Assembly: GCA_021787365.1 (NCBI GenBank)
Contig: JAJYMB010000062.1
Coordinates: 1-64,000, forward strand
Reading direction: 5' to 3'
Origin: Actinomycetes bacterium
Lineage (GTDB): Bacteria; Actinomycetota; Acidimicrobiia; Acidimicrobiales; Palsa-688
Length of the DNA: 64,000 nt
Positions 1 through 64,000 of the stretch are shown in pieces (positions within the stretch are counted from its first letter, which is position 1; each line of letters begins with the position of its first letter). The notes below the pieces were generated by a model. It searched no databases. It was not told where the DNA came from and worked only from the letters and a program-made list of their open reading frames with translations. The translations under genes were made by a program, and so were the position numbers.

Positions 1-2
1 CT

Positions 3-119
3 TGGGCGACCTCGTTCGACCTCGACCAGGGCCCGACGATCTTTGGCGAGCTCATGGCCGGCCGCTCAGACGTAGTGAAAGCCCTGCTTCACCCCAGGCC
101 GCTCTCTCCCCAAGCGTAG
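3..119 (+). CDS. C-terminal fragment of a protein cut by the window edge (possibly a zinc-type dehydrogenase)
   Basis: Read in the third frame, the first 119 bases give about 38 residues ending in a TAG stop, so this is the tail of a gene that begins outside the window. The end contains DVVKALLHP. This resembles the last strand of medium-chain zinc dehydrogenases, which often finish with VVKVLL-P. That resemblance is the only clue to function and is weak. The gene runs towards the convergent sugar-transporter operon on the other strand. It could instead be the end of an unrelated sugar-metabolism enzyme. Confidence 0.4.
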   Translation, partial: WATSFDLDQGPTIFGELMAGRSDVVKALLHPRPLSPQA

Positions 120-167
120 GGAAGACAGGAAGGACCGCGGTAATAAAGCGTGCCTATGTCAGCTGTT

Positions 168-1166
168 TCAGGCGACCTGCTTCTCTCGCCCGTAGAGCAG
201 GACGATAACAATGATGACAGCACCATAGACAATGCTCCGGACATAGTCCGGGATCAACTCGGCATTGAGGATCGCCACCAGGACGACAAGGGTGAGACAA
301 CCAGCTACCGTACCAACATAATGGCCTCTACCGCCGAGGACAGACACACCTCCGATCACCGCTGCAGCGATCGACTCCAAGAGGTAGGGGTTCCCAAGCC
401 CAAGCGACGCCCCTCCGCTGTTGGCGGCCAGCATGATGCCCGCTACTGCGGCAAACAACCCACTCAGTGCGTAAACCGCTACCGTCACTCCGCGAATGCC
501 GACCCCAGCCAAATAGCTCGCGGCAGGGTTGACGCCGGTGGCGTAAATGCGGCGCCCGAACGTGGACCCTGACAAGAGGAGGCTCACCAGCAGGATCACG
601 CCGACCCACACCAAGACGTCCCCTGGGACGCCGGCCAACTTGCCATTCAACCCTGTAAGCAGAGCAGGTGCGGGCGGGTCCTTGCACGTATTGCAGGTCA
701 ACCCACCCGACAAGCCAAGCGACAGGCCCTCGACGATGCCGTTGGCGCCCAGGGTCATGACTATCGCAGGGATACTGAAGTAAGCAACACCTATACCGTT
801 CGCCAGCCCAACAGCAAGACCCATCCCCAGCGTGATGGCAAGAGCGCCGGGCAGGCTCCCATTACCCGCCGCCGACTCGACCGCGATGAGGATGGCTCCA
901 GCGTTGAGAACCCACACGACCGAAAAATCGATGCCCCCGAGTAGAAAGACCAGAGTCTGCCCGACCCCGACAAAGCCGACGAAAGAGGCAAGCTCAGCTA
1001 GGACACTAAGGCTACTCCCGCTCAAGATCCCAGGCTTGAGGATGCCACCAATTATGACGAGAAGTACCACTGTCCCAAAGGAGTAAGCGATGTTACGCCG
1101 TTGAGTCGTCCACCACTTGGTCCAATCCCAACCAACTGGCGAAGTCCCCGCAGCACTGTCTGCCAT
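168..1166 (-). CDS. Sugar ABC transporter permease (RbsC type), second of two
   Basis: A membrane permease of the ribose/xylose/galactose importer family (BPD_transp_2), about 332 residues, mostly hydrophobic, with many helices. It contains the family-like segment AAAVIGGVSVLGGRG near the C-terminus. The ATG at 1166 is chosen because GGAGG lies just upstream and the preceding permease stops at 1169, two bases before it. Longer starts would overlap that gene. It is the last gene of a four-gene minus-strand operon (binding protein, ATPase, two permeases), so the channel is probably a heterodimer of the two permeases. The substrate is unknown; nearby fucose genes make a deoxy- or pentose-like sugar plausible. 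Confidence 0.88.
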   Translation of the reverse strand: MADSAAGTSPVGWDWTKWWTTQRRNIAYSFGTVVLLVIIGGILKPGILSGSSLSVLAELASFVGFVGVGQTLVFLLGGIDFSVVWVLNAGAILIAVESAAGNGSLPGALAITLGMGLAVGLANGIGVAYFSIPAIVMTLGANGIVEGLSLGLSGGLTCNTCKDPPAPALLTGLNGKLAGVPGDVLVWVGVILLVSLLLSGSTFGRRIYATGVNPAASYLAGVGIRGVTVAVYALSGLFAAVAGIMLAANSGGASLGLGNPYLLESIAAAVIGGVSVLGGRGHYVGTVAGCLTLVVLVAILNAELIPDYVRSIVYGAVIIVIVLLYGREKQVA

Positions 1167-1168
1167 AG

Positions 1169-2179
1169 CTACCACCGCCTCCGGCTTCGCCTTAGCGACC
1201 CTCTCGCCCTGCGCTGCGCGAGGCTGGTCACGACCATGCCCAACAACACAGCGCCGATCAGGAATATGCCCTGGTAGAAGGACTCGTAAAATGAATTGAC
1301 GTTGGCATAGAAAAGAACGCTGACGAGTAGGGTGACCACCCCGGCGCCGCACACGACACCGATGACGCTCCCGCGCCCTCCGAAGAAGCTGACACCGCCG
1401 AGAACAACCGCGGCAAATGACGCCAGAAGGTACGAATCTCCGCCTGTGGCGTCACCACCACTCGAGCCTGCGGCAAGGAAGAGCCCGGCTGCGGCAGACA
1501 TGATACCAGACAGGACGAACGCCGAAGTGCGGATACGCCTGACATTGATGCCAAGGGCATTGGCCGCCTCGGCATCATTGCCGACAGCGTACAGGGCGAT
1601 CCCCAACCGGAACCGCCGAAGCAGCAGCCAAAAGACGGCCACGACCCCTATGAACACTAGCCCCAATGGGCTGTTGCTGTTCGCGAGAATATTAGTATAA
1701 GAAGCAGGGATGTTTCCCCCGGGCTGTGGGAGGACCCAGGCAGCGAGCCCTTGTAGGATCGACATCGTGGCGATCGTGACGACGATCGGCTGCAGCCGCC
1801 CAACGGTCACCAACAACCCATTGACCAGCCCGGTCGCGCCGCCCACGGCCAGCACTATGAGGCTCCAAAGCAACATGCTCGGTACCGACGAGTGCATATG
1901 CGTCGCGGCCAGGCTGTTGGTCAAGTCCATGATCCCGCCCACCGAAAGGTCGAGGCTCCTCGTGAGAACCACGATCCCCTGGCCGGCGGCGACAAAAACA
2001 AGCGGGAGAGCATTGCTGATCGTCGAGTCCCATGCGAACGCCGTCGGCAGGTGGTGCAACCTCAGGTCGAAGAACAGCACATAGGCCGCCACCGTGATGC
2101 CGAGCATTACGAATGCCAACAGGAGAGGGGCCTGCTGGAGGCTCAGGTAGCTCCAGCGGCTGCGGCGAACGACACTCAT
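1169..2179 (-). CDS. Sugar ABC transporter permease (RbsC type), first of two
   Basis: About 336 residues of RbsC-like permease. The N-terminus is basic (SVVRRSRWSYLSLQQ), followed by multiple membrane helices. DLSVGGIMDL and FAAVVLGGVSFFGGRGSVIG are typical of the family's transmembrane core. The start at 2179 leaves two bases after the stop of the upstream ATPase gene, which implies translational coupling. Two unlike permeases with one double ATPase is a common layout for carbohydrate uptake type 2 systems. Confidence 0.88.
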   Translation of the reverse strand: MSVVRRSRWSYLSLQQAPLLLAFVMLGITVAAYVLFFDLRLHHLPTAFAWDSTISNALPLVFVAAGQGIVVLTRSLDLSVGGIMDLTNSLAATHMHSSVPSMLLWSLIVLAVGGATGLVNGLLVTVGRLQPIVVTIATMSILQGLAAWVLPQPGGNIPASYTNILANSNSPLGLVFIGVVAVFWLLLRRFRLGIALYAVGNDAEAANALGINVRRIRTSAFVLSGIMSAAAGLFLAAGSSGGDATGGDSYLLASFAAVVLGGVSFFGGRGSVIGVVCGAGVVTLLVSVLFYANVNSFYESFYQGIFLIGAVLLGMVVTSLAQRRARGSLRRSRRRW

Positions 2180-2181
2180 GG

Positions 2182-3801
2182 CTAAACCTCGGCCGTTTCC
2201 ATCACCGACGCGGCCACGATTGCCTCTGGCTCCACTTGTGCCCCCGCCAGTTCCCGCACGACCCGACCTTCTCGCATGACAAGAACGCGTTGGCAAAGGT
2301 GCGCAGTCTCGTCTGTGTCACTCGAGTAAAACACGATGGCATGCCCTGCCTCCGCCAGTTCGGCGACCAGTTTGTACAGATCGTGCTTCGTACCGAGGTC
2401 GACGCCGCGAGTGATGTCGTAGAGGAGAAGGACCTGCGCGCCCGCCAACAGCCACCGACCAATGAGGACCTTCTGTTGGTTGCCCCCGCTGAGCGTTTCC
2501 ACCGCTTGACTGCCTGACCGAGTCGTCTTTACCTGCAATCGGGCAATGAGCTCACCCACATGTCGACGTTCTTCTGCTCGCCGGATGAGCCCCGCGATGG
2601 CAAACCTCCCGACGACTGGCAGCGTCAGATTGTCGCGCACGGACAAAGGCAATAGCAGGCCCTCCTGTTTTCGGTCCTCGGGGACCAGGGCGATTCCAAG
2701 GCCTGACCTAATGGCGTCCTTCGGCCGACGGATACGCCGGCGTTGGCCGCCCACCACGATCTCGCCACCCTTCGCCCGCCTGGCGCCGAACAGTGTTAGG
2801 AACAGTTCCCTCTGGCCTTGGCCTGCCAGCCCTCCTATGCCCAAGATCTCCCCCCGCCTTACGGAGAAGCTCACCCCGTCCAGGACATTGCTACGGACCT
2901 CCCGGACCTCGAGGAGCACGTCCTCTGACGTCGCCGTGGGCACTGGGGGGTACATCTCGCCGAGCCTGCGACCGGTCATCAGCACGACCGCTTCAGACTC
3001 GTCAAGACGCTCTCTTGTGGCAACGTCGCGCCCATTGCGGAACACAGTCAGCCGGTCGACGAGTTCTTCCACCTCTTTCCAACGATGCGAGGTGAACACG
3101 ACAGAGCCACCTTCGGTGCGGAACCTCCTCACCTGGGCGAACAACCAGTCCACCTGACCAGCCGAAAGAGAGGCAGTCGGCTCGTCCAGTAGCAGGATGG
3201 AAGGCTGACGACGCAAAGTCCGTACGATCTCGAGGATTTGCTGGTCAGCAAGGGACAACCGATCAGGGACCTCGAGCGGGTCGATACTTTCGACCCCGTA
3301 GGAACTGAGCACAGCCGCTGCACGGTCCGCCAGCTTCCGGCGCTGGACCAAGCCGCCTCGTCCTCTCGGGAGGTCGTCTAGCAGCAAGTTCTCCGCGACC
3401 GTCATCCAACGAAGCAGCGTGAGCTCCTGGAAGACCGTGCCCAAGCCAAGCCTGCGAGCTACTGCAGGGCTGGGGACAACGACCCGCCGCCCATTTAGGA
3501 ACACCTGTCCGCGGTCCGGACGTAACACGCCGCTCAGAACCTTGATCAAAGTGCTCTTGCCGGCGCCGTTCTCCCCCACCAGCCCGTGGACCTCCCCAGG
3601 CGCGAGAGAAAAACTCGCACCTGCCAGGGCCTGTACTTCTCCGAATGACTTGGCGATATCGACCGCCTCGAGCACCGCGCCCGAGCCCTCGAAAGAAGGT
3701 CCAGGATGAGCAACCGGGGCGGCCGCCGACAGGCTGGCACTTACCAGCCCACCTTTTGACCGCCCCGACGACGAGGGCAGGCCCTCGCCAGAGTTACTCA
3801 C
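2182..3801 (-). CDS. Sugar ABC transporter ATP-binding protein with two nucleotide-binding domains (RbsA/MglA type)
   Basis: A 539-residue double ATPase energising the adjacent permeases at the inner membrane face. The first domain has a clear Walker A (GENGAGKST, near residues 76-84), LSLADQQILEIVR in the signature region, and Walker B ILLLDEPTASLS. The second domain has the usual degenerate P-loop (GLAGQGQRE), a good signature LSGGNQQK, and an altered Walker B, LLLYDITRGVD. There the catalytic Glu of the usual DEPTRGVD is replaced by Ile, and the H-loop region reads SSDTDE. Only the first site is therefore likely to hydrolyse ATP fully. An extended Ser/Ala-rich N-terminus of about 40 residues precedes the first domain. 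Confidence 0.9.
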   Translation of the reverse strand: MSNSGEGLPSSSGRSKGGLVSASLSAAAPVAHPGPSFEGSGAVLEAVDIAKSFGEVQALAGASFSLAPGEVHGLVGENGAGKSTLIKVLSGVLRPDRGQVFLNGRRVVVPSPAVARRLGLGTVFQELTLLRWMTVAENLLLDDLPRGRGGLVQRRKLADRAAAVLSSYGVESIDPLEVPDRLSLADQQILEIVRTLRRQPSILLLDEPTASLSAGQVDWLFAQVRRFRTEGGSVVFTSHRWKEVEELVDRLTVFRNGRDVATRERLDESEAVVLMTGRRLGEMYPPVPTATSEDVLLEVREVRSNVLDGVSFSVRRGEILGIGGLAGQGQRELFLTLFGARRAKGGEIVVGGQRRRIRRPKDAIRSGLGIALVPEDRKQEGLLLPLSVRDNLTLPVVGRFAIAGLIRRAEERRHVGELIARLQVKTTRSGSQAVETLSGGNQQKVLIGRWLLAGAQVLLLYDITRGVDLGTKHDLYKLVAELAEAGHAIVFYSSDTDETAHLCQRVLVMREGRVVRELAGAQVEPEAIVAASVMETAEV

Positions 3802-3813
3802 TGGTTCAGGCGC

Positions 3814-4944
3814 TTAGTGGAAGCTGAAGACCAGCTTCCCAGAGGGACAAGCCGTACCGGATTTGGCCGAGGCAAGGCACAGTCCTGCAACAGTCGATCC
3901 CGTCCCCGTCTGAGCAACATCGGCAAAGAAGTCGCCACCTAGCGAAGGGAACCACGTCTTGCCCTTCACGTTGTTGGAGTTCTGCACCGCGACCGGGGCG
4001 AGCGGCAAGTTGTAGGTCTTGAAGTGGGCCGCGGAAAGGTGTTTCGACAGGATCTCGTAGGCCAAACCCAGAGCCACGACGCTCAGGTACGGCGCCTGGC
4101 CGATCGAGTAGCCCTGGACCTTCCCGGAGGCCATCAACTGCCGAAAGCCGTTTTCCGCCTCACCGGCAGTGAATGGTAGGGGCCTACCGGCCTGCTGGAA
4201 GGCCTTGAGCACGCCATTGGTCCCCCCCTGGCACCATATACCCTGTATCTTGGGTAGCGACGGGAGTGCCGCCGATACGACCCGTTGAGCAACTTCGGAG
4301 TCCCACTGGCCGTTTAATTGGTCGACCACGTGGATACCCGGGTACTTTTTCCAGACAGCCTGGGCGCCCGCATCGCGCTGTTCATTGACATAAGTACCAC
4401 TCACGCCGGTAACCATCAGGACGTTGCCATGGCCGTGGAGTTTCTGGGCCAGCCACTTGGCCCAGAGGTAACCCATCTGGTACTGGTCCTCATTGACCTT
4501 CAGTGCGCATGGCGCGGTCACCGTGTTGTCGAACGACACGACGAGGATCCCTCTGGCGCAGGCCTCCTGGACGACGCTGTTGAGGCCTGTCGGAGAGGCT
4601 GCATCGGTCACGATCGCGTTGACCCCGCTGGCGATCAGGTCGGACATCTGCGACCTTTGCGCTGGGACGTTATTGTTGGCGTTATATATGGAGCAGTTGA
4701 CGGCCGTCTTGATCGGGGCCATCTTGCATGCGGACTTGAACTCATTCTCCATCTCGATGCGCCACGTGTTGCCGATATAGGAGTTCGACAGCGCAATGGT
4801 AAAGTGAGCGTCCTTCCCCGCAGCCAAACTGCTGGCAGACGCGGTTGCTATGGTGCCTGCTGTCATCAAGACGCCGACAAGCGCCGATACCGCCAAGCGT
4901 ATGGCAAGTACCGAAGACCGAGGGCCTCTTAGGCTGTTGCGCAC
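3814..4944 (-). CDS. Sugar ABC transporter substrate-binding protein
   Basis: An exported binding protein of the Peripla_BP_4 (RbsB-like) family, about 376 residues. The GTG at 4944 is chosen over upstream ATG codons because AAGGAGG sits ten bases before it. The protein then opens with a basic stretch and a hydrophobic signal segment (VSALVGVLMTAGTIATASAS), after which the mature domain begins. DLIASGVNAIVTDAASPTG and LVVSFDNTV match the two-lobed periplasmic fold. No lipobox is obvious. It is the first gene of the importer operon, with a good promoter at 5067-5095. Confidence 0.88.
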   Translation of the reverse strand: MRNSLRGPRSSVLAIRLAVSALVGVLMTAGTIATASASSLAAGKDAHFTIALSNSYIGNTWRIEMENEFKSACKMAPIKTAVNCSIYNANNNVPAQRSQMSDLIASGVNAIVTDAASPTGLNSVVQEACARGILVVSFDNTVTAPCALKVNEDQYQMGYLWAKWLAQKLHGHGNVLMVTGVSGTYVNEQRDAGAQAVWKKYPGIHVVDQLNGQWDSEVAQRVVSAALPSLPKIQGIWCQGGTNGVLKAFQQAGRPLPFTAGEAENGFRQLMASGKVQGYSIGQAPYLSVVALGLAYEILSKHLSAAHFKTYNLPLAPVAVQNSNNVKGKTWFPSLGGDFFADVAQTGTGSTVAGLCLASAKSGTACPSGKLVFSFH

Positions 4945-5051
4945 GGTCGCTCCACCTCCTTGCACCGTGGCGGGGACCATGAGGTCCAAGTGTTAAATAC
5001 GTTCACCTTCGTCACGTAGCTTCCCTCCCTTCAAGCTGGCCAAACGTACTG

Positions 5052-5070
5052 GTCGCGATTTCTGCGATCC
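5052..5070. promoter_or_regulatory. Operator-like inverted repeat at the start region of the importer operon
   Basis: The sequence GGTCGC-N7-GCGATC forms an imperfect inverted repeat (five of six arm positions) just downstream of the -10 box of the minus-strand promoter. A repressor bound here would block initiation. The binding protein is unknown; the LacI-family gene at 9079-10182 is one candidate. Confidence 0.35.
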
Positions 5071-5095
5071 TAGTACTCCCAACGTGACACTGCAA
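5067..5095 (-). promoter_or_regulatory. Sigma-70-type promoter for the first sugar-importer operon
   Basis: On the minus strand TTGCAG (5095-5090) and TAGGAT (5072-5067) are separated by exactly 17 bases, a close match to a housekeeping promoter. It lies about 120 bases upstream of the binding-protein start. Confidence 0.55.
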
Positions 5096-5419
5096 GGCCG
5101 CCGCCGCCAGGCGACCCCACACAACGCGCCTCGGAACTGTGCCCCGTGCGACGGCACCGGCCGTGACGACCACGGGAAGCCGTGCCGCCCGGGAAAGGTG
5201 GCCTCCAGGCATCCCCGCGTCGAAAGCGGTATCAACGTGCAAAAAGAGAGCTTTGTCTCGGTCGGGCCAAAGCTTGGTGATGACAATTCTGTCCAACTGA
5301 CAAGCTGTCGTTCACAAAGAGCACGTGCGCGTCGTGTTCGAAACGCAAAGGCCACTCAGCTCTTGGCATTAGCTCGCCATCAGTCCCAATTGGCCTGTCG
5401 TCCGCAGCCGGTACAGGCG

Positions 5420-7501
5420 CTAAAGCCGCCGAGCCAGCAGGTCGGCGTGGCGCCAGGCCAAGGCCATCACCGTGAGGGCGGGGTTCACGCCCCCGTTGGT
5501 CACGTGCACCGAAGCGTCCGCCAAGACCACGTTGGGGCAATCGTGGAGCTTTCCGGTCGGGTCGCAGGCGGAACTGGCCGGGTCTTCTCCCATCCGGCAC
5601 GTGCCCGCCTGGTGCTGGCCGGCCGACAGGTGGGGCTCGGGACCGGGGGGAGGCGAGCCCCAGGTGCGCTCGGCTCCGCTGGCCGCGACCCACTCGAGCG
5701 CTCGCTCGGCCAGGAAGGCGGCTGTTCGCATGTCCTCCGGGTGCGCTTGACCAGAAAGTCTAGCAACAGGCAGCCCGAGACGGTCCTTCACCCTGGCATC
5801 GAGGCTCACTCTGGCAGCTCCGTTGGGGATCTCCTGGACAGGTCCCATCACGTGAAGTGTCCGGCGGTAGCCGTCGCGCATGGCCGCTTTGCCGGCCGCT
5901 CCCCAGCGCGGCGCGTCGGGGGGCAGAGCGGTGTGCCAGAAATGTGCCGGGATCATCACGAACTCGTTCGCCAGCATCCCCCCGCCCACGATCCCCTCGT
6001 TCCCGTGGAGCCATTGGCAGGTGGCGATGTCGGGGCCGGGCCCGAGCCCGTCTACGACCCGGTCGGCAAAGAGGCCGAAGGCGCCCACATAAGTGTGGCC
6101 CTGGAGGTTGGCGCCGGCGTTCGGGCCGCCCAGCCCAGAGAGCAGCAAGAGCCTCGCCGTTTCGATCGCCCCGGCGCTCAGCACGAAGGCACCCGCCTGC
6201 ACCTCGCGCGTCGTGCTCCCGTCCTCGGCAACCAACTGGACTGCGGTCGCCCGGCCGGCTGGTCCCACGACGATCCTTGCCGCCCTGGTCCCTACCAGGA
6301 CCGTGCAGCCGTGGGCAGCCACCGCGTCCACGAGCAGCGAGTTGAACGGGCCGCCTTTGGCATCGACGGGGCAAGCGAAACCGACGCACTGAGGGCAGCG
6401 CACGCAAGCCGGGCGGCCGCCGTAGGGAGACGTGTTCACCATGAGGGGCGGGGCCGCGGTGGGCCAACCGAGCTGGGCCGCTCCGGCCGACAACCGGTGA
6501 CCTGAAGTCCCGAGTGGGAAAGGGGCGAGCGGGTACGGCCGGCGGCGAGGCCCCGCGTGGGCGTGCCCGGGTTGACCGGCGACCCCGATCGACCACTCGA
6601 CCTCGTCGTAGTAAGGCTCGAGGTCCTCATAAGAGATCGGCCAGTCGGCAAGCGTGCTCCTCTCGGGCACCCCGTAGGTGCTCGCCATACGGAAATCGAC
6701 CGGGCAGAGCCGCCACGCCTGGGCGCCCCAGACGCGGGTGCCGCCGCCGAGGACCATGGCATTGTTGTTCCAGCCGCTCTCATGAGGGCTCAGCACCTGT
6801 TCACCTTCAGCCGTGACGAGTACCCTCGGGTTATCCTCGAGGCGCGGGCCGGTGTTGTGCCCGTAACGGGCGAGACGGTGGTTGCGCAGGTGGTCGGTGG
6901 GGACATCCGTCGCCGCGAGCGCCTCGCCGCGCTCCACGACGAGGACGTGCAAGCCGGCGCAGGCGAGGACGTAGGCCGCCACTCCCCCGCCGGCGCCACC
7001 GCCGATCACGACTACGTCGTAGCCGCCGGCGACTTCGTCCAGGGAACGGCACACACGGGGTAGTCGCCCTGGGCTCACCTGCTCGGCAGGCACAGGCGCG
7101 GGGTAGCCGATCATCTCCCACGACTCACCACCGGGGTTGGCGCCGTTGCCCGGGTCGGCGTAGTACGCGTCGGCCACCCAGGCGGTGAGCGTCGCCAACC
7201 ACTTGCCGCCGGCGCCCGGCTGAGCCGAGGCGCTCCCGGCCTGGACAGCCTCCAGCAACTGGTCCCGGTGGTCCGGGCCGAGCTCGGCAAACGAAGCGCC
7301 GAAGAGGGCGTGGGCCTCGCCGTCGATCCCGTCGAGACCGGCCACCAGGTCGGGCCAGCCGGGTGCAAGCTCGCGGGCGGAATGCCGGAGCAGGAAGTCG
7401 TAGACGCCTGCCTCGGTGGCAGACGGGTAAGCGTCGGCGGGGACCAGCCGGTCGAGGACCGCCCGAAGTGTGCGTGGCTGGGTGAGGGCGGGCAGTCCCA
7501 A
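5420..7501 (-). CDS. GMC-family FAD oxidoreductase with an N-terminal gluconate 2-dehydrogenase subunit-3-like domain
   Basis: A 693-residue flavoprotein. The first ~150 residues (LRAVLDRLVPADAYPSATEA onward) resemble the small subunit of membrane gluconate 2-dehydrogenase. The FAD Rossmann motif VVIGGGAGGGVAAYVLA follows near residue 165. The C-terminus carries HQAGTCRMG and a GGVNPALTVMALA segment, as in GMC sugar and alcohol dehydrogenases. A Cys-rich stretch (CVRCPQCVGFACP) lies mid-protein. It probably oxidises a sugar or polyol; the electron acceptor is unclear. The start is a TTG with only a weak ribosome site, and an in-frame stop lies immediately upstream. No Tat or Sec signal is seen at this start, so the location is uncertain. 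Confidence 0.85.
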   Translation of the reverse strand: MGLPALTQPRTLRAVLDRLVPADAYPSATEAGVYDFLLRHSARELAPGWPDLVAGLDGIDGEAHALFGASFAELGPDHRDQLLEAVQAGSASAQPGAGGKWLATLTAWVADAYYADPGNGANPGGESWEMIGYPAPVPAEQVSPGRLPRVCRSLDEVAGGYDVVVIGGGAGGGVAAYVLACAGLHVLVVERGEALAATDVPTDHLRNHRLARYGHNTGPRLEDNPRVLVTAEGEQVLSPHESGWNNNAMVLGGGTRVWGAQAWRLCPVDFRMASTYGVPERSTLADWPISYEDLEPYYDEVEWSIGVAGQPGHAHAGPRRRPYPLAPFPLGTSGHRLSAGAAQLGWPTAAPPLMVNTSPYGGRPACVRCPQCVGFACPVDAKGGPFNSLLVDAVAAHGCTVLVGTRAARIVVGPAGRATAVQLVAEDGSTTREVQAGAFVLSAGAIETARLLLLSGLGGPNAGANLQGHTYVGAFGLFADRVVDGLGPGPDIATCQWLHGNEGIVGGGMLANEFVMIPAHFWHTALPPDAPRWGAAGKAAMRDGYRRTLHVMGPVQEIPNGAARVSLDARVKDRLGLPVARLSGQAHPEDMRTAAFLAERALEWVAASGAERTWGSPPPGPEPHLSAGQHQAGTCRMGEDPASSACDPTGKLHDCPNVVLADASVHVTNGGVNPALTVMALAWRHADLLARRL

Positions 7502-7556
7502 GTGCTCAGGCGTGGGGCTCAGAGTAAGCCTCCGAGCGCCACGCCTGGCTCCTATT

Positions 7557-7600
7557 GCGTTATTTCAGAGCGTTTTATTTGAGAGGCGTTTATTTGAGAG
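7557..7600. repeat. Three AT-rich near-direct repeats upstream of the GMC oxidoreductase gene
   Basis: The plus strand reads GCGTTATTTCAGA, GCGTTTTATTTGAGA and GCGTTTATTTGAGA at 7557, 7570 and 7586. They are strikingly AT-rich for this genome. The block lies between the stop of the DUF5666 gene and the start of the GMC gene, so it may be a regulator site or a UP-like element. Confidence 0.5.
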
Positions 7601-7604
7601 CGGC

Positions 7605-8768
7605 TCAGTGACGGCCGTGGTGACCGCCAAGGTGCCCGTCACCGCCGCCACTACCGTGGTTGTGGTCGCCACCTCGTTGGCTGCCATTGCCCGAGCCGCG
7701 GGTGGGCCCGCCGCCCGCACCCGACGGGCCGCCGCGGGAGCCACCAACTCCGTCGTTGCCGCCACGACCGTAGTGGTGGCCCCGGAAGTGGCTCTCGCCC
7801 AGGACCCTGACCACGATGGCGCTCACCGCATCAGTGCCCTCCTGGTTGCCGATCACTCTCGCCCTGTCGCCGCTGGCCAAGCTCGAGATGCTCGGCGAAC
7901 TCACTCCCGGCACGTAGTACCTCGTGGTCGGTGTCACGGCCACGGTGACCATCGAGGTCGAACTGGTAGAACTGAGCATGAAGCTGTTGGCGCCCAAGTT
8001 GCCCACGATGCCCACGTGGCTCACGAGCGGTATGAAGACCAAGGTCGCGTCGATCGTCAGGACGCCCGACACCAATCCTTCCTGTGTGCCGCGGACCAGC
8101 ACGAGGTCGCCGGGCATGACGTTTGAGAGGGTCGGGTTGCTCACGCCCGGGTCCTTGTAGACGGTGCTATCCGAGACGTTCGCCACGATCGTGACGCTGG
8201 TCGAGGTCAGGGTCGACCTACCTGGGCTCAGGGTTATCGAATTGCCCACGACGCTCTGCACCGTGCCGAAGGCGGAAGCCTCGGGGAGCTTGACCATCGT
8301 CGCGTCGAAGGTGCCGGAGCCAGCCTCGCTGCCCCTCACCTGCACCTTGTCGCCGACGGCGATGCTGTTTAAACTGACGGTGGTCCCGCTCGGTACCCCC
8401 GGCTCGACATAGGTGGTGGTGCTGGACACGATGACATCGAGGGTCATGCCGCTCTCGGTCACCATGGTGAACCCGGTGCTGTCGAGGACCACCGTCACGG
8501 TACCGGTTACCGAGCGACCGCGGTGGAGGCCGTGCCCGCGCCCATAGCCTGGGCCCTCGCCTCGCCACCCGTGGTCGCCACGTCTAGCGTGGTCACCGTG
8601 GTGGACAGGTGTGGCGCTCGCAGTGGCCAGTCCTCCGACCGGCACCAGCCACCCGAGGCCGAACGCCACGACGACCGAGAGCAGGACACGGGCCCAGCCC
8701 TTCGTCGTGCTCACTGACATTCGCGGGGAGGAGCGCCGCCCCGCACCGGCTTTGCCTTCCACTGCCAT
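7605..8768 (-). CDS. Secreted DUF5666-repeat protein
   Basis: About 387 residues starting at an ATG with GGAGG four bases upstream. An N-terminal membrane or signal segment (ARVLLSVVVAFGLGWLVPV) is followed by a His/Gly/Arg-rich stretch. Three DUF5666-like units come next, each with a TTYVEPGV-type motif and a GDKVQVRG-type motif (around 110-180, 185-260 and 265-340). The C-terminus is a low-complexity His/Gly/Arg tail. DUF5666 proteins are exported and have no assigned function. An 11-bp-phased direct repeat upstream (8854-8882) suggests two-component control. Confidence 0.82.
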   Translation of the reverse strand: MAVEGKAGAGRRSSPRMSVSTTKGWARVLLSVVVAFGLGWLVPVGGLATASATPVHHGDHARRGDHGWRGEGPGYGRGHGLHRGRSVTGTVTVVLDSTGFTMVTESGMTLDVIVSSTTTYVEPGVPSGTTVSLNSIAVGDKVQVRGSEAGSGTFDATMVKLPEASAFGTVQSVVGNSITLSPGRSTLTSTSVTIVANVSDSTVYKDPGVSNPTLSNVMPGDLVLVRGTQEGLVSGVLTIDATLVFIPLVSHVGIVGNLGANSFMLSSTSSTSMVTVAVTPTTRYYVPGVSSPSISSLASGDRARVIGNQEGTDAVSAIVVRVLGESHFRGHHYGRGGNDGVGGSRGGPSGAGGGPTRGSGNGSQRGGDHNHGSGGGDGHLGGHHGRH

Positions 8769-9078
8769 TTGTCCTCCTGAATTGGTCCGACCCGGCGGGC
8801 AGCTCAGTGCCGGGGAGGGGGTTATTTTCAGCTGGTCCATATGCTCAACGACACTTGTGAGGGTTGTGTGAAGCTTGTGTGAGGACAACGCTCAGAGAAA
8901 AGTGCGAAAAATGCCAGTTCCCGATCAGGCCGCCCGTCTCCTGCATGGGACGAGACCGGCTCGCCGAGCTGGGGCTTCCCGGGTTGACAAGGCGTAGGGA
9001 CGCCGGCGAAACGGGGGTGCCCGCCGGCCAGCCCCTGGGCCCGGCGCAGAGCGCCGAGCCGACCGGTCCAGCCGCCCT
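8769..9078. other. Intergenic region between the LacI regulator and the DUF5666 gene
   Basis: No gene is supported here. It carries the 8854-8882 repeat block and presumably the promoter of the DUF5666 gene. The part next to the LacI stop (8890-9078) is GC-rich and shows no clear terminator. Confidence 0.45.
8854..8882 (-). promoter_or_regulatory. Three direct TCACA repeats at 11-bp spacing (OmpR/PhoB-type response-regulator box)
   Basis: On the minus strand TCACACA, TCACACA and TCACAAG recur with their starts exactly 11 bases apart. This matches the layout of PhoB/PhoP-type boxes. About ten bases beyond the last repeat is CATATG, which could act as a poor -10 box needing an activator. The DUF5666 start codon is about 85 bases downstream. 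Confidence 0.5.
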
Positions 9079-10182
9079 CTAGCGCGCCTCGCTCGACTGC
9101 CGGCAGACCAGCTCCGGCTCGATGACGACGTGCTCCTGGTGGCGCGAGCCGGTCCTCAACTGGTCGACCAGCACCTGGACGGTCGCCGCTCCGACCCTCT
9201 GGAAATCCTGGCGCACCGTCGTGAGGGGCGGTATGAAATAGGCCGCTTCGTCGATGTCGTCGAAACCGACTACGGCTACATCTTCGGGCACCCGCCGTTC
9301 CTTTTCGTAAAGGGCCCGCAAGACCCCGAGGGCCATCTGGTCGTTGGCCACGAATATGGCACTGGCGTCTGGGATTTTGGCGAGCACCTGCCCCGCTTCG
9401 TAGCCCGAGCGCGCGGTCCAGTCGCCGGCGAGCGGGGGGACGACGTCGGCACCGGCGGCGAGGAGAGCCTCTCGCCACCCTGCCGTACGCCCCCGGGCCT
9501 CGAGCCACTCATCGGGGCCGGCTACGTGGAGGACCGTCTCGTGCCCCCGTGCCAGCAAGTGCTCGGTAGCCATCTTGCCCCCCGCGACCTGGTCGACTGT
9601 CACCACCGATACGTCCGCCTCGGGGTCGCCTTCGACCGCCACCACCGGCGTCCCCGTCGGGAGGTCGGAGAGGGCGTCGTGGGCCTGGCCGAAGGGGGCG
9701 ATGATGGCGATGCCCTCGACGGCCTGGGCCGACAGCCGGCGGATCGCTTCGGTCACAGACAAACGGTCGATCGAGTGCACGGCCACGACCGAGACGAAGT
9801 ACCCGGAGCGCTGCGCCGCGCTCTGGATGCCGAACATCGTGGACACCGGGCCGTAGAGGCTCGTGTCCAGGGCCACGACTCCGAGGGTCTTGGTGCGGCC
9901 GCTGGCCAGGGCGCGCGCCGCTGAATTGGGCCGGTAGCCCAGCTGCTCTATCGCGGCGAGGACCCTCGCCCGGGTGATCTCCCTCACGCTCGGGTGCTTG
10001 TTGAGCACCCTCGACACGGTTTGGTGGGACACCCCGGCGAAGCTCGCGACATCGGCTATGGAGGGCCGGCGGCCCTTGGGGCGAGCAGGAGGTACCCGGG
10101 GAAGCCCGAGGGTGCCAGTGGGCTCGCCGTTGAGAGCGCTAACTGCGCCCATGGGCCGGGGAGGCGCGTCCCGTGAGGTCAT
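9079..10182 (-). CDS. LacI-family transcriptional regulator
   Basis: A 367-residue repressor. An extended Pro/Arg-rich N-terminus of about 38 residues precedes the LacI helix-turn-helix (SIADVASFAGVSHQTVSRVL) and hinge (RPNSAARALASGRT). A sugar-binding domain follows, with FVANDQMALGVLRAL and AVVGFDDIDEA. It is divergent from the LarA-family gene and points towards the first importer and GMC genes. It therefore probably controls local sugar genes in response to a small carbohydrate. Confidence 0.92.
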   Translation of the reverse strand: MTSRDAPPRPMGAVSALNGEPTGTLGLPRVPPARPKGRRPSIADVASFAGVSHQTVSRVLNKHPSVREITRARVLAAIEQLGYRPNSAARALASGRTKTLGVVALDTSLYGPVSTMFGIQSAAQRSGYFVSVVAVHSIDRLSVTEAIRRLSAQAVEGIAIIAPFGQAHDALSDLPTGTPVVAVEGDPEADVSVVTVDQVAGGKMATEHLLARGHETVLHVAGPDEWLEARGRTAGWREALLAAGADVVPPLAGDWTARSGYEAGQVLAKIPDASAIFVANDQMALGVLRALYEKERRVPEDVAVVGFDDIDEAAYFIPPLTTVRQDFQRVGAATVQVLVDQLRTGSRHQEHVVIEPELVCRQSSEAR

Positions 10183-10341
10183 GTCCGTGCGCTACCCGGC
10201 GCCCCGTTGTGGCCCCGTGAAAACCCACTCCCAGCCGGCCCGGGGCCCGCGCCCGCCCGGTGCCGTGGCAGCCCCCTCGCCCTCCCCAGTAGGCTGTGAG
10301 GGCGACGCAACCTTGTCCCGGAGCAGGTCATAGTCCTTGGG

Positions 10342-11655
10342 GTGAACGGTAACATGCTCGCGCCTCGCGAGGGAAGACCCGTGGTGGTCCGCTTCCCCTA
10401 CGGCACCTCGGAACTGCCCGTCGAGCTCCCGGCGGGTACCTGCGTGGTGGCACCCGGTGACCAGAGCCCCGCGGCCGACCCGCTCGTGACCATACGTCAG
10501 TGCCTTCGCAACCCCGTCCGGGGGCCTGCTCTCTCCCAACTCGTCGCCCCCGGCGCGAAGGTGGCGATCGCGGTCTGCGACGGCACCCGCCCCCAGCCGA
10601 GGCGTCCCATGCTCGGGGCCCTGCTCGAAGAGATCGAGGGACGCGCCCGCTTGGAGGACGTCGTCGTGCTGGTGGCGACCGGTACGCACCGGGCGAACAC
10701 CCGTGCCGAACTGGAGGAGATGTTGGGACGGGACCTGCTCGGGGCCGTCCGGGTGGTGAACCACGACGCACGTGACCAAACCAACCTCGCCCATATGGGC
10801 ACGATGGGCGACGGGGTGCCCGTGGCCCTCAACCGTGAGTGGGCCGAGGCGGACGTACGCGTAACGACGGGGTTCGTCGAACCGCACTTCTTCGCCGGGT
10901 TCTCGGGGGGGCCGAAGCTCGTCGCGCCCGGCCTCGCCGGCTTGGAAACCACCCTCGTCCTCCACGACGCCAAGCGCATCGGGAGCCCCGCTGCCACTTG
11001 GGGAGTTCTGCGAGGGAACCCGGTGCACGACGACATCCGGGCGATCGCGGGAGCGACGGGGGTGCACTTTGCCTGTGACGTGGTACTCGACCGGAGGCAC
11101 AGGGTGGTGGCAGCGTTTGCCGGCGAACTTTTTGCCATGCACGAGGCCGCGACCGACATGGCCCGCCGGATCTCGGTCCGGCCAGTAAAACGCCGCTTCG
11201 ACGTCGTCGTGTCGTCCAACGCCGGGTTCCCTCTCGACCAAAACCTCTACCAGTGCGTGAAGGCGATGTCGGCGGCCTCGGAGGCCGTACGCCGAGGGGG
11301 CCTCATAGTCGTCGTCGCGGAGTGCCGGGACGGGTTCCCCGAGCATGGGGAGTTCCGGCGGCTGTTGGCGTCGGCGTCGTCGCCCGAGGACCTACTGGCG
11401 TCGCTCTCTGAGCGGTCACGGCGCGGCGAGATCGTCCCGGACCAGTGGCAGGCCCAGATCCTCGCCCGCGTGCTGTCCGGCGCGAGGGTCGGTGTCTTCA
11501 CCGGGGGGCTCAGTGCCCGCGAACTAGAGAGTGCATTCCTTTCCCCGGTCGACGACGTGTCGAGCACGGTGGCCGAAGAAATGGCTCAGGTGGGCCCGGG
11601 TGCGGCGTGCTGCGCCCTGCCCACCGGGCCCGAGACGATAGCCGCGGTCAGTTGA
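10342..11655 (+). CDS. LarA-family nickel-pincer racemase/epimerase (DUF2088)
   Basis: A 437-residue homologue of lactate racemase. Family residues are conserved: Asp80 and Arg83 in CDGTRPQP, His116 in GTHR, His182 in EPHFFAGFSGG, cofactor-anchoring Lys192, and His208. The usual GGRK around the lysine reads GGPK. The motifs NAGFPLDQNLYQCVKAMSAA and VPDQWQAQILARVL also match LarA closely. LarA enzymes use the nickel-pincer nucleotide made by LarB, LarC and LarE, none of which is in this window. GTG at 10342 and ATG at 10354 are both possible starts. The substrate may be lactate or another 2-hydroxy acid. Confidence 0.87.
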   Translation: MNGNMLAPREGRPVVVRFPYGTSELPVELPAGTCVVAPGDQSPAADPLVTIRQCLRNPVRGPALSQLVAPGAKVAIAVCDGTRPQPRRPMLGALLEEIEGRARLEDVVVLVATGTHRANTRAELEEMLGRDLLGAVRVVNHDARDQTNLAHMGTMGDGVPVALNREWAEADVRVTTGFVEPHFFAGFSGGPKLVAPGLAGLETTLVLHDAKRIGSPAATWGVLRGNPVHDDIRAIAGATGVHFACDVVLDRRHRVVAAFAGELFAMHEAATDMARRISVRPVKRRFDVVVSSNAGFPLDQNLYQCVKAMSAASEAVRRGGLIVVVAECRDGFPEHGEFRRLLASASSPEDLLASLSERSRRGEIVPDQWQAQILARVLSGARVGVFTGGLSARELESAFLSPVDDVSSTVAEEMAQVGPGAACCALPTGPETIAAVS

Positions 11656-11666
11656 GCTGACAACGT

Positions 11667-12437
11667 CTATGCCGGCGGCTCAGGCGGGCGCGCTGGCAGC
11701 CGGAGCGCAGCGAGGCCACCGTCTACCACCAGGTCCATCCCTGTGGTAGAGCCTGACGCGGGGCTGGCCAGGTAACAGATCGCGCCTGCTACCTCCTCGG
11801 CGCTTACGAGGCGGCCGTGCGGCTGGCGCGCGACGAGGGCGGCTCGCTCGGCCTCGGGATCTCTCGCCTGGGACAAGAGGCGCCCGACCCAGGGGGTGTC
11901 GGCGGTGCCCGGGCTCACGCAATTGACCCGGATGCCCTCGTGGAGGTGGTCAGCCGCCATTGCCCTCGTGAGCGCCGCCACGGCCCCCTTGGTGGCGCTG
12001 TAGAGCGCCCGGTTGGGCAGCCCCACGGTTGCCGCCACCGAGCAGGTGTTGACCACAGCTGCGTGCGGGGAACGCCTGAGCGAGGCTAGGGCGGCTCGGG
12101 TCACCCGCACGATCCCGAACACGTTGACCTGGAAGACTCTCAGCCACTCTTGGTCGCTGTTGTCGGCAACGGTCCCCTGCGCTCCGATGCCGGCGTTGTT
12201 TACCAGCACGTCGAGGCCGCCCAGGCTTGCGCACGCCGCTTCGACGGCCGAGCCAACGCTCTCGGAGTCAGTCACGTCACAGGCAAACGGCGTGAGCGGG
12301 GCGCCCGCCGGGGGCTCCATCAGGTCAAGGACGGCCACACGGGCACCCCGGCCGGAAAGCATGAGGGCGGTCGCCAGACCGATGCCCGACGCGCCACCCG
12401 TGATGGCGGCGGCCAGGCCTGAAAAGTCCTCTGCCAC
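11667..12437 (-). CDS. Short-chain dehydrogenase/reductase, probably in fucose breakdown
   Basis: A 256-residue classical SDR. The NAD(P) motif TGGASGIG is at residues 13-20, NNAG at 80-83, and the catalytic Ser133, Tyr146 and Lys150 (YSATK) are present. The GTG start lies four bases after the FucU stop, with GAGG upstream, so the two are translationally coupled. In non-phosphorylating L-fucose pathways SDR enzymes oxidise L-fucose or 2-keto-3-deoxy-L-fuconate. Either reaction would suit the neighbours, but specificity cannot be read from the sequence. Confidence 0.88.
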   Translation of the reverse strand: MAEDFSGLAAAITGGASGIGLATALMLSGRGARVAVLDLMEPPAGAPLTPFACDVTDSESVGSAVEAACASLGGLDVLVNNAGIGAQGTVADNSDQEWLRVFQVNVFGIVRVTRAALASLRRSPHAAVVNTCSVAATVGLPNRALYSATKGAVAALTRAMAADHLHEGIRVNCVSPGTADTPWVGRLLSQARDPEAERAALVARQPHGRLVSAEEVAGAICYLASPASGSTTGMDLVVDGGLAALRLPARPPEPPA

Positions 12438-12441
12438 AGCC

Positions 12442-12900
12442 TCAGCCCGCTCCCTCAGGCGTGATCGCGCCCTTTTTCAGCAGTACGTCCGCCCACCACC
12501 GGCGCTCCGTTGTCTGGACAACCGCATAGCAATGCTTGACGGCGGCGTAGAACTCATGGCGGCCGAGCGCGCCGAGGGGCAGGTGCCGTCCCTCCGCCGC
12601 ATCGACGACCGCTTGGATCTCCTGCTGGACCGGGGGCACCTCGTCCGGAGCACCCTCCACCTCCATGCGGACCGCAGGTTGCTCCACGAAGCTGTCGAGC
12701 GGGAAAAGGGAAAGGATGGCGGCGGTGGCCTCCGGCACGGAGGCCCCGGCCAACTGCAGCACCCTGCCGTGGGCCGTCTCCAAAGCGGTGCTCGTGGCTG
12801 GGAAGTTCGCGTCCACGACGGCCAAGTCGTCCCCGTGGCCCATCTCTGCCAGCACGCCGATCAGCTCCGGCGTCAGGAGCGGGTGGATCCCCTTCAGCAT
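12442..12900 (-). CDS. fucU: L-fucose mutarotase, RbsD/FucU family
   Basis: A 152-residue protein starting MLKGIHPLLTPEL, the typical FucU opening, followed by AEMGHGDDLAVVDANFPA. The C-terminal catalytic region reads RHEFYAAVKHCYAVV and then LLKKG. FucU interconverts the alpha and beta anomers of fucose. It follows the fucosidase by 47 bases and precedes the SDR, making a compact fucose-release and entry group. Confidence 0.92.
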   Translation of the reverse strand: MLKGIHPLLTPELIGVLAEMGHGDDLAVVDANFPATSTALETAHGRVLQLAGASVPEATAAILSLFPLDSFVEQPAVRMEVEGAPDEVPPVQQEIQAVVDAAEGRHLPLGALGRHEFYAAVKHCYAVVQTTERRWWADVLLKKGAITPEGAG

Positions 12901-12947
12901 TTGGCCTCGCCGCCTCTCCGCTTCACGCCCCTACTTTGCCACAGACG

Positions 12948-14246
12948 TCACCGGCGAAGGAAAAGCTCGATGACCGGGACGAGGACCTGAGGCCGTTGGA
13001 CCGGGACCTCCAAGGTGAGCGTCCCCGCCGGCAACCCGCCGAGCCGGGTGTTGAAGGCCTCTTGAGCGGGGTCGACCTCCTCGCGCTTCACCTCCGAGCC
13101 GTCGTGGAGCAACCTGGCGAAGCCGACCCGGCCCGCCAACCCGGGCAGGTGGAGGTGGCGGAACGGCCACGAGAACACGTGCAGGTAGAGGCGGTCGCCC
13201 TTCATCGTGTAACGGCAGTCCGGAGGCGGCACGAACGGGGCGGGGCCGCACCCATAGACAGAGGGGCTGTGGCGCCTCATCCAGCTGCCGATCTGGCGCA
13301 AGGTGGCGATGGCCCTCTCGTCGAGCTCGCCACGGCCGGTGGGGCCCACGTTCAAGAGGAGGTTGCCGTCCTTCGACACGCCGTCGACGAGCATCTTCAC
13401 GAGCATCTCCGGCGTCTTCCAGTCGAGGTTGTCCCGGTCGTAGCCCCAGCTGCCGTTGAGCGTCTGGCACGCCTCCCACAGGCCGCGCCCTCCGCCCACG
13501 GCCATGGTCGCGAACGGCTGGTACTGCTCGGGGGTCGCCACGTCACCCTCACCGGGCAGGTCGAGCCGGTCGTTCACGGCTATGCCCGGTTGGAGCCGGC
13601 GCACCAGCGCCAGCAGTTGCTCCGACCCCCAGTCCTCACGCCCCTTGTTGCCCCAGATCTCCGGGCGGCGCTCGGCCGGGTAGGAGAAGTCGAAGAACAG
13701 GTAATCGACCTTGCCGTAGCCGGTGAGCAGCTCGCTCACTTGGCCGTGCAAGTACTCGCGGTACTTGGCTATGTCCCGGCCGGCGTCTTTCGCCTTGAAC
13801 TCCTCGTCGTCGCGTCGCGGGTGGTAACCGTCGAGGGGGAAATCGGGGTGGTGCCAATCGATGAGCGAGTGGTAAAAACCGACCCGGAGGCCTTCGGCGC
13901 GGAAGGCCTCGACCATCGGTGCCAGCAGGTCGGCCCGGGCCGGGGTGTTCGTGGCCTTGTAGTCGGTGTACTTGGAGTCCCACAGGCAAAAACCTTCGTG
14001 GTGCTTGGTCGTCACGACGAAGTAGCGCATGCCCGCATTTTTCGCTTCCCTGGCCCACAGCGCCGGGTCGTACAGGTCGGGGTCGAAGTGCTCGAAGTAC
14101 ACGTCATAGTCCTCGTCGCGGATCCGCTCTCGGCTTTTCACCCACTCATGGCGTGCCGCCACCGAGTAGAGCCCCCAGTGGACGAACAAACCAAAGCGCG
14201 CCTCGTACATCCACTCGAGGTGGCCGGCCAACCCTTCTCTCGTCAT
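12948..14246 (-). CDS. Alpha-L-fucosidase, glycoside hydrolase family 29
   Basis: A 432-residue GH29 enzyme that releases L-fucose from glycans. ARFGLFVHWGLYSV near the start, TKHHEGFCLWDSKYT, GFYHSLIDWHHPDF, and the nucleophile region YLFFDFSYP (Asp in place of the usual WFDG context) are recognisable. KDGNLLLNVGPTGRGEL is the family's C-terminal barrel motif. There is no signal peptide at the chosen start, so it appears cytoplasmic and would need imported fuco-oligosaccharides. The start codon directly follows GGGAGGAG. A 10-base element shared with the GntR promoter lies just upstream. Confidence 0.92.
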   Translation of the reverse strand: MTREGLAGHLEWMYEARFGLFVHWGLYSVAARHEWVKSRERIRDEDYDVYFEHFDPDLYDPALWAREAKNAGMRYFVVTTKHHEGFCLWDSKYTDYKATNTPARADLLAPMVEAFRAEGLRVGFYHSLIDWHHPDFPLDGYHPRRDDEEFKAKDAGRDIAKYREYLHGQVSELLTGYGKVDYLFFDFSYPAERRPEIWGNKGREDWGSEQLLALVRRLQPGIAVNDRLDLPGEGDVATPEQYQPFATMAVGGGRGLWEACQTLNGSWGYDRDNLDWKTPEMLVKMLVDGVSKDGNLLLNVGPTGRGELDERAIATLRQIGSWMRRHSPSVYGCGPAPFVPPPDCRYTMKGDRLYLHVFSWPFRHLHLPGLAGRVGFARLLHDGSEVKREEVDPAQEAFNTRLGGLPAGTLTLEVPVQRPQVLVPVIELFLRR

Positions 14247-14257
14247 CTCCTCCCTTT

Positions 14258-14267
14258 CGGATGATTA
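14258..14267 (-). promoter_or_regulatory. AATCATCCGA element shared with the GntR gene promoter
   Basis: This 10-mer lies immediately upstream of the ribosome site of the fucosidase gene and recurs upstream of the GntR/FCD gene near 15275-15284, in the same orientation. It could be part of the regulator's operator, linking it to the fucose genes. Confidence 0.3.
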
Positions 14268-14401
14268 GGACCTCTTCAACTCACGCGGTGCGCGCGCCTG
14301 CCAGTCGGCACCTAGGCATGCGCCAGGGTCAAGCCTCTCCGGGGAGGGACCCTATGGCGGATAGCCGGGGGTGCTTCGCGGGTGCCGCAGAGGTCCAGTC
14401 A

Positions 14402-15199
14402 CTAGCCGCGCAACCGCTGCTCCGCCCCCCGCCTCGGGCGCGCCATGCCGTCACGCGGCTTCGCCCTGCCTTGTGGCCCGCGCCTCGCCTTCTCCGGCGA
14501 TAACTCGCGGACAACGCCGTTCGCTCCGTCGCGGGAGCGGACCGGCTTCCCCGGGCGCTCGTGCCCCAGGCTCGCTCGGCGGAGCCAGTCTTCGACGCCG
14601 GCGATGTGCGTTACTGCGCGCGCTGCAGCAACGTCGGGGTCGTGCCGGCGGAGCGCGTCGAGGATGCCCTCGTGCTCGACCAGGGTGCGCTCGGCGGCGA
14701 CCGGGTCTGTCACGCCCCGCCATACCCGGGCACGGTGGATCGGTCCGGCGATGGAGTCGAGGAGCGACACGAGGACGGGGTTGCCGCACAGGGCCACGAC
14801 CCTCCGGTGGAACTCCCTGTCCAGCTCGACGAACTCCGACGGGGGGAGGCCGGCGATCCCCGGGTCGAGGAACCGCTCCAGCGCCTCTATGTCCGCCGCG
14901 CCCGCCAGGCGAGCAGCGAGGGCGGTCGCCGCCGGCTCGACGATACGGCGCACTTCGAGGAAGTTGAGAACCGAATCGTCTTGGTGGAAGTCGGCAACGA
15001 AGCTCACCGCCTCGAGCAGCAGCTCGGGCCGGAGACTGGTCACGTAGGTCCCGTCGCCTTGGCGGACGTCCAGGATGCGGACAAAAGCGAGCGCCCGCAC
15101 GGCTTCGCGTAGCGAGCTGCGGGACAGGCCCAGGCGGCTTGCGAGCTCGTCCTCTTTGGGCAGCCTGTCCCCCGGCTTCAGCTCGCCGGAGACGATCAT
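14402..15199 (-). CDS. GntR-family regulator with FCD ligand domain
   Basis: A winged-helix GntR domain (ELKPGDRLPKEDELASRLGL, then SLREAVRALAFVRILDVRQG) is followed by an FCD all-helical sensor domain and a basic tail. Regulators of this type control sugar-acid and sugar genes. The first standard start is the ATG at 15199, but the reading frame continues upstream with RVTDEAIEKIKS, the conserved first helix of this subfamily. No ATG, GTG or TTG occurs there. Instead an ACG at 15236-15238 sits eight bases after a strong AGGAGGG. The true start may therefore be ACG or an ATG hidden by a base error. It lies upstream of the fucosidase operon on the same strand. Confidence 0.85.
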   Translation of the reverse strand: MIVSGELKPGDRLPKEDELASRLGLSRSSLREAVRALAFVRILDVRQGDGTYVTSLRPELLLEAVSFVADFHQDDSVLNFLEVRRIVEPAATALAARLAGAADIEALERFLDPGIAGLPPSEFVELDREFHRRVVALCGNPVLVSLLDSIAGPIHRARVWRGVTDPVAAERTLVEHEGILDALRRHDPDVAAARAVTHIAGVEDWLRRASLGHERPGKPVRSRDGANGVVRELSPEKARRGPQGRAKPRDGMARPRRGAEQRLRG

Positions 15200-15238
15200 G
15201 CTCTTGATTTTCTCGATCGCCTCGTCGGTGACTCTCGT

Positions 15239-15619
15239 GGCGCGGCCCTCCTGGTTTGCTGGCGAGCTTACATCGGATGATTCGCCCGGTGCCGCTCAGC
15301 CCACCCGGGGCTCGAGAAATGGCTGCTCCGTGCAAAAGTGGCGAGTGCGTTGCAAATAGCGCCCCGAAAGCGTCAGATGTGAGCGAGGGCGCCAGAAGTC
15401 AAGGGGTGGAAGGAAACAAATCGGTGCCGGCGGCACCGCCGGCACCGATTGAACGTTGCCTCGTGGCCCGGTGGGCCGTGGTGGAGGTGGCGCACCCGGA
15501 CGACTCGTGCCCCGGCCGGGTTCTGCTTCGACCCGGGGACGCCGGCGCCGACCCGGCGAGCACAGCCCCAGAAGCGGGCGTGGCCTTAGAACTTCACAAG
15601 TCCCGGGTCGGGAAACGGC
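15239..15619. other. Intergenic region between the GntR gene and the HtrA-type protease
   Basis: Holds the GntR ribosome site (15246-15252) and the AATCATCCGA element (about 15275-15284). Downstream is the HtrA-gene terminator at 15412-15450. No gene is supported. Confidence 0.5.
15412..15450 (-). terminator. Rho-independent terminator of the HtrA-type protease gene
   Basis: A perfect 15-base inverted repeat (15419-15433 and 15436-15450) is separated by two bases. On the minus strand it is followed by TTTGTTTCC, the U-rich tract expected after a hairpin. It sits about 170 bases past the protease stop codon and would also shield the GntR gene from read-through. Confidence 0.65.
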
Positions 15620-16825
15620 TCAGTCCACCGGCCCCTGGCCGAGGCGGGCGTGGATGGTCTCTGCCGCCGAACCCGTGTAGACCGTGAGCGTCAGCTCTTG
15701 GCCGGGCTTGTGCGACTTCACGACCTTCGACAGGGCCGCGGGGGTCTTGACCGCCGTGCCGTCGACGGCCGTGATCTCCTCGCCGGCTTGGAGCCCAGCG
15801 TTGGCCGCGCCGCTGCCGGGGTCGACCGCCTCCACCACCAAGCCGGGTTTGGTCGGCGTGGAGGGCCCGACGCCGTAGGGGTTGAAGCCGAAGGACCCGA
15901 AGCCGAAGGACCCGAAGCCGAAGGACCCGAAGGGATTGCTGCTCGCCTGCGAGCTCGAGACGACTGCGACACCCAAGAAGGTGGGGCGGCCGTAAACGAA
16001 GCCGGGCAGGTGCTCATGGGCCGCGATCTCGCCGGCGATCGTCCGCACGCGGTTGGAGGGGATGGCAAAGCCGAGGCTCGCCCCTACGGGCCCGGCCGAT
16101 GCCGCCGCCGTGTCCATCCCGACGACCTGGTCGCTGGCGTTGAGCAGAGGGCCGCCGGAGTTGCCGGGGGCGATCGGGGCGTCGGTTTGCAGGAGGCCGT
16201 GGAGGGTCTCCGGGTTGGCGCCCGTCTGGTCAGCGGCGGTGATCGTCCGCCCGGTCGCCGAGATTATGCCCTGCGTCACAGTGGGCTCGCCCCCGAGGCC
16301 AAGGGCGTTGCCGATCGCCACCACGGGGGTCCCCACCTGGACCGCAGAAGAGTTGCCCCACGTGACGGTCGGTAGATTGGCCACGCCGGTGACCCTTATC
16401 ACGGCTATGTCCTTGGTCGGGTCACTTCCCACGAAGGTCGCCAGGTGGGTACCGTGCCCAGGGATCGTGACCGATATACGGTCGGCGCCTGACACTACGT
16501 GGTTGTTGGTAACGATCTCCCCGTCCGGGCTCACGATCATGCCGGTCCCGGCACCCCCCGTTGCCCCACCGCCTTCCAGGGGGTCGAGCACAGTGTTGAC
16601 GTCCACGACCGCGGGCTCAACCGCCTTGGCCACCGCGGCCGTGTCGATCGAAGCGGGAGCGCCTACGGACTGGATGGGACGAGCGCTAGCCTCGGGCCGC
16701 GAAAACCTGGTGTGGCCTCCGGCCACCGTCGGCGCCGCCAGCGCCGTCCCGGCCCAGGGCCCAGCAAGAAGCGCCGCCGCCAGAGCGCACCCAGCACCAC
16801 TCGTAAATACCGACGCCTTGTTCAT
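15620..16825 (-). CDS. Secreted trypsin-like serine protease with PDZ domain (HtrA/DegP family)
   Basis: A 401-residue exported protease that probably degrades or refolds damaged envelope proteins. It has an N-terminal signal sequence (CALAAALLAGPWAGTALA), then the catalytic triad His109 (NNHVV), Asp139 (KDIAVI) and Ser223 (GNSGGPL). A C-terminal PDZ domain (GLQAGEEITAVDGTAV) completes it. A Phe/Gly/Ser repeat, FGSFG in three copies, links the two domains and comes from a 15-bp tandem repeat at 15885-15929. The ATG has AAAGGAGG six bases upstream. No membrane anchor other than the signal is seen. Confidence 0.92.
   Translation of the reverse strand: MNKASVFTSGAGCALAAALLAGPWAGTALAAPTVAGGHTRFSRPEASARPIQSVGAPASIDTAAVAKAVEPAVVDVNTVLDPLEGGGATGGAGTGMIVSPDGEIVTNNHVVSGADRISVTIPGHGTHLATFVGSDPTKDIAVIRVTGVANLPTVTWGNSSAVQVGTPVVAIGNALGLGGEPTVTQGIISATGRTITAADQTGANPETLHGLLQTDAPIAPGNSGGPLLNASDQVVGMDTAAASAGPVGASLGFAIPSNRVRTIAGEIAAHEHLPGFVYGRPTFLGVAVVSSSQASSNPFGSFGFGSFGFGSFGFNPYGVGPSTPTKPGLVVEAVDPGSGAANAGLQAGEEITAVDGTAVKTPAALSKVVKSHKPGQELTLTVYTGSAAETIHARLGQGPVD
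15885..15929. repeat. 15-bp tandem repeat (three copies) in the protease linker
   Basis: Unit AAGCCGAAGGACCCG, three consecutive copies, in frame. It encodes the repeated FGSFG linker of the HtrA-type protease. Confidence 0.8.
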
Positions 16826-17335
16826 TGTCAGCCTCCTTTGCTGGTAGTCTTCGTCACGAAACTTTCGGTACGACTAAAAGGATGCCGCCCCAACCTGAAA
16901 GGACCTTTAGGAGCCCCTGAAAGGTCGTTTCAGCTGCAGGCCCAAGGCCGCCAGCCCGGCTTGGTGCCGTGCGCTCCCAGACGCCGGTCGTTCCCCCCGT
17001 CGGCAGCAACTGGCCGCCGTCCTCCGAGTCATGGCCACCACTCTGAGCGCGACCGCCCCGGGCCTTCGGTGGGGAGCGACTTGCAGGTCGTACATGTGAC
17101 CGCTAACGTGGAAGTATGCGGAGGGGGCCGACGCCGCGTCGCTTCCAGTGCCAATACAAGCCAGTCAGAAGTCGAGGAAGAAAAGGTTTGCGGCCGACGC
17201 TGCCCGGTAACGCCTACGCCTCCGCGACAAGGGGGCCCTGAACTCTGCGCTGAGGCACCGCTCGACCACGAGAAGCCGCCTGAGCCCACTGCGCAGTGCC
17301 CTTGAAGACTCCAACCAGAAAAGGAGCTTGGAGGA
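16826..17335. other. Divergent intergenic region between the HtrA gene and the second sugar importer
   Basis: About 510 bases with no gene that I can support. The protease ribosome site is at the left end and the importer promoter at 17081-17109. The 227 bases between that promoter and the start codon would form a long leader; I see no clear riboswitch fold in it. Confidence 0.5.
17081..17109 (+). promoter_or_regulatory. Sigma-70-type promoter for the second sugar-importer operon
   Basis: TTGCAG and TAACGT are separated by 17 bases. The -35 box and spacing are the same as in the promoter of the first importer (5067-5095). Confidence 0.45.
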
Positions 17336-18493
17336 ATGCCCAAGAACCCACGAGAAGATGTAAGCCCAGAGCGCTGGGAAGTGTCGCGCAGACGTATGTT
17401 GAAAAACTTGGGGGTCGCTGCTGCTACGGTCCCCTTCGCCGGCGCGTTGACAGAGATGCTGACGGACATGCCAGCCAATGCAAGCCCGCGCGAACGCTTC
17501 GCCGCGGGGCAGCGCATGGCGCGCAACTCCGTGTTCGAGAGCCCCTTCGCCTCCCACCGCGCGTACAGGTTCACCCTGGACAACCATGTCACCACCAACC
17601 CGTTCTTCGTACCGACCCGCTACGGGGCGGCCGACGCCTGTGCACTGCTAGGTTGCTCGTACAACTGGGTCGGTTCGACGAACTCCGTCGTCGGCCAGAT
17701 GGTCGCCGCCATGGACGCCGCCATAGCGGCCAAGGTCAACGGGATAGGGGTGCCGGTCATAGACAAGTCCGCATTCATTGCACCCACCAACAAGGCGCTG
17801 GAATCTGGGATCCCCGTAGTTGCCTACAACGCGAGCGCCCCGGCGTCGACCGCTGCGCAGAACCATCAGTTGGCCTACATAGGCCAGGACCTCTTCCAGG
17901 CTGGCGTCGAAGCGGGCAAGAAAATCCTCACGTACCCCGTGCACAAGGGCGACCTCGTGGCTGGCTTCATAGCCACCCCGGGCTCGCTCAACATCCAGCC
18001 CCGCATCGACGGTGCGGCCTCAGTACTGAAGCCCGCCGGGGTCAACTTCCCCGAGATTGGCACCGGGCCACTGCTCTCCCAGGAGGCCACTGCCATCAAT
18101 GCGTGGTACCTGTCCCACAAGGACGTAAAGTTCATGTACTGCGTCGACGCCGGCTCCACCTCCGAGGCAGCGGCCGTGGTCGAGAAGTACAAGCTGAAAG
18201 GCAAGGTCGGCGTCGGCGGCTTCGACTTCCTCACGACGACCGTCGGCGCGGTACAGAACGGATCGCAGCTCTGGACCATCGACCAGCAGCCATACCAGCA
18301 GGGTTTCCTGCCCATCCTGCAGCTCTTCCTGTACAACGTCTCGGGTGGCCTACAGGCCCCTGTGGCCACCGACACGGGCCTCAAGTTCGTGACCAAAGCA
18401 GGCATTGGCCCTTACACCTTGAAGGACCGCTACGAGGGGAGCTCGAGCACCCCCAAGACCCTCACCCCGCCCAAGAGCATCGCCTTCCCATAA
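17336..18493 (+). CDS. Sugar ABC transporter substrate-binding protein with Tat-type signal
   Basis: A 385-residue binding protein. The N-terminus has a twin-arginine motif, SRRRMLKNLG, followed by a short hydrophobic stretch, so it is likely exported folded through the Tat system. The two-lobe Peripla_BP_4 fold shows in GIGVPVIDKSAFIAPTNKA, GIPVVAYNAS and VGVGGFDFLTT. It opens a three-gene operon with a permease and a single-domain ATPase, resembling FrcBCA-type importers. tatC lies 2 kb beyond it on the opposite strand. Confidence 0.9.
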   Translation: MPKNPREDVSPERWEVSRRRMLKNLGVAAATVPFAGALTEMLTDMPANASPRERFAAGQRMARNSVFESPFASHRAYRFTLDNHVTTNPFFVPTRYGAADACALLGCSYNWVGSTNSVVGQMVAAMDAAIAAKVNGIGVPVIDKSAFIAPTNKALESGIPVVAYNASAPASTAAQNHQLAYIGQDLFQAGVEAGKKILTYPVHKGDLVAGFIATPGSLNIQPRIDGAASVLKPAGVNFPEIGTGPLLSQEATAINAWYLSHKDVKFMYCVDAGSTSEAAAVVEKYKLKGKVGVGGFDFLTTTVGAVQNGSQLWTIDQQPYQQGFLPILQLFLYNVSGGLQAPVATDTGLKFVTKAGIGPYTLKDRYEGSSSTPKTLTPPKSIAFP

Positions 18494-18518
18494 GCCCAAG
18501 ACCTAATAAGCTGAAGAC

Positions 18519-19571
18519 ATGGTTAAGTCGGCGACGACCGCCGCTGGGCCTCTCGAAGCACCGCCGACGCCCGCTCCGCCCACAGCGGGGTGGGTATCGG
18601 CGGGCCGGCAGCTGCGCAGGATCATGGAGAGGCGCGAGATCGCCATCTTCTTGGTCGCCATCCTTCTGTTCCTATATTTCTCGATATCAACGACCGCCTT
18701 CGCGACCTACGACAACTTCGTCACACTGACGCAGTTCCTAGCGCCGATCGCCGCCATCGGAGCGGCCGAAGCCGTTGTCCTCACTACCGGGGAAGTCGAC
18801 CTTTCCTCGGGCACGGCGTTCATTTTCTTCCCCTTCGTCGTCTACTACCTTTGGGCCAATGCCGGCGTGCCACTGGTGCTAGCGATACTGATCTCCCTCG
18901 TCTGCGCGGCTGGCTTCGGCCTCATAAACGGGCTGCTCACGACCCTGCTCAACCTGCCGAGCTTTGTCACCACGCTCGGGACCCTCTTCGCACTGGACGG
19001 GGTCATGCTCGTCACCTCCAATGGGGTGCAAGAGACGCTGTCGTTCAGCGGTACCGGAGGCAGCATCCTCGGGGGCTACTCCTGGTCGGAAATCCTCTGG
19101 GCCCTGGTGTGCGTGGTTGCCATCTATTACTGGCTCCACCACAGCCGCTTCGGGTCGCACGTGGTGGCTACAGGCGGCAACCTCGTCGGAGCGGCTGAGG
19201 CGGGCGTTCCCGTGAGGCGGGTCAAGATCTGGTGTTTCGTGATGATCGCTGTCGTGTCCGCCTTCATCGGCATAATCGATGCCGCACGCATCACCACGCT
19301 CGACCCGGGCAACGACGGTACCCAGGAGATGTTCTACGCCATCGCTGCCGCCATTATCGGCGGCACAGCCATGACTGGTGGCAGGGGAACCATAATCGGT
19401 GCCGCTGTCGGGTCTGTGGTGCTCGGTATCCTCTTCGATGGCCTCTACATAAAAGGTATCAACGCCTACTACTTCCAGCTTGTCCTTGGGATCGCCATCC
19501 TCGGCGCCATGATCGCCAACGTGCAGTTGCGGAGAGCCGCCGTCCGGCGCTGGAAGTCGATCAGAAGATGA
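18519..19571 (+). CDS. Sugar ABC transporter permease (RbsC/FrcC type)
   Basis: A 350-residue permease. A Pro/Ala-rich cytoplasmic N-terminus is followed by multiple membrane helices. GEVDLSSGTAFIF, NLPSFVTTLGTLFALDG and AIIGGTAMTGGRGTIIGA match the BPD_transp_2 family. It begins 25 bases after the binding-protein stop and its own stop overlaps the ATPase start (ATGA). As the only permease of the operon, it probably forms a homodimer. Confidence 0.9.
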   Translation: MVKSATTAAGPLEAPPTPAPPTAGWVSAGRQLRRIMERREIAIFLVAILLFLYFSISTTAFATYDNFVTLTQFLAPIAAIGAAEAVVLTTGEVDLSSGTAFIFFPFVVYYLWANAGVPLVLAILISLVCAAGFGLINGLLTTLLNLPSFVTTLGTLFALDGVMLVTSNGVQETLSFSGTGGSILGGYSWSEILWALVCVVAIYYWLHHSRFGSHVVATGGNLVGAAEAGVPVRRVKIWCFVMIAVVSAFIGIIDAARITTLDPGNDGTQEMFYAIAAAIIGGTAMTGGRGTIIGAAVGSVVLGILFDGLYIKGINAYYFQLVLGIAILGAMIANVQLRRAAVRRWKSIRR

Positions 19572-20404
19572 GCGTCACCGAACATGCTGGCGCGGCACCG
19601 GCCCAGTCGGCTCCAGCGGATTCCGTTCTCCGGGTGGAACACGTCTCCAAGACCTTCGGTGCCGTCGTCGCTTTGCGTGACGTGAACCTATACGTGAAGC
19701 CAGGCGAAGTCCTAGGCCTCGTGGGCGACAACGGGGCGGGCAAGAGCACCCTGTGCAAGATCATCTGCGGCTTTCACCAGCCCGACTCGGGGAGGATCCT
19801 GGTCGAGGGCAAAGAGGTCCACTTCCGGTCCGTCCAGGACGCGCGGCGTCACGGTATCGACACGGTTTACCAGGACCTGGCCCTTGTCCCCCAGCTGCCC
19901 ATTTACGCCAACTTGTACCTTGGACGTGAAGAAACGCTCGGCGGACCACTGCGACTGCTGGCGCGATCCCGGATGCGGCGGGTCGCCGAGGACTACCTCC
20001 GAGCGATAAAGGTGCAGGTGCCGAGCGTCAATGCCGACGTCGAAACGCTCTCCGGCGGTCAGCGCCAGGCAGTCGCCGTTGCTCGCGCCACCCGCTCGCA
20101 AGTCAAGGTCCTCTTGCTCGACGAGCCCCTGGCGGCCATGGGGGCGAGGGAGTCGGCCCTCATCATCGACCTCATCAAGGACCTCGCGGCCAAGGGCCAG
20201 TCGATGATCGTGATCGACCACAACTACACACACCTGTTCCAGCTCTGTGACCGGCTCGCCATCCTCCAAGAAGGGGTTATAACCTTCGACAGGCTCGTTG
20301 CAGACACCTCTCTCCACGAGCTCACTGAGTACATGGTCTCCGAGTACCGCCGACAGGTGGACACCGGCCGCGTCGAGAGAGCGGACGGCTCTGGAAGGCA
20401 CTGA
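19568..20404 (+). CDS. Sugar ABC transporter ATP-binding protein, single domain (FrcA type)
   Basis: A 278-residue ATPase with Walker A GDNGAGKST, Q-loop DLALVPQL, signature LSGGQRQAVAVARA, Walker B VLLLDEPLAAMG and H-loop IDHNYTH. All catalytic elements are intact. Unlike the first importer's fused double ATPase, it has one nucleotide domain and must dimerise. The ATG at 19568 overlaps the permease stop by four bases, which fixes the start. Confidence 0.92.
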   Translation: MSVTEHAGAAPAQSAPADSVLRVEHVSKTFGAVVALRDVNLYVKPGEVLGLVGDNGAGKSTLCKIICGFHQPDSGRILVEGKEVHFRSVQDARRHGIDTVYQDLALVPQLPIYANLYLGREETLGGPLRLLARSRMRRVAEDYLRAIKVQVPSVNADVETLSGGQRQAVAVARATRSQVKVLLLDEPLAAMGARESALIIDLIKDLAAKGQSMIVIDHNYTHLFQLCDRLAILQEGVITFDRLVADTSLHELTEYMVSEYRRQVDTGRVERADGSGRH

Positions 20405-20422
20405 AGCCTCTAAGCCCGGCCA

Positions 20423-20450
20423 GGCGGGCTCCCGCCAGCCGAAGCGGGCC
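20423..20450. terminator. Hairpins between two convergent genes
   Basis: GGCGGG-CT-CCCGCC (20423-20436), overlapping a weaker GGCTCCCGCC/GCGGGCC pairing, lies between the converging ABC-ATPase and tatC stops. The following pyrimidine tract on the plus strand is CTCCCTTTCCCCTT, so it could end plus-strand transcripts. Confidence 0.4.
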
Positions 20451-20462
20451 CTCCCTTTCCCC

Positions 20463-21359
20463 TTATTTACGGAGCAAACGGCCGACGAGGATGGAGGCCT
20501 CGTAGAAGATCACCATCGGGACCGCCATGCCGAGAAAAGTGAAGGGGTCGTTGGAGGGGGTCACGATGGCGGCCACGGCGCACAAGACCACGATCGCCGG
20601 CCGGCGCCACTTGCGCCACTTGGCTGAGGGGACCACGCCGGCCAGCATCAAGAACACGACGACGGTCGGGTAGAGGAAGACGACGCCGAAGACGAGGCAG
20701 ATCAGCGAGTACAAGCTGATGTACTCGTTCACGCTGAACAGCGGAGTGACGCTCGACCCACTAGCCGCTATGAGCCAGTTGAGGGCCTTCGGCCACACGA
20801 GTATGGCGACCGTCACGCCCATGGCGAACAGGCCCAAGGCGGAGAGCACGAAGGGCACGGCATATCGTTTCTCGCGCTTCTTCAGCCCAGGGGTGATAAA
20901 CCGCCACAGCTCCCAGAGCCATATCGGCGACGCCAGGGCGATCCCGATGTACATGGCGACCTTCAGGCGCGTGAGAAAGCCTTGGGCCGGGCTGGTTATG
21001 ATCAGGTCCTTGCTGATCAACCGCTGGTGGTGATGGTTGTAGAACGCCACGTAGGGACCGGCCATGAAGTGCAGCACCGGGCCGTAGAGGAAGTAACCCG
21101 CGATCACGGTGGCGAGGAGGGCGAGGGCGCTGATCACCAGCCGGCGCCGGAGCTCCGCCAGGTGCTCCCAAAGGGTCATACGCCCGCCCTCGCCATCGAC
21201 CTCCCCGGGCGCAGGGAAGCTCACGCCCACAGAAGCCGCGCCGTTGACGGCCGACTCCCCAGCCTGGCCGTTGCCTAGCCCGGTGCCCTCCGCCAAGGGG
21301 TCCTCGACCCGGACCCCCTCCGCCCCCAGCCCATCGGGGGGTGGTTCACTCGGCGCCAT
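20463..21359 (-). CDS. tatC: Sec-independent protein translocase subunit TatC
   Basis: About 298 residues. After a roughly 60-residue Gly/Glu/Pro-rich N-terminal extension, the conserved TatC start MTLWEHLAELRRRLVISA appears. Six membrane helices follow, with FLTRLKVAMYIGIALASPIWLWEL and the C-terminal FTFLGMAVPMVIFYEASIL. TatC binds twin-arginine signals and forms the core of the Tat pore with TatA and TatB, which are not in this window. The start at 21359 is a guess; a start at the conserved MTLWEH is also possible. Confidence 0.93.
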   Translation of the reverse strand: MAPSEPPPDGLGAEGVRVEDPLAEGTGLGNGQAGESAVNGAASVGVSFPAPGEVDGEGGRMTLWEHLAELRRRLVISALALLATVIAGYFLYGPVLHFMAGPYVAFYNHHHQRLISKDLIITSPAQGFLTRLKVAMYIGIALASPIWLWELWRFITPGLKKREKRYAVPFVLSALGLFAMGVTVAILVWPKALNWLIAASGSSVTPLFSVNEYISLYSLICLVFGVVFLYPTVVVFLMLAGVVPSAKWRKWRRPAIVVLCAVAAIVTPSNDPFTFLGMAVPMVIFYEASILVGRLLRK

Positions 21360-21577
21360 CGCACACCAGCCTATGTCGCCCCCCGCGCCCGGGAACCTCG
21401 CCCCAACGTCACCACGACTGCGCGGCCTTCCGGGGGCCGGCACATGGTCGCAGTTGGCACCCGGGAAAGACGCCTGAATAGCTCATATGTGACCGCTAAC
21501 AGCGACCTACGGGCCCATACCGCCGACCCATCTTGCGTGCACCAGAGGAGGGCCGGCTGGGCCAAACTGGGTGGCAG

Positions 21578-22426
21578 ATGCCCCAAGACCTTCGGGTCAG
21601 CTCCCGCAATGCGGTGTTCCAGCAATGGCGTTCCCTGCTCACCAACCGCACCAAGCGCCGGCGTTCGGGGGAGTTCCTCGTCCAGGGCGTACGGCCGGTC
21701 ACGCTGGCTGTAGAGCGTCGCTGGCCCCTGCACGCCGTCCTCTACTGCGCTGGCCCGCGGCTCTCGAAGTGGGCCCACGGTGTCCTCGATGAGGTCAAGG
21801 CCCCCCGCTTTGCGGTCGCCCAGGAACTGATGGAGGAGCTCGGCGGCAGGAAAGGCTCGGCCCCAGAAGTGCTGGCTGTTGCAGAAATGCCGCCGGACGA
21901 CCTCTCCCGGGTACCAGCCGGACCGGACATGTTGGTCGTCGTCCTCGACCGTCCGGGTGCGCCGGGGAACATCGGCACGGTGGTGCGTTCGGCCGACGCG
22001 TTCGGCGCGAGCGGTGTGGTCCTCACCGGTCATGGTGCCGACCCCTACGACCCCAAGGCCGTGCGGGCGAGCACAGGGTCGATCTTCGCCGTGCCCGTGG
22101 TCACGGTACCTGGGCACCGGGAGGTCATCGCCTGGGCGGGGACGCTCCGCCAAGCCGGGGTCTCGGTCCGGGTCATCGGCACAGACGAAGGCGGGGACGT
22201 GGAGGTCGCCGACCTCAACTGGCGCCGGCCCACGCTGGTGGTTGTCGGCAACGAGTCACAAGGGCTCGCCTCTGCCTGGCGGGCAGCTTGCGAACGGGTC
22301 GCCCGGATCCCCATGGGCGGCACCGCTTCCTCCCTCAACGCCTCCCTCGCCGCGACGATCGTGCTCTACGAGGCCGCCTGGCAGCGCCGTCGGGGCAGCC
22401 GGGCCCAACCAGCACTGCCAACGTGA
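21578..22426 (+). CDS. SpoU/TrmH-family RNA 2'-O-methyltransferase
   Basis: About 282 residues. An N-terminal substrate-binding region is followed by the SPOUT trefoil-knot motifs PGNIGTVVRSADAFGASGVVL, VVGNESQGL and IPMGGTASSLNASLAATIVLYE. The enzyme probably methylates a ribose in rRNA or tRNA using S-adenosylmethionine; which nucleotide cannot be told. The ATG at 21578 is preferred; an upstream TTG at 21533 is possible. A second, RlmB-like family member lies at 26429-27373. Confidence 0.87.
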   Translation: MPQDLRVSSRNAVFQQWRSLLTNRTKRRRSGEFLVQGVRPVTLAVERRWPLHAVLYCAGPRLSKWAHGVLDEVKAPRFAVAQELMEELGGRKGSAPEVLAVAEMPPDDLSRVPAGPDMLVVVLDRPGAPGNIGTVVRSADAFGASGVVLTGHGADPYDPKAVRASTGSIFAVPVVTVPGHREVIAWAGTLRQAGVSVRVIGTDEGGDVEVADLNWRRPTLVVVGNESQGLASAWRAACERVARIPMGGTASSLNASLAATIVLYEAAWQRRRGSRAQPALPT

Positions 22427-22461
22427 GGCCGGCGCGGGGCGCAGCCGCTCCTGACGCGACG

Positions 22462-24309
22462 ATGGTCGCCATGCATTTGCCTCCCGGCTTCACGACCCGC
22501 CCGGAAATAAAGGGGACCTTCGGCATGGTCGCCGCCTCGCACTGGCTTGCCGCTCAGGCTGGCATGGGCATGCTCGAGCGGGGCGGCAACGCCTTTGACG
22601 CCGCGGCAACAGCCGGCTTCGTGCTCGAGGTCGTCGAGCCGCACCAAAACGGGCCTGGCGGCGAGGCGCCTATGGTCCTGTGGTCGGCAGCTGAAAGCCA
22701 CGTCTTCGTCGTGGACGGCCAGGGCCCGGCACCGGCGATGGCCACGCCGGAGCGCTTTTTGGACCTCGGCCTCGAGCTGGTACCCGGGACGGGGCTGCTC
22801 GCGGCCTGCGTGCCCGCGGCGCTCGGGTCGTGGCTCCTCCTCTTGGAGCGCTTCGGGACCATGCCGCTCCGTGAGGTGCTGGCGCCGGCGGTCCACTACG
22901 CCCGCCACGGCTTCCCTGTCCTGCCGGTACTGTCACGCGTGCTGGCCGAGGTGGGGCGCGACTGGGCGACAAGTTGGCCGGCAACGGCAGAGCTGTGGTG
23001 CTCGCCTCAACCACCGAGCCCAGGTGAGCGGCGCAACAACGAGGTCCTCGCCGGCACTTACGAGAGGATCCTCCGGGAAGCCGAGGTCGGCGGCCGGACG
23101 CGTGAGGGCCAGCTCGAAGCGGCGAGGCGCGCCGTGTACGAAGGCTTCGTGGCCGAGGCTATCGACGCCTTCGCCCGTACGCCGGTGCACGATGAGCTCG
23201 GGGTGCACGAAGGCTTCCTGCGCGGCGACGACCTCGCCTCCTGGCGACCCTCTCTCGAGGAGCCGGTACGGCGCCGGTACCGGGACATCGAAGTGGCAAA
23301 GACCGGCCCGTGGGGCCAAGGACCCGTGCTGCTGCAGCAACTCGGCCTGCTGGAAGGCTTCGACATCGCCGACCTCGCGCCCGGGAGAGCCGAGCTCGTC
23401 CACCTCACGACCGAGTGCGCCAAACTGGCCCTGGCCGACAGGGAGGCATGGTACGGCGACCCGCGTTTTGTCGAGGTGCCGCTCGAAGAGCTCTTATCAG
23501 GCCACTACTGCGACGGGCGCCAGCGCCTCGTCGGCGAGGAGGCGAGCCTAGAGCTGCGACCGGGCCGCCCGGGAGGGTGCTCTCCGCGGCTCCCGGCTCT
23601 GCTCGAGCGTCTGAGCGCCCCCAGCTATGCAGGACCAGCCGAGGCTTCGGCCTATCACCGGGCCGGGGCGCCGGCACACGGGGGACAGCCTGCAGGGGCC
23701 GGGAGGTCAGCGGGGCCTGCGCGCCCGGGCGACACGTGCCACGTCGATGTCGTCGACCGCTTGGGCAACATGGTCTCGGCCACGCCGAGCGGCGGCTGGC
23801 TACAGTCGTCGCCCGCCATCCCGGGGCTCGGCTTCTGCCTCGGCACGCGGGCGCAGATGTTTTGGCTGGAAGAAGGGTTGCCCAACTCGCTCGCCCCCGG
23901 GAAGCGGCCCCGTACCACGCTCAGCCCCGGCCTCGTCCTTCGCGATGGTGCCCCGGTGCTCGCCTTCGGGACGCCGGGCGGGGACCAGCAGGACCAGTGG
24001 ACGCTCCCGTTCCTCCTCTATCACTTCGACCTCGGCCTCGGCCTGCAGGAGTCGATCGACGCGGCCAACTGGCACACGACCCACGTGCCGTCCTCGTTCT
24101 ACCCGCGCGACGCCCACCCCGGGAGCGTTGCGGCGGAGAGGACGCTCGGGCCCGACGTGCTCGAGGACCTGCGTAGGCGTGGGCACCGCGTGACAGAGCT
24201 CCCGGAGTGGTCGATCGGGCGGGTCACCGCCGTCGGCACCGACGAGCGCGGCTTGCTCGTGGCGGGCGCCGACCCTCGCAACGCCCAGGCTTATGCCACC
24301 GGCCGCTGA
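22462..24309 (+). CDS. Gamma-glutamyltransferase-family protein without a signal peptide
   Basis: About 615 residues with the N-terminal nucleophile fold of GGT. ASHWLAAQAGMGMLERGGNAFDAA marks the start, Thr425 in PGDTCHVDVVD is the likely autocleavage nucleophile, and TPSGGW plus FGTPGGDQQDQW match the small subunit. GGTs are usually secreted, but no signal sequence is visible here. Together with the mycothiol-type thiol biology expected in this lineage, that argues against a simple glutathione-scavenging role. A Gly/Ala/Pro insertion around residues 395-420 lies just before the cleavage site. Oxamate amidohydrolase-like activity is an alternative. Confidence 0.85.
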   Translation: MVAMHLPPGFTTRPEIKGTFGMVAASHWLAAQAGMGMLERGGNAFDAAATAGFVLEVVEPHQNGPGGEAPMVLWSAAESHVFVVDGQGPAPAMATPERFLDLGLELVPGTGLLAACVPAALGSWLLLLERFGTMPLREVLAPAVHYARHGFPVLPVLSRVLAEVGRDWATSWPATAELWCSPQPPSPGERRNNEVLAGTYERILREAEVGGRTREGQLEAARRAVYEGFVAEAIDAFARTPVHDELGVHEGFLRGDDLASWRPSLEEPVRRRYRDIEVAKTGPWGQGPVLLQQLGLLEGFDIADLAPGRAELVHLTTECAKLALADREAWYGDPRFVEVPLEELLSGHYCDGRQRLVGEEASLELRPGRPGGCSPRLPALLERLSAPSYAGPAEASAYHRAGAPAHGGQPAGAGRSAGPARPGDTCHVDVVDRLGNMVSATPSGGWLQSSPAIPGLGFCLGTRAQMFWLEEGLPNSLAPGKRPRTTLSPGLVLRDGAPVLAFGTPGGDQQDQWTLPFLLYHFDLGLGLQESIDAANWHTTHVPSSFYPRDAHPGSVAAERTLGPDVLEDLRRRGHRVTELPEWSIGRVTAVGTDERGLLVAGADPRNAQAYATGR

Positions 24310-24378
24310 CGGGACATGCTGGCGTGTGCCGGTTGAGGTGCGGTATACCTGACATGGGACGTTAGGAGTACCCCTCGA

Positions 24379-24392
24379 GGGACCTTCGGCCC
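24379..24392. promoter_or_regulatory. DosR-like inverted repeat upstream of the cytochrome b gene
   Basis: GGGACCTTCGGCCC, flanked by CGA and TAA, matches the core GGGAC-N4-GNCCC of the mycobacterial DosR (hypoxia) box. It lies about 70 bases upstream of the cytochrome gene start. No DosR-type regulator is in this window, so the assignment rests on motif shape alone. Confidence 0.4.
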
Positions 24393-24461
24393 TAATGGGC
24401 GACCGCCCTCGCGGCAAAGACTTGCGAGAAACCTCAAAGGGCTACCGAGAAAGGAGGGCTC

Positions 24462-26405
24462 ATGGGCTTCTCGCCCTACCAGGCGACCTCGCTCGCTGCA
24501 GCGGTCGATCTGAACGGCCCCGGTCATTACCTGCACTGGTCGATATTCAACGTCTCGCTCGCCAACCTGGTCCTGATCGCCGTTATGGTCGTCATCTTCG
24601 GCGCGGCCATGCTCGTGCGTTTCCCAGACGGCCACGACCGAGGCAACGGCCATGCAGCCCACGGCGACGGGGCCGGGACACCTGGCAGGACCGCCCACAG
24701 GCGCGAAAGGGCCGCCGAGGACGAGGACGACCCGCCTGCCCATGTACTGGTGCCAGGCGGGGGGGCCGCCGCCTCCCTGGACGGGGACCGTACCTGGACC
24801 GGCGCCATCCGGCGCGCCGGGCTGCGTCTCCTCCCGCCCGGCAAGCTCCTCCCCGACCGCCAGCCGGCTTACGTGGCGTCTTGGGTCTACGTCTTCGGCG
24901 TGGCGACGCTCGCCGCGTTCGGCCTTGCCATCGTCTCGGGCTTCTTGATCGCCCTCGGGGGCCCCGACTGGTGGCACACCAACCCGGTAGGGCACTTCTT
25001 CAACAGCCTGCACCTCTGGTCGGTCGAGATGTTCATGGCGTTCATGGTCATCCACCTGTGGGGCAAGTTCTGGATGGCGGCGTGGAGGGGCCGGCGGGCG
25101 CTCACGTGGTTGACGGGCGGTCTCGCCTTCATGGCGTCGATCGTCGAGTGCTTCACCGGGTACCTCTCCCAGCAGAACTTCGACTCGCAGTGGATATCGA
25201 CCAATGGCAAGGACGCCATCAACGCGACAGGTCTCGGCGGCTTCTTCAACCTCATGAACTTCGGCCAGATGCTGCTCTGGCACATCGTCCTCCTCCCGAT
25301 CGTGCTCGTCGCGATCGTCGGCGCTCATGTGCTGCTGGTGCGCATCAGGGGCGTTTCCCACCCCCTCCCCCAAAAACGGCCCCGCGGGCGGGAAGCCCGC
25401 CGGGCGGCCCGAGCCGCCGACAACGCCGACTGGACCGGCCCCACGCGCGTCTACGACATCGCCAAGGAGGCTGTAACTGCGACGGCGGTCGCAACCGCCT
25501 TGGTCGTAGTGCTCGCCGCCGTGCTGTCGTCGCCCGACGCGCCCTCCATATCGATCGGGACTTGGGCCAGGCTGGCGCCCGCGGACTTCATGGCTACCGC
25601 CACGAGTGAGCTGGCAGGGACGAGCGAGACCGCCACGTACGGCCCGCCCTACAACAACGCGAGCGGCAGCACCCAGCGCATCGGGATCTCCTGGGAGAAG
25701 CTGGGGGGTGTCCGTGTGCCGATCAACGCGGCCCAGGACTTTGTCTTGGGGCCCTTGGAGAAGATCGCTCCTACCCAGCCCGTTCTCGCCAGCGCGCTCA
25801 GCCGTTACCGGGCCGCACCCGCAAGTACGCGCTCGGCTTGGGAAACGGCGTACTCCAAGGCCCTGGACCACGTGAAGTTCCAGGGTGGCACGCCGGTCGT
25901 CCCCGCCGCGGCCGACGGGCCGGTGCCGACCCTCATTTCCACCGAGCTCTCCCTCGCTCGCGGTGGCGCGCTCGACACCGACTTGCTCGCCAACCGTTCT
26001 TTCTACGGGACAGACTTCACCAAGCCGCTGTTGTTCCTGGAAGACGGGGAGTACTTCGCGCAGCAAGCCCAGGCGCAGCACCTGGAGGGCAACCAGTGGG
26101 GCGTCATGAACGAGACGGGCAGCTACCCCGGCCAGCCCTGGCTCTGGTTGTACACCCTCTGGTACCAGGTGCCCGGCTTCGACAACTCGGCCAATGTCGA
26201 CCTGATCGCCATCTACTTGACCGGTGCTGCCACCATCTTGTTGCTCGCTGTGCCCTTCATACCGGGCCTGCGCGATATCCCCGAGGTGGTGCCGCTCCAC
26301 CGGGTCATCTGGCGGAACTGGCACCGGCGGGCCGGCGGGCCCAGGACGCCGGACTTCGGTTTGCCTGCCTCTCACGAGCCGCGACCAAGCGAGATCGGGA
26401 GGTAA
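24462..26405 (+). CDS. Membrane cytochrome b (bc-complex type) with a large extra-membrane domain
   Basis: A 647-residue protein with a strong AAAGGAGGG site before its ATG. The cytochrome-b core has the four haem-ligand histidines: His184 and His198 (14 apart, HLWSVEMFMAFMVIH) and His274 and His289 (15 apart, as in cytochrome b6). An N-terminal helix and a 70-residue charged loop precede the core. After a fifth helix comes a roughly 230-residue soluble region without cysteine, then a last helix near residue 590. No CxxCH or Rieske motif is present, and no Rieske or cytochrome c gene is next to it. It is probably part of a quinol-oxidising or ferric/nitrite-type chain, but its partner is unknown. 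Confidence 0.87.
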   Translation: MGFSPYQATSLAAAVDLNGPGHYLHWSIFNVSLANLVLIAVMVVIFGAAMLVRFPDGHDRGNGHAAHGDGAGTPGRTAHRRERAAEDEDDPPAHVLVPGGGAAASLDGDRTWTGAIRRAGLRLLPPGKLLPDRQPAYVASWVYVFGVATLAAFGLAIVSGFLIALGGPDWWHTNPVGHFFNSLHLWSVEMFMAFMVIHLWGKFWMAAWRGRRALTWLTGGLAFMASIVECFTGYLSQQNFDSQWISTNGKDAINATGLGGFFNLMNFGQMLLWHIVLLPIVLVAIVGAHVLLVRIRGVSHPLPQKRPRGREARRAARAADNADWTGPTRVYDIAKEAVTATAVATALVVVLAAVLSSPDAPSISIGTWARLAPADFMATATSELAGTSETATYGPPYNNASGSTQRIGISWEKLGGVRVPINAAQDFVLGPLEKIAPTQPVLASALSRYRAAPASTRSAWETAYSKALDHVKFQGGTPVVPAAADGPVPTLISTELSLARGGALDTDLLANRSFYGTDFTKPLLFLEDGEYFAQQAQAQHLEGNQWGVMNETGSYPGQPWLWLYTLWYQVPGFDNSANVDLIAIYLTGAATILLLAVPFIPGLRDIPEVVPLHRVIWRNWHRRAGGPRTPDFGLPASHEPRPSEIGR

Positions 26406-26428
26406 AACCCGCGGCAGCCGATGGGACG

Positions 26429-27373
26429 CTATCGAGCGTGGCGCGGCGGGAGGGCCAAGGACCGCCGGCGGGCCACCTCGAAGCAGGCAACGGCGCAGGC
26501 GGCGGCGACATTTAGCGACCCGACCCCTCGGGCGGCCTCTGACATAGGGATCCGAGCGAGGGCGTCGCAGCGCGCCCGGGAAAGCCGCGAAAGCCCCTGG
26601 CCCTCCGAGCCGAGCACCAAGGCCACGCTTTCGTCGAGCAGAGGCGATGCCCAGAGGTCGTCCTCCGCAGCTGGGTCGAGGCCGACCACCCACAAGCCGG
26701 CGCTCCTGATTGCCGCGAGCGCGCTCGGGATCCCGGGCACTTGGGCCACGGGCAGGGTCTCGGCCGCGCCGGCGGCAGCCTTCAGCGCCGCCGGGTTGAG
26801 AGGGGCTGAGCGGTGCCGTCCGACGACCACCCCAGCGGTCCCGGCGCAAGCCGCGCTACGCAGTATCGAGCCCAGGTTGCCAGGGTCGGTGACCCCGTCG
26901 AGGACCAGCAACAACAAGCCGGCACTCGAGCTGAGCATCGCCTCTAGGGGCACGGCCGGCAACGGGTCGGCCCAGGCGAGGACTCCCTGGGCTGAACTCG
27001 TACGGCTGGCAGTCGCGAGTTGGTGGGCCTCCTTCAGTTCGACCTGGACGCCTCGCTGGCGGGCAAGCGAGACCAGCTCCCGCAAGGGCCCGGCGGCCAG
27101 CCTTGCGTCGGCCCAGAGCAGCCGGCAACGGCGGCGCTGCGCATCGATGAGGCGGTAAACGGCGTGGTACCCCTCGACCTGCTCGCCGCCCAGCCCCTCG
27201 GCCGGAGCCGCCGGTCTTTCCGCGGGCCTCGATGGGCGCCCCGGTCTCTGGGCACCGTACCTGCCCGGAAGATTGCCCGGTCCTCTCTCACCGGCGCCGT
27301 CAGGGGTGCCGGGGTGCCGGCCGGCGGGATTGCTCGTCCTTCCCGCACCTCGCCCAGCGTCGGGACGCTTCAT
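26429..27373 (-). CDS. rlmB: 23S rRNA (guanosine-2'-O-)-methyltransferase RlmB-like
   Basis: About 314 residues starting at the ATG that overlaps the ispF stop (ATGA). A Pro/Arg/Gly-rich leader of about 60 residues precedes the substrate-binding domain (VEGYHAVYRLIDAQ). The SPOUT domain follows, with DPGNLGSILRSAACAG, LVLGSEGQGLS and IPMSEAARGVGSLNVAAACAV. RlmB methylates G2251 of 23S rRNA. In many actinobacteria cysS sits between ispF and rlmB; here the two are directly fused in an operon without it. Confidence 0.9.
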   Translation of the reverse strand: MKRPDAGRGAGRTSNPAGRHPGTPDGAGERGPGNLPGRYGAQRPGRPSRPAERPAAPAEGLGGEQVEGYHAVYRLIDAQRRRCRLLWADARLAAGPLRELVSLARQRGVQVELKEAHQLATASRTSSAQGVLAWADPLPAVPLEAMLSSSAGLLLLVLDGVTDPGNLGSILRSAACAGTAGVVVGRHRSAPLNPAALKAAAGAAETLPVAQVPGIPSALAAIRSAGLWVVGLDPAAEDDLWASPLLDESVALVLGSEGQGLSRLSRARCDALARIPMSEAARGVGSLNVAAACAVACFEVARRRSLALPPRHAR

Positions 27374-27840
27374 GGTGCTTCGAGCAGCGCTACCGCCAGA
27401 CAGGCGATCCCCTCCCGCCGGCCGAGAGCACCCAAGCCTTCGCCCCTCTTGGCTTTGATCGAGACCGGCGCCCCGAGCGCGGCACCCAGGCGGCCCTCCA
27501 TCTCGGCCTTGTGGCCCGCGAGGCTCGGGGCCTCGGCGATCACGGTGCAGTCCACGTTGACCACGCGCCAGGTCGCCGATACCCTCCTCAACGCGGCCTG
27601 GAGCAGGGCGATGCTGTCGGCACCCTCCCAAGCGGGGTCGCCGTCTGGGAACATCGCCCCGATGTCACCCAGGCCGGCCGCTCCCAAGAGGGCGTCAGTG
27701 ACGGCGTGGCACACGACATCTGCGTCGCTGTGGCCGGAAAGCCCGGGACCGGCGAGGTGCACCCCTCCAAGCACGAGAGCCCGGGCGGGGTCGTCGCTGA
27801 AGGGGTGGATATCGAAGCCCTGGCCGACGCGCAGGCTCAC
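27370..27840 (-). CDS. ispF: 2-C-methyl-D-erythritol 2,4-cyclodiphosphate synthase
   Basis: A 156-residue MEP-pathway enzyme. The metal-binding motif GQGFDIHPF is at the start, GHSDADVVCHAVTDAL and GDIGAMFPDGDP follow, and the C-terminal motif is IKAKRGEGLGALGRREGIA. It makes the cyclic diphosphate from the CDP-ME 2-phosphate product of the pathway. The GTG start overlaps the ispD stop (GTGA), and its own stop overlaps the rlmB start, so the three are translated together. Confidence 0.95.
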   Translation of the reverse strand: MSLRVGQGFDIHPFSDDPARALVLGGVHLAGPGLSGHSDADVVCHAVTDALLGAAGLGDIGAMFPDGDPAWEGADSIALLQAALRRVSATWRVVNVDCTVIAEAPSLAGHKAEMEGRLGAALGAPVSIKAKRGEGLGALGRREGIACLAVALLEAP

Positions 27841-28505
27841 CGAACTGCGCTCGCCGCCAGGAGGGCCTCGGCGACGGCCAAGTCCAGAGGCTCGGTGAGC
27901 TTCAAGTTGGAGCTCACCCCGCCCACGCTGACCACCCGCCCGCCCATCGACTCGACGAGCGCCGCGTCGTCGGTCGCCTGCTTACCGGACGTGGCCGCCG
28001 CGGCGTGAGCGGCACGGAGCGCGCTAGCTGCGAACGCCTGGGGTGTCTGCGAGGCCACGAGGACCGACCTGTCCAGCGTGACCAGGCGGCCATCGGCACC
28101 GCGCTGCTTGATGGTGTCCCTGACCGGCAGGCACGGTACCGCGGCGTCCGCACCTTGGAGCACGGCCGATATCACCTGCTGCCACAGCGCTTCACCGGCG
28201 AGCGGGCGGGCGGCGTCGTGCACGACGACGACATCGGTGCCAGCCGGGACAGCGTCCAGCCCGGCCGCCACCGAGTCAGTACGCGTCGCGCCCCCAGCTA
28301 CCACCCGGTCGGCGCGTCCCTGGTAAGAGGGCACCATGGCCGCCGGCACTACCAGGACCGTGCCGGCGCAGTAGCGGCCCGCCACGTCCAAAGACCAATC
28401 AACGACTTCCCGGCCACGGAGCATGGCGAACTGCTTGTACCCGCCGAACCTCACCCCGCCGCCCGCGGCCACCACCACGGCCCACGTGGTGGGCTTCGCG
28501 GCCAC
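27837..28505 (-). CDS. ispD: 2-C-methyl-D-erythritol 4-phosphate cytidylyltransferase
   Basis: A 222-residue nucleotidyltransferase of isoprenoid synthesis. The nucleotide-binding loop AAGGGVRFGGYKQF, the VVHDAARPL motif and the C-terminal SNLKLTEPLDLAVAEALL are diagnostic. It couples CTP to methylerythritol phosphate. It follows carD by eight bases and overlaps ispF by four, a gene order typical of actinobacteria and also seen in mycobacteria. Confidence 0.95.
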   Translation of the reverse strand: MAAKPTTWAVVVAAGGGVRFGGYKQFAMLRGREVVDWSLDVAGRYCAGTVLVVPAAMVPSYQGRADRVVAGGATRTDSVAAGLDAVPAGTDVVVVHDAARPLAGEALWQQVISAVLQGADAAVPCLPVRDTIKQRGADGRLVTLDRSVLVASQTPQAFAASALRAAHAAAATSGKQATDDAALVESMGGRVVSVGGVSSNLKLTEPLDLAVAEALLAASAVR

Positions 28506-28513
28506 CGGGCGCC

Positions 28514-28993
28514 CTAGGGCAGCGCCTCGTCGAGCTTCTTTTCCGCCTCGGCTTCTGTCACGCCTATGGCGAAGGTGAGCTCGGACACCAGGATTTGGCG
28601 GGCACGGTTGAGCATCCGCTTCTCGCCGGCGGACAAACCCTTGTCCTTGTCCCGGTTGGAGAGGTTTCGCACCACTTCCGCCACCTGGTAAATGTCGCCA
28701 GACTTCAGCTTTTCTACGTGGTTCTTGTAGCGCCGCGACCAGTTGGTCGGCATGCGCACGTCCTTCTTGCGCAACACCGCGAAGACTTCTTCTACTTCCT
28801 CGTCGTTTATGACCTCCCTGATGCCCACGTCCCCAGTCGAGTCGACGGGCACCTTGAGGGTCAGGTCGCCGTAGGCCAGGCGCAGTACCAGGTACTCGCG
28901 CTGCTCGCCGAAGTCGGCCCGCAGCTCTCTCCTCTCGACAACTGCCGCACCGTGGTGGGGGTAGACAACCTTGTCCCCGACGTCAAACGACAT
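28514..28993 (-). CDS. carD: CarD-family RNA polymerase-binding regulator
   Basis: A 159-residue protein starting MSFDVGDKVVYPHHGAAVV, the RNA polymerase-interacting Tudor-like domain. A helical DNA-binding domain follows, with RMPTNWSRRYKNHVEKLKSGD, the conserved Trp and a basic patch. CarD stabilises open promoter complexes, especially at rRNA promoters, and is essential in mycobacteria. GGAGG precedes the ATG. A near-consensus -10 box, TATAGT, lies 27 bases upstream (29021-29026). Confidence 0.96.
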   Translation of the reverse strand: MSFDVGDKVVYPHHGAAVVERRELRADFGEQREYLVLRLAYGDLTLKVPVDSTGDVGIREVINDEEVEEVFAVLRKKDVRMPTNWSRRYKNHVEKLKSGDIYQVAEVVRNLSNRDKDKGLSAGEKRMLNRARQILVSELTFAIGVTEAEAEKKLDEALP

Positions 28994-29020
28994 GAGCCTC
29001 CAAACGTGTCGGCGCCGGTG

Positions 29021-29026
29021 ACTATA
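29021..29026 (-). promoter_or_regulatory. -10 box of the carD promoter
   Basis: TATAGT on the minus strand, 27 bases before the carD start codon. No convincing TTGACA-like -35 box is present at the usual distance (GGAAGG is the nearest). Confidence 0.45.
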
Positions 29027-29107
29027 CCGGCAGCTTGCGCACTCCTTCCAGGGTACGACTTTTTCGGGCTGAGATCCAACTCGGTTAGGTACTAACGTCT
29101 GGCAACC

Positions 29108-29767
29108 ATGGAAGATGTCGCGGCTTTGTCAGGGAGCGAGCTGTTCTCGTCGCTGCCCGAGGATGCTCTGGCCCGGGTGGCCGGGAGAGCCGTGCCCGTG
29201 CGCCTCGAGCGCAACAACACCCTTTTCGCCGAGGGCGACGAGGCGAGCGAGATGTACGTGGTACGCAGCGGGCGGATCGGGATCGCCAAGCGCTCCCCAG
29301 ACGGGCGCGAGTCGATAGTTGCCCTGATGGAGCCCGGCGACGTCTTCGGGGAGATGCCGTTGTTCGACCGCGAACCGCGTTCGGCGAGTGCGCGCGCCCT
29401 CGAGCGCACGGAACTTGTCCGCCTCCCCTATGACGTTGTCCGCGCCGAGCTCGAAGCGCAACCGGGGGCACTATGGGACGTGGTGGCGCTCATCGCACGG
29501 CGCCTCCGCAATGCTGACGACGCCATCGCCGACGCCATGTTGCTCGATGTCACAGGCCGCACGGCAAAGCGGCTCCTCGAGCTGGCCGGCGAGGCCGACG
29601 ACTTTGTCCTGCCCATCACTCAAGAAGAGCTGGCAGGCCTGGTAGGCGCCTCGCGGGAGCGGGTCAACAAAGCCATCGCGGCTTTCGTCCGGCTCGGGTG
29701 GCTCGAGCAGTCCGACCGGCGCTACAGGATCTCCAATCGCGAGCGCCTCACCCAGCGGGCTCGCTGA
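29108..29767 (+). CDS. Crp/Fnr-family cyclic-nucleotide-type regulator
   Basis: A 219-residue regulator, divergent from carD. The N-terminal beta-barrel sensor has FAEGDEASEMYVVRSGRIGI and the phosphate-binding-cassette-like FGEMPLFDREPRSASARA. The C-terminal winged helix has ITQEELAGLVGASRERVNKAI as the recognition region. This arrangement fits actinobacterial Crp/GlxR proteins that respond to cAMP, although ligand binding cannot be proven from the sequence. No iron-sulphur cysteine cluster is present, so an Fnr-type oxygen sensor is unlikely. Confidence 0.92.
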   Translation: MEDVAALSGSELFSSLPEDALARVAGRAVPVRLERNNTLFAEGDEASEMYVVRSGRIGIAKRSPDGRESIVALMEPGDVFGEMPLFDREPRSASARALERTELVRLPYDVVRAELEAQPGALWDVVALIARRLRNADDAIADAMLLDVTGRTAKRLLELAGEADDFVLPITQEELAGLVGASRERVNKAIAAFVRLGWLEQSDRRYRISNRERLTQRAR

Positions 29768-29900
29768 CGCCGGCGGCGGGCAGCTCTGAGCGACCCAGCT
29801 GGCGTTGACGAGCCGGCCGGGGCGGCGGCGGGACAGGGCGGCAGGTGGCGGCGACAGGTGGCGGCGACAGGTGGCCGTGGCGCCGGCGCAGCGGGCCACC

Positions 29901-30974
29901 TCAGCCGAGGCGGTCCAAGATGCTGGTCTCGGCCAGGCGGGCCAGGCCCTCCTTTACGAAATGGGCGCCGGCGACCTCGATGCCTTCGACCGTGTCGAGG
30001 TCCTCGGTACTGGCCCTTAGCACCTGCTGCAGCCCGCCGTAGCGCTGCACGATGTTTTGGACCACTTGTTCTGGTAACCGGGGGATCTTGGAGAGCAACC
30101 GGTACCCGTAGGGCCTGAGCGGCGCCTCGAGGTCGGGGCCGGCGGGACCGATGCGCAAGACGTTGGCCACCCTGGACAGGTCGAGCAGCCGTTCGGTGGA
30201 GAGGTGGCTCAACGCGGCAAGGGCATCTTCGACGTCCCAGACGGGCTCGGGCACAAGGTAGTCGCGAAGGACCTGGCGGCGCTCGTCCTCCACGCCGGCC
30301 AGCATCTCCTCGAGCTGGAGCCGTACGAGACGGCTGTCGGTACCGAGCTCAGCACTGTACGAGTCGACCTCCTCGGCGATACGCCGCACCATCTCGGCCC
30401 GCTGGAGCACGGTGACGACGTCTCGTACGGTGACCATGTCCTCCACCTCCAGGGCGGACAGGGCATTGGTCACCACGTCCAGGCGGTCCCGGTAGCCTTC
30501 CAGGGTCTCGAGCGCCTGGTTGGCCCGCGCCAAGAGGCGTTCAACGGGCACCAACGGCCTCTGATGCTCCCCTCGGTACACCGTGATCACGGCACGGTCC
30601 TCGGAGACCGTGATGACGGGCACGTCGATCGAACGGGCCACCCGCTCCGCCGTACGGTGCCTGGTCCCGGTCTCACTGGTGGCCAGCGCTGGGCTCGGGA
30701 CGAGGTGGACGTTGGCCCGGGCGATGCGGCTGGCGTCGGGCGCCAGGATGATGGCGCCGTCCATCTTGGCCAACTCGGACAGCCGCTGGGGACTGAACTC
30801 CGAATCGAGGAGGAACCCCCCGGAGCATATGGACAGGACTTCCGGCCCATCGCCCACCACTATGAGGGCACCCATCTTGGCCTGGAGGATCCTGTCCAGG
30901 CCCTCGCGGAGCGCCTTGCCCGGCGCGACGATGCCCAGCGCCTCGGTCATACCCGCGCTCAGCCTGTCCGGCAC
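29901..30974 (-). CDS. disA: DNA integrity scanning diadenylate cyclase DisA
   Basis: A 357-residue protein making cyclic di-AMP. The DAC domain has KMDGAIILAPD and TGTRHRTAERVA, the catalytic DGA and RHR motifs. A helical spine follows, then a C-terminal helix-hairpin-helix DNA-binding domain (KIPRLPEQVVQNIVQRYGGLQ). DisA scans DNA for branched lesions. It follows radA, as in many Gram-positive bacteria, where RadA limits DisA activity. A start at residue 9 (MTEALGI) is also possible. Confidence 0.95.
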   Translation of the reverse strand: MPDRLSAGMTEALGIVAPGKALREGLDRILQAKMGALIVVGDGPEVLSICSGGFLLDSEFSPQRLSELAKMDGAIILAPDASRIARANVHLVPSPALATSETGTRHRTAERVARSIDVPVITVSEDRAVITVYRGEHQRPLVPVERLLARANQALETLEGYRDRLDVVTNALSALEVEDMVTVRDVVTVLQRAEMVRRIAEEVDSYSAELGTDSRLVRLQLEEMLAGVEDERRQVLRDYLVPEPVWDVEDALAALSHLSTERLLDLSRVANVLRIGPAGPDLEAPLRPYGYRLLSKIPRLPEQVVQNIVQRYGGLQQVLRASTEDLDTVEGIEVAGAHFVKEGLARLAETSILDRLG

Positions 30975-31000
30975 TGGCCGATGCTAACCAACCAGGGGCA

Positions 31001-32527
31001 CTAGGAGGGGGCCGGCGCCGGCAGGGCCCGCAGCCGGGCTCCGGGGCGCCGGGGCGGGGCGTCCCGCCGACCGTGCGCGGTGGCCGGCGAGCGTCCCTGG
31101 TGCACCTCGCCGGCCGGCGCGCGCCCGGGCAGGGGGCGCCGGCCGCCGCCCAGCGCCAGCGCCAGCGCCACCCCGAGCGTGGTGGCCGGGCGTGCCCCCA
31201 AGACTGCACTAGCGGCCGGCAGGCCCTGGGAAGGCACGAGCGCTTGGGAGAAGCCGAGGCGCCTCGCCTCCGCCAGTCGCTCCGCCATGGCGCTCACACG
31301 CCTCACCTCACCGCTTAGGCCGACCTCCCCGATCGCCACGAGCCCGGCGGGCACCGGGACCTCCGAGATGCAAGACGCCAGGGCGAGGCAGACGGCAAGG
31401 TCAGCGGCGGGCTCACACGCCCTGGCCCCGCCAGCCACGGACACGTACACGTCGCGCTCACCCACCGGCACGCCGGCCCAACGGTCGAGGACGGCGACGA
31501 GGAACCCCACCCGTCCCGCGTCGAGGCCAGTCACGTAGCGGCGAGGCACCTGCGTGGTGCGCCCGACCAGGGCCTGGACCTCGACCAGCAGGGGCCGGTG
31601 GCCCTCTACGGGCACGGTCACGGCGGAGCCGGGGACCCCTGCCCTGCGGTCGCCGAGGAACAGGTTGCTCGGGTCGGCAACCCCCGACAGGCCTGCCTCC
31701 CCCATCTCGAAGAGGCCCGTCTCGCCCGTCGGGCCGTAGCGGTGCTTCAGCGACCGGAGCGCCCGTAGCGCCGAGTAACGGTCGCCCTCGAAGGAAAGCA
31801 CCGTGTCGACGAGGTGCTCCAAGGCCCTCGGTCCGGCCAGGGCGCCGTCTTTGGTCACATGGCCCATGAGGACGATGGCCGTCCCGATGCCTTTGGCCAG
31901 GGCCACCAGGCCGTTCGCGCATGCTCGCACCTGGGCCGGCGAACCGGCGCTGGACGCCACCTCGGCGTCCCGGATGGCCTGCACCGAGTCCACGACCGCC
32001 ACGTCGGGGACCACATCGGCGAGGGCCGCCTCGACCGAAGCGAGGTCGGTCGCCTCGACCACGAGCACTCCCGGCACGTCCGCACCGAGCCGGCTGGCAC
32101 GGCGGCGGACCTGGTGAGCCGCCTCCTCCGCCGCTACCAAGAGGCAGCGCTTACCAGAGGAAGCCATCGAAGCCAGCACCTGGAGCAAAAGAGTCGACTT
32201 GCCCGTCCCCGGCTCACCGCCGAGCAGGGTGGCAGAGCCAGGGAGAAGGCCCCCGGCCAGCACGCGGTCGACCTCCGCCAGACCTGTCGGCATCGGGGGG
32301 CGACCGTCGGGGTCGACGTCAGCAAGGGCAAGCGCGGAGGTCGCCGCCGCGCCCGTCCCGCCGGCTCCGAAAAGCGCGCCCCCGCCGGCAACGGCGCCTG
32401 CGCCGTGCTGGGGCGCGAGCTCCTCTCGCAGGGAGCCCCATTCACCACAGCTCGGGCAACGCCCCGCCCAGCGGGGCTGAGTGGCGCCGCACGTCTGACA
32501 GCGGTGCAGTGCACGTAACTTGCTCAT
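31001..32527 (-). CDS. radA: DNA repair protein RadA
   Basis: A 508-residue recombination helicase-like ATPase. The N-terminal zinc finger (CQTCGATQPRWAGRCPSCG), Walker A GEPGTGKST and a C-terminal Lon-like domain (GGARACEPAADLAVCLALAS) are present. The RadA-specific motif KNRFG appears as KHRYG. RadA promotes branch migration in recombination and interacts with DisA downstream. A Gly/Ala-rich loop follows the zinc finger, and a basic Pro/Arg-rich tail ends the protein. Confidence 0.95.
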   Translation of the reverse strand: MSKLRALHRCQTCGATQPRWAGRCPSCGEWGSLREELAPQHGAGAVAGGGALFGAGGTGAAATSALALADVDPDGRPPMPTGLAEVDRVLAGGLLPGSATLLGGEPGTGKSTLLLQVLASMASSGKRCLLVAAEEAAHQVRRRASRLGADVPGVLVVEATDLASVEAALADVVPDVAVVDSVQAIRDAEVASSAGSPAQVRACANGLVALAKGIGTAIVLMGHVTKDGALAGPRALEHLVDTVLSFEGDRYSALRALRSLKHRYGPTGETGLFEMGEAGLSGVADPSNLFLGDRRAGVPGSAVTVPVEGHRPLLVEVQALVGRTTQVPRRYVTGLDAGRVGFLVAVLDRWAGVPVGERDVYVSVAGGARACEPAADLAVCLALASCISEVPVPAGLVAIGEVGLSGEVRRVSAMAERLAEARRLGFSQALVPSQGLPAASAVLGARPATTLGVALALALGGGRRPLPGRAPAGEVHQGRSPATAHGRRDAPPRRPGARLRALPAPAPS

Positions 32528-32588
32528 GGGCCGGGACCTTACACGGGCCCTGTGACGACCAACTCGGGCTTAGGTGGGACCGACCGCC

Positions 32589-35084
<2,496 letters not shown>

Positions 35085-35308
35085 CCCTCACAACCTCCTC
35101 AGCAGATCCAAGCCCGGCACATAGAGCTACCCACGACCACCCGCCCCAGCCCTCGCGGCCTCGGCGGTCTGCCCAGCTCCCTGTGCGAGTCATCCGTACC
35201 CTTTCCTTCGGGTTCCGCACTCCCACTTTACCTGGCGGGTGTGCCTACAGCGTGTGCGGGCCCTGCGCTGGTTAGTGCTGGCACGCCCTCTTGGCCTATC
35301 GTCAAGTA

Positions 35309-36313
35309 ATGAACGTCTGGGAGCTGCTCCTGCTTCCCGGCCTCGACGAAACTTTGGCCCAGGTCGAAACCGGGCTGCGCGAGGCAGTCGCTTCGCCCGA
35401 GCCGCTGCTCGCCGAAGTCGCCTCCCACCTCGTCGGGGCAGGTGGAAAGAGGTTGCGCCCAGCGCTCTTGGTGGCGGCGGCCGCCGCCACCGGCGTCAGC
35501 GCCAGCCCAGCGGTGATCGACGGGGCGGTCTCGGTCGAGCTGGTCCACATGGGCTCGCTCTACCACGACGACGTGATCGATGAGGCGGGCTCCCGGCGGG
35601 GCGTGCCGAGTGCCAACGCCCGCTGGGGCAACCTGGTGGCCATCCTGACCGGGGACTTCCTACTGGCCAGGGCGTCCGAGATAGCAGCGCGCCTCGGTAC
35701 GGAGATAGTGCAGGTCCTCGCCACCACGATCGGCTGCCTCTGCGAAGGGGAGATGTCCCAGCTGCGCTACGCCTTCTCACCAGAGCGGCCCGAGTCTTCC
35801 TACTTCGAGTCGATCTCGAAGAAGACGGCCTCGCTCATGTGGGCTTCGGCCAAGATCGGGGCCATCGTGGCAGGCGCGAGCAGAGAAGAGGTGGAGTGCC
35901 TGGCACGCTTCGGGCAGGCGTTCGGCATGGCCTTCCAGATCTACGACGACCTGCGTGACCTCGTTTGCACCGACGCTGAGCTCGGCAAGCCGGCTGGCAA
36001 CGACATCTTGGAGGGCACTTACACGCTCCCGGTGATCCGCGCCCTGGCCGAGCCCGAGTGCGGCCCTGAGCTGGCCGGTCTGCTCGGCCCGGGGCTCGGG
36101 CGGCCCGAACTGGACAAGGCCCGCGACATCATCTTGTCCACCGGCGCGGTGGCCAGTTCGGTCACCGAGGGCCGGCGCTGGGCAGGAGAAGCTGCCCGCG
36201 CCCTCCAAGCGCTGCCCGCCCCGACGGGCTCGTCCCCGACCGCCAGTGCCGTCCCCGCCGTCCGCCGGACACTGGCCGGGCTGGCGGACCGGCTCTTGGA
36301 CGACCTCTGCTAG
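35309..36313 (+). CDS. Trans-polyprenyl diphosphate synthase
   Basis: About 334 residues. The first aspartate-rich motif is HDDVIDEA and the second is YDDLRDLV, followed by GNDILEGTYTLPVIRAL. It condenses isopentenyl diphosphate units onto an allylic primer, giving a chain for menaquinone or another lipid carrier; chain length is not predictable here. The MEP genes ispD/ispF lie 7 kb away on the other strand. The ATG at 35309 is preferred to the upstream TTG. Confidence 0.92.
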   Translation: MNVWELLLLPGLDETLAQVETGLREAVASPEPLLAEVASHLVGAGGKRLRPALLVAAAAATGVSASPAVIDGAVSVELVHMGSLYHDDVIDEAGSRRGVPSANARWGNLVAILTGDFLLARASEIAARLGTEIVQVLATTIGCLCEGEMSQLRYAFSPERPESSYFESISKKTASLMWASAKIGAIVAGASREEVECLARFGQAFGMAFQIYDDLRDLVCTDAELGKPAGNDILEGTYTLPVIRALAEPECGPELAGLLGPGLGRPELDKARDIILSTGAVASSVTEGRRWAGEAARALQALPAPTGSSPTASAVPAVRRTLAGLADRLLDDLC

Positions 36314-36340
36314 CCGCTAGCGCTGCCTGCGGGGACACCA

Positions 36341-37759
36341 CTAGTAGATGGGCCCCGCCTCCTTGCGTAAGGTCGGGAAGGCGATGACCTCCCTGATCGC
36401 CTCCGAGCCGGAGAGCAGCATGGCGAGACGGTCGACTCCGATACCGAGGCCCCCGGTCGGCGGCAGGCCGTACTCGAGCGCCCGCACGTAGTCCTCGTCG
36501 ACTTCCATGGCCTCCTCGTCGCCGGCCACCCGAAGCTTGGCCTGTGCCTCGAAGTTGGCCCGCTGCTCGTCGGGGTCGGTCAGCTCCGAGAAGGCGTTGC
36601 CGAGCTCGCGACCGGCCACCACAGGCTCGAAGCGCTCCACGAAGCCCGGTTTGGAGCGGTGGTCCCTTGCGAGTGGGGAGACCTCCTTCGGGTAGTCCAT
36701 CACGAACACAGGCCCCCACAAGTGCGGCTCGGTTGTTTTCTCATAGATCTCGAGCACGAGCCTGCCTGGCCCCCAGGGCTCCTCCGCCGGGACCTCGAGC
36801 GACTTGGCCTTCTCACGAAGCTCGTCCCGGGGCATGTCGAGGGACAGCTCGACCTTGGTGTGCTCGGCGACGAGGTCGAGCATGGTGGCCCTTTTCCAGG
36901 GCGGGGCCAACTCGAGCGTCTTGCCGGCATAATCCAGGTGCGTGCCACCTGTCACTTCCCTGGCGACGTGGGCGACCAGTTCCTCGGTCAGGGCCATCAT
37001 GTCGTAGTAGTCGGCGTAGGCCTGGTACAGCTCGAGCATCGTGAACTCGGGGTTGTGGCGCGGCGAAAGCCCCTCGTTGCGGAACACCCGCCCAATCTCG
37101 AAGACCTTCTCCATCCCGCCCACCACCAACCGCTTCAGGTGCAGCTCGAGGGCAATGCGCAGGTAGAGGTCCATGTCCAGGGCGTTGTGATGGGTGACGA
37201 AGGGCCGCGCTGTCGCTCCCCCCGGCACCACCTGGAACACCGGCGTCTCGACCTCGACGAAGCCGCGTCCTTCGAGGAACCTTCGGGTAGCAGACACGGC
37301 CCGGCTGCGGGTGAGCAACACCTCCCTCGAGCGGGGGTTGGCCCACATGTCGGCGTAGCGCTGACGGTAGCGGGTCTCGGTGTCGGCTATCCCGTGCCAT
37401 TTGTCACCGAAGGACCGGCGTGCCTGCGCGAGGAGCTCCCAACTCGTCACCCGCACCGAGAGCTCGCCGGTCTTGGTCCGCACGACTTCGCCCGAAGCTG
37501 CCACCCAGTCGCCCAGTGACAACTTCTTCAGTTCGGCGAAACGATCGGTCCATTGGGCGGCTGCGAAGAGCTGGAGCGACCCGGTCCATTCGACCATCGT
37601 CAGGAAGGCGAGCTTGCCCATCTCCCGCCGCAGCGTGACCCGGCCCGCCACCGTTACCTCCTCGCCGGAACCAGCTCCGGCTGGGAGCGCCGAAAAGCGC
37701 TCTTGCAGCTCGCCGGCGTGCGCGGTCACCTCCACGCGGTAGGGGTAGCTCTCAGCCAT
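36341..37759 (-). CDS. lysS: Lysyl-tRNA synthetase, class II
   Basis: A 472-residue enzyme. The N-terminal OB anticodon-binding domain (EEVTVAGRVTLRREMGKLAF) is followed by the class II catalytic core. GRVFRNEGLSPRHNPEFTMLELYQAYADYY matches motif 2, and GGLGIGVDRLAMLLSG matches motif 3. It charges tRNA-Lys. It overlaps the upstream coaX gene by eight bases, so it is the last gene of a folate-pantothenate operon. Confidence 0.95.
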   Translation of the reverse strand: MAESYPYRVEVTAHAGELQERFSALPAGAGSGEEVTVAGRVTLRREMGKLAFLTMVEWTGSLQLFAAAQWTDRFAELKKLSLGDWVAASGEVVRTKTGELSVRVTSWELLAQARRSFGDKWHGIADTETRYRQRYADMWANPRSREVLLTRSRAVSATRRFLEGRGFVEVETPVFQVVPGGATARPFVTHHNALDMDLYLRIALELHLKRLVVGGMEKVFEIGRVFRNEGLSPRHNPEFTMLELYQAYADYYDMMALTEELVAHVAREVTGGTHLDYAGKTLELAPPWKRATMLDLVAEHTKVELSLDMPRDELREKAKSLEVPAEEPWGPGRLVLEIYEKTTEPHLWGPVFVMDYPKEVSPLARDHRSKPGFVERFEPVVAGRELGNAFSELTDPDEQRANFEAQAKLRVAGDEEAMEVDEDYVRALEYGLPPTGGLGIGVDRLAMLLSGSEAIREVIAFPTLRKEAGPIY

Positions 37760-38540
37760 CTGGGGTGTTCCGTTGGAAAATGATCCGCAAACCGTACAGC
37801 GTGAGCCAGGGCTCGTAGTGGTCTATGACCGGGGAAGCGCTGAGCACGGTGGGCGCTAGCCCACCGGTGGCGACGACCGTCGCCGGCCCGACCTCGGCGC
37901 GGAGCTTGGCGCACACTCCCTCGACGAGGGCGCCGTAACCGTAGAAGATGCCCGCCTGGATCTGCTCGACGGTGTTCTTGCCGAGTATGCCCCGGGGCCG
38001 GACGATTTCCACGCGTGGGAGCATGGCAGCGCGTTCGGCCAGCGCGCCGAGCGCCACCTCCAGCCCGGGGAACAGCACCCCGCCCAGGTACTCACCTTTT
38101 TCCGAGACAACCTCGAAATTGGTGGCCGTGCCGAAATCGACCACTATTACGGGCCCGCCGTATTGCTCGAAGGCGGCTACGGCATCGGCAATGCGGTCGG
38201 CGCCAAGCTCGCGGGGGTTGTCGACGAGCACGGGCATCCCCGTCTCTACCCCCGGTCCGACAAACACGGTCGGCGCATCGAGGCGCCGGGCCGTCATCTC
38301 GCGAAGCGCCACTTGCAGGGGAGGGACGACGCAGGACACCGCTACGCCACTAACCACGCCGAAGTCGAGCCCGTCGAGCGAAAACAGCTGTGAAAGCTGG
38401 AGGGCGAACTCGTCCGCCGTGTAGGGGGGGTGTGTGGCCACACGCCAGTGGTGGGCGAGCTCGCCACCACCCCGACCACCGTCATCGGCGAAAAGCCCGA
38501 CCACGATCTGGGTGTTGCCTACGTCGATCGCCATTAGCAT
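37752..38540 (-). CDS. coaX: Type III pantothenate kinase
   Basis: A 262-residue CoaX. The ATP-binding P-loop-like motif MAIDVGNTQIVVGLF is at the start. GPGVETGMPVLVDNPRELGADRI and the FGTATNFEVVSEKGEYLGGVLFPGL region are diagnostic of type III kinases. It phosphorylates pantothenate in coenzyme A synthesis. It sits nine bases after the panC-like gene and overlaps lysS. Two nearby ATG codons (38540 and 38534) are possible starts. Confidence 0.93.
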   Translation of the reverse strand: MLMAIDVGNTQIVVGLFADDGGRGGGELAHHWRVATHPPYTADEFALQLSQLFSLDGLDFGVVSGVAVSCVVPPLQVALREMTARRLDAPTVFVGPGVETGMPVLVDNPRELGADRIADAVAAFEQYGGPVIVVDFGTATNFEVVSEKGEYLGGVLFPGLEVALGALAERAAMLPRVEIVRPRGILGKNTVEQIQAGIFYGYGALVEGVCAKLRAEVGPATVVATGGLAPTVLSASPVIDHYEPWLTLYGLRIIFQRNTPDG

Positions 38541-38549
38541 GGGTTTTCG

Positions 38550-39410
38550 CTACTCCTCGGTCGTACCGGCGGCCAGGTTGTCGACGAGGTGCGCGCGGCC
38601 GAGCCGGCCCGCAATGAGCAGGCGGACCTCGCCTGAGATCGTGCCCACCGGCTCCAACGTGAGGGGGTCGGCGACACGGGCGTAGTCGAGCTCCAAGAGG
38701 GGTTGGCGCTCGACGGCGCTGCGCATCTTCGCGCTCACGGCCTTGGCGTCGCGTTCGCCTCGTTCGTCGACGGCCCGTTTGCCCGCGAGCAAGGCCCAGT
38801 AGAGGGCCGGTGCCGCCCCCCGTTCGCTCGGGCGCAAATAGGCGTTTTGGCGGGAGAGGGCCAAGCCGTCTGTTTCGCGCACAGTCGGGCAAGCTACCAC
38901 CACCACAGGCAGCGACAGCGCCCTCACCAGACGCCGGACAGCGAGGAGCCGGGGGTAATCCTTTTCGCCGAAATATACATAGCCAGGGCCGGCGAGGCCG
39001 AACAGCCCTGCCACGGCTCCCAGCCGCGCGTCGAAATGGCTTGGCCGGCTTGGGGCTTCGAGGTGGCCGCCAAGGTGGCTCAGTGCCCCGCGAACGAGCG
39101 GGCCGTCCCCCCGTACCGCCTCCCCCTGGGGCGCGAAGACTATCCCCGCTCCCGCCTCGTCGGCCCGGGCGAGGTCGGCCTCGAGGTCGCCGGCAGGCAA
39201 GAGGCGTCCGCACGTGCCCCCATCGATGTCCTCCGACCTCCTCGAGATGACCACGCTGGCCACGTCGCATTCGGCTGCCATCTTGGCGATATTTGCCGCG
39301 TGAGCGCCGTGGAGCGCGCCCATGGCGGCGTGCAGGCCCACGGTCTTCCCCCGCCGGCGGGCCTCTTTGAAGAGAGCGCGCAGCTCGTCCGGGTCACCTG
39401 TGACTATCAC
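38550..39410 (-). CDS. Divergent pantothenate synthetase (PanC-like), catalytic motifs altered
   Basis: A 286-residue PanC homologue placed just before coaX. The overall fold is clear (AAMGALHGAHAANIAKMA, YVYFGEKDYPRL, DGLALSRQNAYLRPSERG). Several key motifs differ from active enzymes, however. The HxGH motif reads LHGAH. The NPTQF segment carrying a pantoate-binding Asn and Gln is replaced by SRRSEDIDGG around residues 57-65. KDYQQL is KDYPRL, and SSRN is SRQN. The GTG at 39410 overlaps the folB-folK stop (GTGA). Function is uncertain: it may be a drifted PanC or a reassigned ligase. Confidence 0.82.
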   Translation of the reverse strand: MIVTGDPDELRALFKEARRRGKTVGLHAAMGALHGAHAANIAKMAAECDVASVVISRRSEDIDGGTCGRLLPAGDLEADLARADEAGAGIVFAPQGEAVRGDGPLVRGALSHLGGHLEAPSRPSHFDARLGAVAGLFGLAGPGYVYFGEKDYPRLLAVRRLVRALSLPVVVVACPTVRETDGLALSRQNAYLRPSERGAAPALYWALLAGKRAVDERGERDAKAVSAKMRSAVERQPLLELDYARVADPLTLEPVGTISGEVRLLIAGRLGRAHLVDNLAAGTTEE

Positions 39411-40396
39411 GTGGCGGCTGCTTCGCCGGCGCCGGTGGACGCCGGGGCGGCAGCGGCCCGGGGCAAGGTGCCCGCGATCCGTACCCCTTGCAAGAGCTCT
39501 GCGCCGAGCTTGCCCGCGACGAGCTCTGGGGCCAAGTCCGCAAGCGGGGCCAGGACGAACCCGCGCTCCCACATCCTCGGGTGGGGCACCAGGAGTTCGG
39601 GTGTGGCTATCTTTTCCTCGCCGTACAGCAAGATGTCGACGTCGAGGGTCCGGGGCCCCCAGCGTTCGCCTCGCTGCCGGAGGGCGGCGGCCTCGGCCCG
39701 GTGCGCGGCGGCCAGGAGCTCGGAGGGCGAACGGCGGGTCATGAGCTCGGCGACCATGTTGAGGTAACGGTCCTGCCCTGCCGGCCCGCCTACGGGCTCG
39801 GTCTCGTAGACGGGTGAGATAGCGACCACGTCGGGGAGGCCGGCAACGCCCTGGCACAGGTTCGCCCAGCGGTCCCCGAGGTTGGAACCGAGGGCCACGA
39901 AGGCCCGCGTCGGCGCGGGCGCGCTGCGGTAGACACTCACCCCCGCCGACAGAAGCTGGAACGGCACCGGTGGCCGTAACTTGCGCACAGCTACGCCGAC
40001 ACCGCAAACGACCGGCCCGCCGGCCAGCATCACGGCTCGGGCCACCTTTTCCGCCAGGCGTTCGAGCAGCGCGACGTGGGGGCCCTCGATCACGGTCCTC
40101 ACCGCCTCGCAGAGGGCTCCGTAGTCCGCAGTGTGAGCGAGCTGGTCGCTCCGGCCAGCACGAGAAAGGTCGGCGAAGACCTCGAGGTCCACCTCGAAAG
40201 GCTGGGCTACGGTCTCCTCGGCAGGAAGGGCACCATGGGTACCGAGCAGCCGGAGGCCGCGGAGCTCGATGCGGTCCGGAGGACAAGGCGCGTCCGGTGC
40301 GGGCAGGCGTGGGGTCGGTGCCGGCAGGGGGGCAGCCGGTGCGGGCGTGGGGCCGGTCGGGGGAGGCGAGGCCCCGTACCCGGCCGGCTCAGCCAC
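39407..40396 (-). CDS. Bifunctional FolB-FolK: dihydroneopterin aldolase fused to HPPK
   Basis: A 329-residue fusion. A Pro/Ala leader of about 40 residues is followed by a FolB domain (DRIELRGLRLLGTHGALPAEE, about 41-160) with the VRKLRPPVP aldolase segment. The FolK domain spans about 165-310 with AFVALGSNLGDRWANL, RTLDVDILLYG and VPHPRMWERGFVLAPLADLAP. Together they take dihydroneopterin to hydroxymethyl-dihydropterin diphosphate, the substrate of FolP two genes upstream. The start overlaps the phosphatase-like gene by eight bases. Confidence 0.92.
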   Translation of the reverse strand: MAEPAGYGASPPPTGPTPAPAAPLPAPTPRLPAPDAPCPPDRIELRGLRLLGTHGALPAEETVAQPFEVDLEVFADLSRAGRSDQLAHTADYGALCEAVRTVIEGPHVALLERLAEKVARAVMLAGGPVVCGVGVAVRKLRPPVPFQLLSAGVSVYRSAPAPTRAFVALGSNLGDRWANLCQGVAGLPDVVAISPVYETEPVGGPAGQDRYLNMVAELMTRRSPSELLAAAHRAEAAALRQRGERWGPRTLDVDILLYGEEKIATPELLVPHPRMWERGFVLAPLADLAPELVAGKLGAELLQGVRIAGTLPRAAAAPASTGAGEAAAT

Positions 40397-40919
40397 CAGC
40401 GGTGCTCGGTACCGGCCTCGAGCGCGCGAGGACGAGGACGGCGGCGACGAGCTCGCGGCCTTCTGAGCCCATCTGGCGCCCGAAAAGCCTCTCCACGATG
40501 GCTATCGTCTGGGCCCCCTCGGGGACGAGGCCGTTCCAGCACAAATAACCGGCCACTACGCCCATGAGCCTGTCGTCGACCTGCTCTTGATGGAGGAGGA
40601 CCCGCTCCCCGCTGCGCAACCACGCCTCGAGTTTCTCGTACAGCCCCGGCAAAACTGTGGCAGGTTCGTCGCTTGGCCCCAGGGGGACGTGCGACCACGT
40701 GAGCTTTTCTTCGTCGTAGGCGTGCAGGTTGTGAGGCGATGCCAGCAGGGACACGACCCGCGTGAAGCCCTCCGACTTTATCCAGAGGATCTCCTCATGG
40801 CGCCGCACCGGCCGGTGGTTGCGAGCATAACCACCAGGCCGCTCGCACACGGCCAGCTTGTCCTTTATCACCCAGGTGAAAAACCTCGGTTTTATCCCGG
40901 TGGCCCACTTACCTCTCAT
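40389..40919 (-). CDS. Phosphatase-fold protein with Gln in place of the catalytic Cys (pseudophosphatase)
   Basis: A 176-residue protein matching dual-specificity or tyrosine phosphatases. WIKSEGFTRVVSLLASPHNLHAY and VPLGPSDEP resemble the lead-in to the active site. The P-loop at residues 110-117 reads HQEQVDDR, aligning exactly with HCX5R but with Gln111 where the nucleophilic Cys belongs. It is therefore unlikely to hydrolyse phosphoester bonds and may instead bind phosphate-containing ligands or proteins. The ATG overlaps the folP stop (ATGA) and its end overlaps folB-folK, so it is an embedded operon member. Confidence 0.8.
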   Translation of the reverse strand: MRGKWATGIKPRFFTWVIKDKLAVCERPGGYARNHRPVRRHEEILWIKSEGFTRVVSLLASPHNLHAYDEEKLTWSHVPLGPSDEPATVLPGLYEKLEAWLRSGERVLLHQEQVDDRLMGVVAGYLCWNGLVPEGAQTIAIVERLFGRQMGSEGRELVAAVLVLARSRPVPSTAGG

Positions 40920-41794
40920 TTCAGATCCGCTCGTGCCTCCCTCTCCGCCGCCCGTGAAAACCCACTCATGAGTGCAGGACCGCCTGCGGGTCGGCCGGCG
41001 CTCCTCGCGAGCGCGCTGGCGACGAGCTTTGCCGCGTCCGCTGTCGGCTTTACGTCATGAGCGCGGACCATCGAGACCCCGCAGCTCATCAGCCAAACAG
41101 CACCAGCCAGAGAAGCCTCGAGCCGCTGGTCGGTGGGTGCCGGCCGGGTGTCGTCCCCGCTCACCACCGAACCCGTAAACCTCTTGCGGGAAATGCCGAC
41201 CGCTACCGGCCACCCCCTCGCGACGATCTCGCGCATGCGGGCGAGGAGGACCAGGTTGTGTGCCGTCGTCTTGGCAAAACCAACGCCTGGGTCCACCCAG
41301 ATCTCTTCGACCCCGCCGGCAGCGGCTTGCTCCGCCCGCTCCACGAGGTAGGCGCCCACCTCCCCGACGACGTCGCGGTAGTTGGCGTGGGACCTCATAT
41401 CCGAGGGCTGGCCCTTCATGTGCATGGCCACCCACCCAGCTCCGCGCTCGGCCGCCACCGGCCAAAGGGTGGCCGATGTGTCGTTTATGATGCTCGCCCC
41501 GGCCTCCAACGCCGCCTCGGCCACGGCCCGCTTGCGCGTATCGACGGAGATCCGCGCTCGCCCTCCCAGCGCGCCAGCCAGCTCGCGCACCACTGGGACA
41601 ACCCGGCGCAGCTCCTCGTCCTCGGGTACGGGCGCCGCCCCTGGGCGGGTCGACTCCCCTCCCACGTCGATCACGTCCGCGCCCTCTAACGCCATCTCGC
41701 AGCCACGGGCCAAGGCTGCCTCCGGGTCGTGCCACCGCCCGCCGTCGTAGAACGAGTCAGGGGTCACATTGAGCACCCCCATCACGAGCGTCAT
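40916..41794 (-). CDS. folP: Dihydropteroate synthase
   Basis: A 292-residue TIM-barrel enzyme. The ATG at 41794 gives MTLVMGVLNVTPDSFYDGG, the standard FolP start. GGESTRPGAAPV and ISVDTRKRAVAEAALE follow, with INDTSATLWPV, WVDPGVGFAKT, GISRKRF and the C-terminal RAHDVKPT. It joins pterin diphosphate with p-aminobenzoate and is the target of sulphonamides. It is the first gene of the folP-phosphatase-folBK-panC-coaX-lysS run. Confidence 0.95.
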   Translation of the reverse strand: MTLVMGVLNVTPDSFYDGGRWHDPEAALARGCEMALEGADVIDVGGESTRPGAAPVPEDEELRRVVPVVRELAGALGGRARISVDTRKRAVAEAALEAGASIINDTSATLWPVAAERGAGWVAMHMKGQPSDMRSHANYRDVVGEVGAYLVERAEQAAAGGVEEIWVDPGVGFAKTTAHNLVLLARMREIVARGWPVAVGISRKRFTGSVVSGDDTRPAPTDQRLEASLAGAVWLMSCGVSMVRAHDVKPTADAAKLVASALARSAGRPAGGPALMSGFSRAAEREARADLK

Positions 41795-41893
41795 GCCAAC
41801 GCGCCAGCCTATAGGCCTGCCTAAGCGGGGGAAGTGGTCTTTGTGACGAAAAAGACACACTAAAGACCGGCGGCTGCTTCGACGAACCAAACC

Positions 41894-42436
41894 TTGGTGG
41901 TACCGAACGGCCGAGCCGGGCAGAGCGAGACAGGGCCGGCTGGAAAAAACGCGCGTTTGCCCGACGAGAGCCGGGCACCCGAGCACCTGGCGACCGACCT
42001 CTCCCTCGAGGGGTGGTGGGCAGCCGAAGCGCGCGCCAGCGGCGAGCGCCAGCGCGCGCCCGGCTCGGTCCGGGATGTGCCCGGGTTTGCCACGCCACCG
42101 GCGCCTCGCCCGGTCGGGAGGTCCCAGCCCCAGCACCGGCGGCTGGTGCTGACCCGCCTGTGGGCGCTCATCAAAATGGCCAGCCTGGCGTACACAACGT
42201 GGTGGGCCATGGGTTACATACACGCCGGCGCCGGGGAGGCGCTCAGCGGCTACGGAGCCGTATGCCTGTTCGCCGGCTTCGGCGCCCGGTGGCGGAGGCG
42301 CTTCTTCGGGCCTGGCCAGCTCTTGGAACCTGAGCTCTACGAGCAGTTGGGCATTTGGCTCTACCGCGCCGGGACGGTGACCGTGCTGGCCGGCGGCGCG
42401 CTTTACATCGCGCAAGCGCTGCTCGGGCCACGCTGA
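41894..42436 (+). CDS. Small hypothetical membrane protein on the opposite strand within the folate cluster
   Basis: Up to 180 residues (GTG at 41894); a shorter start near 42174 is also plausible. The N-terminal half is polar and Pro/Arg-rich. The C-terminal half has two or three membrane segments (MASLAYTTWWAMGYIHAG, YGAVCLFAGFGARW, and AGTVTVLAGGALYIAQALLG). The third codon position is strongly GC-biased in this frame, which supports real coding. No family is recognised. It is divergent from folP and convergent with folE, with no sign of an operon. Confidence 0.55.
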   Translation: MVVPNGRAGQSETGPAGKNARLPDESRAPEHLATDLSLEGWWAAEARASGERQRAPGSVRDVPGFATPPAPRPVGRSQPQHRRLVLTRLWALIKMASLAYTTWWAMGYIHAGAGEALSGYGAVCLFAGFGARWRRRFFGPGQLLEPELYEQLGIWLYRAGTVTVLAGGALYIAQALLGPR

Positions 42437-42466
42437 CCGTCGAGGCGCCTCTCCGCCCGAGCCAGG

Positions 42467-43144
42467 CTAGGCCCCTTGGTGAGCGCGCCCTATGAGGGAG
42501 AGGACCTCAGCGCGCGCTGCCGCGCTCGTGAGGAAGTGGCCGCGCACGGCCGAGGTGACGGTGACGGCACCGGGCTTTCGCACGCCGCGCATCGACATGC
42601 ACAGGTGCTCGGCCTCCATCACCACGAACACCCCCCTCGGCTCGAGGACCCGGACCAGGGTGTCTGCGACCTGGGAGGTCAGTCTCTCCTGCACCTGCGG
42701 TCGCTTGGCGTAGCCCTCCACCATCCGGGCCAGCTTGGACAAGCCCGTGACCCTGCCGTCCTCGCCCGGTATGTAGGCGACATGAGCCTTCCCGAACCAG
42801 GGCAACAAGTGGTGCTCGCACACGCTGAACAGGTCGATGTCCCGGACGAGGACGACCTCGTCGTGATCTGCCTCGAAGGTGACGGTGAGGTGCTTGCCGG
42901 GGTCCTCGTGCAGCCCGGAGAAGACCTCCGCGTACATGCGGGCCACCCGCTCGGGCGTATTGCGCAAGCCGTCGCGGTCGGGATCCTCGCCGACTGCCAC
43001 AAGGATCTCCCGGACGGCCGCCGCCACCCGCGCGAGGTCTACGGGTTGGGCGAGGGTGGCCGAGCGCGCTTGTGCGCCGGCACCGTCGGGACCGGCGCCA
43101 TTGCCGTCGTATGGGCCCTGCTCAGCCATCGGCATGAGCGCCAC
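42467..43144 (-). CDS. folE: GTP cyclohydrolase I
   Basis: A 225-residue enzyme opening the folate pathway. The zinc ligands are in [18 protein letters not shown] and the later [37 protein letters not shown] is the family core. An N-terminal Gly/Asp-rich leader of about 30 residues is lineage-specific. It converts GTP to dihydroneopterin triphosphate. It is separated from folP by the opposite-strand membrane-protein gene. Confidence 0.95.
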
Positions 43145-43184
43145 GGTACACGAAGCCCACCGGCTCTCAGAGGCCCGCCGTCAC

Positions 43185-43784
43185 TCAGGGCTGCGCCAGC
43201 GGGCCGGTGTAGCGGCGGATGCAGGCGAGGTTGCGGTAGCGCTCTGCGACATCGAGGCCATAGCCGACCACGAAGCAGTTGGGTATCCGGAAACCGACGT
43301 AGGCGAGTTCGGGCACCGTGGGCTGCGAACCCTTTACCAAAAGGGCGCAAACGGCGAGGCTGGCAGGGTTGCGCGCGGCCAGGTTGCGGAGCAAGAAGGC
43401 GAGCGTGAGGCCGGAGTCCACGATGTCCTCCACGACCAGTACGTGGCGGCCTGCCAAGTCGGTGTCGAGGTCCTTCACGATCCGGACGACCCCGCTCGTA
43501 CGGGTGCTGCTCCCATAGGAGGAGATCGCCATGAAGTCGAACTCGACGGGCAACGCAATGGCCCGGGCGAGGTCGCCCATGAACACGAATGCGCCCTTCA
43601 GCACCCCCACAAGCAGGGGTGGCCGGCCTGCGTAGTCGGCCGTTATGCGGCCCCCCAGCTCCGCCGTCCGCCGTCGTATGTCCTCCTCGCTTACGATCAC
43701 CTCGCCAAGCTCGGGGTCACCGCGTGCTGCCCATCCCGCCGGCGGCACCGCCACCAAGGAGTCGGCCTCTCTACGGTCAGCCAT
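43185..43784 (-). CDS. hpt: Hypoxanthine phosphoribosyltransferase
   Basis: A 199-residue purine-salvage enzyme. The PRPP-binding motif VVEDIVDSGLTL is clear, with PPLLVGVLKGAFVFMGDLARAI near the N-terminus and the flexible loop around SSYGSSTRTSG. The C-terminal NCFVVGYGLDVAERYRNL is typical. It converts hypoxanthine or guanine to the monophosphate. The ATG at 43784 is chosen because the frame upstream is a Pro/Arg-rich non-coding extension. The hpt-tilS order is conserved in many actinobacteria. Confidence 0.94.
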   Translation of the reverse strand: MADRREADSLVAVPPAGWAARGDPELGEVIVSEEDIRRRTAELGGRITADYAGRPPLLVGVLKGAFVFMGDLARAIALPVEFDFMAISSYGSSTRTSGVVRIVKDLDTDLAGRHVLVVEDIVDSGLTLAFLLRNLAARNPASLAVCALLVKGSQPTVPELAYVGFRIPNCFVVGYGLDVAERYRNLACIRRYTGPLAQP

Positions 43785-43831
43785 CGACCTGCAACCTAAT
43801 ACCACGGGCCTGGGGGGGCCTGCAGGGGGGC

Positions 43832-44800
43832 CTAGGGGGGAGAGCCGAGCCGCAAGCGGCCCTGGTGGCGGCTCAGGCGCCGGCCACCGGCAAGCTCGCA
43901 GGCGGCTCGTTCGCCCGCCACGACCGCCCACGCCCGGTTGAGCTCGCTCGCCGAGGGGGGGTGGCGCTCGACACCTTCTCCCTCGCGCAGCCACGCCCTG
44001 AGCGCTCGCTTGGCGAGGGGCCCGGGCGCGCCCCGAAGGGCTTTGACGTCTGTCGGGTCGAGCCCGGAGGCGAGCGCCGCCAGCAGGTCGGCGTCGTCTC
44101 TGGCCAGCGACGCCGTGCGGCAGATGAGCGGCACCACGTCGCGCCCGGCCACCTCCGAGAGCAGGGGGAGCACTTCATGACGGACGCGGTTGCGCCGGAA
44201 GCGGCGTTCATCGTTGGAGGGGTCCTCCACCGCCCGGAGCCCCCAGGACCGGACCAGGGCAGTCGTCTCGGACCGGCGCAGCGAAAGGATCGGCCGCCGC
44301 ACCGCGCGCCGGCCCGCGGCCACCGGCCTCATCCCCCCGAGGCCGTCGAGCCCAGTCCCGCGCAACAAGTTGAGGAGCACGGTCTCGGCCTGGTCATCGG
44401 CGGTGTGCCCGACGAGGACGCCTTCGGGGAGCGCCCCGTAGCGGGCAGCACGAGCGCGAGCCTCGAGGTCGGGCCCCAGGGCCACGGAGACGCTGACCGC
44501 CTCGAAGCTCGTCCCCAACCTGGCCGCCGCCTCTGCGACGATGGCCGCCTCCCTCGGGCCATCTGGCCGCAACCCGTGGTCGATGTGGACGGCGTGGGCG
44601 CGCAAGCCCGCGGCCACGGCGAGGCCGAGCATGGCCAAGGAGTCGGCGCCGCCCGAGACCGCACAGACGACAGCCTCCCCGGCCGGGGGGAACGAGCAGC
44701 GGGCGAGCAGGGAGCGCACGTCAGGGCCGCCTGGTGCCACAACCACTGTGCCGCGCGGTTCGCGCTGGCTGGGATCTGCCCCTTTCGGGGTTTCGCTCAC
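43832..44800 (-). CDS. tilS: tRNA(Ile)-lysidine synthetase
   Basis: A 322-residue N-type ATP pyrophosphatase. The P-loop reads AVSGGADSLAMLGLA. HIDHGLRPDG, GHTADDQAETVLLNLLRGTGLDGLGG and the C-terminal RFRRNRVRHEVLPLL are diagnostic. It modifies the CAU anticodon of a tRNA-Ile with lysine, so that it reads AUA codons. The GTG start at 44800 lies five bases after the stop of the DUF2342 gene. It lacks the long C-terminal domain of the E. coli enzyme. Confidence 0.93.
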   Translation of the reverse strand: MSETPKGADPSQREPRGTVVVAPGGPDVRSLLARCSFPPAGEAVVCAVSGGADSLAMLGLAVAAGLRAHAVHIDHGLRPDGPREAAIVAEAAARLGTSFEAVSVSVALGPDLEARARAARYGALPEGVLVGHTADDQAETVLLNLLRGTGLDGLGGMRPVAAGRRAVRRPILSLRRSETTALVRSWGLRAVEDPSNDERRFRRNRVRHEVLPLLSEVAGRDVVPLICRTASLARDDADLLAALASGLDPTDVKALRGAPGPLAKRALRAWLREGEGVERHPPSASELNRAWAVVAGERAACELAGGRRLSRHQGRLRLGSPP

Positions 44801-44805
44801 CGCTC

Positions 44806-45822
44806 TCAGGTGCCGGGCTGCGCCGCGTCGCGGCAACGCTCCACCCACAGGCTGGGCTCGCGTATCTCGGCCAGCTTCGGGAGCCACTCTGGCCCGCGCC
44901 AGACCAGGTCGAAAAGCTCGCGCCCGCCGGCGGCCTCCACCGCCTCCACGAAGCGCTCTCCTTGCTCGTACTGCTTGAGCTTGGCATCGAGCCCTACCAT
45001 CATCGAGACCGCCCTGGCCAGCACCCCGAGCTGGCGGCGGGCGCGAAGAACGCCGGCAAAGTGGTCCGCGTCGGGCACCCGCCCCGCTGCTGCCCGGTTC
45101 ATCACCATGTCGCCGTGGCCCTCCAGGAGGCTCATGAAGCCGCCCACCGAGTCGAGCGCCTGGCGCTGGCCGGGCGAAGCGAACAACGCCACCAGACCTC
45201 CGTCGTCTAGGGGGTTGTGGCCCTCGCGCACCTCTGTTGCCGCCCTCTTCAGGGCCTCGAGGAGGCGCCTCGGGTCGGGGTCGACCCCCTCGACGAGCGA
45301 GGCCACCAGGCTGAGGAAGTGAGGACGGAGCCAAGGCACGCCGGTGAACTGGAGGCGGTGGGTCACCTCGTGCAGCGCGATCCACAGCCGGAACTGGCGG
45401 GGCTCGAAACCGAAGCGGTCCTCCAACTCGATGATGTTGGGGCCGACGTAGTAGACGATGTCCTGGTCATCGGGCGACTCCTCCTCGATGAGGAGCTGGT
45501 CGTACTGGCCGAGCACCCGGGTCGACATCCACCCGAGCAGGGCACCGAGCTGCACACCGGCCAGGTTGCGGGAGAGCTGGGCCGGCAGGCGGAGCGCCAC
45601 CGGGCCGAGCTTCGGGGCTGGTTTCGACATGACTTCGGCGAGCTTCTTGGCCAAAGGGCGCATCAAGCGCTGCGTGGAGGCGACGTTGGCAGTCACCCAA
45701 CCCGGCCTGTCCGTCACGCGAGCCCGCGCGGGCCCCGCCAGGGAACGCAGCCCCGTCTCCGCAGACACCAGCTCCTCTGCCTCTGCGGTCAGCTCGGCGA
45801 AGTCCTCTTCCAGCACCGCCAA
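44806..45822 (-). CDS. Zinc-dependent metalloprotease of the DUF2342 (F420-associated) family
   Basis: About 338 residues from a TTG at 45822. The zinc motif HEVTHRLQF, GPNIIELEDRFGFEPRQFRLWIA and FMSLLEGHGDMVMNRA are typical of this actinobacterial family, sometimes called coenzyme F420 biosynthesis-associated. The frame continues upstream to about 45924 with WELAERTAVRVASRQPW, the family's usual N-terminal helix. No ATG, GTG or TTG occurs before a stop at 45961, so the true start is unresolved. It sits upstream of tilS and hpt. Confidence 0.87.
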   Translation of the reverse strand: MAVLEEDFAELTAEAEELVSAETGLRSLAGPARARVTDRPGWVTANVASTQRLMRPLAKKLAEVMSKPAPKLGPVALRLPAQLSRNLAGVQLGALLGWMSTRVLGQYDQLLIEEESPDDQDIVYYVGPNIIELEDRFGFEPRQFRLWIALHEVTHRLQFTGVPWLRPHFLSLVASLVEGVDPDPRRLLEALKRAATEVREGHNPLDDGGLVALFASPGQRQALDSVGGFMSLLEGHGDMVMNRAAAGRVPDADHFAGVLRARRQLGVLARAVSMMVGLDAKLKQYEQGERFVEAVEAAGGRELFDLVWRGPEWLPKLAEIREPSLWVERCRDAAQPGT

Positions 45823-46034
45823 CCTCCCCGCTGGGATCCAGGGCTGCCGGGAGGCGACGCGTACCGCGGTGCGCTCCGCCAGCTCCCAGGAGATGGGGCT
45901 GGCCGGCGCGGGGACCGGTTCTATGGGTGCGACGGCGTACGAGGACGTGATGACTGAAGCCTATTGGGAGCGGGCAAGGTTGGTGGGTACTCGCGCTTCT
46001 TCGGCGCGTCAAAAGTTGAGTGCGCCTGGGACGC

Positions 46035-46235
46035 TCAGGCGATCTTGCGCCCGCGGGTCCTCGGCACGGCGATCGGCTCGTGCTGGAAGCAGTACTTGCC
46101 GTTGTTATAGATCGAGAGCCTGGTGTTGCACCCCGGGTGCCGGCAAGTCCGCCCCCGGCCGAACGACTTCGACGGCCTTTCGCCACCGCTCAGGGCCTGT
46201 CCTCCGAGTGATCGTTCGCTCATAGCACCTTCCAA
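46035..46235 (-). CDS. Small zinc-finger-like protein
   Basis: A 66-residue (or 62 from the internal ATG at 46223) basic protein. The C-terminal part carries CRHPGCNTRLSIYNNGKYCFQH, in which Cys-x4-Cys and Cys-x2-His could bind zinc. The tail PRTRGRKIA is basic. Similar short proteins are known in actinobacteria without an assigned role; nucleic-acid binding is plausible. It precedes the sigma/anti-sigma pair on the same strand. Confidence 0.68.
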   Translation of the reverse strand: MEGAMSERSLGGQALSGGERPSKSFGRGRTCRHPGCNTRLSIYNNGKYCFQHEPIAVPRTRGRKIA

Positions 46236-46313
46236 CGTCTCGTGGCTGAACTTCCTTCCCGGCTGGCGCTGCCCCCCATGTACCCCTTCAAGGGGAGGTT
46301 TATTCCTGCCCGC

Positions 46314-46613
46314 TCAGAAGTTGGCGTCAGGGGTGCCGATGGCGTCGGCTACGCGCCGGCGAAGAGACTCGGGCACCTCGTCCCGGCACTTGGAGGCGAC
46401 CAGGGCCTTCAGGTCGGCTTCGAAACCGAAGGCCCGGAAGCAAGGGCCGCATTCGTCCAGGTGGTGCTTGATCTCCCGCCGCCGCTCAGAAGTGAGCTCC
46501 CCGTCGAGGTAGGTGTAGAGGGTAGCAACGGCGTCCTGGCAGGGGTCGAGCAGCTTGGCCTCCTTGCCTGGGCTGCTCGGGGCGCTGTCGGTCGGGTTGT
46601 CGTCCGGTTGCAT
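46314..46613 (-). CDS. Zinc-containing anti-sigma factor (RsrA-like)
   Basis: A 99-residue ZAS-type anti-sigma factor. The candidate zinc ligands are Cys25, His51, Cys55 and Cys58 (HHLDECGPCFRAF); Cys76 is a further candidate redox cysteine. RsrA binds SigR when reduced and releases it after disulphide stress. The ATG at 46613 has GAGG five bases upstream. It lies 22 bases after the sigma gene, in the usual sigR-rsrA order. Confidence 0.88.
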   Translation of the reverse strand: MQPDDNPTDSAPSSPGKEAKLLDPCQDAVATLYTYLDGELTSERRREIKHHLDECGPCFRAFGFEADLKALVASKCRDEVPESLRRRVADAIGTPDANF

Positions 46614-46635
46614 TGGATCCTCTGGCGCTTCGCAG

Positions 46636-47211
46636 CTAGGGCACGTCTGCCGGCACCGCAAGCCGGTGCTCTTCGGCATATGTGTGCAACGCCTTTTGCA
46701 GCGCCTTTCTTCCCCGGTGCAGGCGGCTCATCACCGTCCCGATCGGGATATCCAAGATTTCGGCGATCTCCTTGTAGGAAAAGCCCTCCACGTCCGAGAG
46801 CACCACGACGAGGCGGAACGTATCGGGCAGGGACTCGACGGCGGCCTTGACCTCGGCCTCGCTGAACTGGTCGAGCACCTCGTCCTCCGCGCTACGCCCC
46901 GCAGAGGCTCCCTCCAGCCCGCCGAGGCGCCGGTAAAGGTAGAGGTCCTCCACGTCCTCGAGGTCGGTCTCGGCTGGGCGCCGGCGTCGGGAGCGGTAGG
47001 AGTTGATGAAAGTGTTGGTGAGGATCTTGTACAGCCAAGACTTCAAGTTGGTGCCCTCTTGGAACGAGGCGAAGGCCCGGTAGGCCTTCAGGTACGTCTC
47101 CTGTACTAGGTCTTCGGCGTCTGACGGGTTGCGCGTCATGCGCAGCGCCGCGCTGTAGAGCGAACCCATGAAGGGCATCGCCTGCTCGGCGAAGTGCTCC
47201 TGGTCGGCCAT
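46636..47211 (-). CDS. sigR: ECF sigma factor of the SigR/SigH type
   Basis: About 191 residues. Region 2 reads [22 protein letters not shown] and [19 protein letters not shown]. An acidic linker follows, then region 4 with [30 protein letters not shown]. SigR directs oxidative and thiol-stress genes such as thioredoxin. The ATG at 47211 is preferred to a GTG at 47220. No clear self-regulated GGGAAC-type promoter is seen directly upstream. Confidence 0.9.
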
Positions 47212-47283
47212 ACCTGTCACCCTACGACGCGGGTGGGACGGCTGCCCCCTAATTCAGGGAAGCTTCAGTAGCCAGGGAAGAAA

Positions 47284-47323
47284 GGGCCCAGGAAGAGAGG
47301 GCCCAGGAAGAGAGGGCCTAGGA
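47284..47323. repeat. 15-bp tandem repeat upstream of sigR, overlapping the FHA gene stop
   Basis: GGGCCCAGGAAGAGA occurs twice, followed by a partial third copy (GGGCCTAGGA). It overlaps the last bases of the FHA gene. Confidence 0.7.
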
Positions 47324-48349
47324 CGCCTCGAAGGTAGCCGTGCGCTCGCCGAAGGCCAGTACGGTGCCCGTACGCACGACATGGGGCTCGCCGGCTGCCA
47401 GGCGCTGCCAGGCCTTGGCCGGCTCGTCCCAGATGAACGTCCCGTTGGTGGAACCCCGGTCGACCACTACCAGCTCGCCCTCGCGCGCCCTCAGCTCGGC
47501 ATGGACCCTGGACATGCTGTCGTTTTGCCCCGAGGGCACCATGGGCGCCAGCTCCCCGGAAACTACGGCTTCGTCACCTATCACGTCGCGCCCGATCAGC
47601 ACGGGGCCGACGAGCTGGTGGACCTCACCATTGTCCCAGGTCAACTTGCCCAGGGCGGACATGACCACCGTCACGGCCTGGCCTGGCGCGTTGAAGCTCC
47701 GGGCGGGGGCCTCGGCCACCGTGAAGTCAGCCTCTGGGACCAGCCCTTCGGCGATGGTCGGGCTCTCGGCCTCCGCGTACAGAGGTGCCGCCGGCGGGCT
47801 CGCGTCGCGGGCGTTCTCGCGCCGGTGCACCTCCCCGGCCGCCGCCGCGGGCTCGCCCTGTGGCACCACCCACGGCTGGCCGGCCCGCTCCGCGCTCACC
47901 AGCAGGAAGCCGCTCGCCCGGATCACCCCCTCGCGCAGGTCCGCGAGCGGGTCGCCTTCGCCCTGCTTGCCCGCCCGGAGCGTAGTCACGTCGTGGAGCT
48001 GCCGGTTGAGCCACGACCCTACGTCGTCACCACCGAAGAGCTTGGCCTCCGAGCCTCCCCTTTCTACCCCGACTTCCACGGGACCGTGCACGACCGTGAC
48101 CAGGTCATCGCCCCTCGCCGCCACAATGGCGAAGGGCGGCCACGGCTCTGCACGCGGGTCAGCGAGGCGCGACCCCACCCGTCCGAGCAGGTCGGTCGGG
48201 TCGCTGGCAGACAGGCACGCCGCAACCAGGGCCGCCGTACCATGGCCCGTCCCAGGCGCCCACAGCACAGCGTTCGGGAACCGGCAAAGCCAACCGTCCG
48301 ACCCTAGAGTCGGTACGAGGCGCGCAGAAGAGAGCTCGATGCTACCCAC
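47318..48349 (-). CDS. FHA-domain protein
   Basis: A 343-residue protein. The C-terminal ~100 residues form a forkhead-associated domain (VLIGRDVIGDEAVV, SMSRVHAELRAREGELVVVDRGSTNGTFIWD) that binds phosphothreonine peptides. The first ~190 residues are less clear; they include VAARGDDLVTVVHGPVEVGV and may be a degenerate phosphatase- or ligand-binding-like domain. No membrane helix is seen. The likely GTG start at 48349 lies close to the divergent GDPD gene. Confidence 0.8.
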   Translation of the reverse strand: MGSIELSSARLVPTLGSDGWLCRFPNAVLWAPGTGHGTAALVAACLSASDPTDLLGRVGSRLADPRAEPWPPFAIVAARGDDLVTVVHGPVEVGVERGGSEAKLFGGDDVGSWLNRQLHDVTTLRAGKQGEGDPLADLREGVIRASGFLLVSAERAGQPWVVPQGEPAAAAGEVHRRENARDASPPAAPLYAEAESPTIAEGLVPEADFTVAEAPARSFNAPGQAVTVVMSALGKLTWDNGEVHQLVGPVLIGRDVIGDEAVVSGELAPMVPSGQNDSMSRVHAELRAREGELVVVDRGSTNGTFIWDEPAKAWQRLAAGEPHVVRTGTVLAFGERTATFEAS

Positions 48350-48398
48350 CGTCCAAACGGTACACCAGGTGGCGGCGCAAGGCGCGTACCCTGGCGGC

Positions 48399-49160
48399 GT
48401 GAGGGGGTCCCGGGCTTTCTTCGACCACCCCCTCCCGCTCGCGTTTGCCCACCGGGGAGGGGCGGCCGAGGCTACGGAGAACAGTTGGGCCGCTTTCGAG
48501 CACGCTGTCGCGCTCGGCTACAGCTACGTGGAGACCGATGTGCGTGCCACCTCCGACGGTGTGGCCGTGACCTTCCATGACCCTCGGCTAGAGCGTTTGA
48601 CCAGCTCCTCTGGCCTTCTCCGGGCCACCGATTGGCAGCGGCTCTCTCGGCTTCGCCTACCCGACGGGAGCCCCGTCCCGAAGTTGGAGGACCTGCTCGG
48701 GACCTGGCCCGCGCTGCGCTGGAACATCGACGTGAAGCGCCCCGAGGCCGCCGGTCCCGTGGTGGCGGCGGTAAAGCGGACCAAGGCGCAGGACCGCGTC
48801 CTCCTGACGGCGTTCTCGGCATGGCGCATAGCCAGGCTGCGCGCCGCGCTCGGCCCTGTGACCGCCACCGGCGCGAGCCGGTGGGGCGTGGCGGCCATGC
48901 TGGTAGCGAGGTACGCCAAGCTCTCGCCGGTTTGGGCCAGAGCTTCGGCCGTTCAGGTACCCGTAAGCCACCGGGGCTTGCGTGTGGTCGACGAAGCCTT
49001 CGTCTGGACTTGCCACCGAGTGGGGGCCCAGGTCCACGTGTGGACGGTGGACGAACCCACAGAAATGGAACGCCTGCTCGACCTCGGGGTGGACGGCCTT
49101 ATGACGGACCGCCCGAGTGCCCTCCGGGAACTGCTCGCGGGACGGGGACAGTGGCCCTGA
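48399..49160 (+). CDS. Glycerophosphodiester phosphodiesterase
   Basis: About 253 residues. LAFAHRGGAAEATENSWAAFE is the catalytic N-terminus (His-Arg, Glu, Asn). ETDVRATSDGVAVTFHDPRLERL follows, and the C-terminal VHVWTVDEPTEMERLLDLGVDGLMTDRP completes the TIM barrel. It hydrolyses glycerophosphodiesters to glycerol 3-phosphate and an alcohol. The GTG at 48399 is chosen because the ATG at 48339 would overlap the start of the divergent FHA gene. Confidence 0.88.
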   Translation: MRGSRAFFDHPLPLAFAHRGGAAEATENSWAAFEHAVALGYSYVETDVRATSDGVAVTFHDPRLERLTSSSGLLRATDWQRLSRLRLPDGSPVPKLEDLLGTWPALRWNIDVKRPEAAGPVVAAVKRTKAQDRVLLTAFSAWRIARLRAALGPVTATGASRWGVAAMLVARYAKLSPVWARASAVQVPVSHRGLRVVDEAFVWTCHRVGAQVHVWTVDEPTEMERLLDLGVDGLMTDRPSALRELLAGRGQWP

Positions 49161-49169
49161 GCCCGTCCG

Positions 49170-49232
49170 CCGTCACCTCACCTGAACCTGCCGTCACCTC
49201 ACCTGAACCTGCCGTCACCTCACCTGAACCTG
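49170..49232. repeat. 21-bp tandem repeat (three copies) at the 3' end of infA
   Basis: CCGTCACCTCACCTGAACCTG is repeated at 49170, 49191 and 49212. The last unit encodes the end of IF-1 and its stop codon on the minus strand. The other two lie just downstream and could each extend or terminate the frame. Confidence 0.8.
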
Positions 49233-49450
49233 TAGGTGATCCTGCCTCGTTTCAGGTCGTACGGGCTTATCTCGACCTGGACACGGTCGCCCGGCAACAC
49301 CCTTATGCGGTGCATGCGCATCTTGCCGGAGTTGTGAGCCAGCACCTCGTGACCGTTATCGGTCTTCACACGGAAAGTCGCGTTTTTGAGCGACTCCACT
49401 ACGGTGCCCTCGAGCAGGATGGCCTGCTCCTTGGCATTTGGGTTGGACAG
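49220..49450 (-). CDS. infA: Translation initiation factor IF-1, read from a CTG start
   Basis: A 76-residue OB-fold protein. [48 protein letters not shown] and the ending [12 protein letters not shown] match IF-1, whose usual length is 72-73 residues. No ATG, GTG or TTG lies near the expected start. A CTG at 49450 has AGGAGG seven bases upstream and gives the right length. infA usually lies with ribosomal protein genes, but here it is alone between a phosphodiesterase and a DNA ligase. Confidence 0.9.
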
Positions 49451-49522
49451 TTTCTTTCCTCCTCGAAGGTGTCGCCTACGGACCTGTAGTGCCGGGCCTC
49501 CGAGGACCACTGTACCTGCTGG

Positions 49523-50563
49523 TCAGCGGGCCGCGGCCGTCGGCACGCACTCCTCGCGCACCACGTCCGAGCTCGCCTTGTCGGGCCGCAGCCCGAGGAA
49601 ACTCGGGTGGCGGAGACGGCCCTCAGGCGTCCAGTTGGTGAAGGCGACCTCGGCTACGAGCCGCGGCTGGACAAAACGGGCTCCCCTTTCGCCGACGGGC
49701 GCGGCGAAAGGCGATGAAGAGGTCTCGAGGTCGAGCAGTTCTCGGAACAACCGCCTGAGGGTCGCTTCGGTGAAGCCGGTGCCCACCTTGCCCGCGTAAG
49801 CCAGCTGGCCGTCCTGCCAGTAGCCGAGCAGCAGGGCGCCAAAGCCCGTGCGGGCCCCTTTGGGGGCGGTGAAGCCACCGATCACGAGTTCCTGGCGGCA
49901 AGTGCACTTGAGCTTCACCCATTCGCCTCTGCGCCCACTGTGGTAAGCCGAGCCCGCCCGTTTGGCCACCAACCCCTCCCAGCCTTCCCGGCAGGCCCCC
50001 TCGAAGAGCGCGGCGGGGTCTCCCGAGAGCGGCTTCACCACCTGCAGGTGCAAGCTCCCGGGCACCGCCTTTTGGAGGAGCGCCTTGCGTTGTTCGACCG
50101 GGAGCTCCCGGAGGTCCTCCCCGAGCAGCCAGGGCAAGTCGAACACCCAGTAGACGACGTCGCCCGCTCCCCCTTCCTGGAGGGCGGCGAAGCTGGGCCG
50201 TCCCCCGACAAGCGCAACGACCTCCCCATCCAGCACGAAGTTGCTCGCTGGGAGCCTGCGCAGTTCGGCCACGAGCTCAGGGAAGCGCTCGTTGAACGAG
50301 AGCCGGTTGCGCGACCAGAGGCCTACGTCCCGGCCGTTGCGAACGGCCACGCAGCGTAGGCCGTCCAGCTTGGGCTCGAACAGCCACGAGCCGCAGCCTC
50401 CCCTGAGAGGGCCGCCGGCGCGCGAGGCGGCGCCCTCCAGCGGCGCGGCCAGCATGGGCTCGACGAACCCGGCCAAAGCCATCTCGTCTGGGGCCACCTC
50501 GTCTGGGGCCGTCTCGTCTGGGGGCATCTCGCCTCGGGCGGGAGGGCTCGGCCCGCCAGGCAC
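49523..50563 (-). CDS. ATP-dependent DNA ligase
   Basis: A 346-residue ligase. The adenylation motif is EPKLDGLRCVAV, with LDGEVVALVGG, REGWEGLVAKRAGS and GEWVKLKC as later nucleotidyltransferase motifs. An OB domain (TRGFGALLLGYW region) follows. It has no polymerase or phosphoesterase domain, so it resembles LigC or the ligase part of LigD. No ku gene is in this window. The GTG lies two bases after the otsA stop. An N-terminal PDETA/PDEVA/PDEMA repeat comes from a 15-bp tandem repeat at 50481-50525; a start at residue 28 is also possible. Confidence 0.9.
   Translation of the reverse strand: MPGGPSPPARGEMPPDETAPDEVAPDEMALAGFVEPMLAAPLEGAASRAGGPLRGGCGSWLFEPKLDGLRCVAVRNGRDVGLWSRNRLSFNERFPELVAELRRLPASNFVLDGEVVALVGGRPSFAALQEGGAGDVVYWVFDLPWLLGEDLRELPVEQRKALLQKAVPGSLHLQVVKPLSGDPAALFEGACREGWEGLVAKRAGSAYHSGRRGEWVKLKCTCRQELVIGGFTAPKGARTGFGALLLGYWQDGQLAYAGKVGTGFTEATLRRLFRELLDLETSSSPFAAPVGERGARFVQPRLVAEVAFTNWTPEGRLRHPSFLGLRPDKASSDVVREECVPTAAAR
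50481..50525. repeat. 15-bp tandem repeat in the DNA ligase N-terminus
   Basis: Three near-identical 15-base units around TCTCGTCTGGGGCC, in frame with the ligase gene, giving PDETA-, PDEVA- and PDEMA-like pentapeptides. Confidence 0.7.
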
Positions 50564-50564
50564 C

Positions 50565-52145
50565 TCAGCCGCTCCGTTCCTGACTGGCCATCATGAGCGC
50601 CCCGAGGAACTCTGATGCCCATCGGTGCACGTCGTGGGCAAAGACCCGCCGGCGCATCCGGCGCATCCGCCAGGCCGCCTCCTCGCGGCTGGCGCGGACT
50701 GCGGCCATGACCTGGCTCTTCATGGTGTCGATGTCGTGCGGGTTGACGATCCACGCCTCGCGGAGCTCGCGTGCGGCTCCCGTCAGCTCGGACAGGACCA
50801 GGCGGCCGCCGCCGTCGGGGCGGCAACAGACGTACTCCTTGGCCACGAGGTTCATGCCGTCGCGAAGGGGCGTTACGAGGGCAACGTCGGCAGCCAGGTA
50901 CATCGCCGCCATCTCCTCTTGGGGGAAGCTCTGGTGCAAGTAATGCACGGCGGGCCGGCCAACCGCGCTGTAGTCCCCATTAATGGCCCCAACCACGCGT
51001 TCGAGCTCCTCGCGCAGCTTCTTGTACTGTTCCACCTCGCCCCGGCTCGGGCTCGCGATCTGTACCAGCACGGCGTCCGTAGGCCCGAGCTGACCCTCGG
51101 AAAGCAGCTCGCCGTAGGCGCGGAGGCGGTGGAGGAGCCCCTTGGTGTAGTCCAAGCGGTCCACCCCGAGCAGCACGACTTCGGGCTGGCCGAGGTCCTC
51201 ACGGATCTGCTGGGCCCGCCGGCGCACATCCGGGCTCTCGGCGAGCTTGGACAGTTCCAGGGCGTCAACCGAGATCGGGAAAGCGCCCACTCGTGCCGTC
51301 CTCTGCTCGCCGCTCCGGCGCACGACGTGGACCAGGGAGCCCTGCGTGCGGAAGCCGTTGAAGCGCCGGCAGGCTCGCAGGAAGTTGATGGCGCCGTCAG
51401 GCGTCTGGAACCCGACCAGGTCAGCCCCGAGGAGGCCCTGGACTATCTCCCTGCGCCAGGGAAGCTGGGAGAACAGGTCGAGGGCAGGGAACGGGATGTG
51501 GTTGAAAAAGCCGATCTCCAGGTCGTCGCGCAGGCCCCGCAACATCGCGGGCATGAGCTGGAGGTGGTAGTCGTGCACCCATACCGTCGCCCCGGGGGCG
51601 GCGTGCGCCGCCACCGCGGCCGAAAAGCGCTGGTTGACCTCGACGTAGGCATGCCACCAACGTCTCGAGTAGACGGGCGGTGCCACCACGTCGTGGTATA
51701 GCGGCCACAGCGTTGCGTTGCAGAAGCCCTCGTAGTAGGCGCGGACTTCCTCCTCGTCCAGCAAAACGGGCAGGGCGTGGACGCGCTCGTTGTCGAGGTC
51801 GGCTCCCGGCGCCGCCAGCGGCGCCTGTTCTTCCGCCACTACCTGGAGCTGCCCTGTGTCCGCTCGGCCAGGCACACCTTCGTCCTGGGACCAGGGCGGG
51901 TAGGAGGAACCGTTTCCCCCACCTGGGAGCCGGCTCGGCTTCCCCGCCCAGCCCACCCAGGCGCCGCCGGTTTCACTGATGACGGGCCGAAGCGCGGCAA
52001 CGAGCCCGCCCGGGCTCGAGGTCCATTGTGCCCCCCCGGCCGGGCTGGCCTCGATGGGCAGACGGTTGGAGACCACGATGAAGCCGAACTGCTTTTCGAC
52101 AGGCTCTCCTCCGGGCTGCTCAGGAAGAGCGGCGGCTGCAGCCAT
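50565..52145 (-). CDS. otsA: Trehalose-6-phosphate synthase OtsA
   Basis: About 526 residues of glycosyltransferase family 20. GFIVVSNRLPIE is the start of the catalytic domain, with WVHDYHLQLMPAMLR, GFFNHIPFPALDLF and LVGFQTPDGAINFLRAC as substrate-binding motifs. VDRLDYTKGLLHRLRAYGELL is the conserved KG motif, and TPLRDGMNLVAKEYVCCRPD is near the end. It makes trehalose 6-phosphate from UDP-glucose and glucose 6-phosphate; otsB is not nearby. The ATG at 52145 has AGGA upstream. Confidence 0.92.
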   Translation of the reverse strand: MAAAAALPEQPGGEPVEKQFGFIVVSNRLPIEASPAGGAQWTSSPGGLVAALRPVISETGGAWVGWAGKPSRLPGGGNGSSYPPWSQDEGVPGRADTGQLQVVAEEQAPLAAPGADLDNERVHALPVLLDEEEVRAYYEGFCNATLWPLYHDVVAPPVYSRRWWHAYVEVNQRFSAAVAAHAAPGATVWVHDYHLQLMPAMLRGLRDDLEIGFFNHIPFPALDLFSQLPWRREIVQGLLGADLVGFQTPDGAINFLRACRRFNGFRTQGSLVHVVRRSGEQRTARVGAFPISVDALELSKLAESPDVRRRAQQIREDLGQPEVVLLGVDRLDYTKGLLHRLRAYGELLSEGQLGPTDAVLVQIASPSRGEVEQYKKLREELERVVGAINGDYSAVGRPAVHYLHQSFPQEEMAAMYLAADVALVTPLRDGMNLVAKEYVCCRPDGGGRLVLSELTGAARELREAWIVNPHDIDTMKSQVMAAVRASREEAAWRMRRMRRRVFAHDVHRWASEFLGALMMASQERSG

Positions 52146-52204
52146 GGTCTTTTTCCTACCCCCTTCACCCCAAGGAGGCACCTGCCCGGTATCTCGCGGG
52201 ACCG

Positions 52205-55177
52205 TCAATTTTTCTCTCGGGACGCCAAAGCGAGCAGCTCCGGCAGCGTCACGAGAGAACCCCGGAGGTCGGGGCCGAGGTGCTCGAGCTGCGTCCGGCA
52301 GCTGAAGCCGTCGCATACCAGCACCGAACCCTCGCCAGCCAGCCGGTCGCGCACCTTGGGCAGCCAGATCTCCTCACCGATCTTTCGCGACAGCGGCTCG
52401 GTACGCGCGTCGAAACCGAACGAACCGGCCAGGCCGCAGCAACCCCCATCGAGGACCTCTACTTCGTAACCGAGCGCGGCAAGGACCCCTTGATCGGCTC
52501 CAGTCCCGATCACCGCCCGCTGGTGGCAGTGGGGGTGCAGAAGGGCGCGGCGAGGAGGGCCTGACGCTGTCGCTTCGAGCTCGCTCAAGCGGCCGAGGAG
52601 GCCCCGCTCCACCAGGAACTCTGCGGGGCTCTTGGCCAGGGACGCCAGCCGGGCGGCCCCCGGGTCGCCTGAAAGGAGCGCCGGGAGCTCGTCCCTGAAC
52701 GCCACGAGGCAGCTCGGCTCCGGCACCACGACCGGGACGCCTTGTTCGACCCAGGGTGTGAGGACCGACACCAGCCGGCGTAACCAGCGCTTGGCCAGGC
52801 CGAGCATGCCGGAGTCGTAGAGCGTCCGGCCGCAGCACGCCCAGGCCGAGGGGACCGCCACCGCCTCCCCGAGGGCGCCGAGCGTACCCACGAGCTCGGC
52901 CCCCGCGGCCGGGGAGAAGGCGTCAGTAAAGGTGTCCGGCCAGACCACGACCGAGCTGTCCTCGGGGCGCCGGTCCCTTGCCGCGACGAGGACGGCGCTC
53001 TCCGAGTGGCGCAAGCCCCCGTCGGCCGAAAGGCGCGGCACCGGCCGGCGGGTCGTGACGCCCGCGGCCCTGAGCGCCAGGTTACGGGCCGGCGAAGCGA
53101 GCAGCGCGTTGGCCCTTCGCGCCCGTTCCGGCGCTGCCATCACATAGCGCGAGGCGAGGGGTAGCAAACCCAGGGCGTACATGACGGCGGGCCGCGTTTT
53201 TCCCTTGTAGTAGTGGTAGTTGAGCTCGGACTTGTAGGTGGCCATGTCGACGTGCGTCGGGCAATCGGACTTGCACGCCTTGCAGGAGAGGCACAGCTCC
53301 AGCGCCTCGTGGGCGGGCTCGTTGTCCCAAACCGGCTCGACGAGGTGGCCGCCCTCAGGCCCCAGCGGTGCCGCTTGGAACATTTCCGCCAGGATCTTGG
53401 CCCGCCCCCTAGTCGAGTGCACCTCGTCGCGTGTGGCCCTGTAGGAAGGGCACATGCTGGCGGTGTCGTCGCGCCGGCAGCGCCCGACCCCGACGCAGCG
53501 AACCGCAGCCTGCATGAGCGAGCCGGCGTCGCCGGCAAAGGCGTAGCCGGAGGGGCGGAGGCCCGGGCGCTCGTGCAAAGTGAAGTACCGGATGTTGCTG
53601 TCGAGGGGGTTGGCATCGACGACCTTGCCGGGGTTCATGAGCCCGTCGGGGTCCCACAGCCTCTTGAACTCACCGAAGGCCTCCACCAGCTCCGGCCCGT
53701 ACATGAGGCCGAGCAGCTCCCCCCGGCTCTGGCCGTCCCCGTGCTCGCCCGACAGCGAGCCACCGAGCGACACGACGAGCTCGGCGGCGGCGGTCACGTA
53801 ATGGCGGTAGCGGGCCAGCCCCTCCCGGGTGGAGAAGTCGAAATTGTTGCGGGTGTGGACGCAGCCTTGGCCGAAGTGCCCGTACCAGGCCCCCGAATAA
53901 CCGTGCTCCGCCCACAGGGCCGACATTTCCCGCAAGTACTGGGCCAAGAGCGCGGGAGGCACGGCCGCGTCCTCCCAGCCTTCGTAGTTGTGCTTGCCGT
54001 CGCTGCGGATCGCGGTGGCGCCGAGTGCCGACTCGCGCACCGCCCAGAGCGCCCGTTGCTCGCCGGCGTCTTCCACTAATTTCGCGCGGACGCCCTTGCC
54101 GAGGCCCGCGATCAGCTCGGACGCCGCCGAACGGGCCTCCTCGTCGCTGTCGCCCCCCAGTTCGGCGAGCAACCAGCCGCCGCCTTCGGGGAGCAGCACC
54201 ACCCCTTCTGCGTTGAGGCTGTGCGCCTGGTTTTGCTGGACGAGGGTGCGGTCGAACCCCTCGAGGCCGAGCAGGGGGTGCGAGAGGAGCTCCGGTACGG
54301 CCGCGGCGGCCTCGTAGACGTCCGGGTAACCGAGCACGACGAGGGTGCGCTTCGGCGGGCTCGCCACCAGTCGCAAGGTCATCTCTGTGGTGAAAGCGCA
54401 CGTCGATTCCGTGCCCACGAGCGCCCTGGCGACATGCATGCCGTGCTCGGGGGAGAGCTGGTCCAGGTTGAACCCGCTCACCCTGCGCGGGATCTCGGGG
54501 AACTTCTCGGCCACCAGCGACCTATAGCGTTCCTCCAGCCCTCGCAAGGCCGGGAGCAGTTCGGCCCGGCGGCCCCCGGCCGCCACCGCCACGTCGAAGC
54601 CCCGGGCGTCGTACGCGCCGACTTCGAAGGCCTCGCCTCCGGCCACGACGACCCGGAGGGCCTCCACGTTGTCCACCGTCTTGCCGGCGTAGAGGCCGTG
54701 GGTACCGCAGGAGTTGTTGCCCACCATCCCCCCGAGGGTGCACCACGCATGGGTGGCCGGGTCCGGCCCGAACGTGAGCCCGTAGCGCCCCGCCTCGCGG
54801 CGGAGGTCGTCGAGCACCACACCGGGCTCGGTGCTGGCCAGGCGGCGTCCGGGGTCGACTTCGAGCACCCGCGTCATGTGGCGGCTCATGTCCACGACGA
54901 CGGCTTCGTTGCAAGCCTGGCCGGCGAGGCTCGTCCCGGCGCCGCGGGCCACAAGTGCCGCCCCGGCTTCGGCGCAGACCCTGGCCACCGCCTGCACGTC
55001 TTGCTCGTCGAGGGGTAACACCACGCCGAGGGGCACCTGGCGGTAGTTGGACGAGTCGCTCGCGTACGCCGCTCTCGTGGTCGCGTCGAAGCGGACCTCG
55101 CCCCGCATGGCACGAGTGAGGGCCTGGCCGAGGGATTCTCGGCGCTCTTCGCTCAGCCTGGGTCGCCTACGGGGCAC
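52205..55177 (-). CDS. FAD-linked oxidase fused to an iron-sulphur subunit (GlcD-GlcF/D-2-hydroxyacid dehydrogenase type)
   Basis: A 990-residue fusion of a GlcD-like FAD domain (GAALVARGAGTSLAGQACNEAV, GGMVGNNSCGTHG, SGEHGDGQSRGELLGLMYG; about 1-540) with a GlcF-like iron-sulphur part. The latter has CVGVGRCRRDDTASMCPS and CLSCKACKSDCPTHVD, then CCG motifs near the C-terminus (CCGRTLYD, CCGLAGSFGF). The layout matches YdiJ-type D-2-hydroxyglutarate or D-lactate dehydrogenases that pass electrons to quinone. It could oxidise a D-2-hydroxyacid, possibly D-lactate. Confidence 0.9.
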   Translation of the reverse strand: MPRRRPRLSEERRESLGQALTRAMRGEVRFDATTRAAYASDSSNYRQVPLGVVLPLDEQDVQAVARVCAEAGAALVARGAGTSLAGQACNEAVVVDMSRHMTRVLEVDPGRRLASTEPGVVLDDLRREAGRYGLTFGPDPATHAWCTLGGMVGNNSCGTHGLYAGKTVDNVEALRVVVAGGEAFEVGAYDARGFDVAVAAGGRRAELLPALRGLEERYRSLVAEKFPEIPRRVSGFNLDQLSPEHGMHVARALVGTESTCAFTTEMTLRLVASPPKRTLVVLGYPDVYEAAAAVPELLSHPLLGLEGFDRTLVQQNQAHSLNAEGVVLLPEGGGWLLAELGGDSDEEARSAASELIAGLGKGVRAKLVEDAGEQRALWAVRESALGATAIRSDGKHNYEGWEDAAVPPALLAQYLREMSALWAEHGYSGAWYGHFGQGCVHTRNNFDFSTREGLARYRHYVTAAAELVVSLGGSLSGEHGDGQSRGELLGLMYGPELVEAFGEFKRLWDPDGLMNPGKVVDANPLDSNIRYFTLHERPGLRPSGYAFAGDAGSLMQAAVRCVGVGRCRRDDTASMCPSYRATRDEVHSTRGRAKILAEMFQAAPLGPEGGHLVEPVWDNEPAHEALELCLSCKACKSDCPTHVDMATYKSELNYHYYKGKTRPAVMYALGLLPLASRYVMAAPERARRANALLASPARNLALRAAGVTTRRPVPRLSADGGLRHSESAVLVAARDRRPEDSSVVVWPDTFTDAFSPAAGAELVGTLGALGEAVAVPSAWACCGRTLYDSGMLGLAKRWLRRLVSVLTPWVEQGVPVVVPEPSCLVAFRDELPALLSGDPGAARLASLAKSPAEFLVERGLLGRLSELEATASGPPRRALLHPHCHQRAVIGTGADQGVLAALGYEVEVLDGGCCGLAGSFGFDARTEPLSRKIGEEIWLPKVRDRLAGEGSVLVCDGFSCRTQLEHLGPDLRGSLVTLPELLALASREKN

Positions 55178-55344
55178 AGCCGGCGAGCCTACCGTGGCCG
55201 GCCGGCGGGGCCCGCAGGGGCCTACCTGGGCCGGTGGTCACCCCGCGGGTTCTGCAACGCGGCCGGCTTCTGCAGCGCTGTGCCCATCTTCTCTGCGCGA
55301 GCCCACCTTTTGGGACCGGCTCGCGCACGTGCGCGGTGCTCGGG

Positions 55345-56225
55345 TCAGAGTTGGCGGACGACCTCGGCCATCAGTTCGCCTGCCTCGGTCGGGTTGCTCG
55401 CCACCCTGACGCCCGCCTCGGCGAGCGCCTGCATCTTGGCCTGGGCCGTTCCCGTGTTGCCGGAAATGATGGCGCCGGCATGGCCCATACGCCGGCCCGG
55501 CGGTGCGGTGACACCGGCGATGTAAGTGACCACGGGCTTTGTCACGTGTTGTTTGATGAAGGCGGCGGCCTGCTCTTCCGCCGTCCCACCTATCTCGCCG
55601 ATCAACATCACCGCCTTGGTGTCCTTGTCGGCTTGAAAAGCAGCCAGGCAGTCCACGAAGCTCGTGCCCGGCACCGGGTCACCGCCGATCCCGACGCAAG
55701 TCGTGACGCCTATCCCCATCTGCTTCAGCTCGTAGAGGGCCTGGTATGTGAGCGTCCCGCTGCGGCTCACTATCCCGACCGGGCCTCCCCCGAGTGCGAT
55801 CTCGCCGGCAGTAATGCCGATATTGCATTCACCCGGTGTGATGACACCAGGGCAATTGGGCCCGATGAGGCGGCTCTTCGGGTAATTGTGCTGGAGCTCG
55901 CTATAAACCCGGGCCTCGTCCTGGGCGGGTATCCCTTCGGTGATGCAGACGATGACCTCCATGCCGGCGGCCGCCGCCTCGAGTATGGAGCCCGGCGCCG
56001 CCTTGGGTGGTACGGCGACGAAGCTCGCGTTGGCACCGGTCGCTTCCCTCGCTAGAGCGGCGCTGGCGAAGACCGGGATGCCCTCTACCTCCTGGCCCCC
56101 TTTTGCGGGGTTGACACCGGCTACGACCTTGGTCCCGTAATCGCGGTTGCGAAGCCCGTGGAAGCGCGCCTGGCCACCAGTCAGCCCGTGGACCACCACT
56201 TTGGTCGACTCGTCGACAAAGATGC

Positions 56226-56229
<4 letters not shown>
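55345..56229 (-). CDS. sucD: Succinyl-CoA synthetase alpha subunit
   Basis: A 294-residue protein. The start MSIFVDESTKVVVHGLTGGQ is the CoA-binding domain. The C-terminal phosphohistidine loop contains MGHAGAIISGNTGTAQAK. It forms the TCA-cycle ligase with SucC, giving succinate and ATP or GTP. It overlaps sucC by four bases. Confidence 0.95.
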
Positions 56230-58573
<2,344 letters not shown>

Positions 58574-58579
58574 ACTGCT

Positions 58580-58594
58580 GGCCGGCGACCGGCC
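58580..58594. terminator. Small hairpin between the convergent gmd and SpoIID-like genes
   Basis: GGCCGG-CGA-CCGGCC immediately follows the gmd stop codon. There is no clear T-run, so it is at best a weak terminator for plus-strand transcripts. Confidence 0.35.
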
Positions 58595-58603
58595 GGCCGG
58601 CGC

Positions 58604-61102
58604 TTACCGGTAGGCGGCGACAGCTACCGGGCGGCCGGCGCCGAGGCTGCCCACGCTCCCCAAGGAGCCGGCGAGCGTCCCCGAGCCTCCGCTCGGCGAC
58701 GGGTCGAGCCCGAACCCGAAGGTCGCACCGTTGGAAGCGAGGAGGTAGTAACCCTCGCCGGAGCCGCTGGCGGCGGCGCCCACGACGCCGGCGTGGATGT
58801 GGCGGGTAGGTAGCGAACCGGCGAAGGCCGCGTCGCCGAAGCCGTGGACCCCGCCGGCAGCCGACACGAGCCAGTAGCCCTGGCCGTCACGGCTGAGTGT
58901 AATGGCCACTATGGGCGGGACCGGGCCGGCGCCGGCCGCAGAGCCGTGGTAGCGGGCGTCACCGAACACGAACACTTGCCCCGACCTCGACACGAGCCAG
59001 TAGCCGTGGCCGTCGGGGGTCGGAGCGAGCGAGACCGCCGGCTCGTGCCCGAGGTGCCCGCTCGGGGATCCGTAGTACCGGGCGTCACCGTAGGCAAAGA
59101 CACCCCCGTCTCGGGCTAGGAGCCAGTACCCCCGGCCGTCAGGTGTGGCAGCCATCGCTACGACAGGCGCGGCCAGGTGCAGGCTGTTGGCCGACCCGTA
59201 CCAGGTCGCATCGCCGAAGGCGAGGACGACCCCATTGCGACCGACCAGCCAATAGCCCCTACCGTCAGGCGTTGCCGCGATGGCGCTGACCTGACCTGCG
59301 ATGGTGGTCCGAAGAGCATTGCCGTAGAAGCGCGCAGCGCCGAACGCACGTACGGCGCCGGCCGAGGTCGCCACCCAGTAGCCGGCGGGGACGTTGGACG
59401 ATGCCGTGGGCATAGTCGTCCCTGTGGTCGCGGAGGGGACCGTGCTCGTGTCCTTCCACCGGGCCGTCGTGGTCGCAGCCGGGGCAGTCGAGGTCGCAGC
59501 CGGAGCAGTCGAGGTCGCAGCCGGAGCAGTCGAGGTCGTTGCAGCAGCCGTGACTGGTGGCGAGGTGGTCGTGGGCGAGGTGGTCGTGGGCGAGGTGGTC
59601 GTGGGCGAGGTGGTCGTGGGCGAGGTGGTCGTGGGCGAGGTGGTCGTGGGCGAGGTGGTCGTGGTCGTGGTCTGGGAGCCAGGCGGCGGTGAGGCGGCGG
59701 GAGCGCTCACAATCCGGAACCAATTGCTCGGTAACGACAGGTCAACGGCGAAGCCGGCCCCGCTGAGGTTGATCGAACGCTTCGTGCCGGTGATCGTGAC
59801 CTCGAGCACCCGCCCGCCGAACTGGCCGAGGCCGTTGCGCCGGTCGACCTGGACCGAGAAAATCTGCCCCAGGGAGGGAAAGCGCCGGGCCAGCATGGGT
59901 AGAGGCACCTCGGTGTTCCAGGAGTGCACCGGGTTGGCCGGGACCAAGTCGCCGCGGTCGGCGACGGCCGGGAACAGCCCGCCGGCCGTGTACCCCCCGG
60001 TAGAGGCCGAGTACTCCGCCAGCGCCACGCTGCCAGCCGGCCCGCAACTGCTGCCGGCGTCGCAGTAGAGGACCTGGCCGGCAGTAGCGTCCACGGCCGC
60101 ATCGGTCGGGCTCGCGTACCTCCCGGGTAAGCCACGATAGACCTGGCACGCGGCTGTGTCGCAGATCTGGCCTGACGACGCGACCATCGCCACCGCGTAA
60201 CTACGAGCGGCCACAGCCTGGGCCTCGAGTGCCGCCTCTCCCCCTTCGTAGGCCCAGCTTGCCGGCGACTCGGCAGGCAGCACACCCCGCAGGTAGGCCT
60301 CCAAGCCGACGACATTGTCCGTCTGGCCGTCTGCCGACACCACTAGCACTCCGGGGTAGGTGCGCGGCCCCGTGCCAGCAAGACAGGCCTGCACCTCTGA
60401 ACCGGCAACGCCCTCGGCAGGCGGGGGCCGGCCCGTCGCCGGCGCTCGGCCCACCGCCGGCGCCTGGCCCGTCGCCGGCGCTCGGCTGGCCAGTGTCACG
60501 GGGCCGGCGGTCCTGGCTACCTCCCGCCACGGGCCGGCACACCCCGAGGAGGCGTGAACGATCTCGGTCCCGTCGCGCCTAGTCACCTCGAACGCGCGTG
60601 CCGTCGCCGGCACTCCCCCGGGCCAACTGGCTACGAGCCCACCGCCGGCCAGGCCGGCCGCCACCGTGCTACGCCCATTCAGCTCGGCAAGGTGGACCTT
60701 GATGTCGGGCTCGGGCGAGGGCAACCTCCCGAGGGTCGTGCCACCGTAGTAGTGAGCAAGGATCTGCTTGTAGCTCCAGCCGTACTCCGACGCGTACCCG
60801 AATGCGCCCCACTGGCCCATCCCCACGCCATGGCCGTCACCGAACCCGGAGATCGCGACCTCCCCGGTCCGCCAAGCCGCCGCCCTGCTGGTAGCCCGGT
60901 GCCCGGTTACTCCCCGCTGGCGGATCGGCGCCGTTTTATCATGACGGGCGGCTCGGGCGACGAGCACCTCGCCTTCAGTAGGCGGAGCGCTAATAGCGAC
61001 CTGGGCGCCCGCAAGAGAAAGGAGCACAACCGCCGCGCCAAGTGCCCGGCGGGTACCAGGCTTTCGTAAGTGAAATGATCCCTGCCTGACTTTTCTCAAC
61101 AA
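58604..61102 (-). CDS. Secreted SpoIID/LytB-domain protein with C-terminal GYWLV repeats
   Basis: An 832-residue exported protein. A TTG start, a basic N-terminus and a signal segment (GAAVVLLSLAGAQVAISA) lead to a SpoIID/LytB domain: GDGHGVGMGQWGAFGYASEY, then GLEAYLRGVLPAESPASW, AQAVAARSYAVA and ASTGGYTAGG. SpoIID proteins cleave glycan strands of peptidoglycan. A Thr/Ser/Pro linker (15-bp repeat 59561-59665) leads to five or six repeats such as AIAATPDGRGYWLVGRNGVVL and AFGDATWYGSANSL. The repeats probably form a beta-propeller-like binding unit, shared with the subtilase upstream. Its promoter region carries the palindromes at 61206-61248. Confidence 0.88.
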   Translation of the reverse strand: MLRKVRQGSFHLRKPGTRRALGAAVVLLSLAGAQVAISAPPTEGEVLVARAARHDKTAPIRQRGVTGHRATSRAAAWRTGEVAISGFGDGHGVGMGQWGAFGYASEYGWSYKQILAHYYGGTTLGRLPSPEPDIKVHLAELNGRSTVAAGLAGGGLVASWPGGVPATARAFEVTRRDGTEIVHASSGCAGPWREVARTAGPVTLASRAPATGQAPAVGRAPATGRPPPAEGVAGSEVQACLAGTGPRTYPGVLVVSADGQTDNVVGLEAYLRGVLPAESPASWAYEGGEAALEAQAVAARSYAVAMVASSGQICDTAACQVYRGLPGRYASPTDAAVDATAGQVLYCDAGSSCGPAGSVALAEYSASTGGYTAGGLFPAVADRGDLVPANPVHSWNTEVPLPMLARRFPSLGQIFSVQVDRRNGLGQFGGRVLEVTITGTKRSINLSGAGFAVDLSLPSNWFRIVSAPAASPPPGSQTTTTTTSPTTTSPTTTSPTTTSPTTTSPTTTSPTTTSPPVTAAATTSTAPAATSTAPAATSTAPAATTTARWKDTSTVPSATTGTTMPTASSNVPAGYWVATSAGAVRAFGAARFYGNALRTTIAGQVSAIAATPDGRGYWLVGRNGVVLAFGDATWYGSANSLHLAAPVVAMAATPDGRGYWLLARDGGVFAYGDARYYGSPSGHLGHEPAVSLAPTPDGHGYWLVSRSGQVFVFGDARYHGSAAGAGPVPPIVAITLSRDGQGYWLVSAAGGVHGFGDAAFAGSLPTRHIHAGVVGAAASGSGEGYYLLASNGATFGFGLDPSPSGGSGTLAGSLGSVGSLGAGRPVAVAAYR
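59561..59665. repeat. 15-bp tandem repeat (seven copies) encoding the TTTSP linker
   Basis: CGAGGTGGTCGTGGG in seven successive copies on the plus strand gives TTTSP pentapeptides in the SpoIID-like protein. A 21-bp repeat (three copies, encoding AATSTAP) sits beside it at about 59471-59533. Confidence 0.8.
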
Positions 61103-61417
61103 CTGCTCTCCAGGAGGTCGGTCCCGTGCACGCTTGCCTCCCAGATGTTCTCGGCACGGCCCGCGCCGTAATTGACCAGAACCGGCGCCGCCAATGGCCA
61201 GTGGCCCACATGTAGTGGCGATGTCTACTCAGTTACCACATATTGTGGCGGGAAGACAAGCATTAACCCGCTTTCTGGGTGCGAATTCGCCTACTGGGCG
61301 CGCTATCCGTTGCAATAAGGCCGAGGAGCGCGCCGAGAAGAGGGATTGCACCCGGGAACGAGGCGCGGGCGGGGGCGGCGGCCGCGGCTCGCCGGCGGCC
61401 CTGCTCAGGAAGCTTGC
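61103..61417. other. Intergenic region between the subtilase and SpoIID-like genes
   Basis: Contains the paired palindromes at 61206-61248 and the presumed promoter of the SpoIID-like gene. A direct repeat of GCTCAGGAAGCT lies just past the subtilase stop (about 61402-61427). No gene is supported. Confidence 0.5.
61206..61248. promoter_or_regulatory. Two CCAC-N5-GTGG palindromes, 30 bp apart
   Basis: CCACATGTAGTGG (61206-61218) and CCACATATTGTGG (61236-61248) are perfect four-base-arm palindromes, centre to centre 30 bases (about three helical turns). They lie about 105-145 bases upstream of the SpoIID-like gene start, as expected for cooperative binding by a dimeric regulator. Confidence 0.5.
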
Positions 61418-63625
61418 TCAGGAAGCTATAGCCACGATCGGGCTCGAAGGCGTGCCGGCGTTTGTACGGAGGCCCGGGGTGGCCGAGCCGAACGCCCACA
61501 CCCCGCCCTTGGCCCCGGCCAGCCAGTAGCCGAGGCCGCCCGGTGCCAGGGCCATGCCGACCACGGCTTGCCCGGGCTTCAACTTCGCTGCTCCACCGAA
61601 GTAACGGGCGTCGCCGAAGGCAAAGACGCCGCCGTCCTTGCCGACCAGCCAGTAACCGCGGCCGTCAACCGTGCCGACCACGGCAACGACCGGCTGCGCA
61701 AGGTGCAGGGCGCTGGCGGAACCGAAATTACGCGCATCGCCAAAGGCCAAGACTTGGCCCTTGGTGGTCACCAGCCAGTAACCGCGCCCGTCGGGGGTGG
61801 CCGCCATCCCTGCGACCGGGGCGCGGGGCCGGGCGTTCGCCCCGTAGGCCCGGGCGTCACCGAAGGCGAAGACTTGGCCCTTGGTGGTCACCAGCCAGTA
61901 ACCGCGCCCGTCGGGGGTGGCCGCCATCCCTGCGACCGGAGCCGGGAGCCGGGTGCCGGCTTTGCCGCCGAAATAGCGTGCCCCGCGGCCGAGGGCGAAG
62001 ACGCCCCCGTCAGCCGAGGCCAGCCAGTACCCGAGCCCGTCGGGCGCCTCCACCGCCGCCACCACCGGTGCAGCGAGATGGCGGACCTTGGGCGAGCCTT
62101 CCGGCGCAACCACGCCGGCGCTGTAGACGGCCCCGTTGGTTCCTACCAACTGGTACCCGTCGAGCGCTCGAGGCACGTCGCCGGCCTTGGCAGCCTGCAC
62201 GGCGGCACCGACGTCGAGGAAGCCGCCGGCGATGGCCGAACCGCCTGGCGCCAGGGGTGTCGCCGTGCCGAGCAGCAAGGTGGCCACCTGTGGGCCGGTG
62301 AGGGAGGGGTCGGCCGCCATGACCAGGGCAGCGGCCGCGGCAACATGAGGGGCCGCGAAGGACGTGCCGCTTTCCACCGCATAGTTGCCGTCGTACCACG
62401 TCGATAGCACGTTTATGCCCGGAGCGGCGATGTTGGCGTCGCTGCCGTAGTCGGAGAAGTCGAGGTACGGGCCGCCGTTCACGGGGTCGACAACCCCCTG
62501 GTCGGTGCTGGCCGCAACCGACAGGACGCCTGGGTAATCGGCGGGGTAAACGGGGCTGGCGGAGTCGTAGTTGCCTGCCGCTGCCACTACGACAACCCCA
62601 TGGGCGATGGCGTACTCGACCGCAGCTTCCTGGTCCGGGTTGGGGCCGCACGCCGTCGGGTTGACGTTGCAGGGGGCGTTGGTGGAGGACAGGTTGATCA
62701 CCCTTGCCCCCATGTTGACGGCGTCATAGATGCCCGTTGCCTCGTCCATGGTGTTGCCGTTGCCGGAGTCGTCGAGGACTTTGATGTCGATGACCTTCGT
62801 GTTCCAGCCGAGGCCGGCGATCCCGATGCCGTCGTTGGTAGCCGCGGCAATGAGGCCGCTCACAAAGGTGCCGTGCCCGTTGGCGTCGTAGGGGTTCTTG
62901 CAGAGCGGCCGGTCGCGGGCACATACGTCCGGGCCGACGATGACCTTGTGGCGGAGCTGCACCTGGGTCGGGTCGACACCGGTGTCCAAGACGGCCACCT
63001 TGATGTGGCTACTGCCCTTGGTCACCGCCCAGGCCTCCGGTGCGCCGATCGCCCAGAAGTCCGTTTGGCCGTTGGGGTGGACGATCGTCATGCCTGCGCC
63101 GAGGGGAGGATCCTCGACCACAACGGGCTTGGACGGCCCGCAACTGGCGTCGTAGCAGGGGTTGTTGGGGACCACGCCGGCACCCGCCGGGCCGTTATGG
63201 CCCTCGACCGCCGCGCCCGCCCGGTGGCCCAGCCCGCCGGCGCCGCCCCCACCAGGACCCGTTGGGACCACTGCCAACTGCACGGGGGCGACCGGCGAAA
63301 CGTAGCTCACCCCGTGCCTGGACGGCAGCTCGCTGGCAACCGCCGCAGCCTCGAGCAGCGGGAGCCGTGTCACCCAGCGCCGACCGGGCAAGAGCTGCGG
63401 AGGAGCACCGGGGAGGCCGGCGAGGACGGACGCGGGGTGGGCCTCGGCGGACGCATCGAGCTGGACCACGAGCTGCTCGGTAGCCACACGGAAGGAGGTC
63501 GCTGCTGCTGGTGCCGGTGCCGCGAACAGCATGGACAACCCGACGGCACCTGACACGCCCGCCCCCGCCAGCGACGCGCGAACAGCCCTCCGTCTCACGG
63601 CAGCAAGTAACCACCTCTCCCACAT
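61418..63625 (-). CDS. Secreted subtilisin-like serine protease (S8) with C-terminal GYWLV repeats
   Basis: About 735 residues from the ATG at 63625. After a signal region (AGAGVSGAVGLSMLFAAPAPA), an S8-type prodomain precedes the catalytic triad Asp214 (VAVLDTGVD), His251 (NGHGTFVSG) and Ser422 (SGTSFAAPHVA). From about residue 495 to the end run five or six repeats with GMAATPDGRGYWLVTTKGQV and FAFGDARAYGAN. They are the same family as in the next gene. It probably cleaves extracellular proteins or peptides, with the repeats for surface or carbohydrate binding. A 120-bp duplication at 61749-61939 reflects recent repeat expansion. Confidence 0.9.
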   Translation of the reverse strand: MWERWLLAAVRRRAVRASLAGAGVSGAVGLSMLFAAPAPAAATSFRVATEQLVVQLDASAEAHPASVLAGLPGAPPQLLPGRRWVTRLPLLEAAAVASELPSRHGVSYVSPVAPVQLAVVPTGPGGGGAGGLGHRAGAAVEGHNGPAGAGVVPNNPCYDASCGPSKPVVVEDPPLGAGMTIVHPNGQTDFWAIGAPEAWAVTKGSSHIKVAVLDTGVDPTQVQLRHKVIVGPDVCARDRPLCKNPYDANGHGTFVSGLIAAATNDGIGIAGLGWNTKVIDIKVLDDSGNGNTMDEATGIYDAVNMGARVINLSSTNAPCNVNPTACGPNPDQEAAVEYAIAHGVVVVAAAGNYDSASPVYPADYPGVLSVAASTDQGVVDPVNGGPYLDFSDYGSDANIAAPGINVLSTWYDGNYAVESGTSFAAPHVAAAAALVMAADPSLTGPQVATLLLGTATPLAPGGSAIAGGFLDVGAAVQAAKAGDVPRALDGYQLVGTNGAVYSAGVVAPEGSPKVRHLAAPVVAAVEAPDGLGYWLASADGGVFALGRGARYFGGKAGTRLPAPVAGMAATPDGRGYWLVTTKGQVFAFGDARAYGANARPRAPVAGMAATPDGRGYWLVTTKGQVLAFGDARNFGSASALHLAQPVVAVVGTVDGRGYWLVGKDGGVFAFGDARYFGGAAKLKPGQAVVGMALAPGGLGYWLAGAKGGVWAFGSATPGLRTNAGTPSSPIVAIAS
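61749..61939. repeat. 71-bp identical segments repeated at 120-bp spacing in the subtilase repeats
   Basis: Bases 61749-61819 and 61869-61939 are identical. They fall in adjacent 40-residue repeat units, showing recent duplication or gene conversion within the protein. Confidence 0.85.
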
Positions 63626-63781
63626 CCGGCACCGCACTCCCCGCCCCCCAGCCTGTGAGCGCCGAGGCGAGACCGTGTGCTGCCAGCCAGTCTGCTCGCT
63701 GAAACCTGGCACGGCAAAGCGCTGCCAAAAAGCCCCGGCAGCGGACAGGGGCATGTGAGCCCTACTGGTGCTGGCGCCGCA

Positions 63782-64000
63782 CTAGCCGTGCCGTAGGCGC
63801 CCGAGCAGGCGCGCCCGCGCGAGCTGGGCGCGCGAACGGGCCCGCTCGGAAAGTGTCGCAGCCGGCACTTGGACGACGGCGATCCCACGTGCCGCCGCCG
63901 GGCCGTAGAGGCCGGTCGTCGAGGGCTCGATGCCCGGAGCGAGCGGGGGGTACTGCTCGGTCTCCTCGACCGAGATGGCCCCCAGAGGCACTTTGTAGCG
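63782..64000 (-). CDS. C-terminal fragment of a protein cut by the window edge
   Basis: The minus-strand frame is open to the window edge, so only the last ~72 residues are seen (KVPLGAISVEETEQYPPLAP, then GIEPSTTGLYGPAAARGIAV, ending in a basic Arg/Leu-rich helix). I do not recognise the family. It lies upstream of the subtilase on the same strand. Confidence 0.45.
   Translation of the reverse strand, partial: RYKVPLGAISVEETEQYPPLAPGIEPSTTGLYGPAAARGIAVVQVPAATLSERARSRAQLARARLLGRLRHG

Follow-up and report, generated by a model that had tools for sequence, protein, structure and literature searches.

Since the Q cycle depends on cytochrome b as well as on the Rieske protein, the two are usually regarded as an inseparable pair. 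A conserved branch of cytochromes b with both pairs of haem ligands, living in genomes in which no Rieske protein is found, raises the question of what cytochrome b does alone. We analysed a gene of this family in a 64,000-nucleotide stretch of actinobacterial DNA (hereafter the window), together with its relatives in Actinobacteria and CPR bacteria. On balance, we lean slightly towards the reading that the window protein forms the catalytic core of a two-haem membrane complex that is linked to quinone and independent of Rieske; that this complex is separate and does not use Rieske is well supported. A search of open-licence papers, covering titles and the starts of abstracts, found no description of the protein.

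The gene starts with ATG and encodes a product of 647 aa according to the ORF list and its translation (Table 1). Pfam gave a Cytochrom_B_N_2 match at residues 190-333 (E 8.7e-13) and a Cytochrome_B match below threshold. The earlier note had described the four haem histidines as intact, and an alignment of 81 full-length fused homologues (the window protein and 80 loci) bore this out: His184, His198, His274 and His289 were conserved in 100, 100, 99 and 100% of the proteins, respectively. These residues form the two haem-ligand pairs of helices B and D that characterize cytochrome b/b6, and they align onto the histidines of two b6f-type controls. The spacings of 14 and 15 are those of the b6 type, the value of 15 belonging to helix D. 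With both pairs of haem ligands present, the 647-aa protein is by sequence a cytochrome b of the b6 type. A full-length AlphaFold2 model of middling confidence (pLDDT 72.6) aligned with cytochrome b chains over residues 118-624, in both halves (VIA Z 15.6), matching 279 residues of 6adq_B and 285 of 6q9e_b1 (Z 15.6 for both); the fold predicted for the two halves is that of cytochrome b. Because the model aligned from residue 118 to about 620, we read the last part as a second half of cytochrome b, shortened to two helices and with an insert of ~220 residues in the ef loop. The model also predicted an extra N-terminal helix at about residues 33-51, absent from the earlier note, and W26, N35 and M42 of this segment were invariant in alignment A3 (62 of the 80 loci; alignment A4 comprised 53 of the 80, and L141 was left out). 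Around the locus, SpoU-family RNA methylase genes (window 21533-22426 and 26429-27631) flank the gamma-glutamyltranspeptidase and cytochrome b genes.

Table 1. Coordinates of features in the window (plain numbers) and at related loci (L numbers)
Feature	Position	Strand	Basis
Fused cytochrome b gene, 647 aa: one-helix peptide, b6-like part and subunit-IV-like part with insert	24462..26405	+	ORF, Pfam, model
N-terminal segment, residues 1-55, predicted extra helix	24462..24626	+	Model, alignment A3, separate ORFs in relatives
b6-like four-helix core, residues 118-300	24813..25361	+	Pfam, model, structure alignment
Haem ligand His184	25011..25013	+	100% of 81; aligned to b6f control His
Haem ligand His198	25053..25055	+	100% of 81; b6f control alignment
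SQQNFDSQW motif, cd1/Qo position	25167..25193	+	Gap-free against LPMNQLSYW of b6f controls; conserved in 81
Haem ligand His274	25281..25283	+	99% of 81; b6f control alignment
Haem ligand His289	25326..25328	+	100% of 81; b6f control alignment
Helix E equivalent, residues 333-355	25458..25526	+	Model; aligned to control b6f subunit IV
Cysteine-free inserted domain in ef loop, residues 357-577	25530..26192	+	Alignment, fold and profile searches
NETGSYPGQPWLWLY motif before last helix, residues 550-564, PEWY place	26109..26153	+	Alignments; equivalence by chain order
Helix F equivalent (last helix), residues 579-599	26196..26258	+	Model secondary structure
NQR2/RnfD-FAD/NAD reductase fusion and FMN_bind relative near divergent CPR cytochrome b	L280:6659-12479, L314:10902-16034
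~190-aa protein, examples	L125:2176-2781, L136:8583-9134, L281:6831-7394, L311:4190-4744
Cupredoxin and ~630-aa ORF pairs	L311:11175-13447, L313:8207-10479, L315:8318-10584, L320:8481-10744, L322:3073-5339, L323:6763-9053		By eye

The side of the protein that would normally face the Rieske head is altered. SQQNF stands gap-free opposite LPMNQ of the two b6f controls, showing that the LP..Q-type cd1 motif has been replaced, and these controls have longer ab and cd loops. The PEWY place, assigned by chain order only because the control b6f rows are unaligned there, is taken by NETGSYPGQPWLWLYTLWYQ, and E551 of the NETGSYPGQPWLWLY motif was invariant (alignment A3). According to passages of PMC9162462, the second PEWY residue and the Rieske histidine both contact the Qo ligand. 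The replacement motifs are themselves conserved across the fused family, which argues for changed function rather than decay. The window family shares with b6f cytochrome b6 and subunit IV the four-helix b6 core, both haem-ligand pairs and the helix D spacing of 15, and the b6 and subunit-IV parts are separate genes in some of its relatives. In contrast to the b6f type, the window protein comes without a Rieske or cytochrome f gene, has a replaced cd1 motif, an ef-loop insert of ~220 aa and an extra N-terminal helix, and lacks the helix A cysteine for haem cn (WLYCFGG in both b6f controls), which was absent from all nine family rows aligned.

The soluble domain spans ~221 aa (residues ~357-577) between the predicted helices at 333-355 and 579-599. 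The cysteine-free character and the position before the last helix claimed in the earlier note were both confirmed, with a cysteine within residues 355-575 in 0/81 homologues, while the length of 230 residues was corrected to ~221. A single histidine, His540, is conserved in the insert (91%), and the 81 homologues contain no conserved metal-binding set there. The count of basic residues per loop is consistent with an insert on the outside, matching the prediction from homology. The domain was also modelled in isolation, as had been proposed; the AlphaFold2 model reached pLDDT 67.4, and Foldseek returned 44 matches, none at E <= 0.001. An hmmsearch of the PDB with the insert profile gave ribosomal S20 only (E ~1), the same search with the profile of the C-terminal half gave no matches, and no Pfam family or PDB fold was found for the insert. 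The insert might bind an unrecognised cofactor. It is also present in a divergent CPR type of ~465 aa by profile comparison (hhalign probability 96, E 2.5e-9); this type is about 30% identical to the window type and has its own invariant motifs at the corresponding places.

Of at least 513 relatives, the 80 nearest make up the set of loci, and genes in relatives were called with a simple ORF caller, which yields some false ORFs and starts. Loci L316-L318 and L321 were covered by scripted searches. The host genome itself holds three copies, namely the window gene, a fused copy that is 88% identical and runs off the contig end (C41; L006:2-1564), and a copy split into two genes (C140; L005:94-2240). 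A relative with a best E <= 1e-50 was found in 23/32 genomes of the host's taxonomic family (G000-G031) and in 3/29 other genomes sampled from the order (G039, G050 and G052). In a sample of the phylum, 17/396 genomes matched at E <= 1e-15; six of these matches were ~30% identical cytochromes b, at whose loci a c-type-like gene, a Rieske-like gene and b6 are consecutive (by eye), leaving 11 in the protein family, the window's genome included. Split forms were also found. Two loci (L060 and L102) encode three ORFs, a one-helix peptide of 57-72 aa, a b6 protein of ~220 aa and a C-terminal half of 317 aa; at two others (L104 and L106), ORFs were called for the separate peptide and for b6, and the C-terminal half showed up as a match. 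A separate ORF of 57-73 aa lies beside the b6 gene at these four loci and at L101. At L099 the segment corresponds to an out-of-frame overlapping ORF. In G139, a single-contig genome of 2.158 Mb, the peptide is kept as an overlapping ORF in another frame and precedes a b6/IV fusion. One CPR genome, G483, holds both a divergent copy and a two-gene copy.

A tree of 62 rows was built by a quick method and has long outgroup branches; its rows were the window, all 14 CPR loci, every locus whose number is a multiple of 3, five chosen loci and further ones selected manually. One branch (support 100) among the split forms united the three-part fusions, 27 actinobacterial and 17 from CPR bacteria, and the 17 fused CPR rows formed one branch (support 100) inside the actinobacterial fused branch, with weak support for the branches immediately around it. 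The two-part fusion of G139 was placed apart from the three-part fusions, so b6 and IV may have been fused more than once. A plasmid search gave no match for the fused protein or the separate C-terminal half. With its forms of three, two and one genes, the family provides an example of how a respiratory complex was fused and moved between phyla.

The earlier note had reported no neighbouring Rieske or cytochrome c gene, and we found no match to PF00355 or to PF13442, the only cytochrome c family searched, on C32, the contig of the window. The host genome has three PF00355 matches, on contigs C75, C30 and C54, and two PF13442 matches, both on C54. On C54, QcrB, Rieske and the two cytochrome c matches lie together on one strand, forming a QcrC-QcrA-QcrB locus that includes a cytochrome b, so the host bc1 complex does not need the window protein. 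Actinobacterial QcrB of the bcc-aa3 supercomplex shares the cytochrome b fold with the window protein, and mycobacterial QcrB chains were among the best structural matches to its model; QcrB, however, sits with Rieske and cytochrome c matches, whereas the window protein does not. Among the 632 ORFs within five called ORFs of the 80 fused genes, there was one CXXCH match and one Rieske-like motif match, the latter in a doubtful ORF (L186_09). In CPR carriers, whose genomes are mostly incomplete MAGs, PF00355 was found in 0/12 and 0/21, thus 0/33 tested, while control genomes gave 10/14 positives in the same searches. The 33 comprise 27 of 28 Saccharimonadia carriers and six further CPR carriers; the one left out (G721) counts as a carrier on a 96-residue match (E 3.5e-16). 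The first 12, which include G459, labelled Levyibacteriota, and G461, whose locus is labelled 'bacterium', gave one PF13631 match each, no PF13442 match and no bd oxidase. A Rieske/c1 operon using this protein in relatives, which the earlier note had named as evidence against its proposal, was not found.

These data bear on two readings that would return the protein to conventional biology. In one, it belongs to a conventional bc complex and borrows QcrA (Rieske) and QcrC from another contig, and a PF00355 protein was indeed present elsewhere in the genome in 13/13 actinobacterial carriers tested (4/4 and 9/9). PF00355 also includes Rieske proteins outside bc complexes. We regard this reading as very unlikely, and a hidden bc1 in trans was rejected, because 0/33 CPR carriers have a Rieske match, the Qcr locus already has its cytochrome b and the cd1 motif is replaced; together with the shortened ab and cd loops, the same findings support a separate, Rieske-free complex. 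In the other, the CPR copies are mis-binned actinobacterial contigs, which the prevalence of MAGs among the CPR genomes would allow and which would undo the Rieske-free argument. We give this scarcely any credence, since the fused CPR rows branch together apart from the actinobacterial rows, the G+C content of the 14 CPR loci is 0.36-0.53, and three genomes carry the gene on one contig with a CPR-type oxidase operon.

The co-occurrence of partners in genomes, a check proposed earlier, pointed to a haem-copper oxidase. We sampled 294 Saccharimonadia genomes with a carrier threshold of E <= 1e-15 and obtained 28 carriers (15 close fused and 13 divergent, one of the latter, in G721, being a short match). 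COX1 exceeded the cut-off in 101/294 genomes and was commoner in carriers (22/28) than in others (79/266; Fisher P = 6e-7, with kinship ignored and the MAGs incomplete). The association was seen with the close fused form (14/15 versus 87/279) and was weak for the divergent type (8/13, P = 0.07); COX1 was likewise present in 11 of the first 12 CPR carriers tested. The gene and COX1 lay within 7 kb of each other in only 3/14 close-fused COX1-positive carriers. In G593, G695 and G747, a distance of 1.1-3.0 kb separates the gene from the closest member of the oxidase operon, and COX1 lies 2.0-4.9 kb away. COX1 was named by Pfam, subunit II by Pfam matches just under the cut-off and the other operon genes by eye. 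The G593 island additionally encodes a Pyr_redox_2 protein and an FAD-linked oxidase. The analysed loci include 18 CPR relatives of subunit II, of which 15 have no cysteine and three have one; with the CuA cysteine pair in none, they cannot bind CuA, and we infer a quinol oxidase. Passages of the CPR respiration papers PMC6031116 and PMC8407418 propose a chain of NADH dehydrogenase and bo3 oxidase for Saccharibacteria, and between them those of these two and PMC12592800 suspect an external quinone or find no quinone synthesis genes. The word Rieske does not occur in these passages of the first two papers, nor bc1 in those of the third. The window family would add a component to the chain outlined there (PMC6031116, PMC8407418), and its Rieske-free carriage in CPR bacteria together with an oxygen-consuming enzyme suggests a respiratory complex not yet described. 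Of the 'separate quinone-handling complex' proposed in the earlier note, the separate, Rieske-free part stood, while quinone handling is suggested by the cytochrome b fold and by co-occurrence with an oxidase free of CuA cysteines.

Soluble carriers and neighbouring genes were also screened. A cupredoxin (PF13473, E <= 0.001, by eye) was considered as p-side carrier and rejected; it matched 5/15 close-fused CPR carriers versus 93/294 genomes overall, indicating no link with the close-fused type. The divergent-type carriers did show a link: 7/13 matched, and these carriers make up six of the 14 genomes with a PF13473 match at E <= 1.2e-19 (G473, G483, G590, G690, G721 and G730). In all six, the cupredoxin-domain protein of ~125 aa adjoins a ~630-aa ORF, by eye a copper P-type ATPase, and the pair is therefore read as copper resistance rather than as a p-side carrier. 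No conserved operon partner emerged, the largest shared cluster covering only 14/80 loci with an ABC-transporter ATPase (by eye) as its representative. A 367-aa neighbour common to eight loci has only a sub-threshold NAGPA match and resembles regional synteny.

Taken together, the protein is real and conserved, its partners are unlike those of bc complexes, and there is a fair chance that it forms a new complex. In the mechanism we propose, the two b haems would act as a transmembrane wire, one end of which would exchange electrons with the quinone pool. The other end would lie in a remodelled p-side pocket formed by SQQNFDSQW and NETGSYPGQPWLWLY and roofed by the inserted domain, whose place in the chain suggests a lid over the Qo opening. 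The insert would fill the docking place of the Rieske head, which makes a bifurcating Q cycle unlikely. No tested soluble carrier is common to the CPR carriers, so that a small molecule or a protein from outside is the probable partner on the p side. For the direction of flow, a possible but doubtful proposal is that an extracytoplasmic one-electron donor reduces quinone and so feeds the quinol oxidase, by analogy with superoxide oxidase; quinol-driven transfer in the opposite direction, to an acceptor outside the cytoplasm, is about equally likely. Our guess favours the outside donor, given the quinol oxidase that accompanies the gene in CPR bacteria and the lack of a shared carrier among the soluble ones tested. 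Superoxide oxidase (SOO/CybB) is a minimal four-helix protein, unlike the window protein, and its likeness to the latter is analogy only; PMC11869295 describes it as a membrane protein whose direct oxidation of superoxide goes with the reduction of quinone. We see an even chance that the family represents an undescribed complex, a Rieske-free cytochrome b of one polypeptide or three subunits whose docking site for Rieske is closed by a new cysteine-free domain. In this view the complex moved laterally from Acidimicrobiia to CPR Saccharimonadia, where it would form a minimal respiratory chain together with a quinol oxidase and might include a new two-helix subunit.

Two further readings concern the route of the electrons. 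In a quinol-dependent reductase, quinol would be oxidised and its electrons would be taken up on the outside by a soluble acceptor, for example Fe(III), which is abundant in acid, iron-rich habitats. This reading, which we hold only tentatively and think rather doubtful, would suit carriers that include an Acidiferrimicrobium and bog and palsa MAGs, and it is likewise compatible with the want of a tested soluble p-side carrier common to the CPR carriers. However, the insert, free of cysteine and with His540 as its one conserved histidine, offers no conserved metal-binding set, and the enrichment of the quinol oxidase suits a quinol-producing role at least equally. An extracytoplasmic flavin route, from an NQR2/RnfD-reductase fusion and an FMN-binding protein through cytochrome b to quinone, is unlikely. 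The divergent cytochrome b of G483 does adjoin FMN_bind, an ApbE-like protein (by eye) and an NQR2-FAD-NAD fusion, G473 has such a fusion and an FMN_bind relative 5-7 kb away, and part of PMC6031116 proposes an NQR-like protein of Saccharibacteria as a member of the electron chain. Yet the fusion was found at 2/13 divergent-type loci and beside 0/80 fused loci, and the sister fused CPR loci L174 and L194 have only a ~237-aa relative of the reductase part. Named families were also compared. The best NCBIfam match was ExtP (NF040969), the b-type cytochrome of Geobacter ext operons; at 41 bits, far under the curated cut-off of 290 bits, identity with ExtP was rejected, as was identity with SoxC, whose match is far below its cut-off. 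According to part of PMC5877670, the Geobacter ext cluster encodes multiple putative c-type cytochromes, whereas none was found at the window locus.

A protein of ~190 aa (about 180-225 aa) recurs beside the gene; by eye, both of its ends are hydrophobic, and it matches no family in Pfam or NCBIfam. It lies at most two ORFs away in 7/80 fused loci (L125, L136, L137, L143, L152, L170 and L190), also within two ORFs in L048, and farther away in two more of the 80 (L147 and L183). It was additionally found, again at most two ORFs away, at 2/13 divergent-type loci (L281 and L311), and a copy in G458 (L267) is ~6 kb from COX1. The family thus spans both phyla, at actinobacterial, fused-CPR and divergent-CPR loci, and this recurrent neighbour is a candidate subunit. 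As a separate observation, a protein with Ricin_B_lectin and CHAP domains (Pfam; L283:8511-9560) adjoins cytochrome b in one CPR genome, and a similar protein (by similarity; L284:6829-7851) does so in a second.
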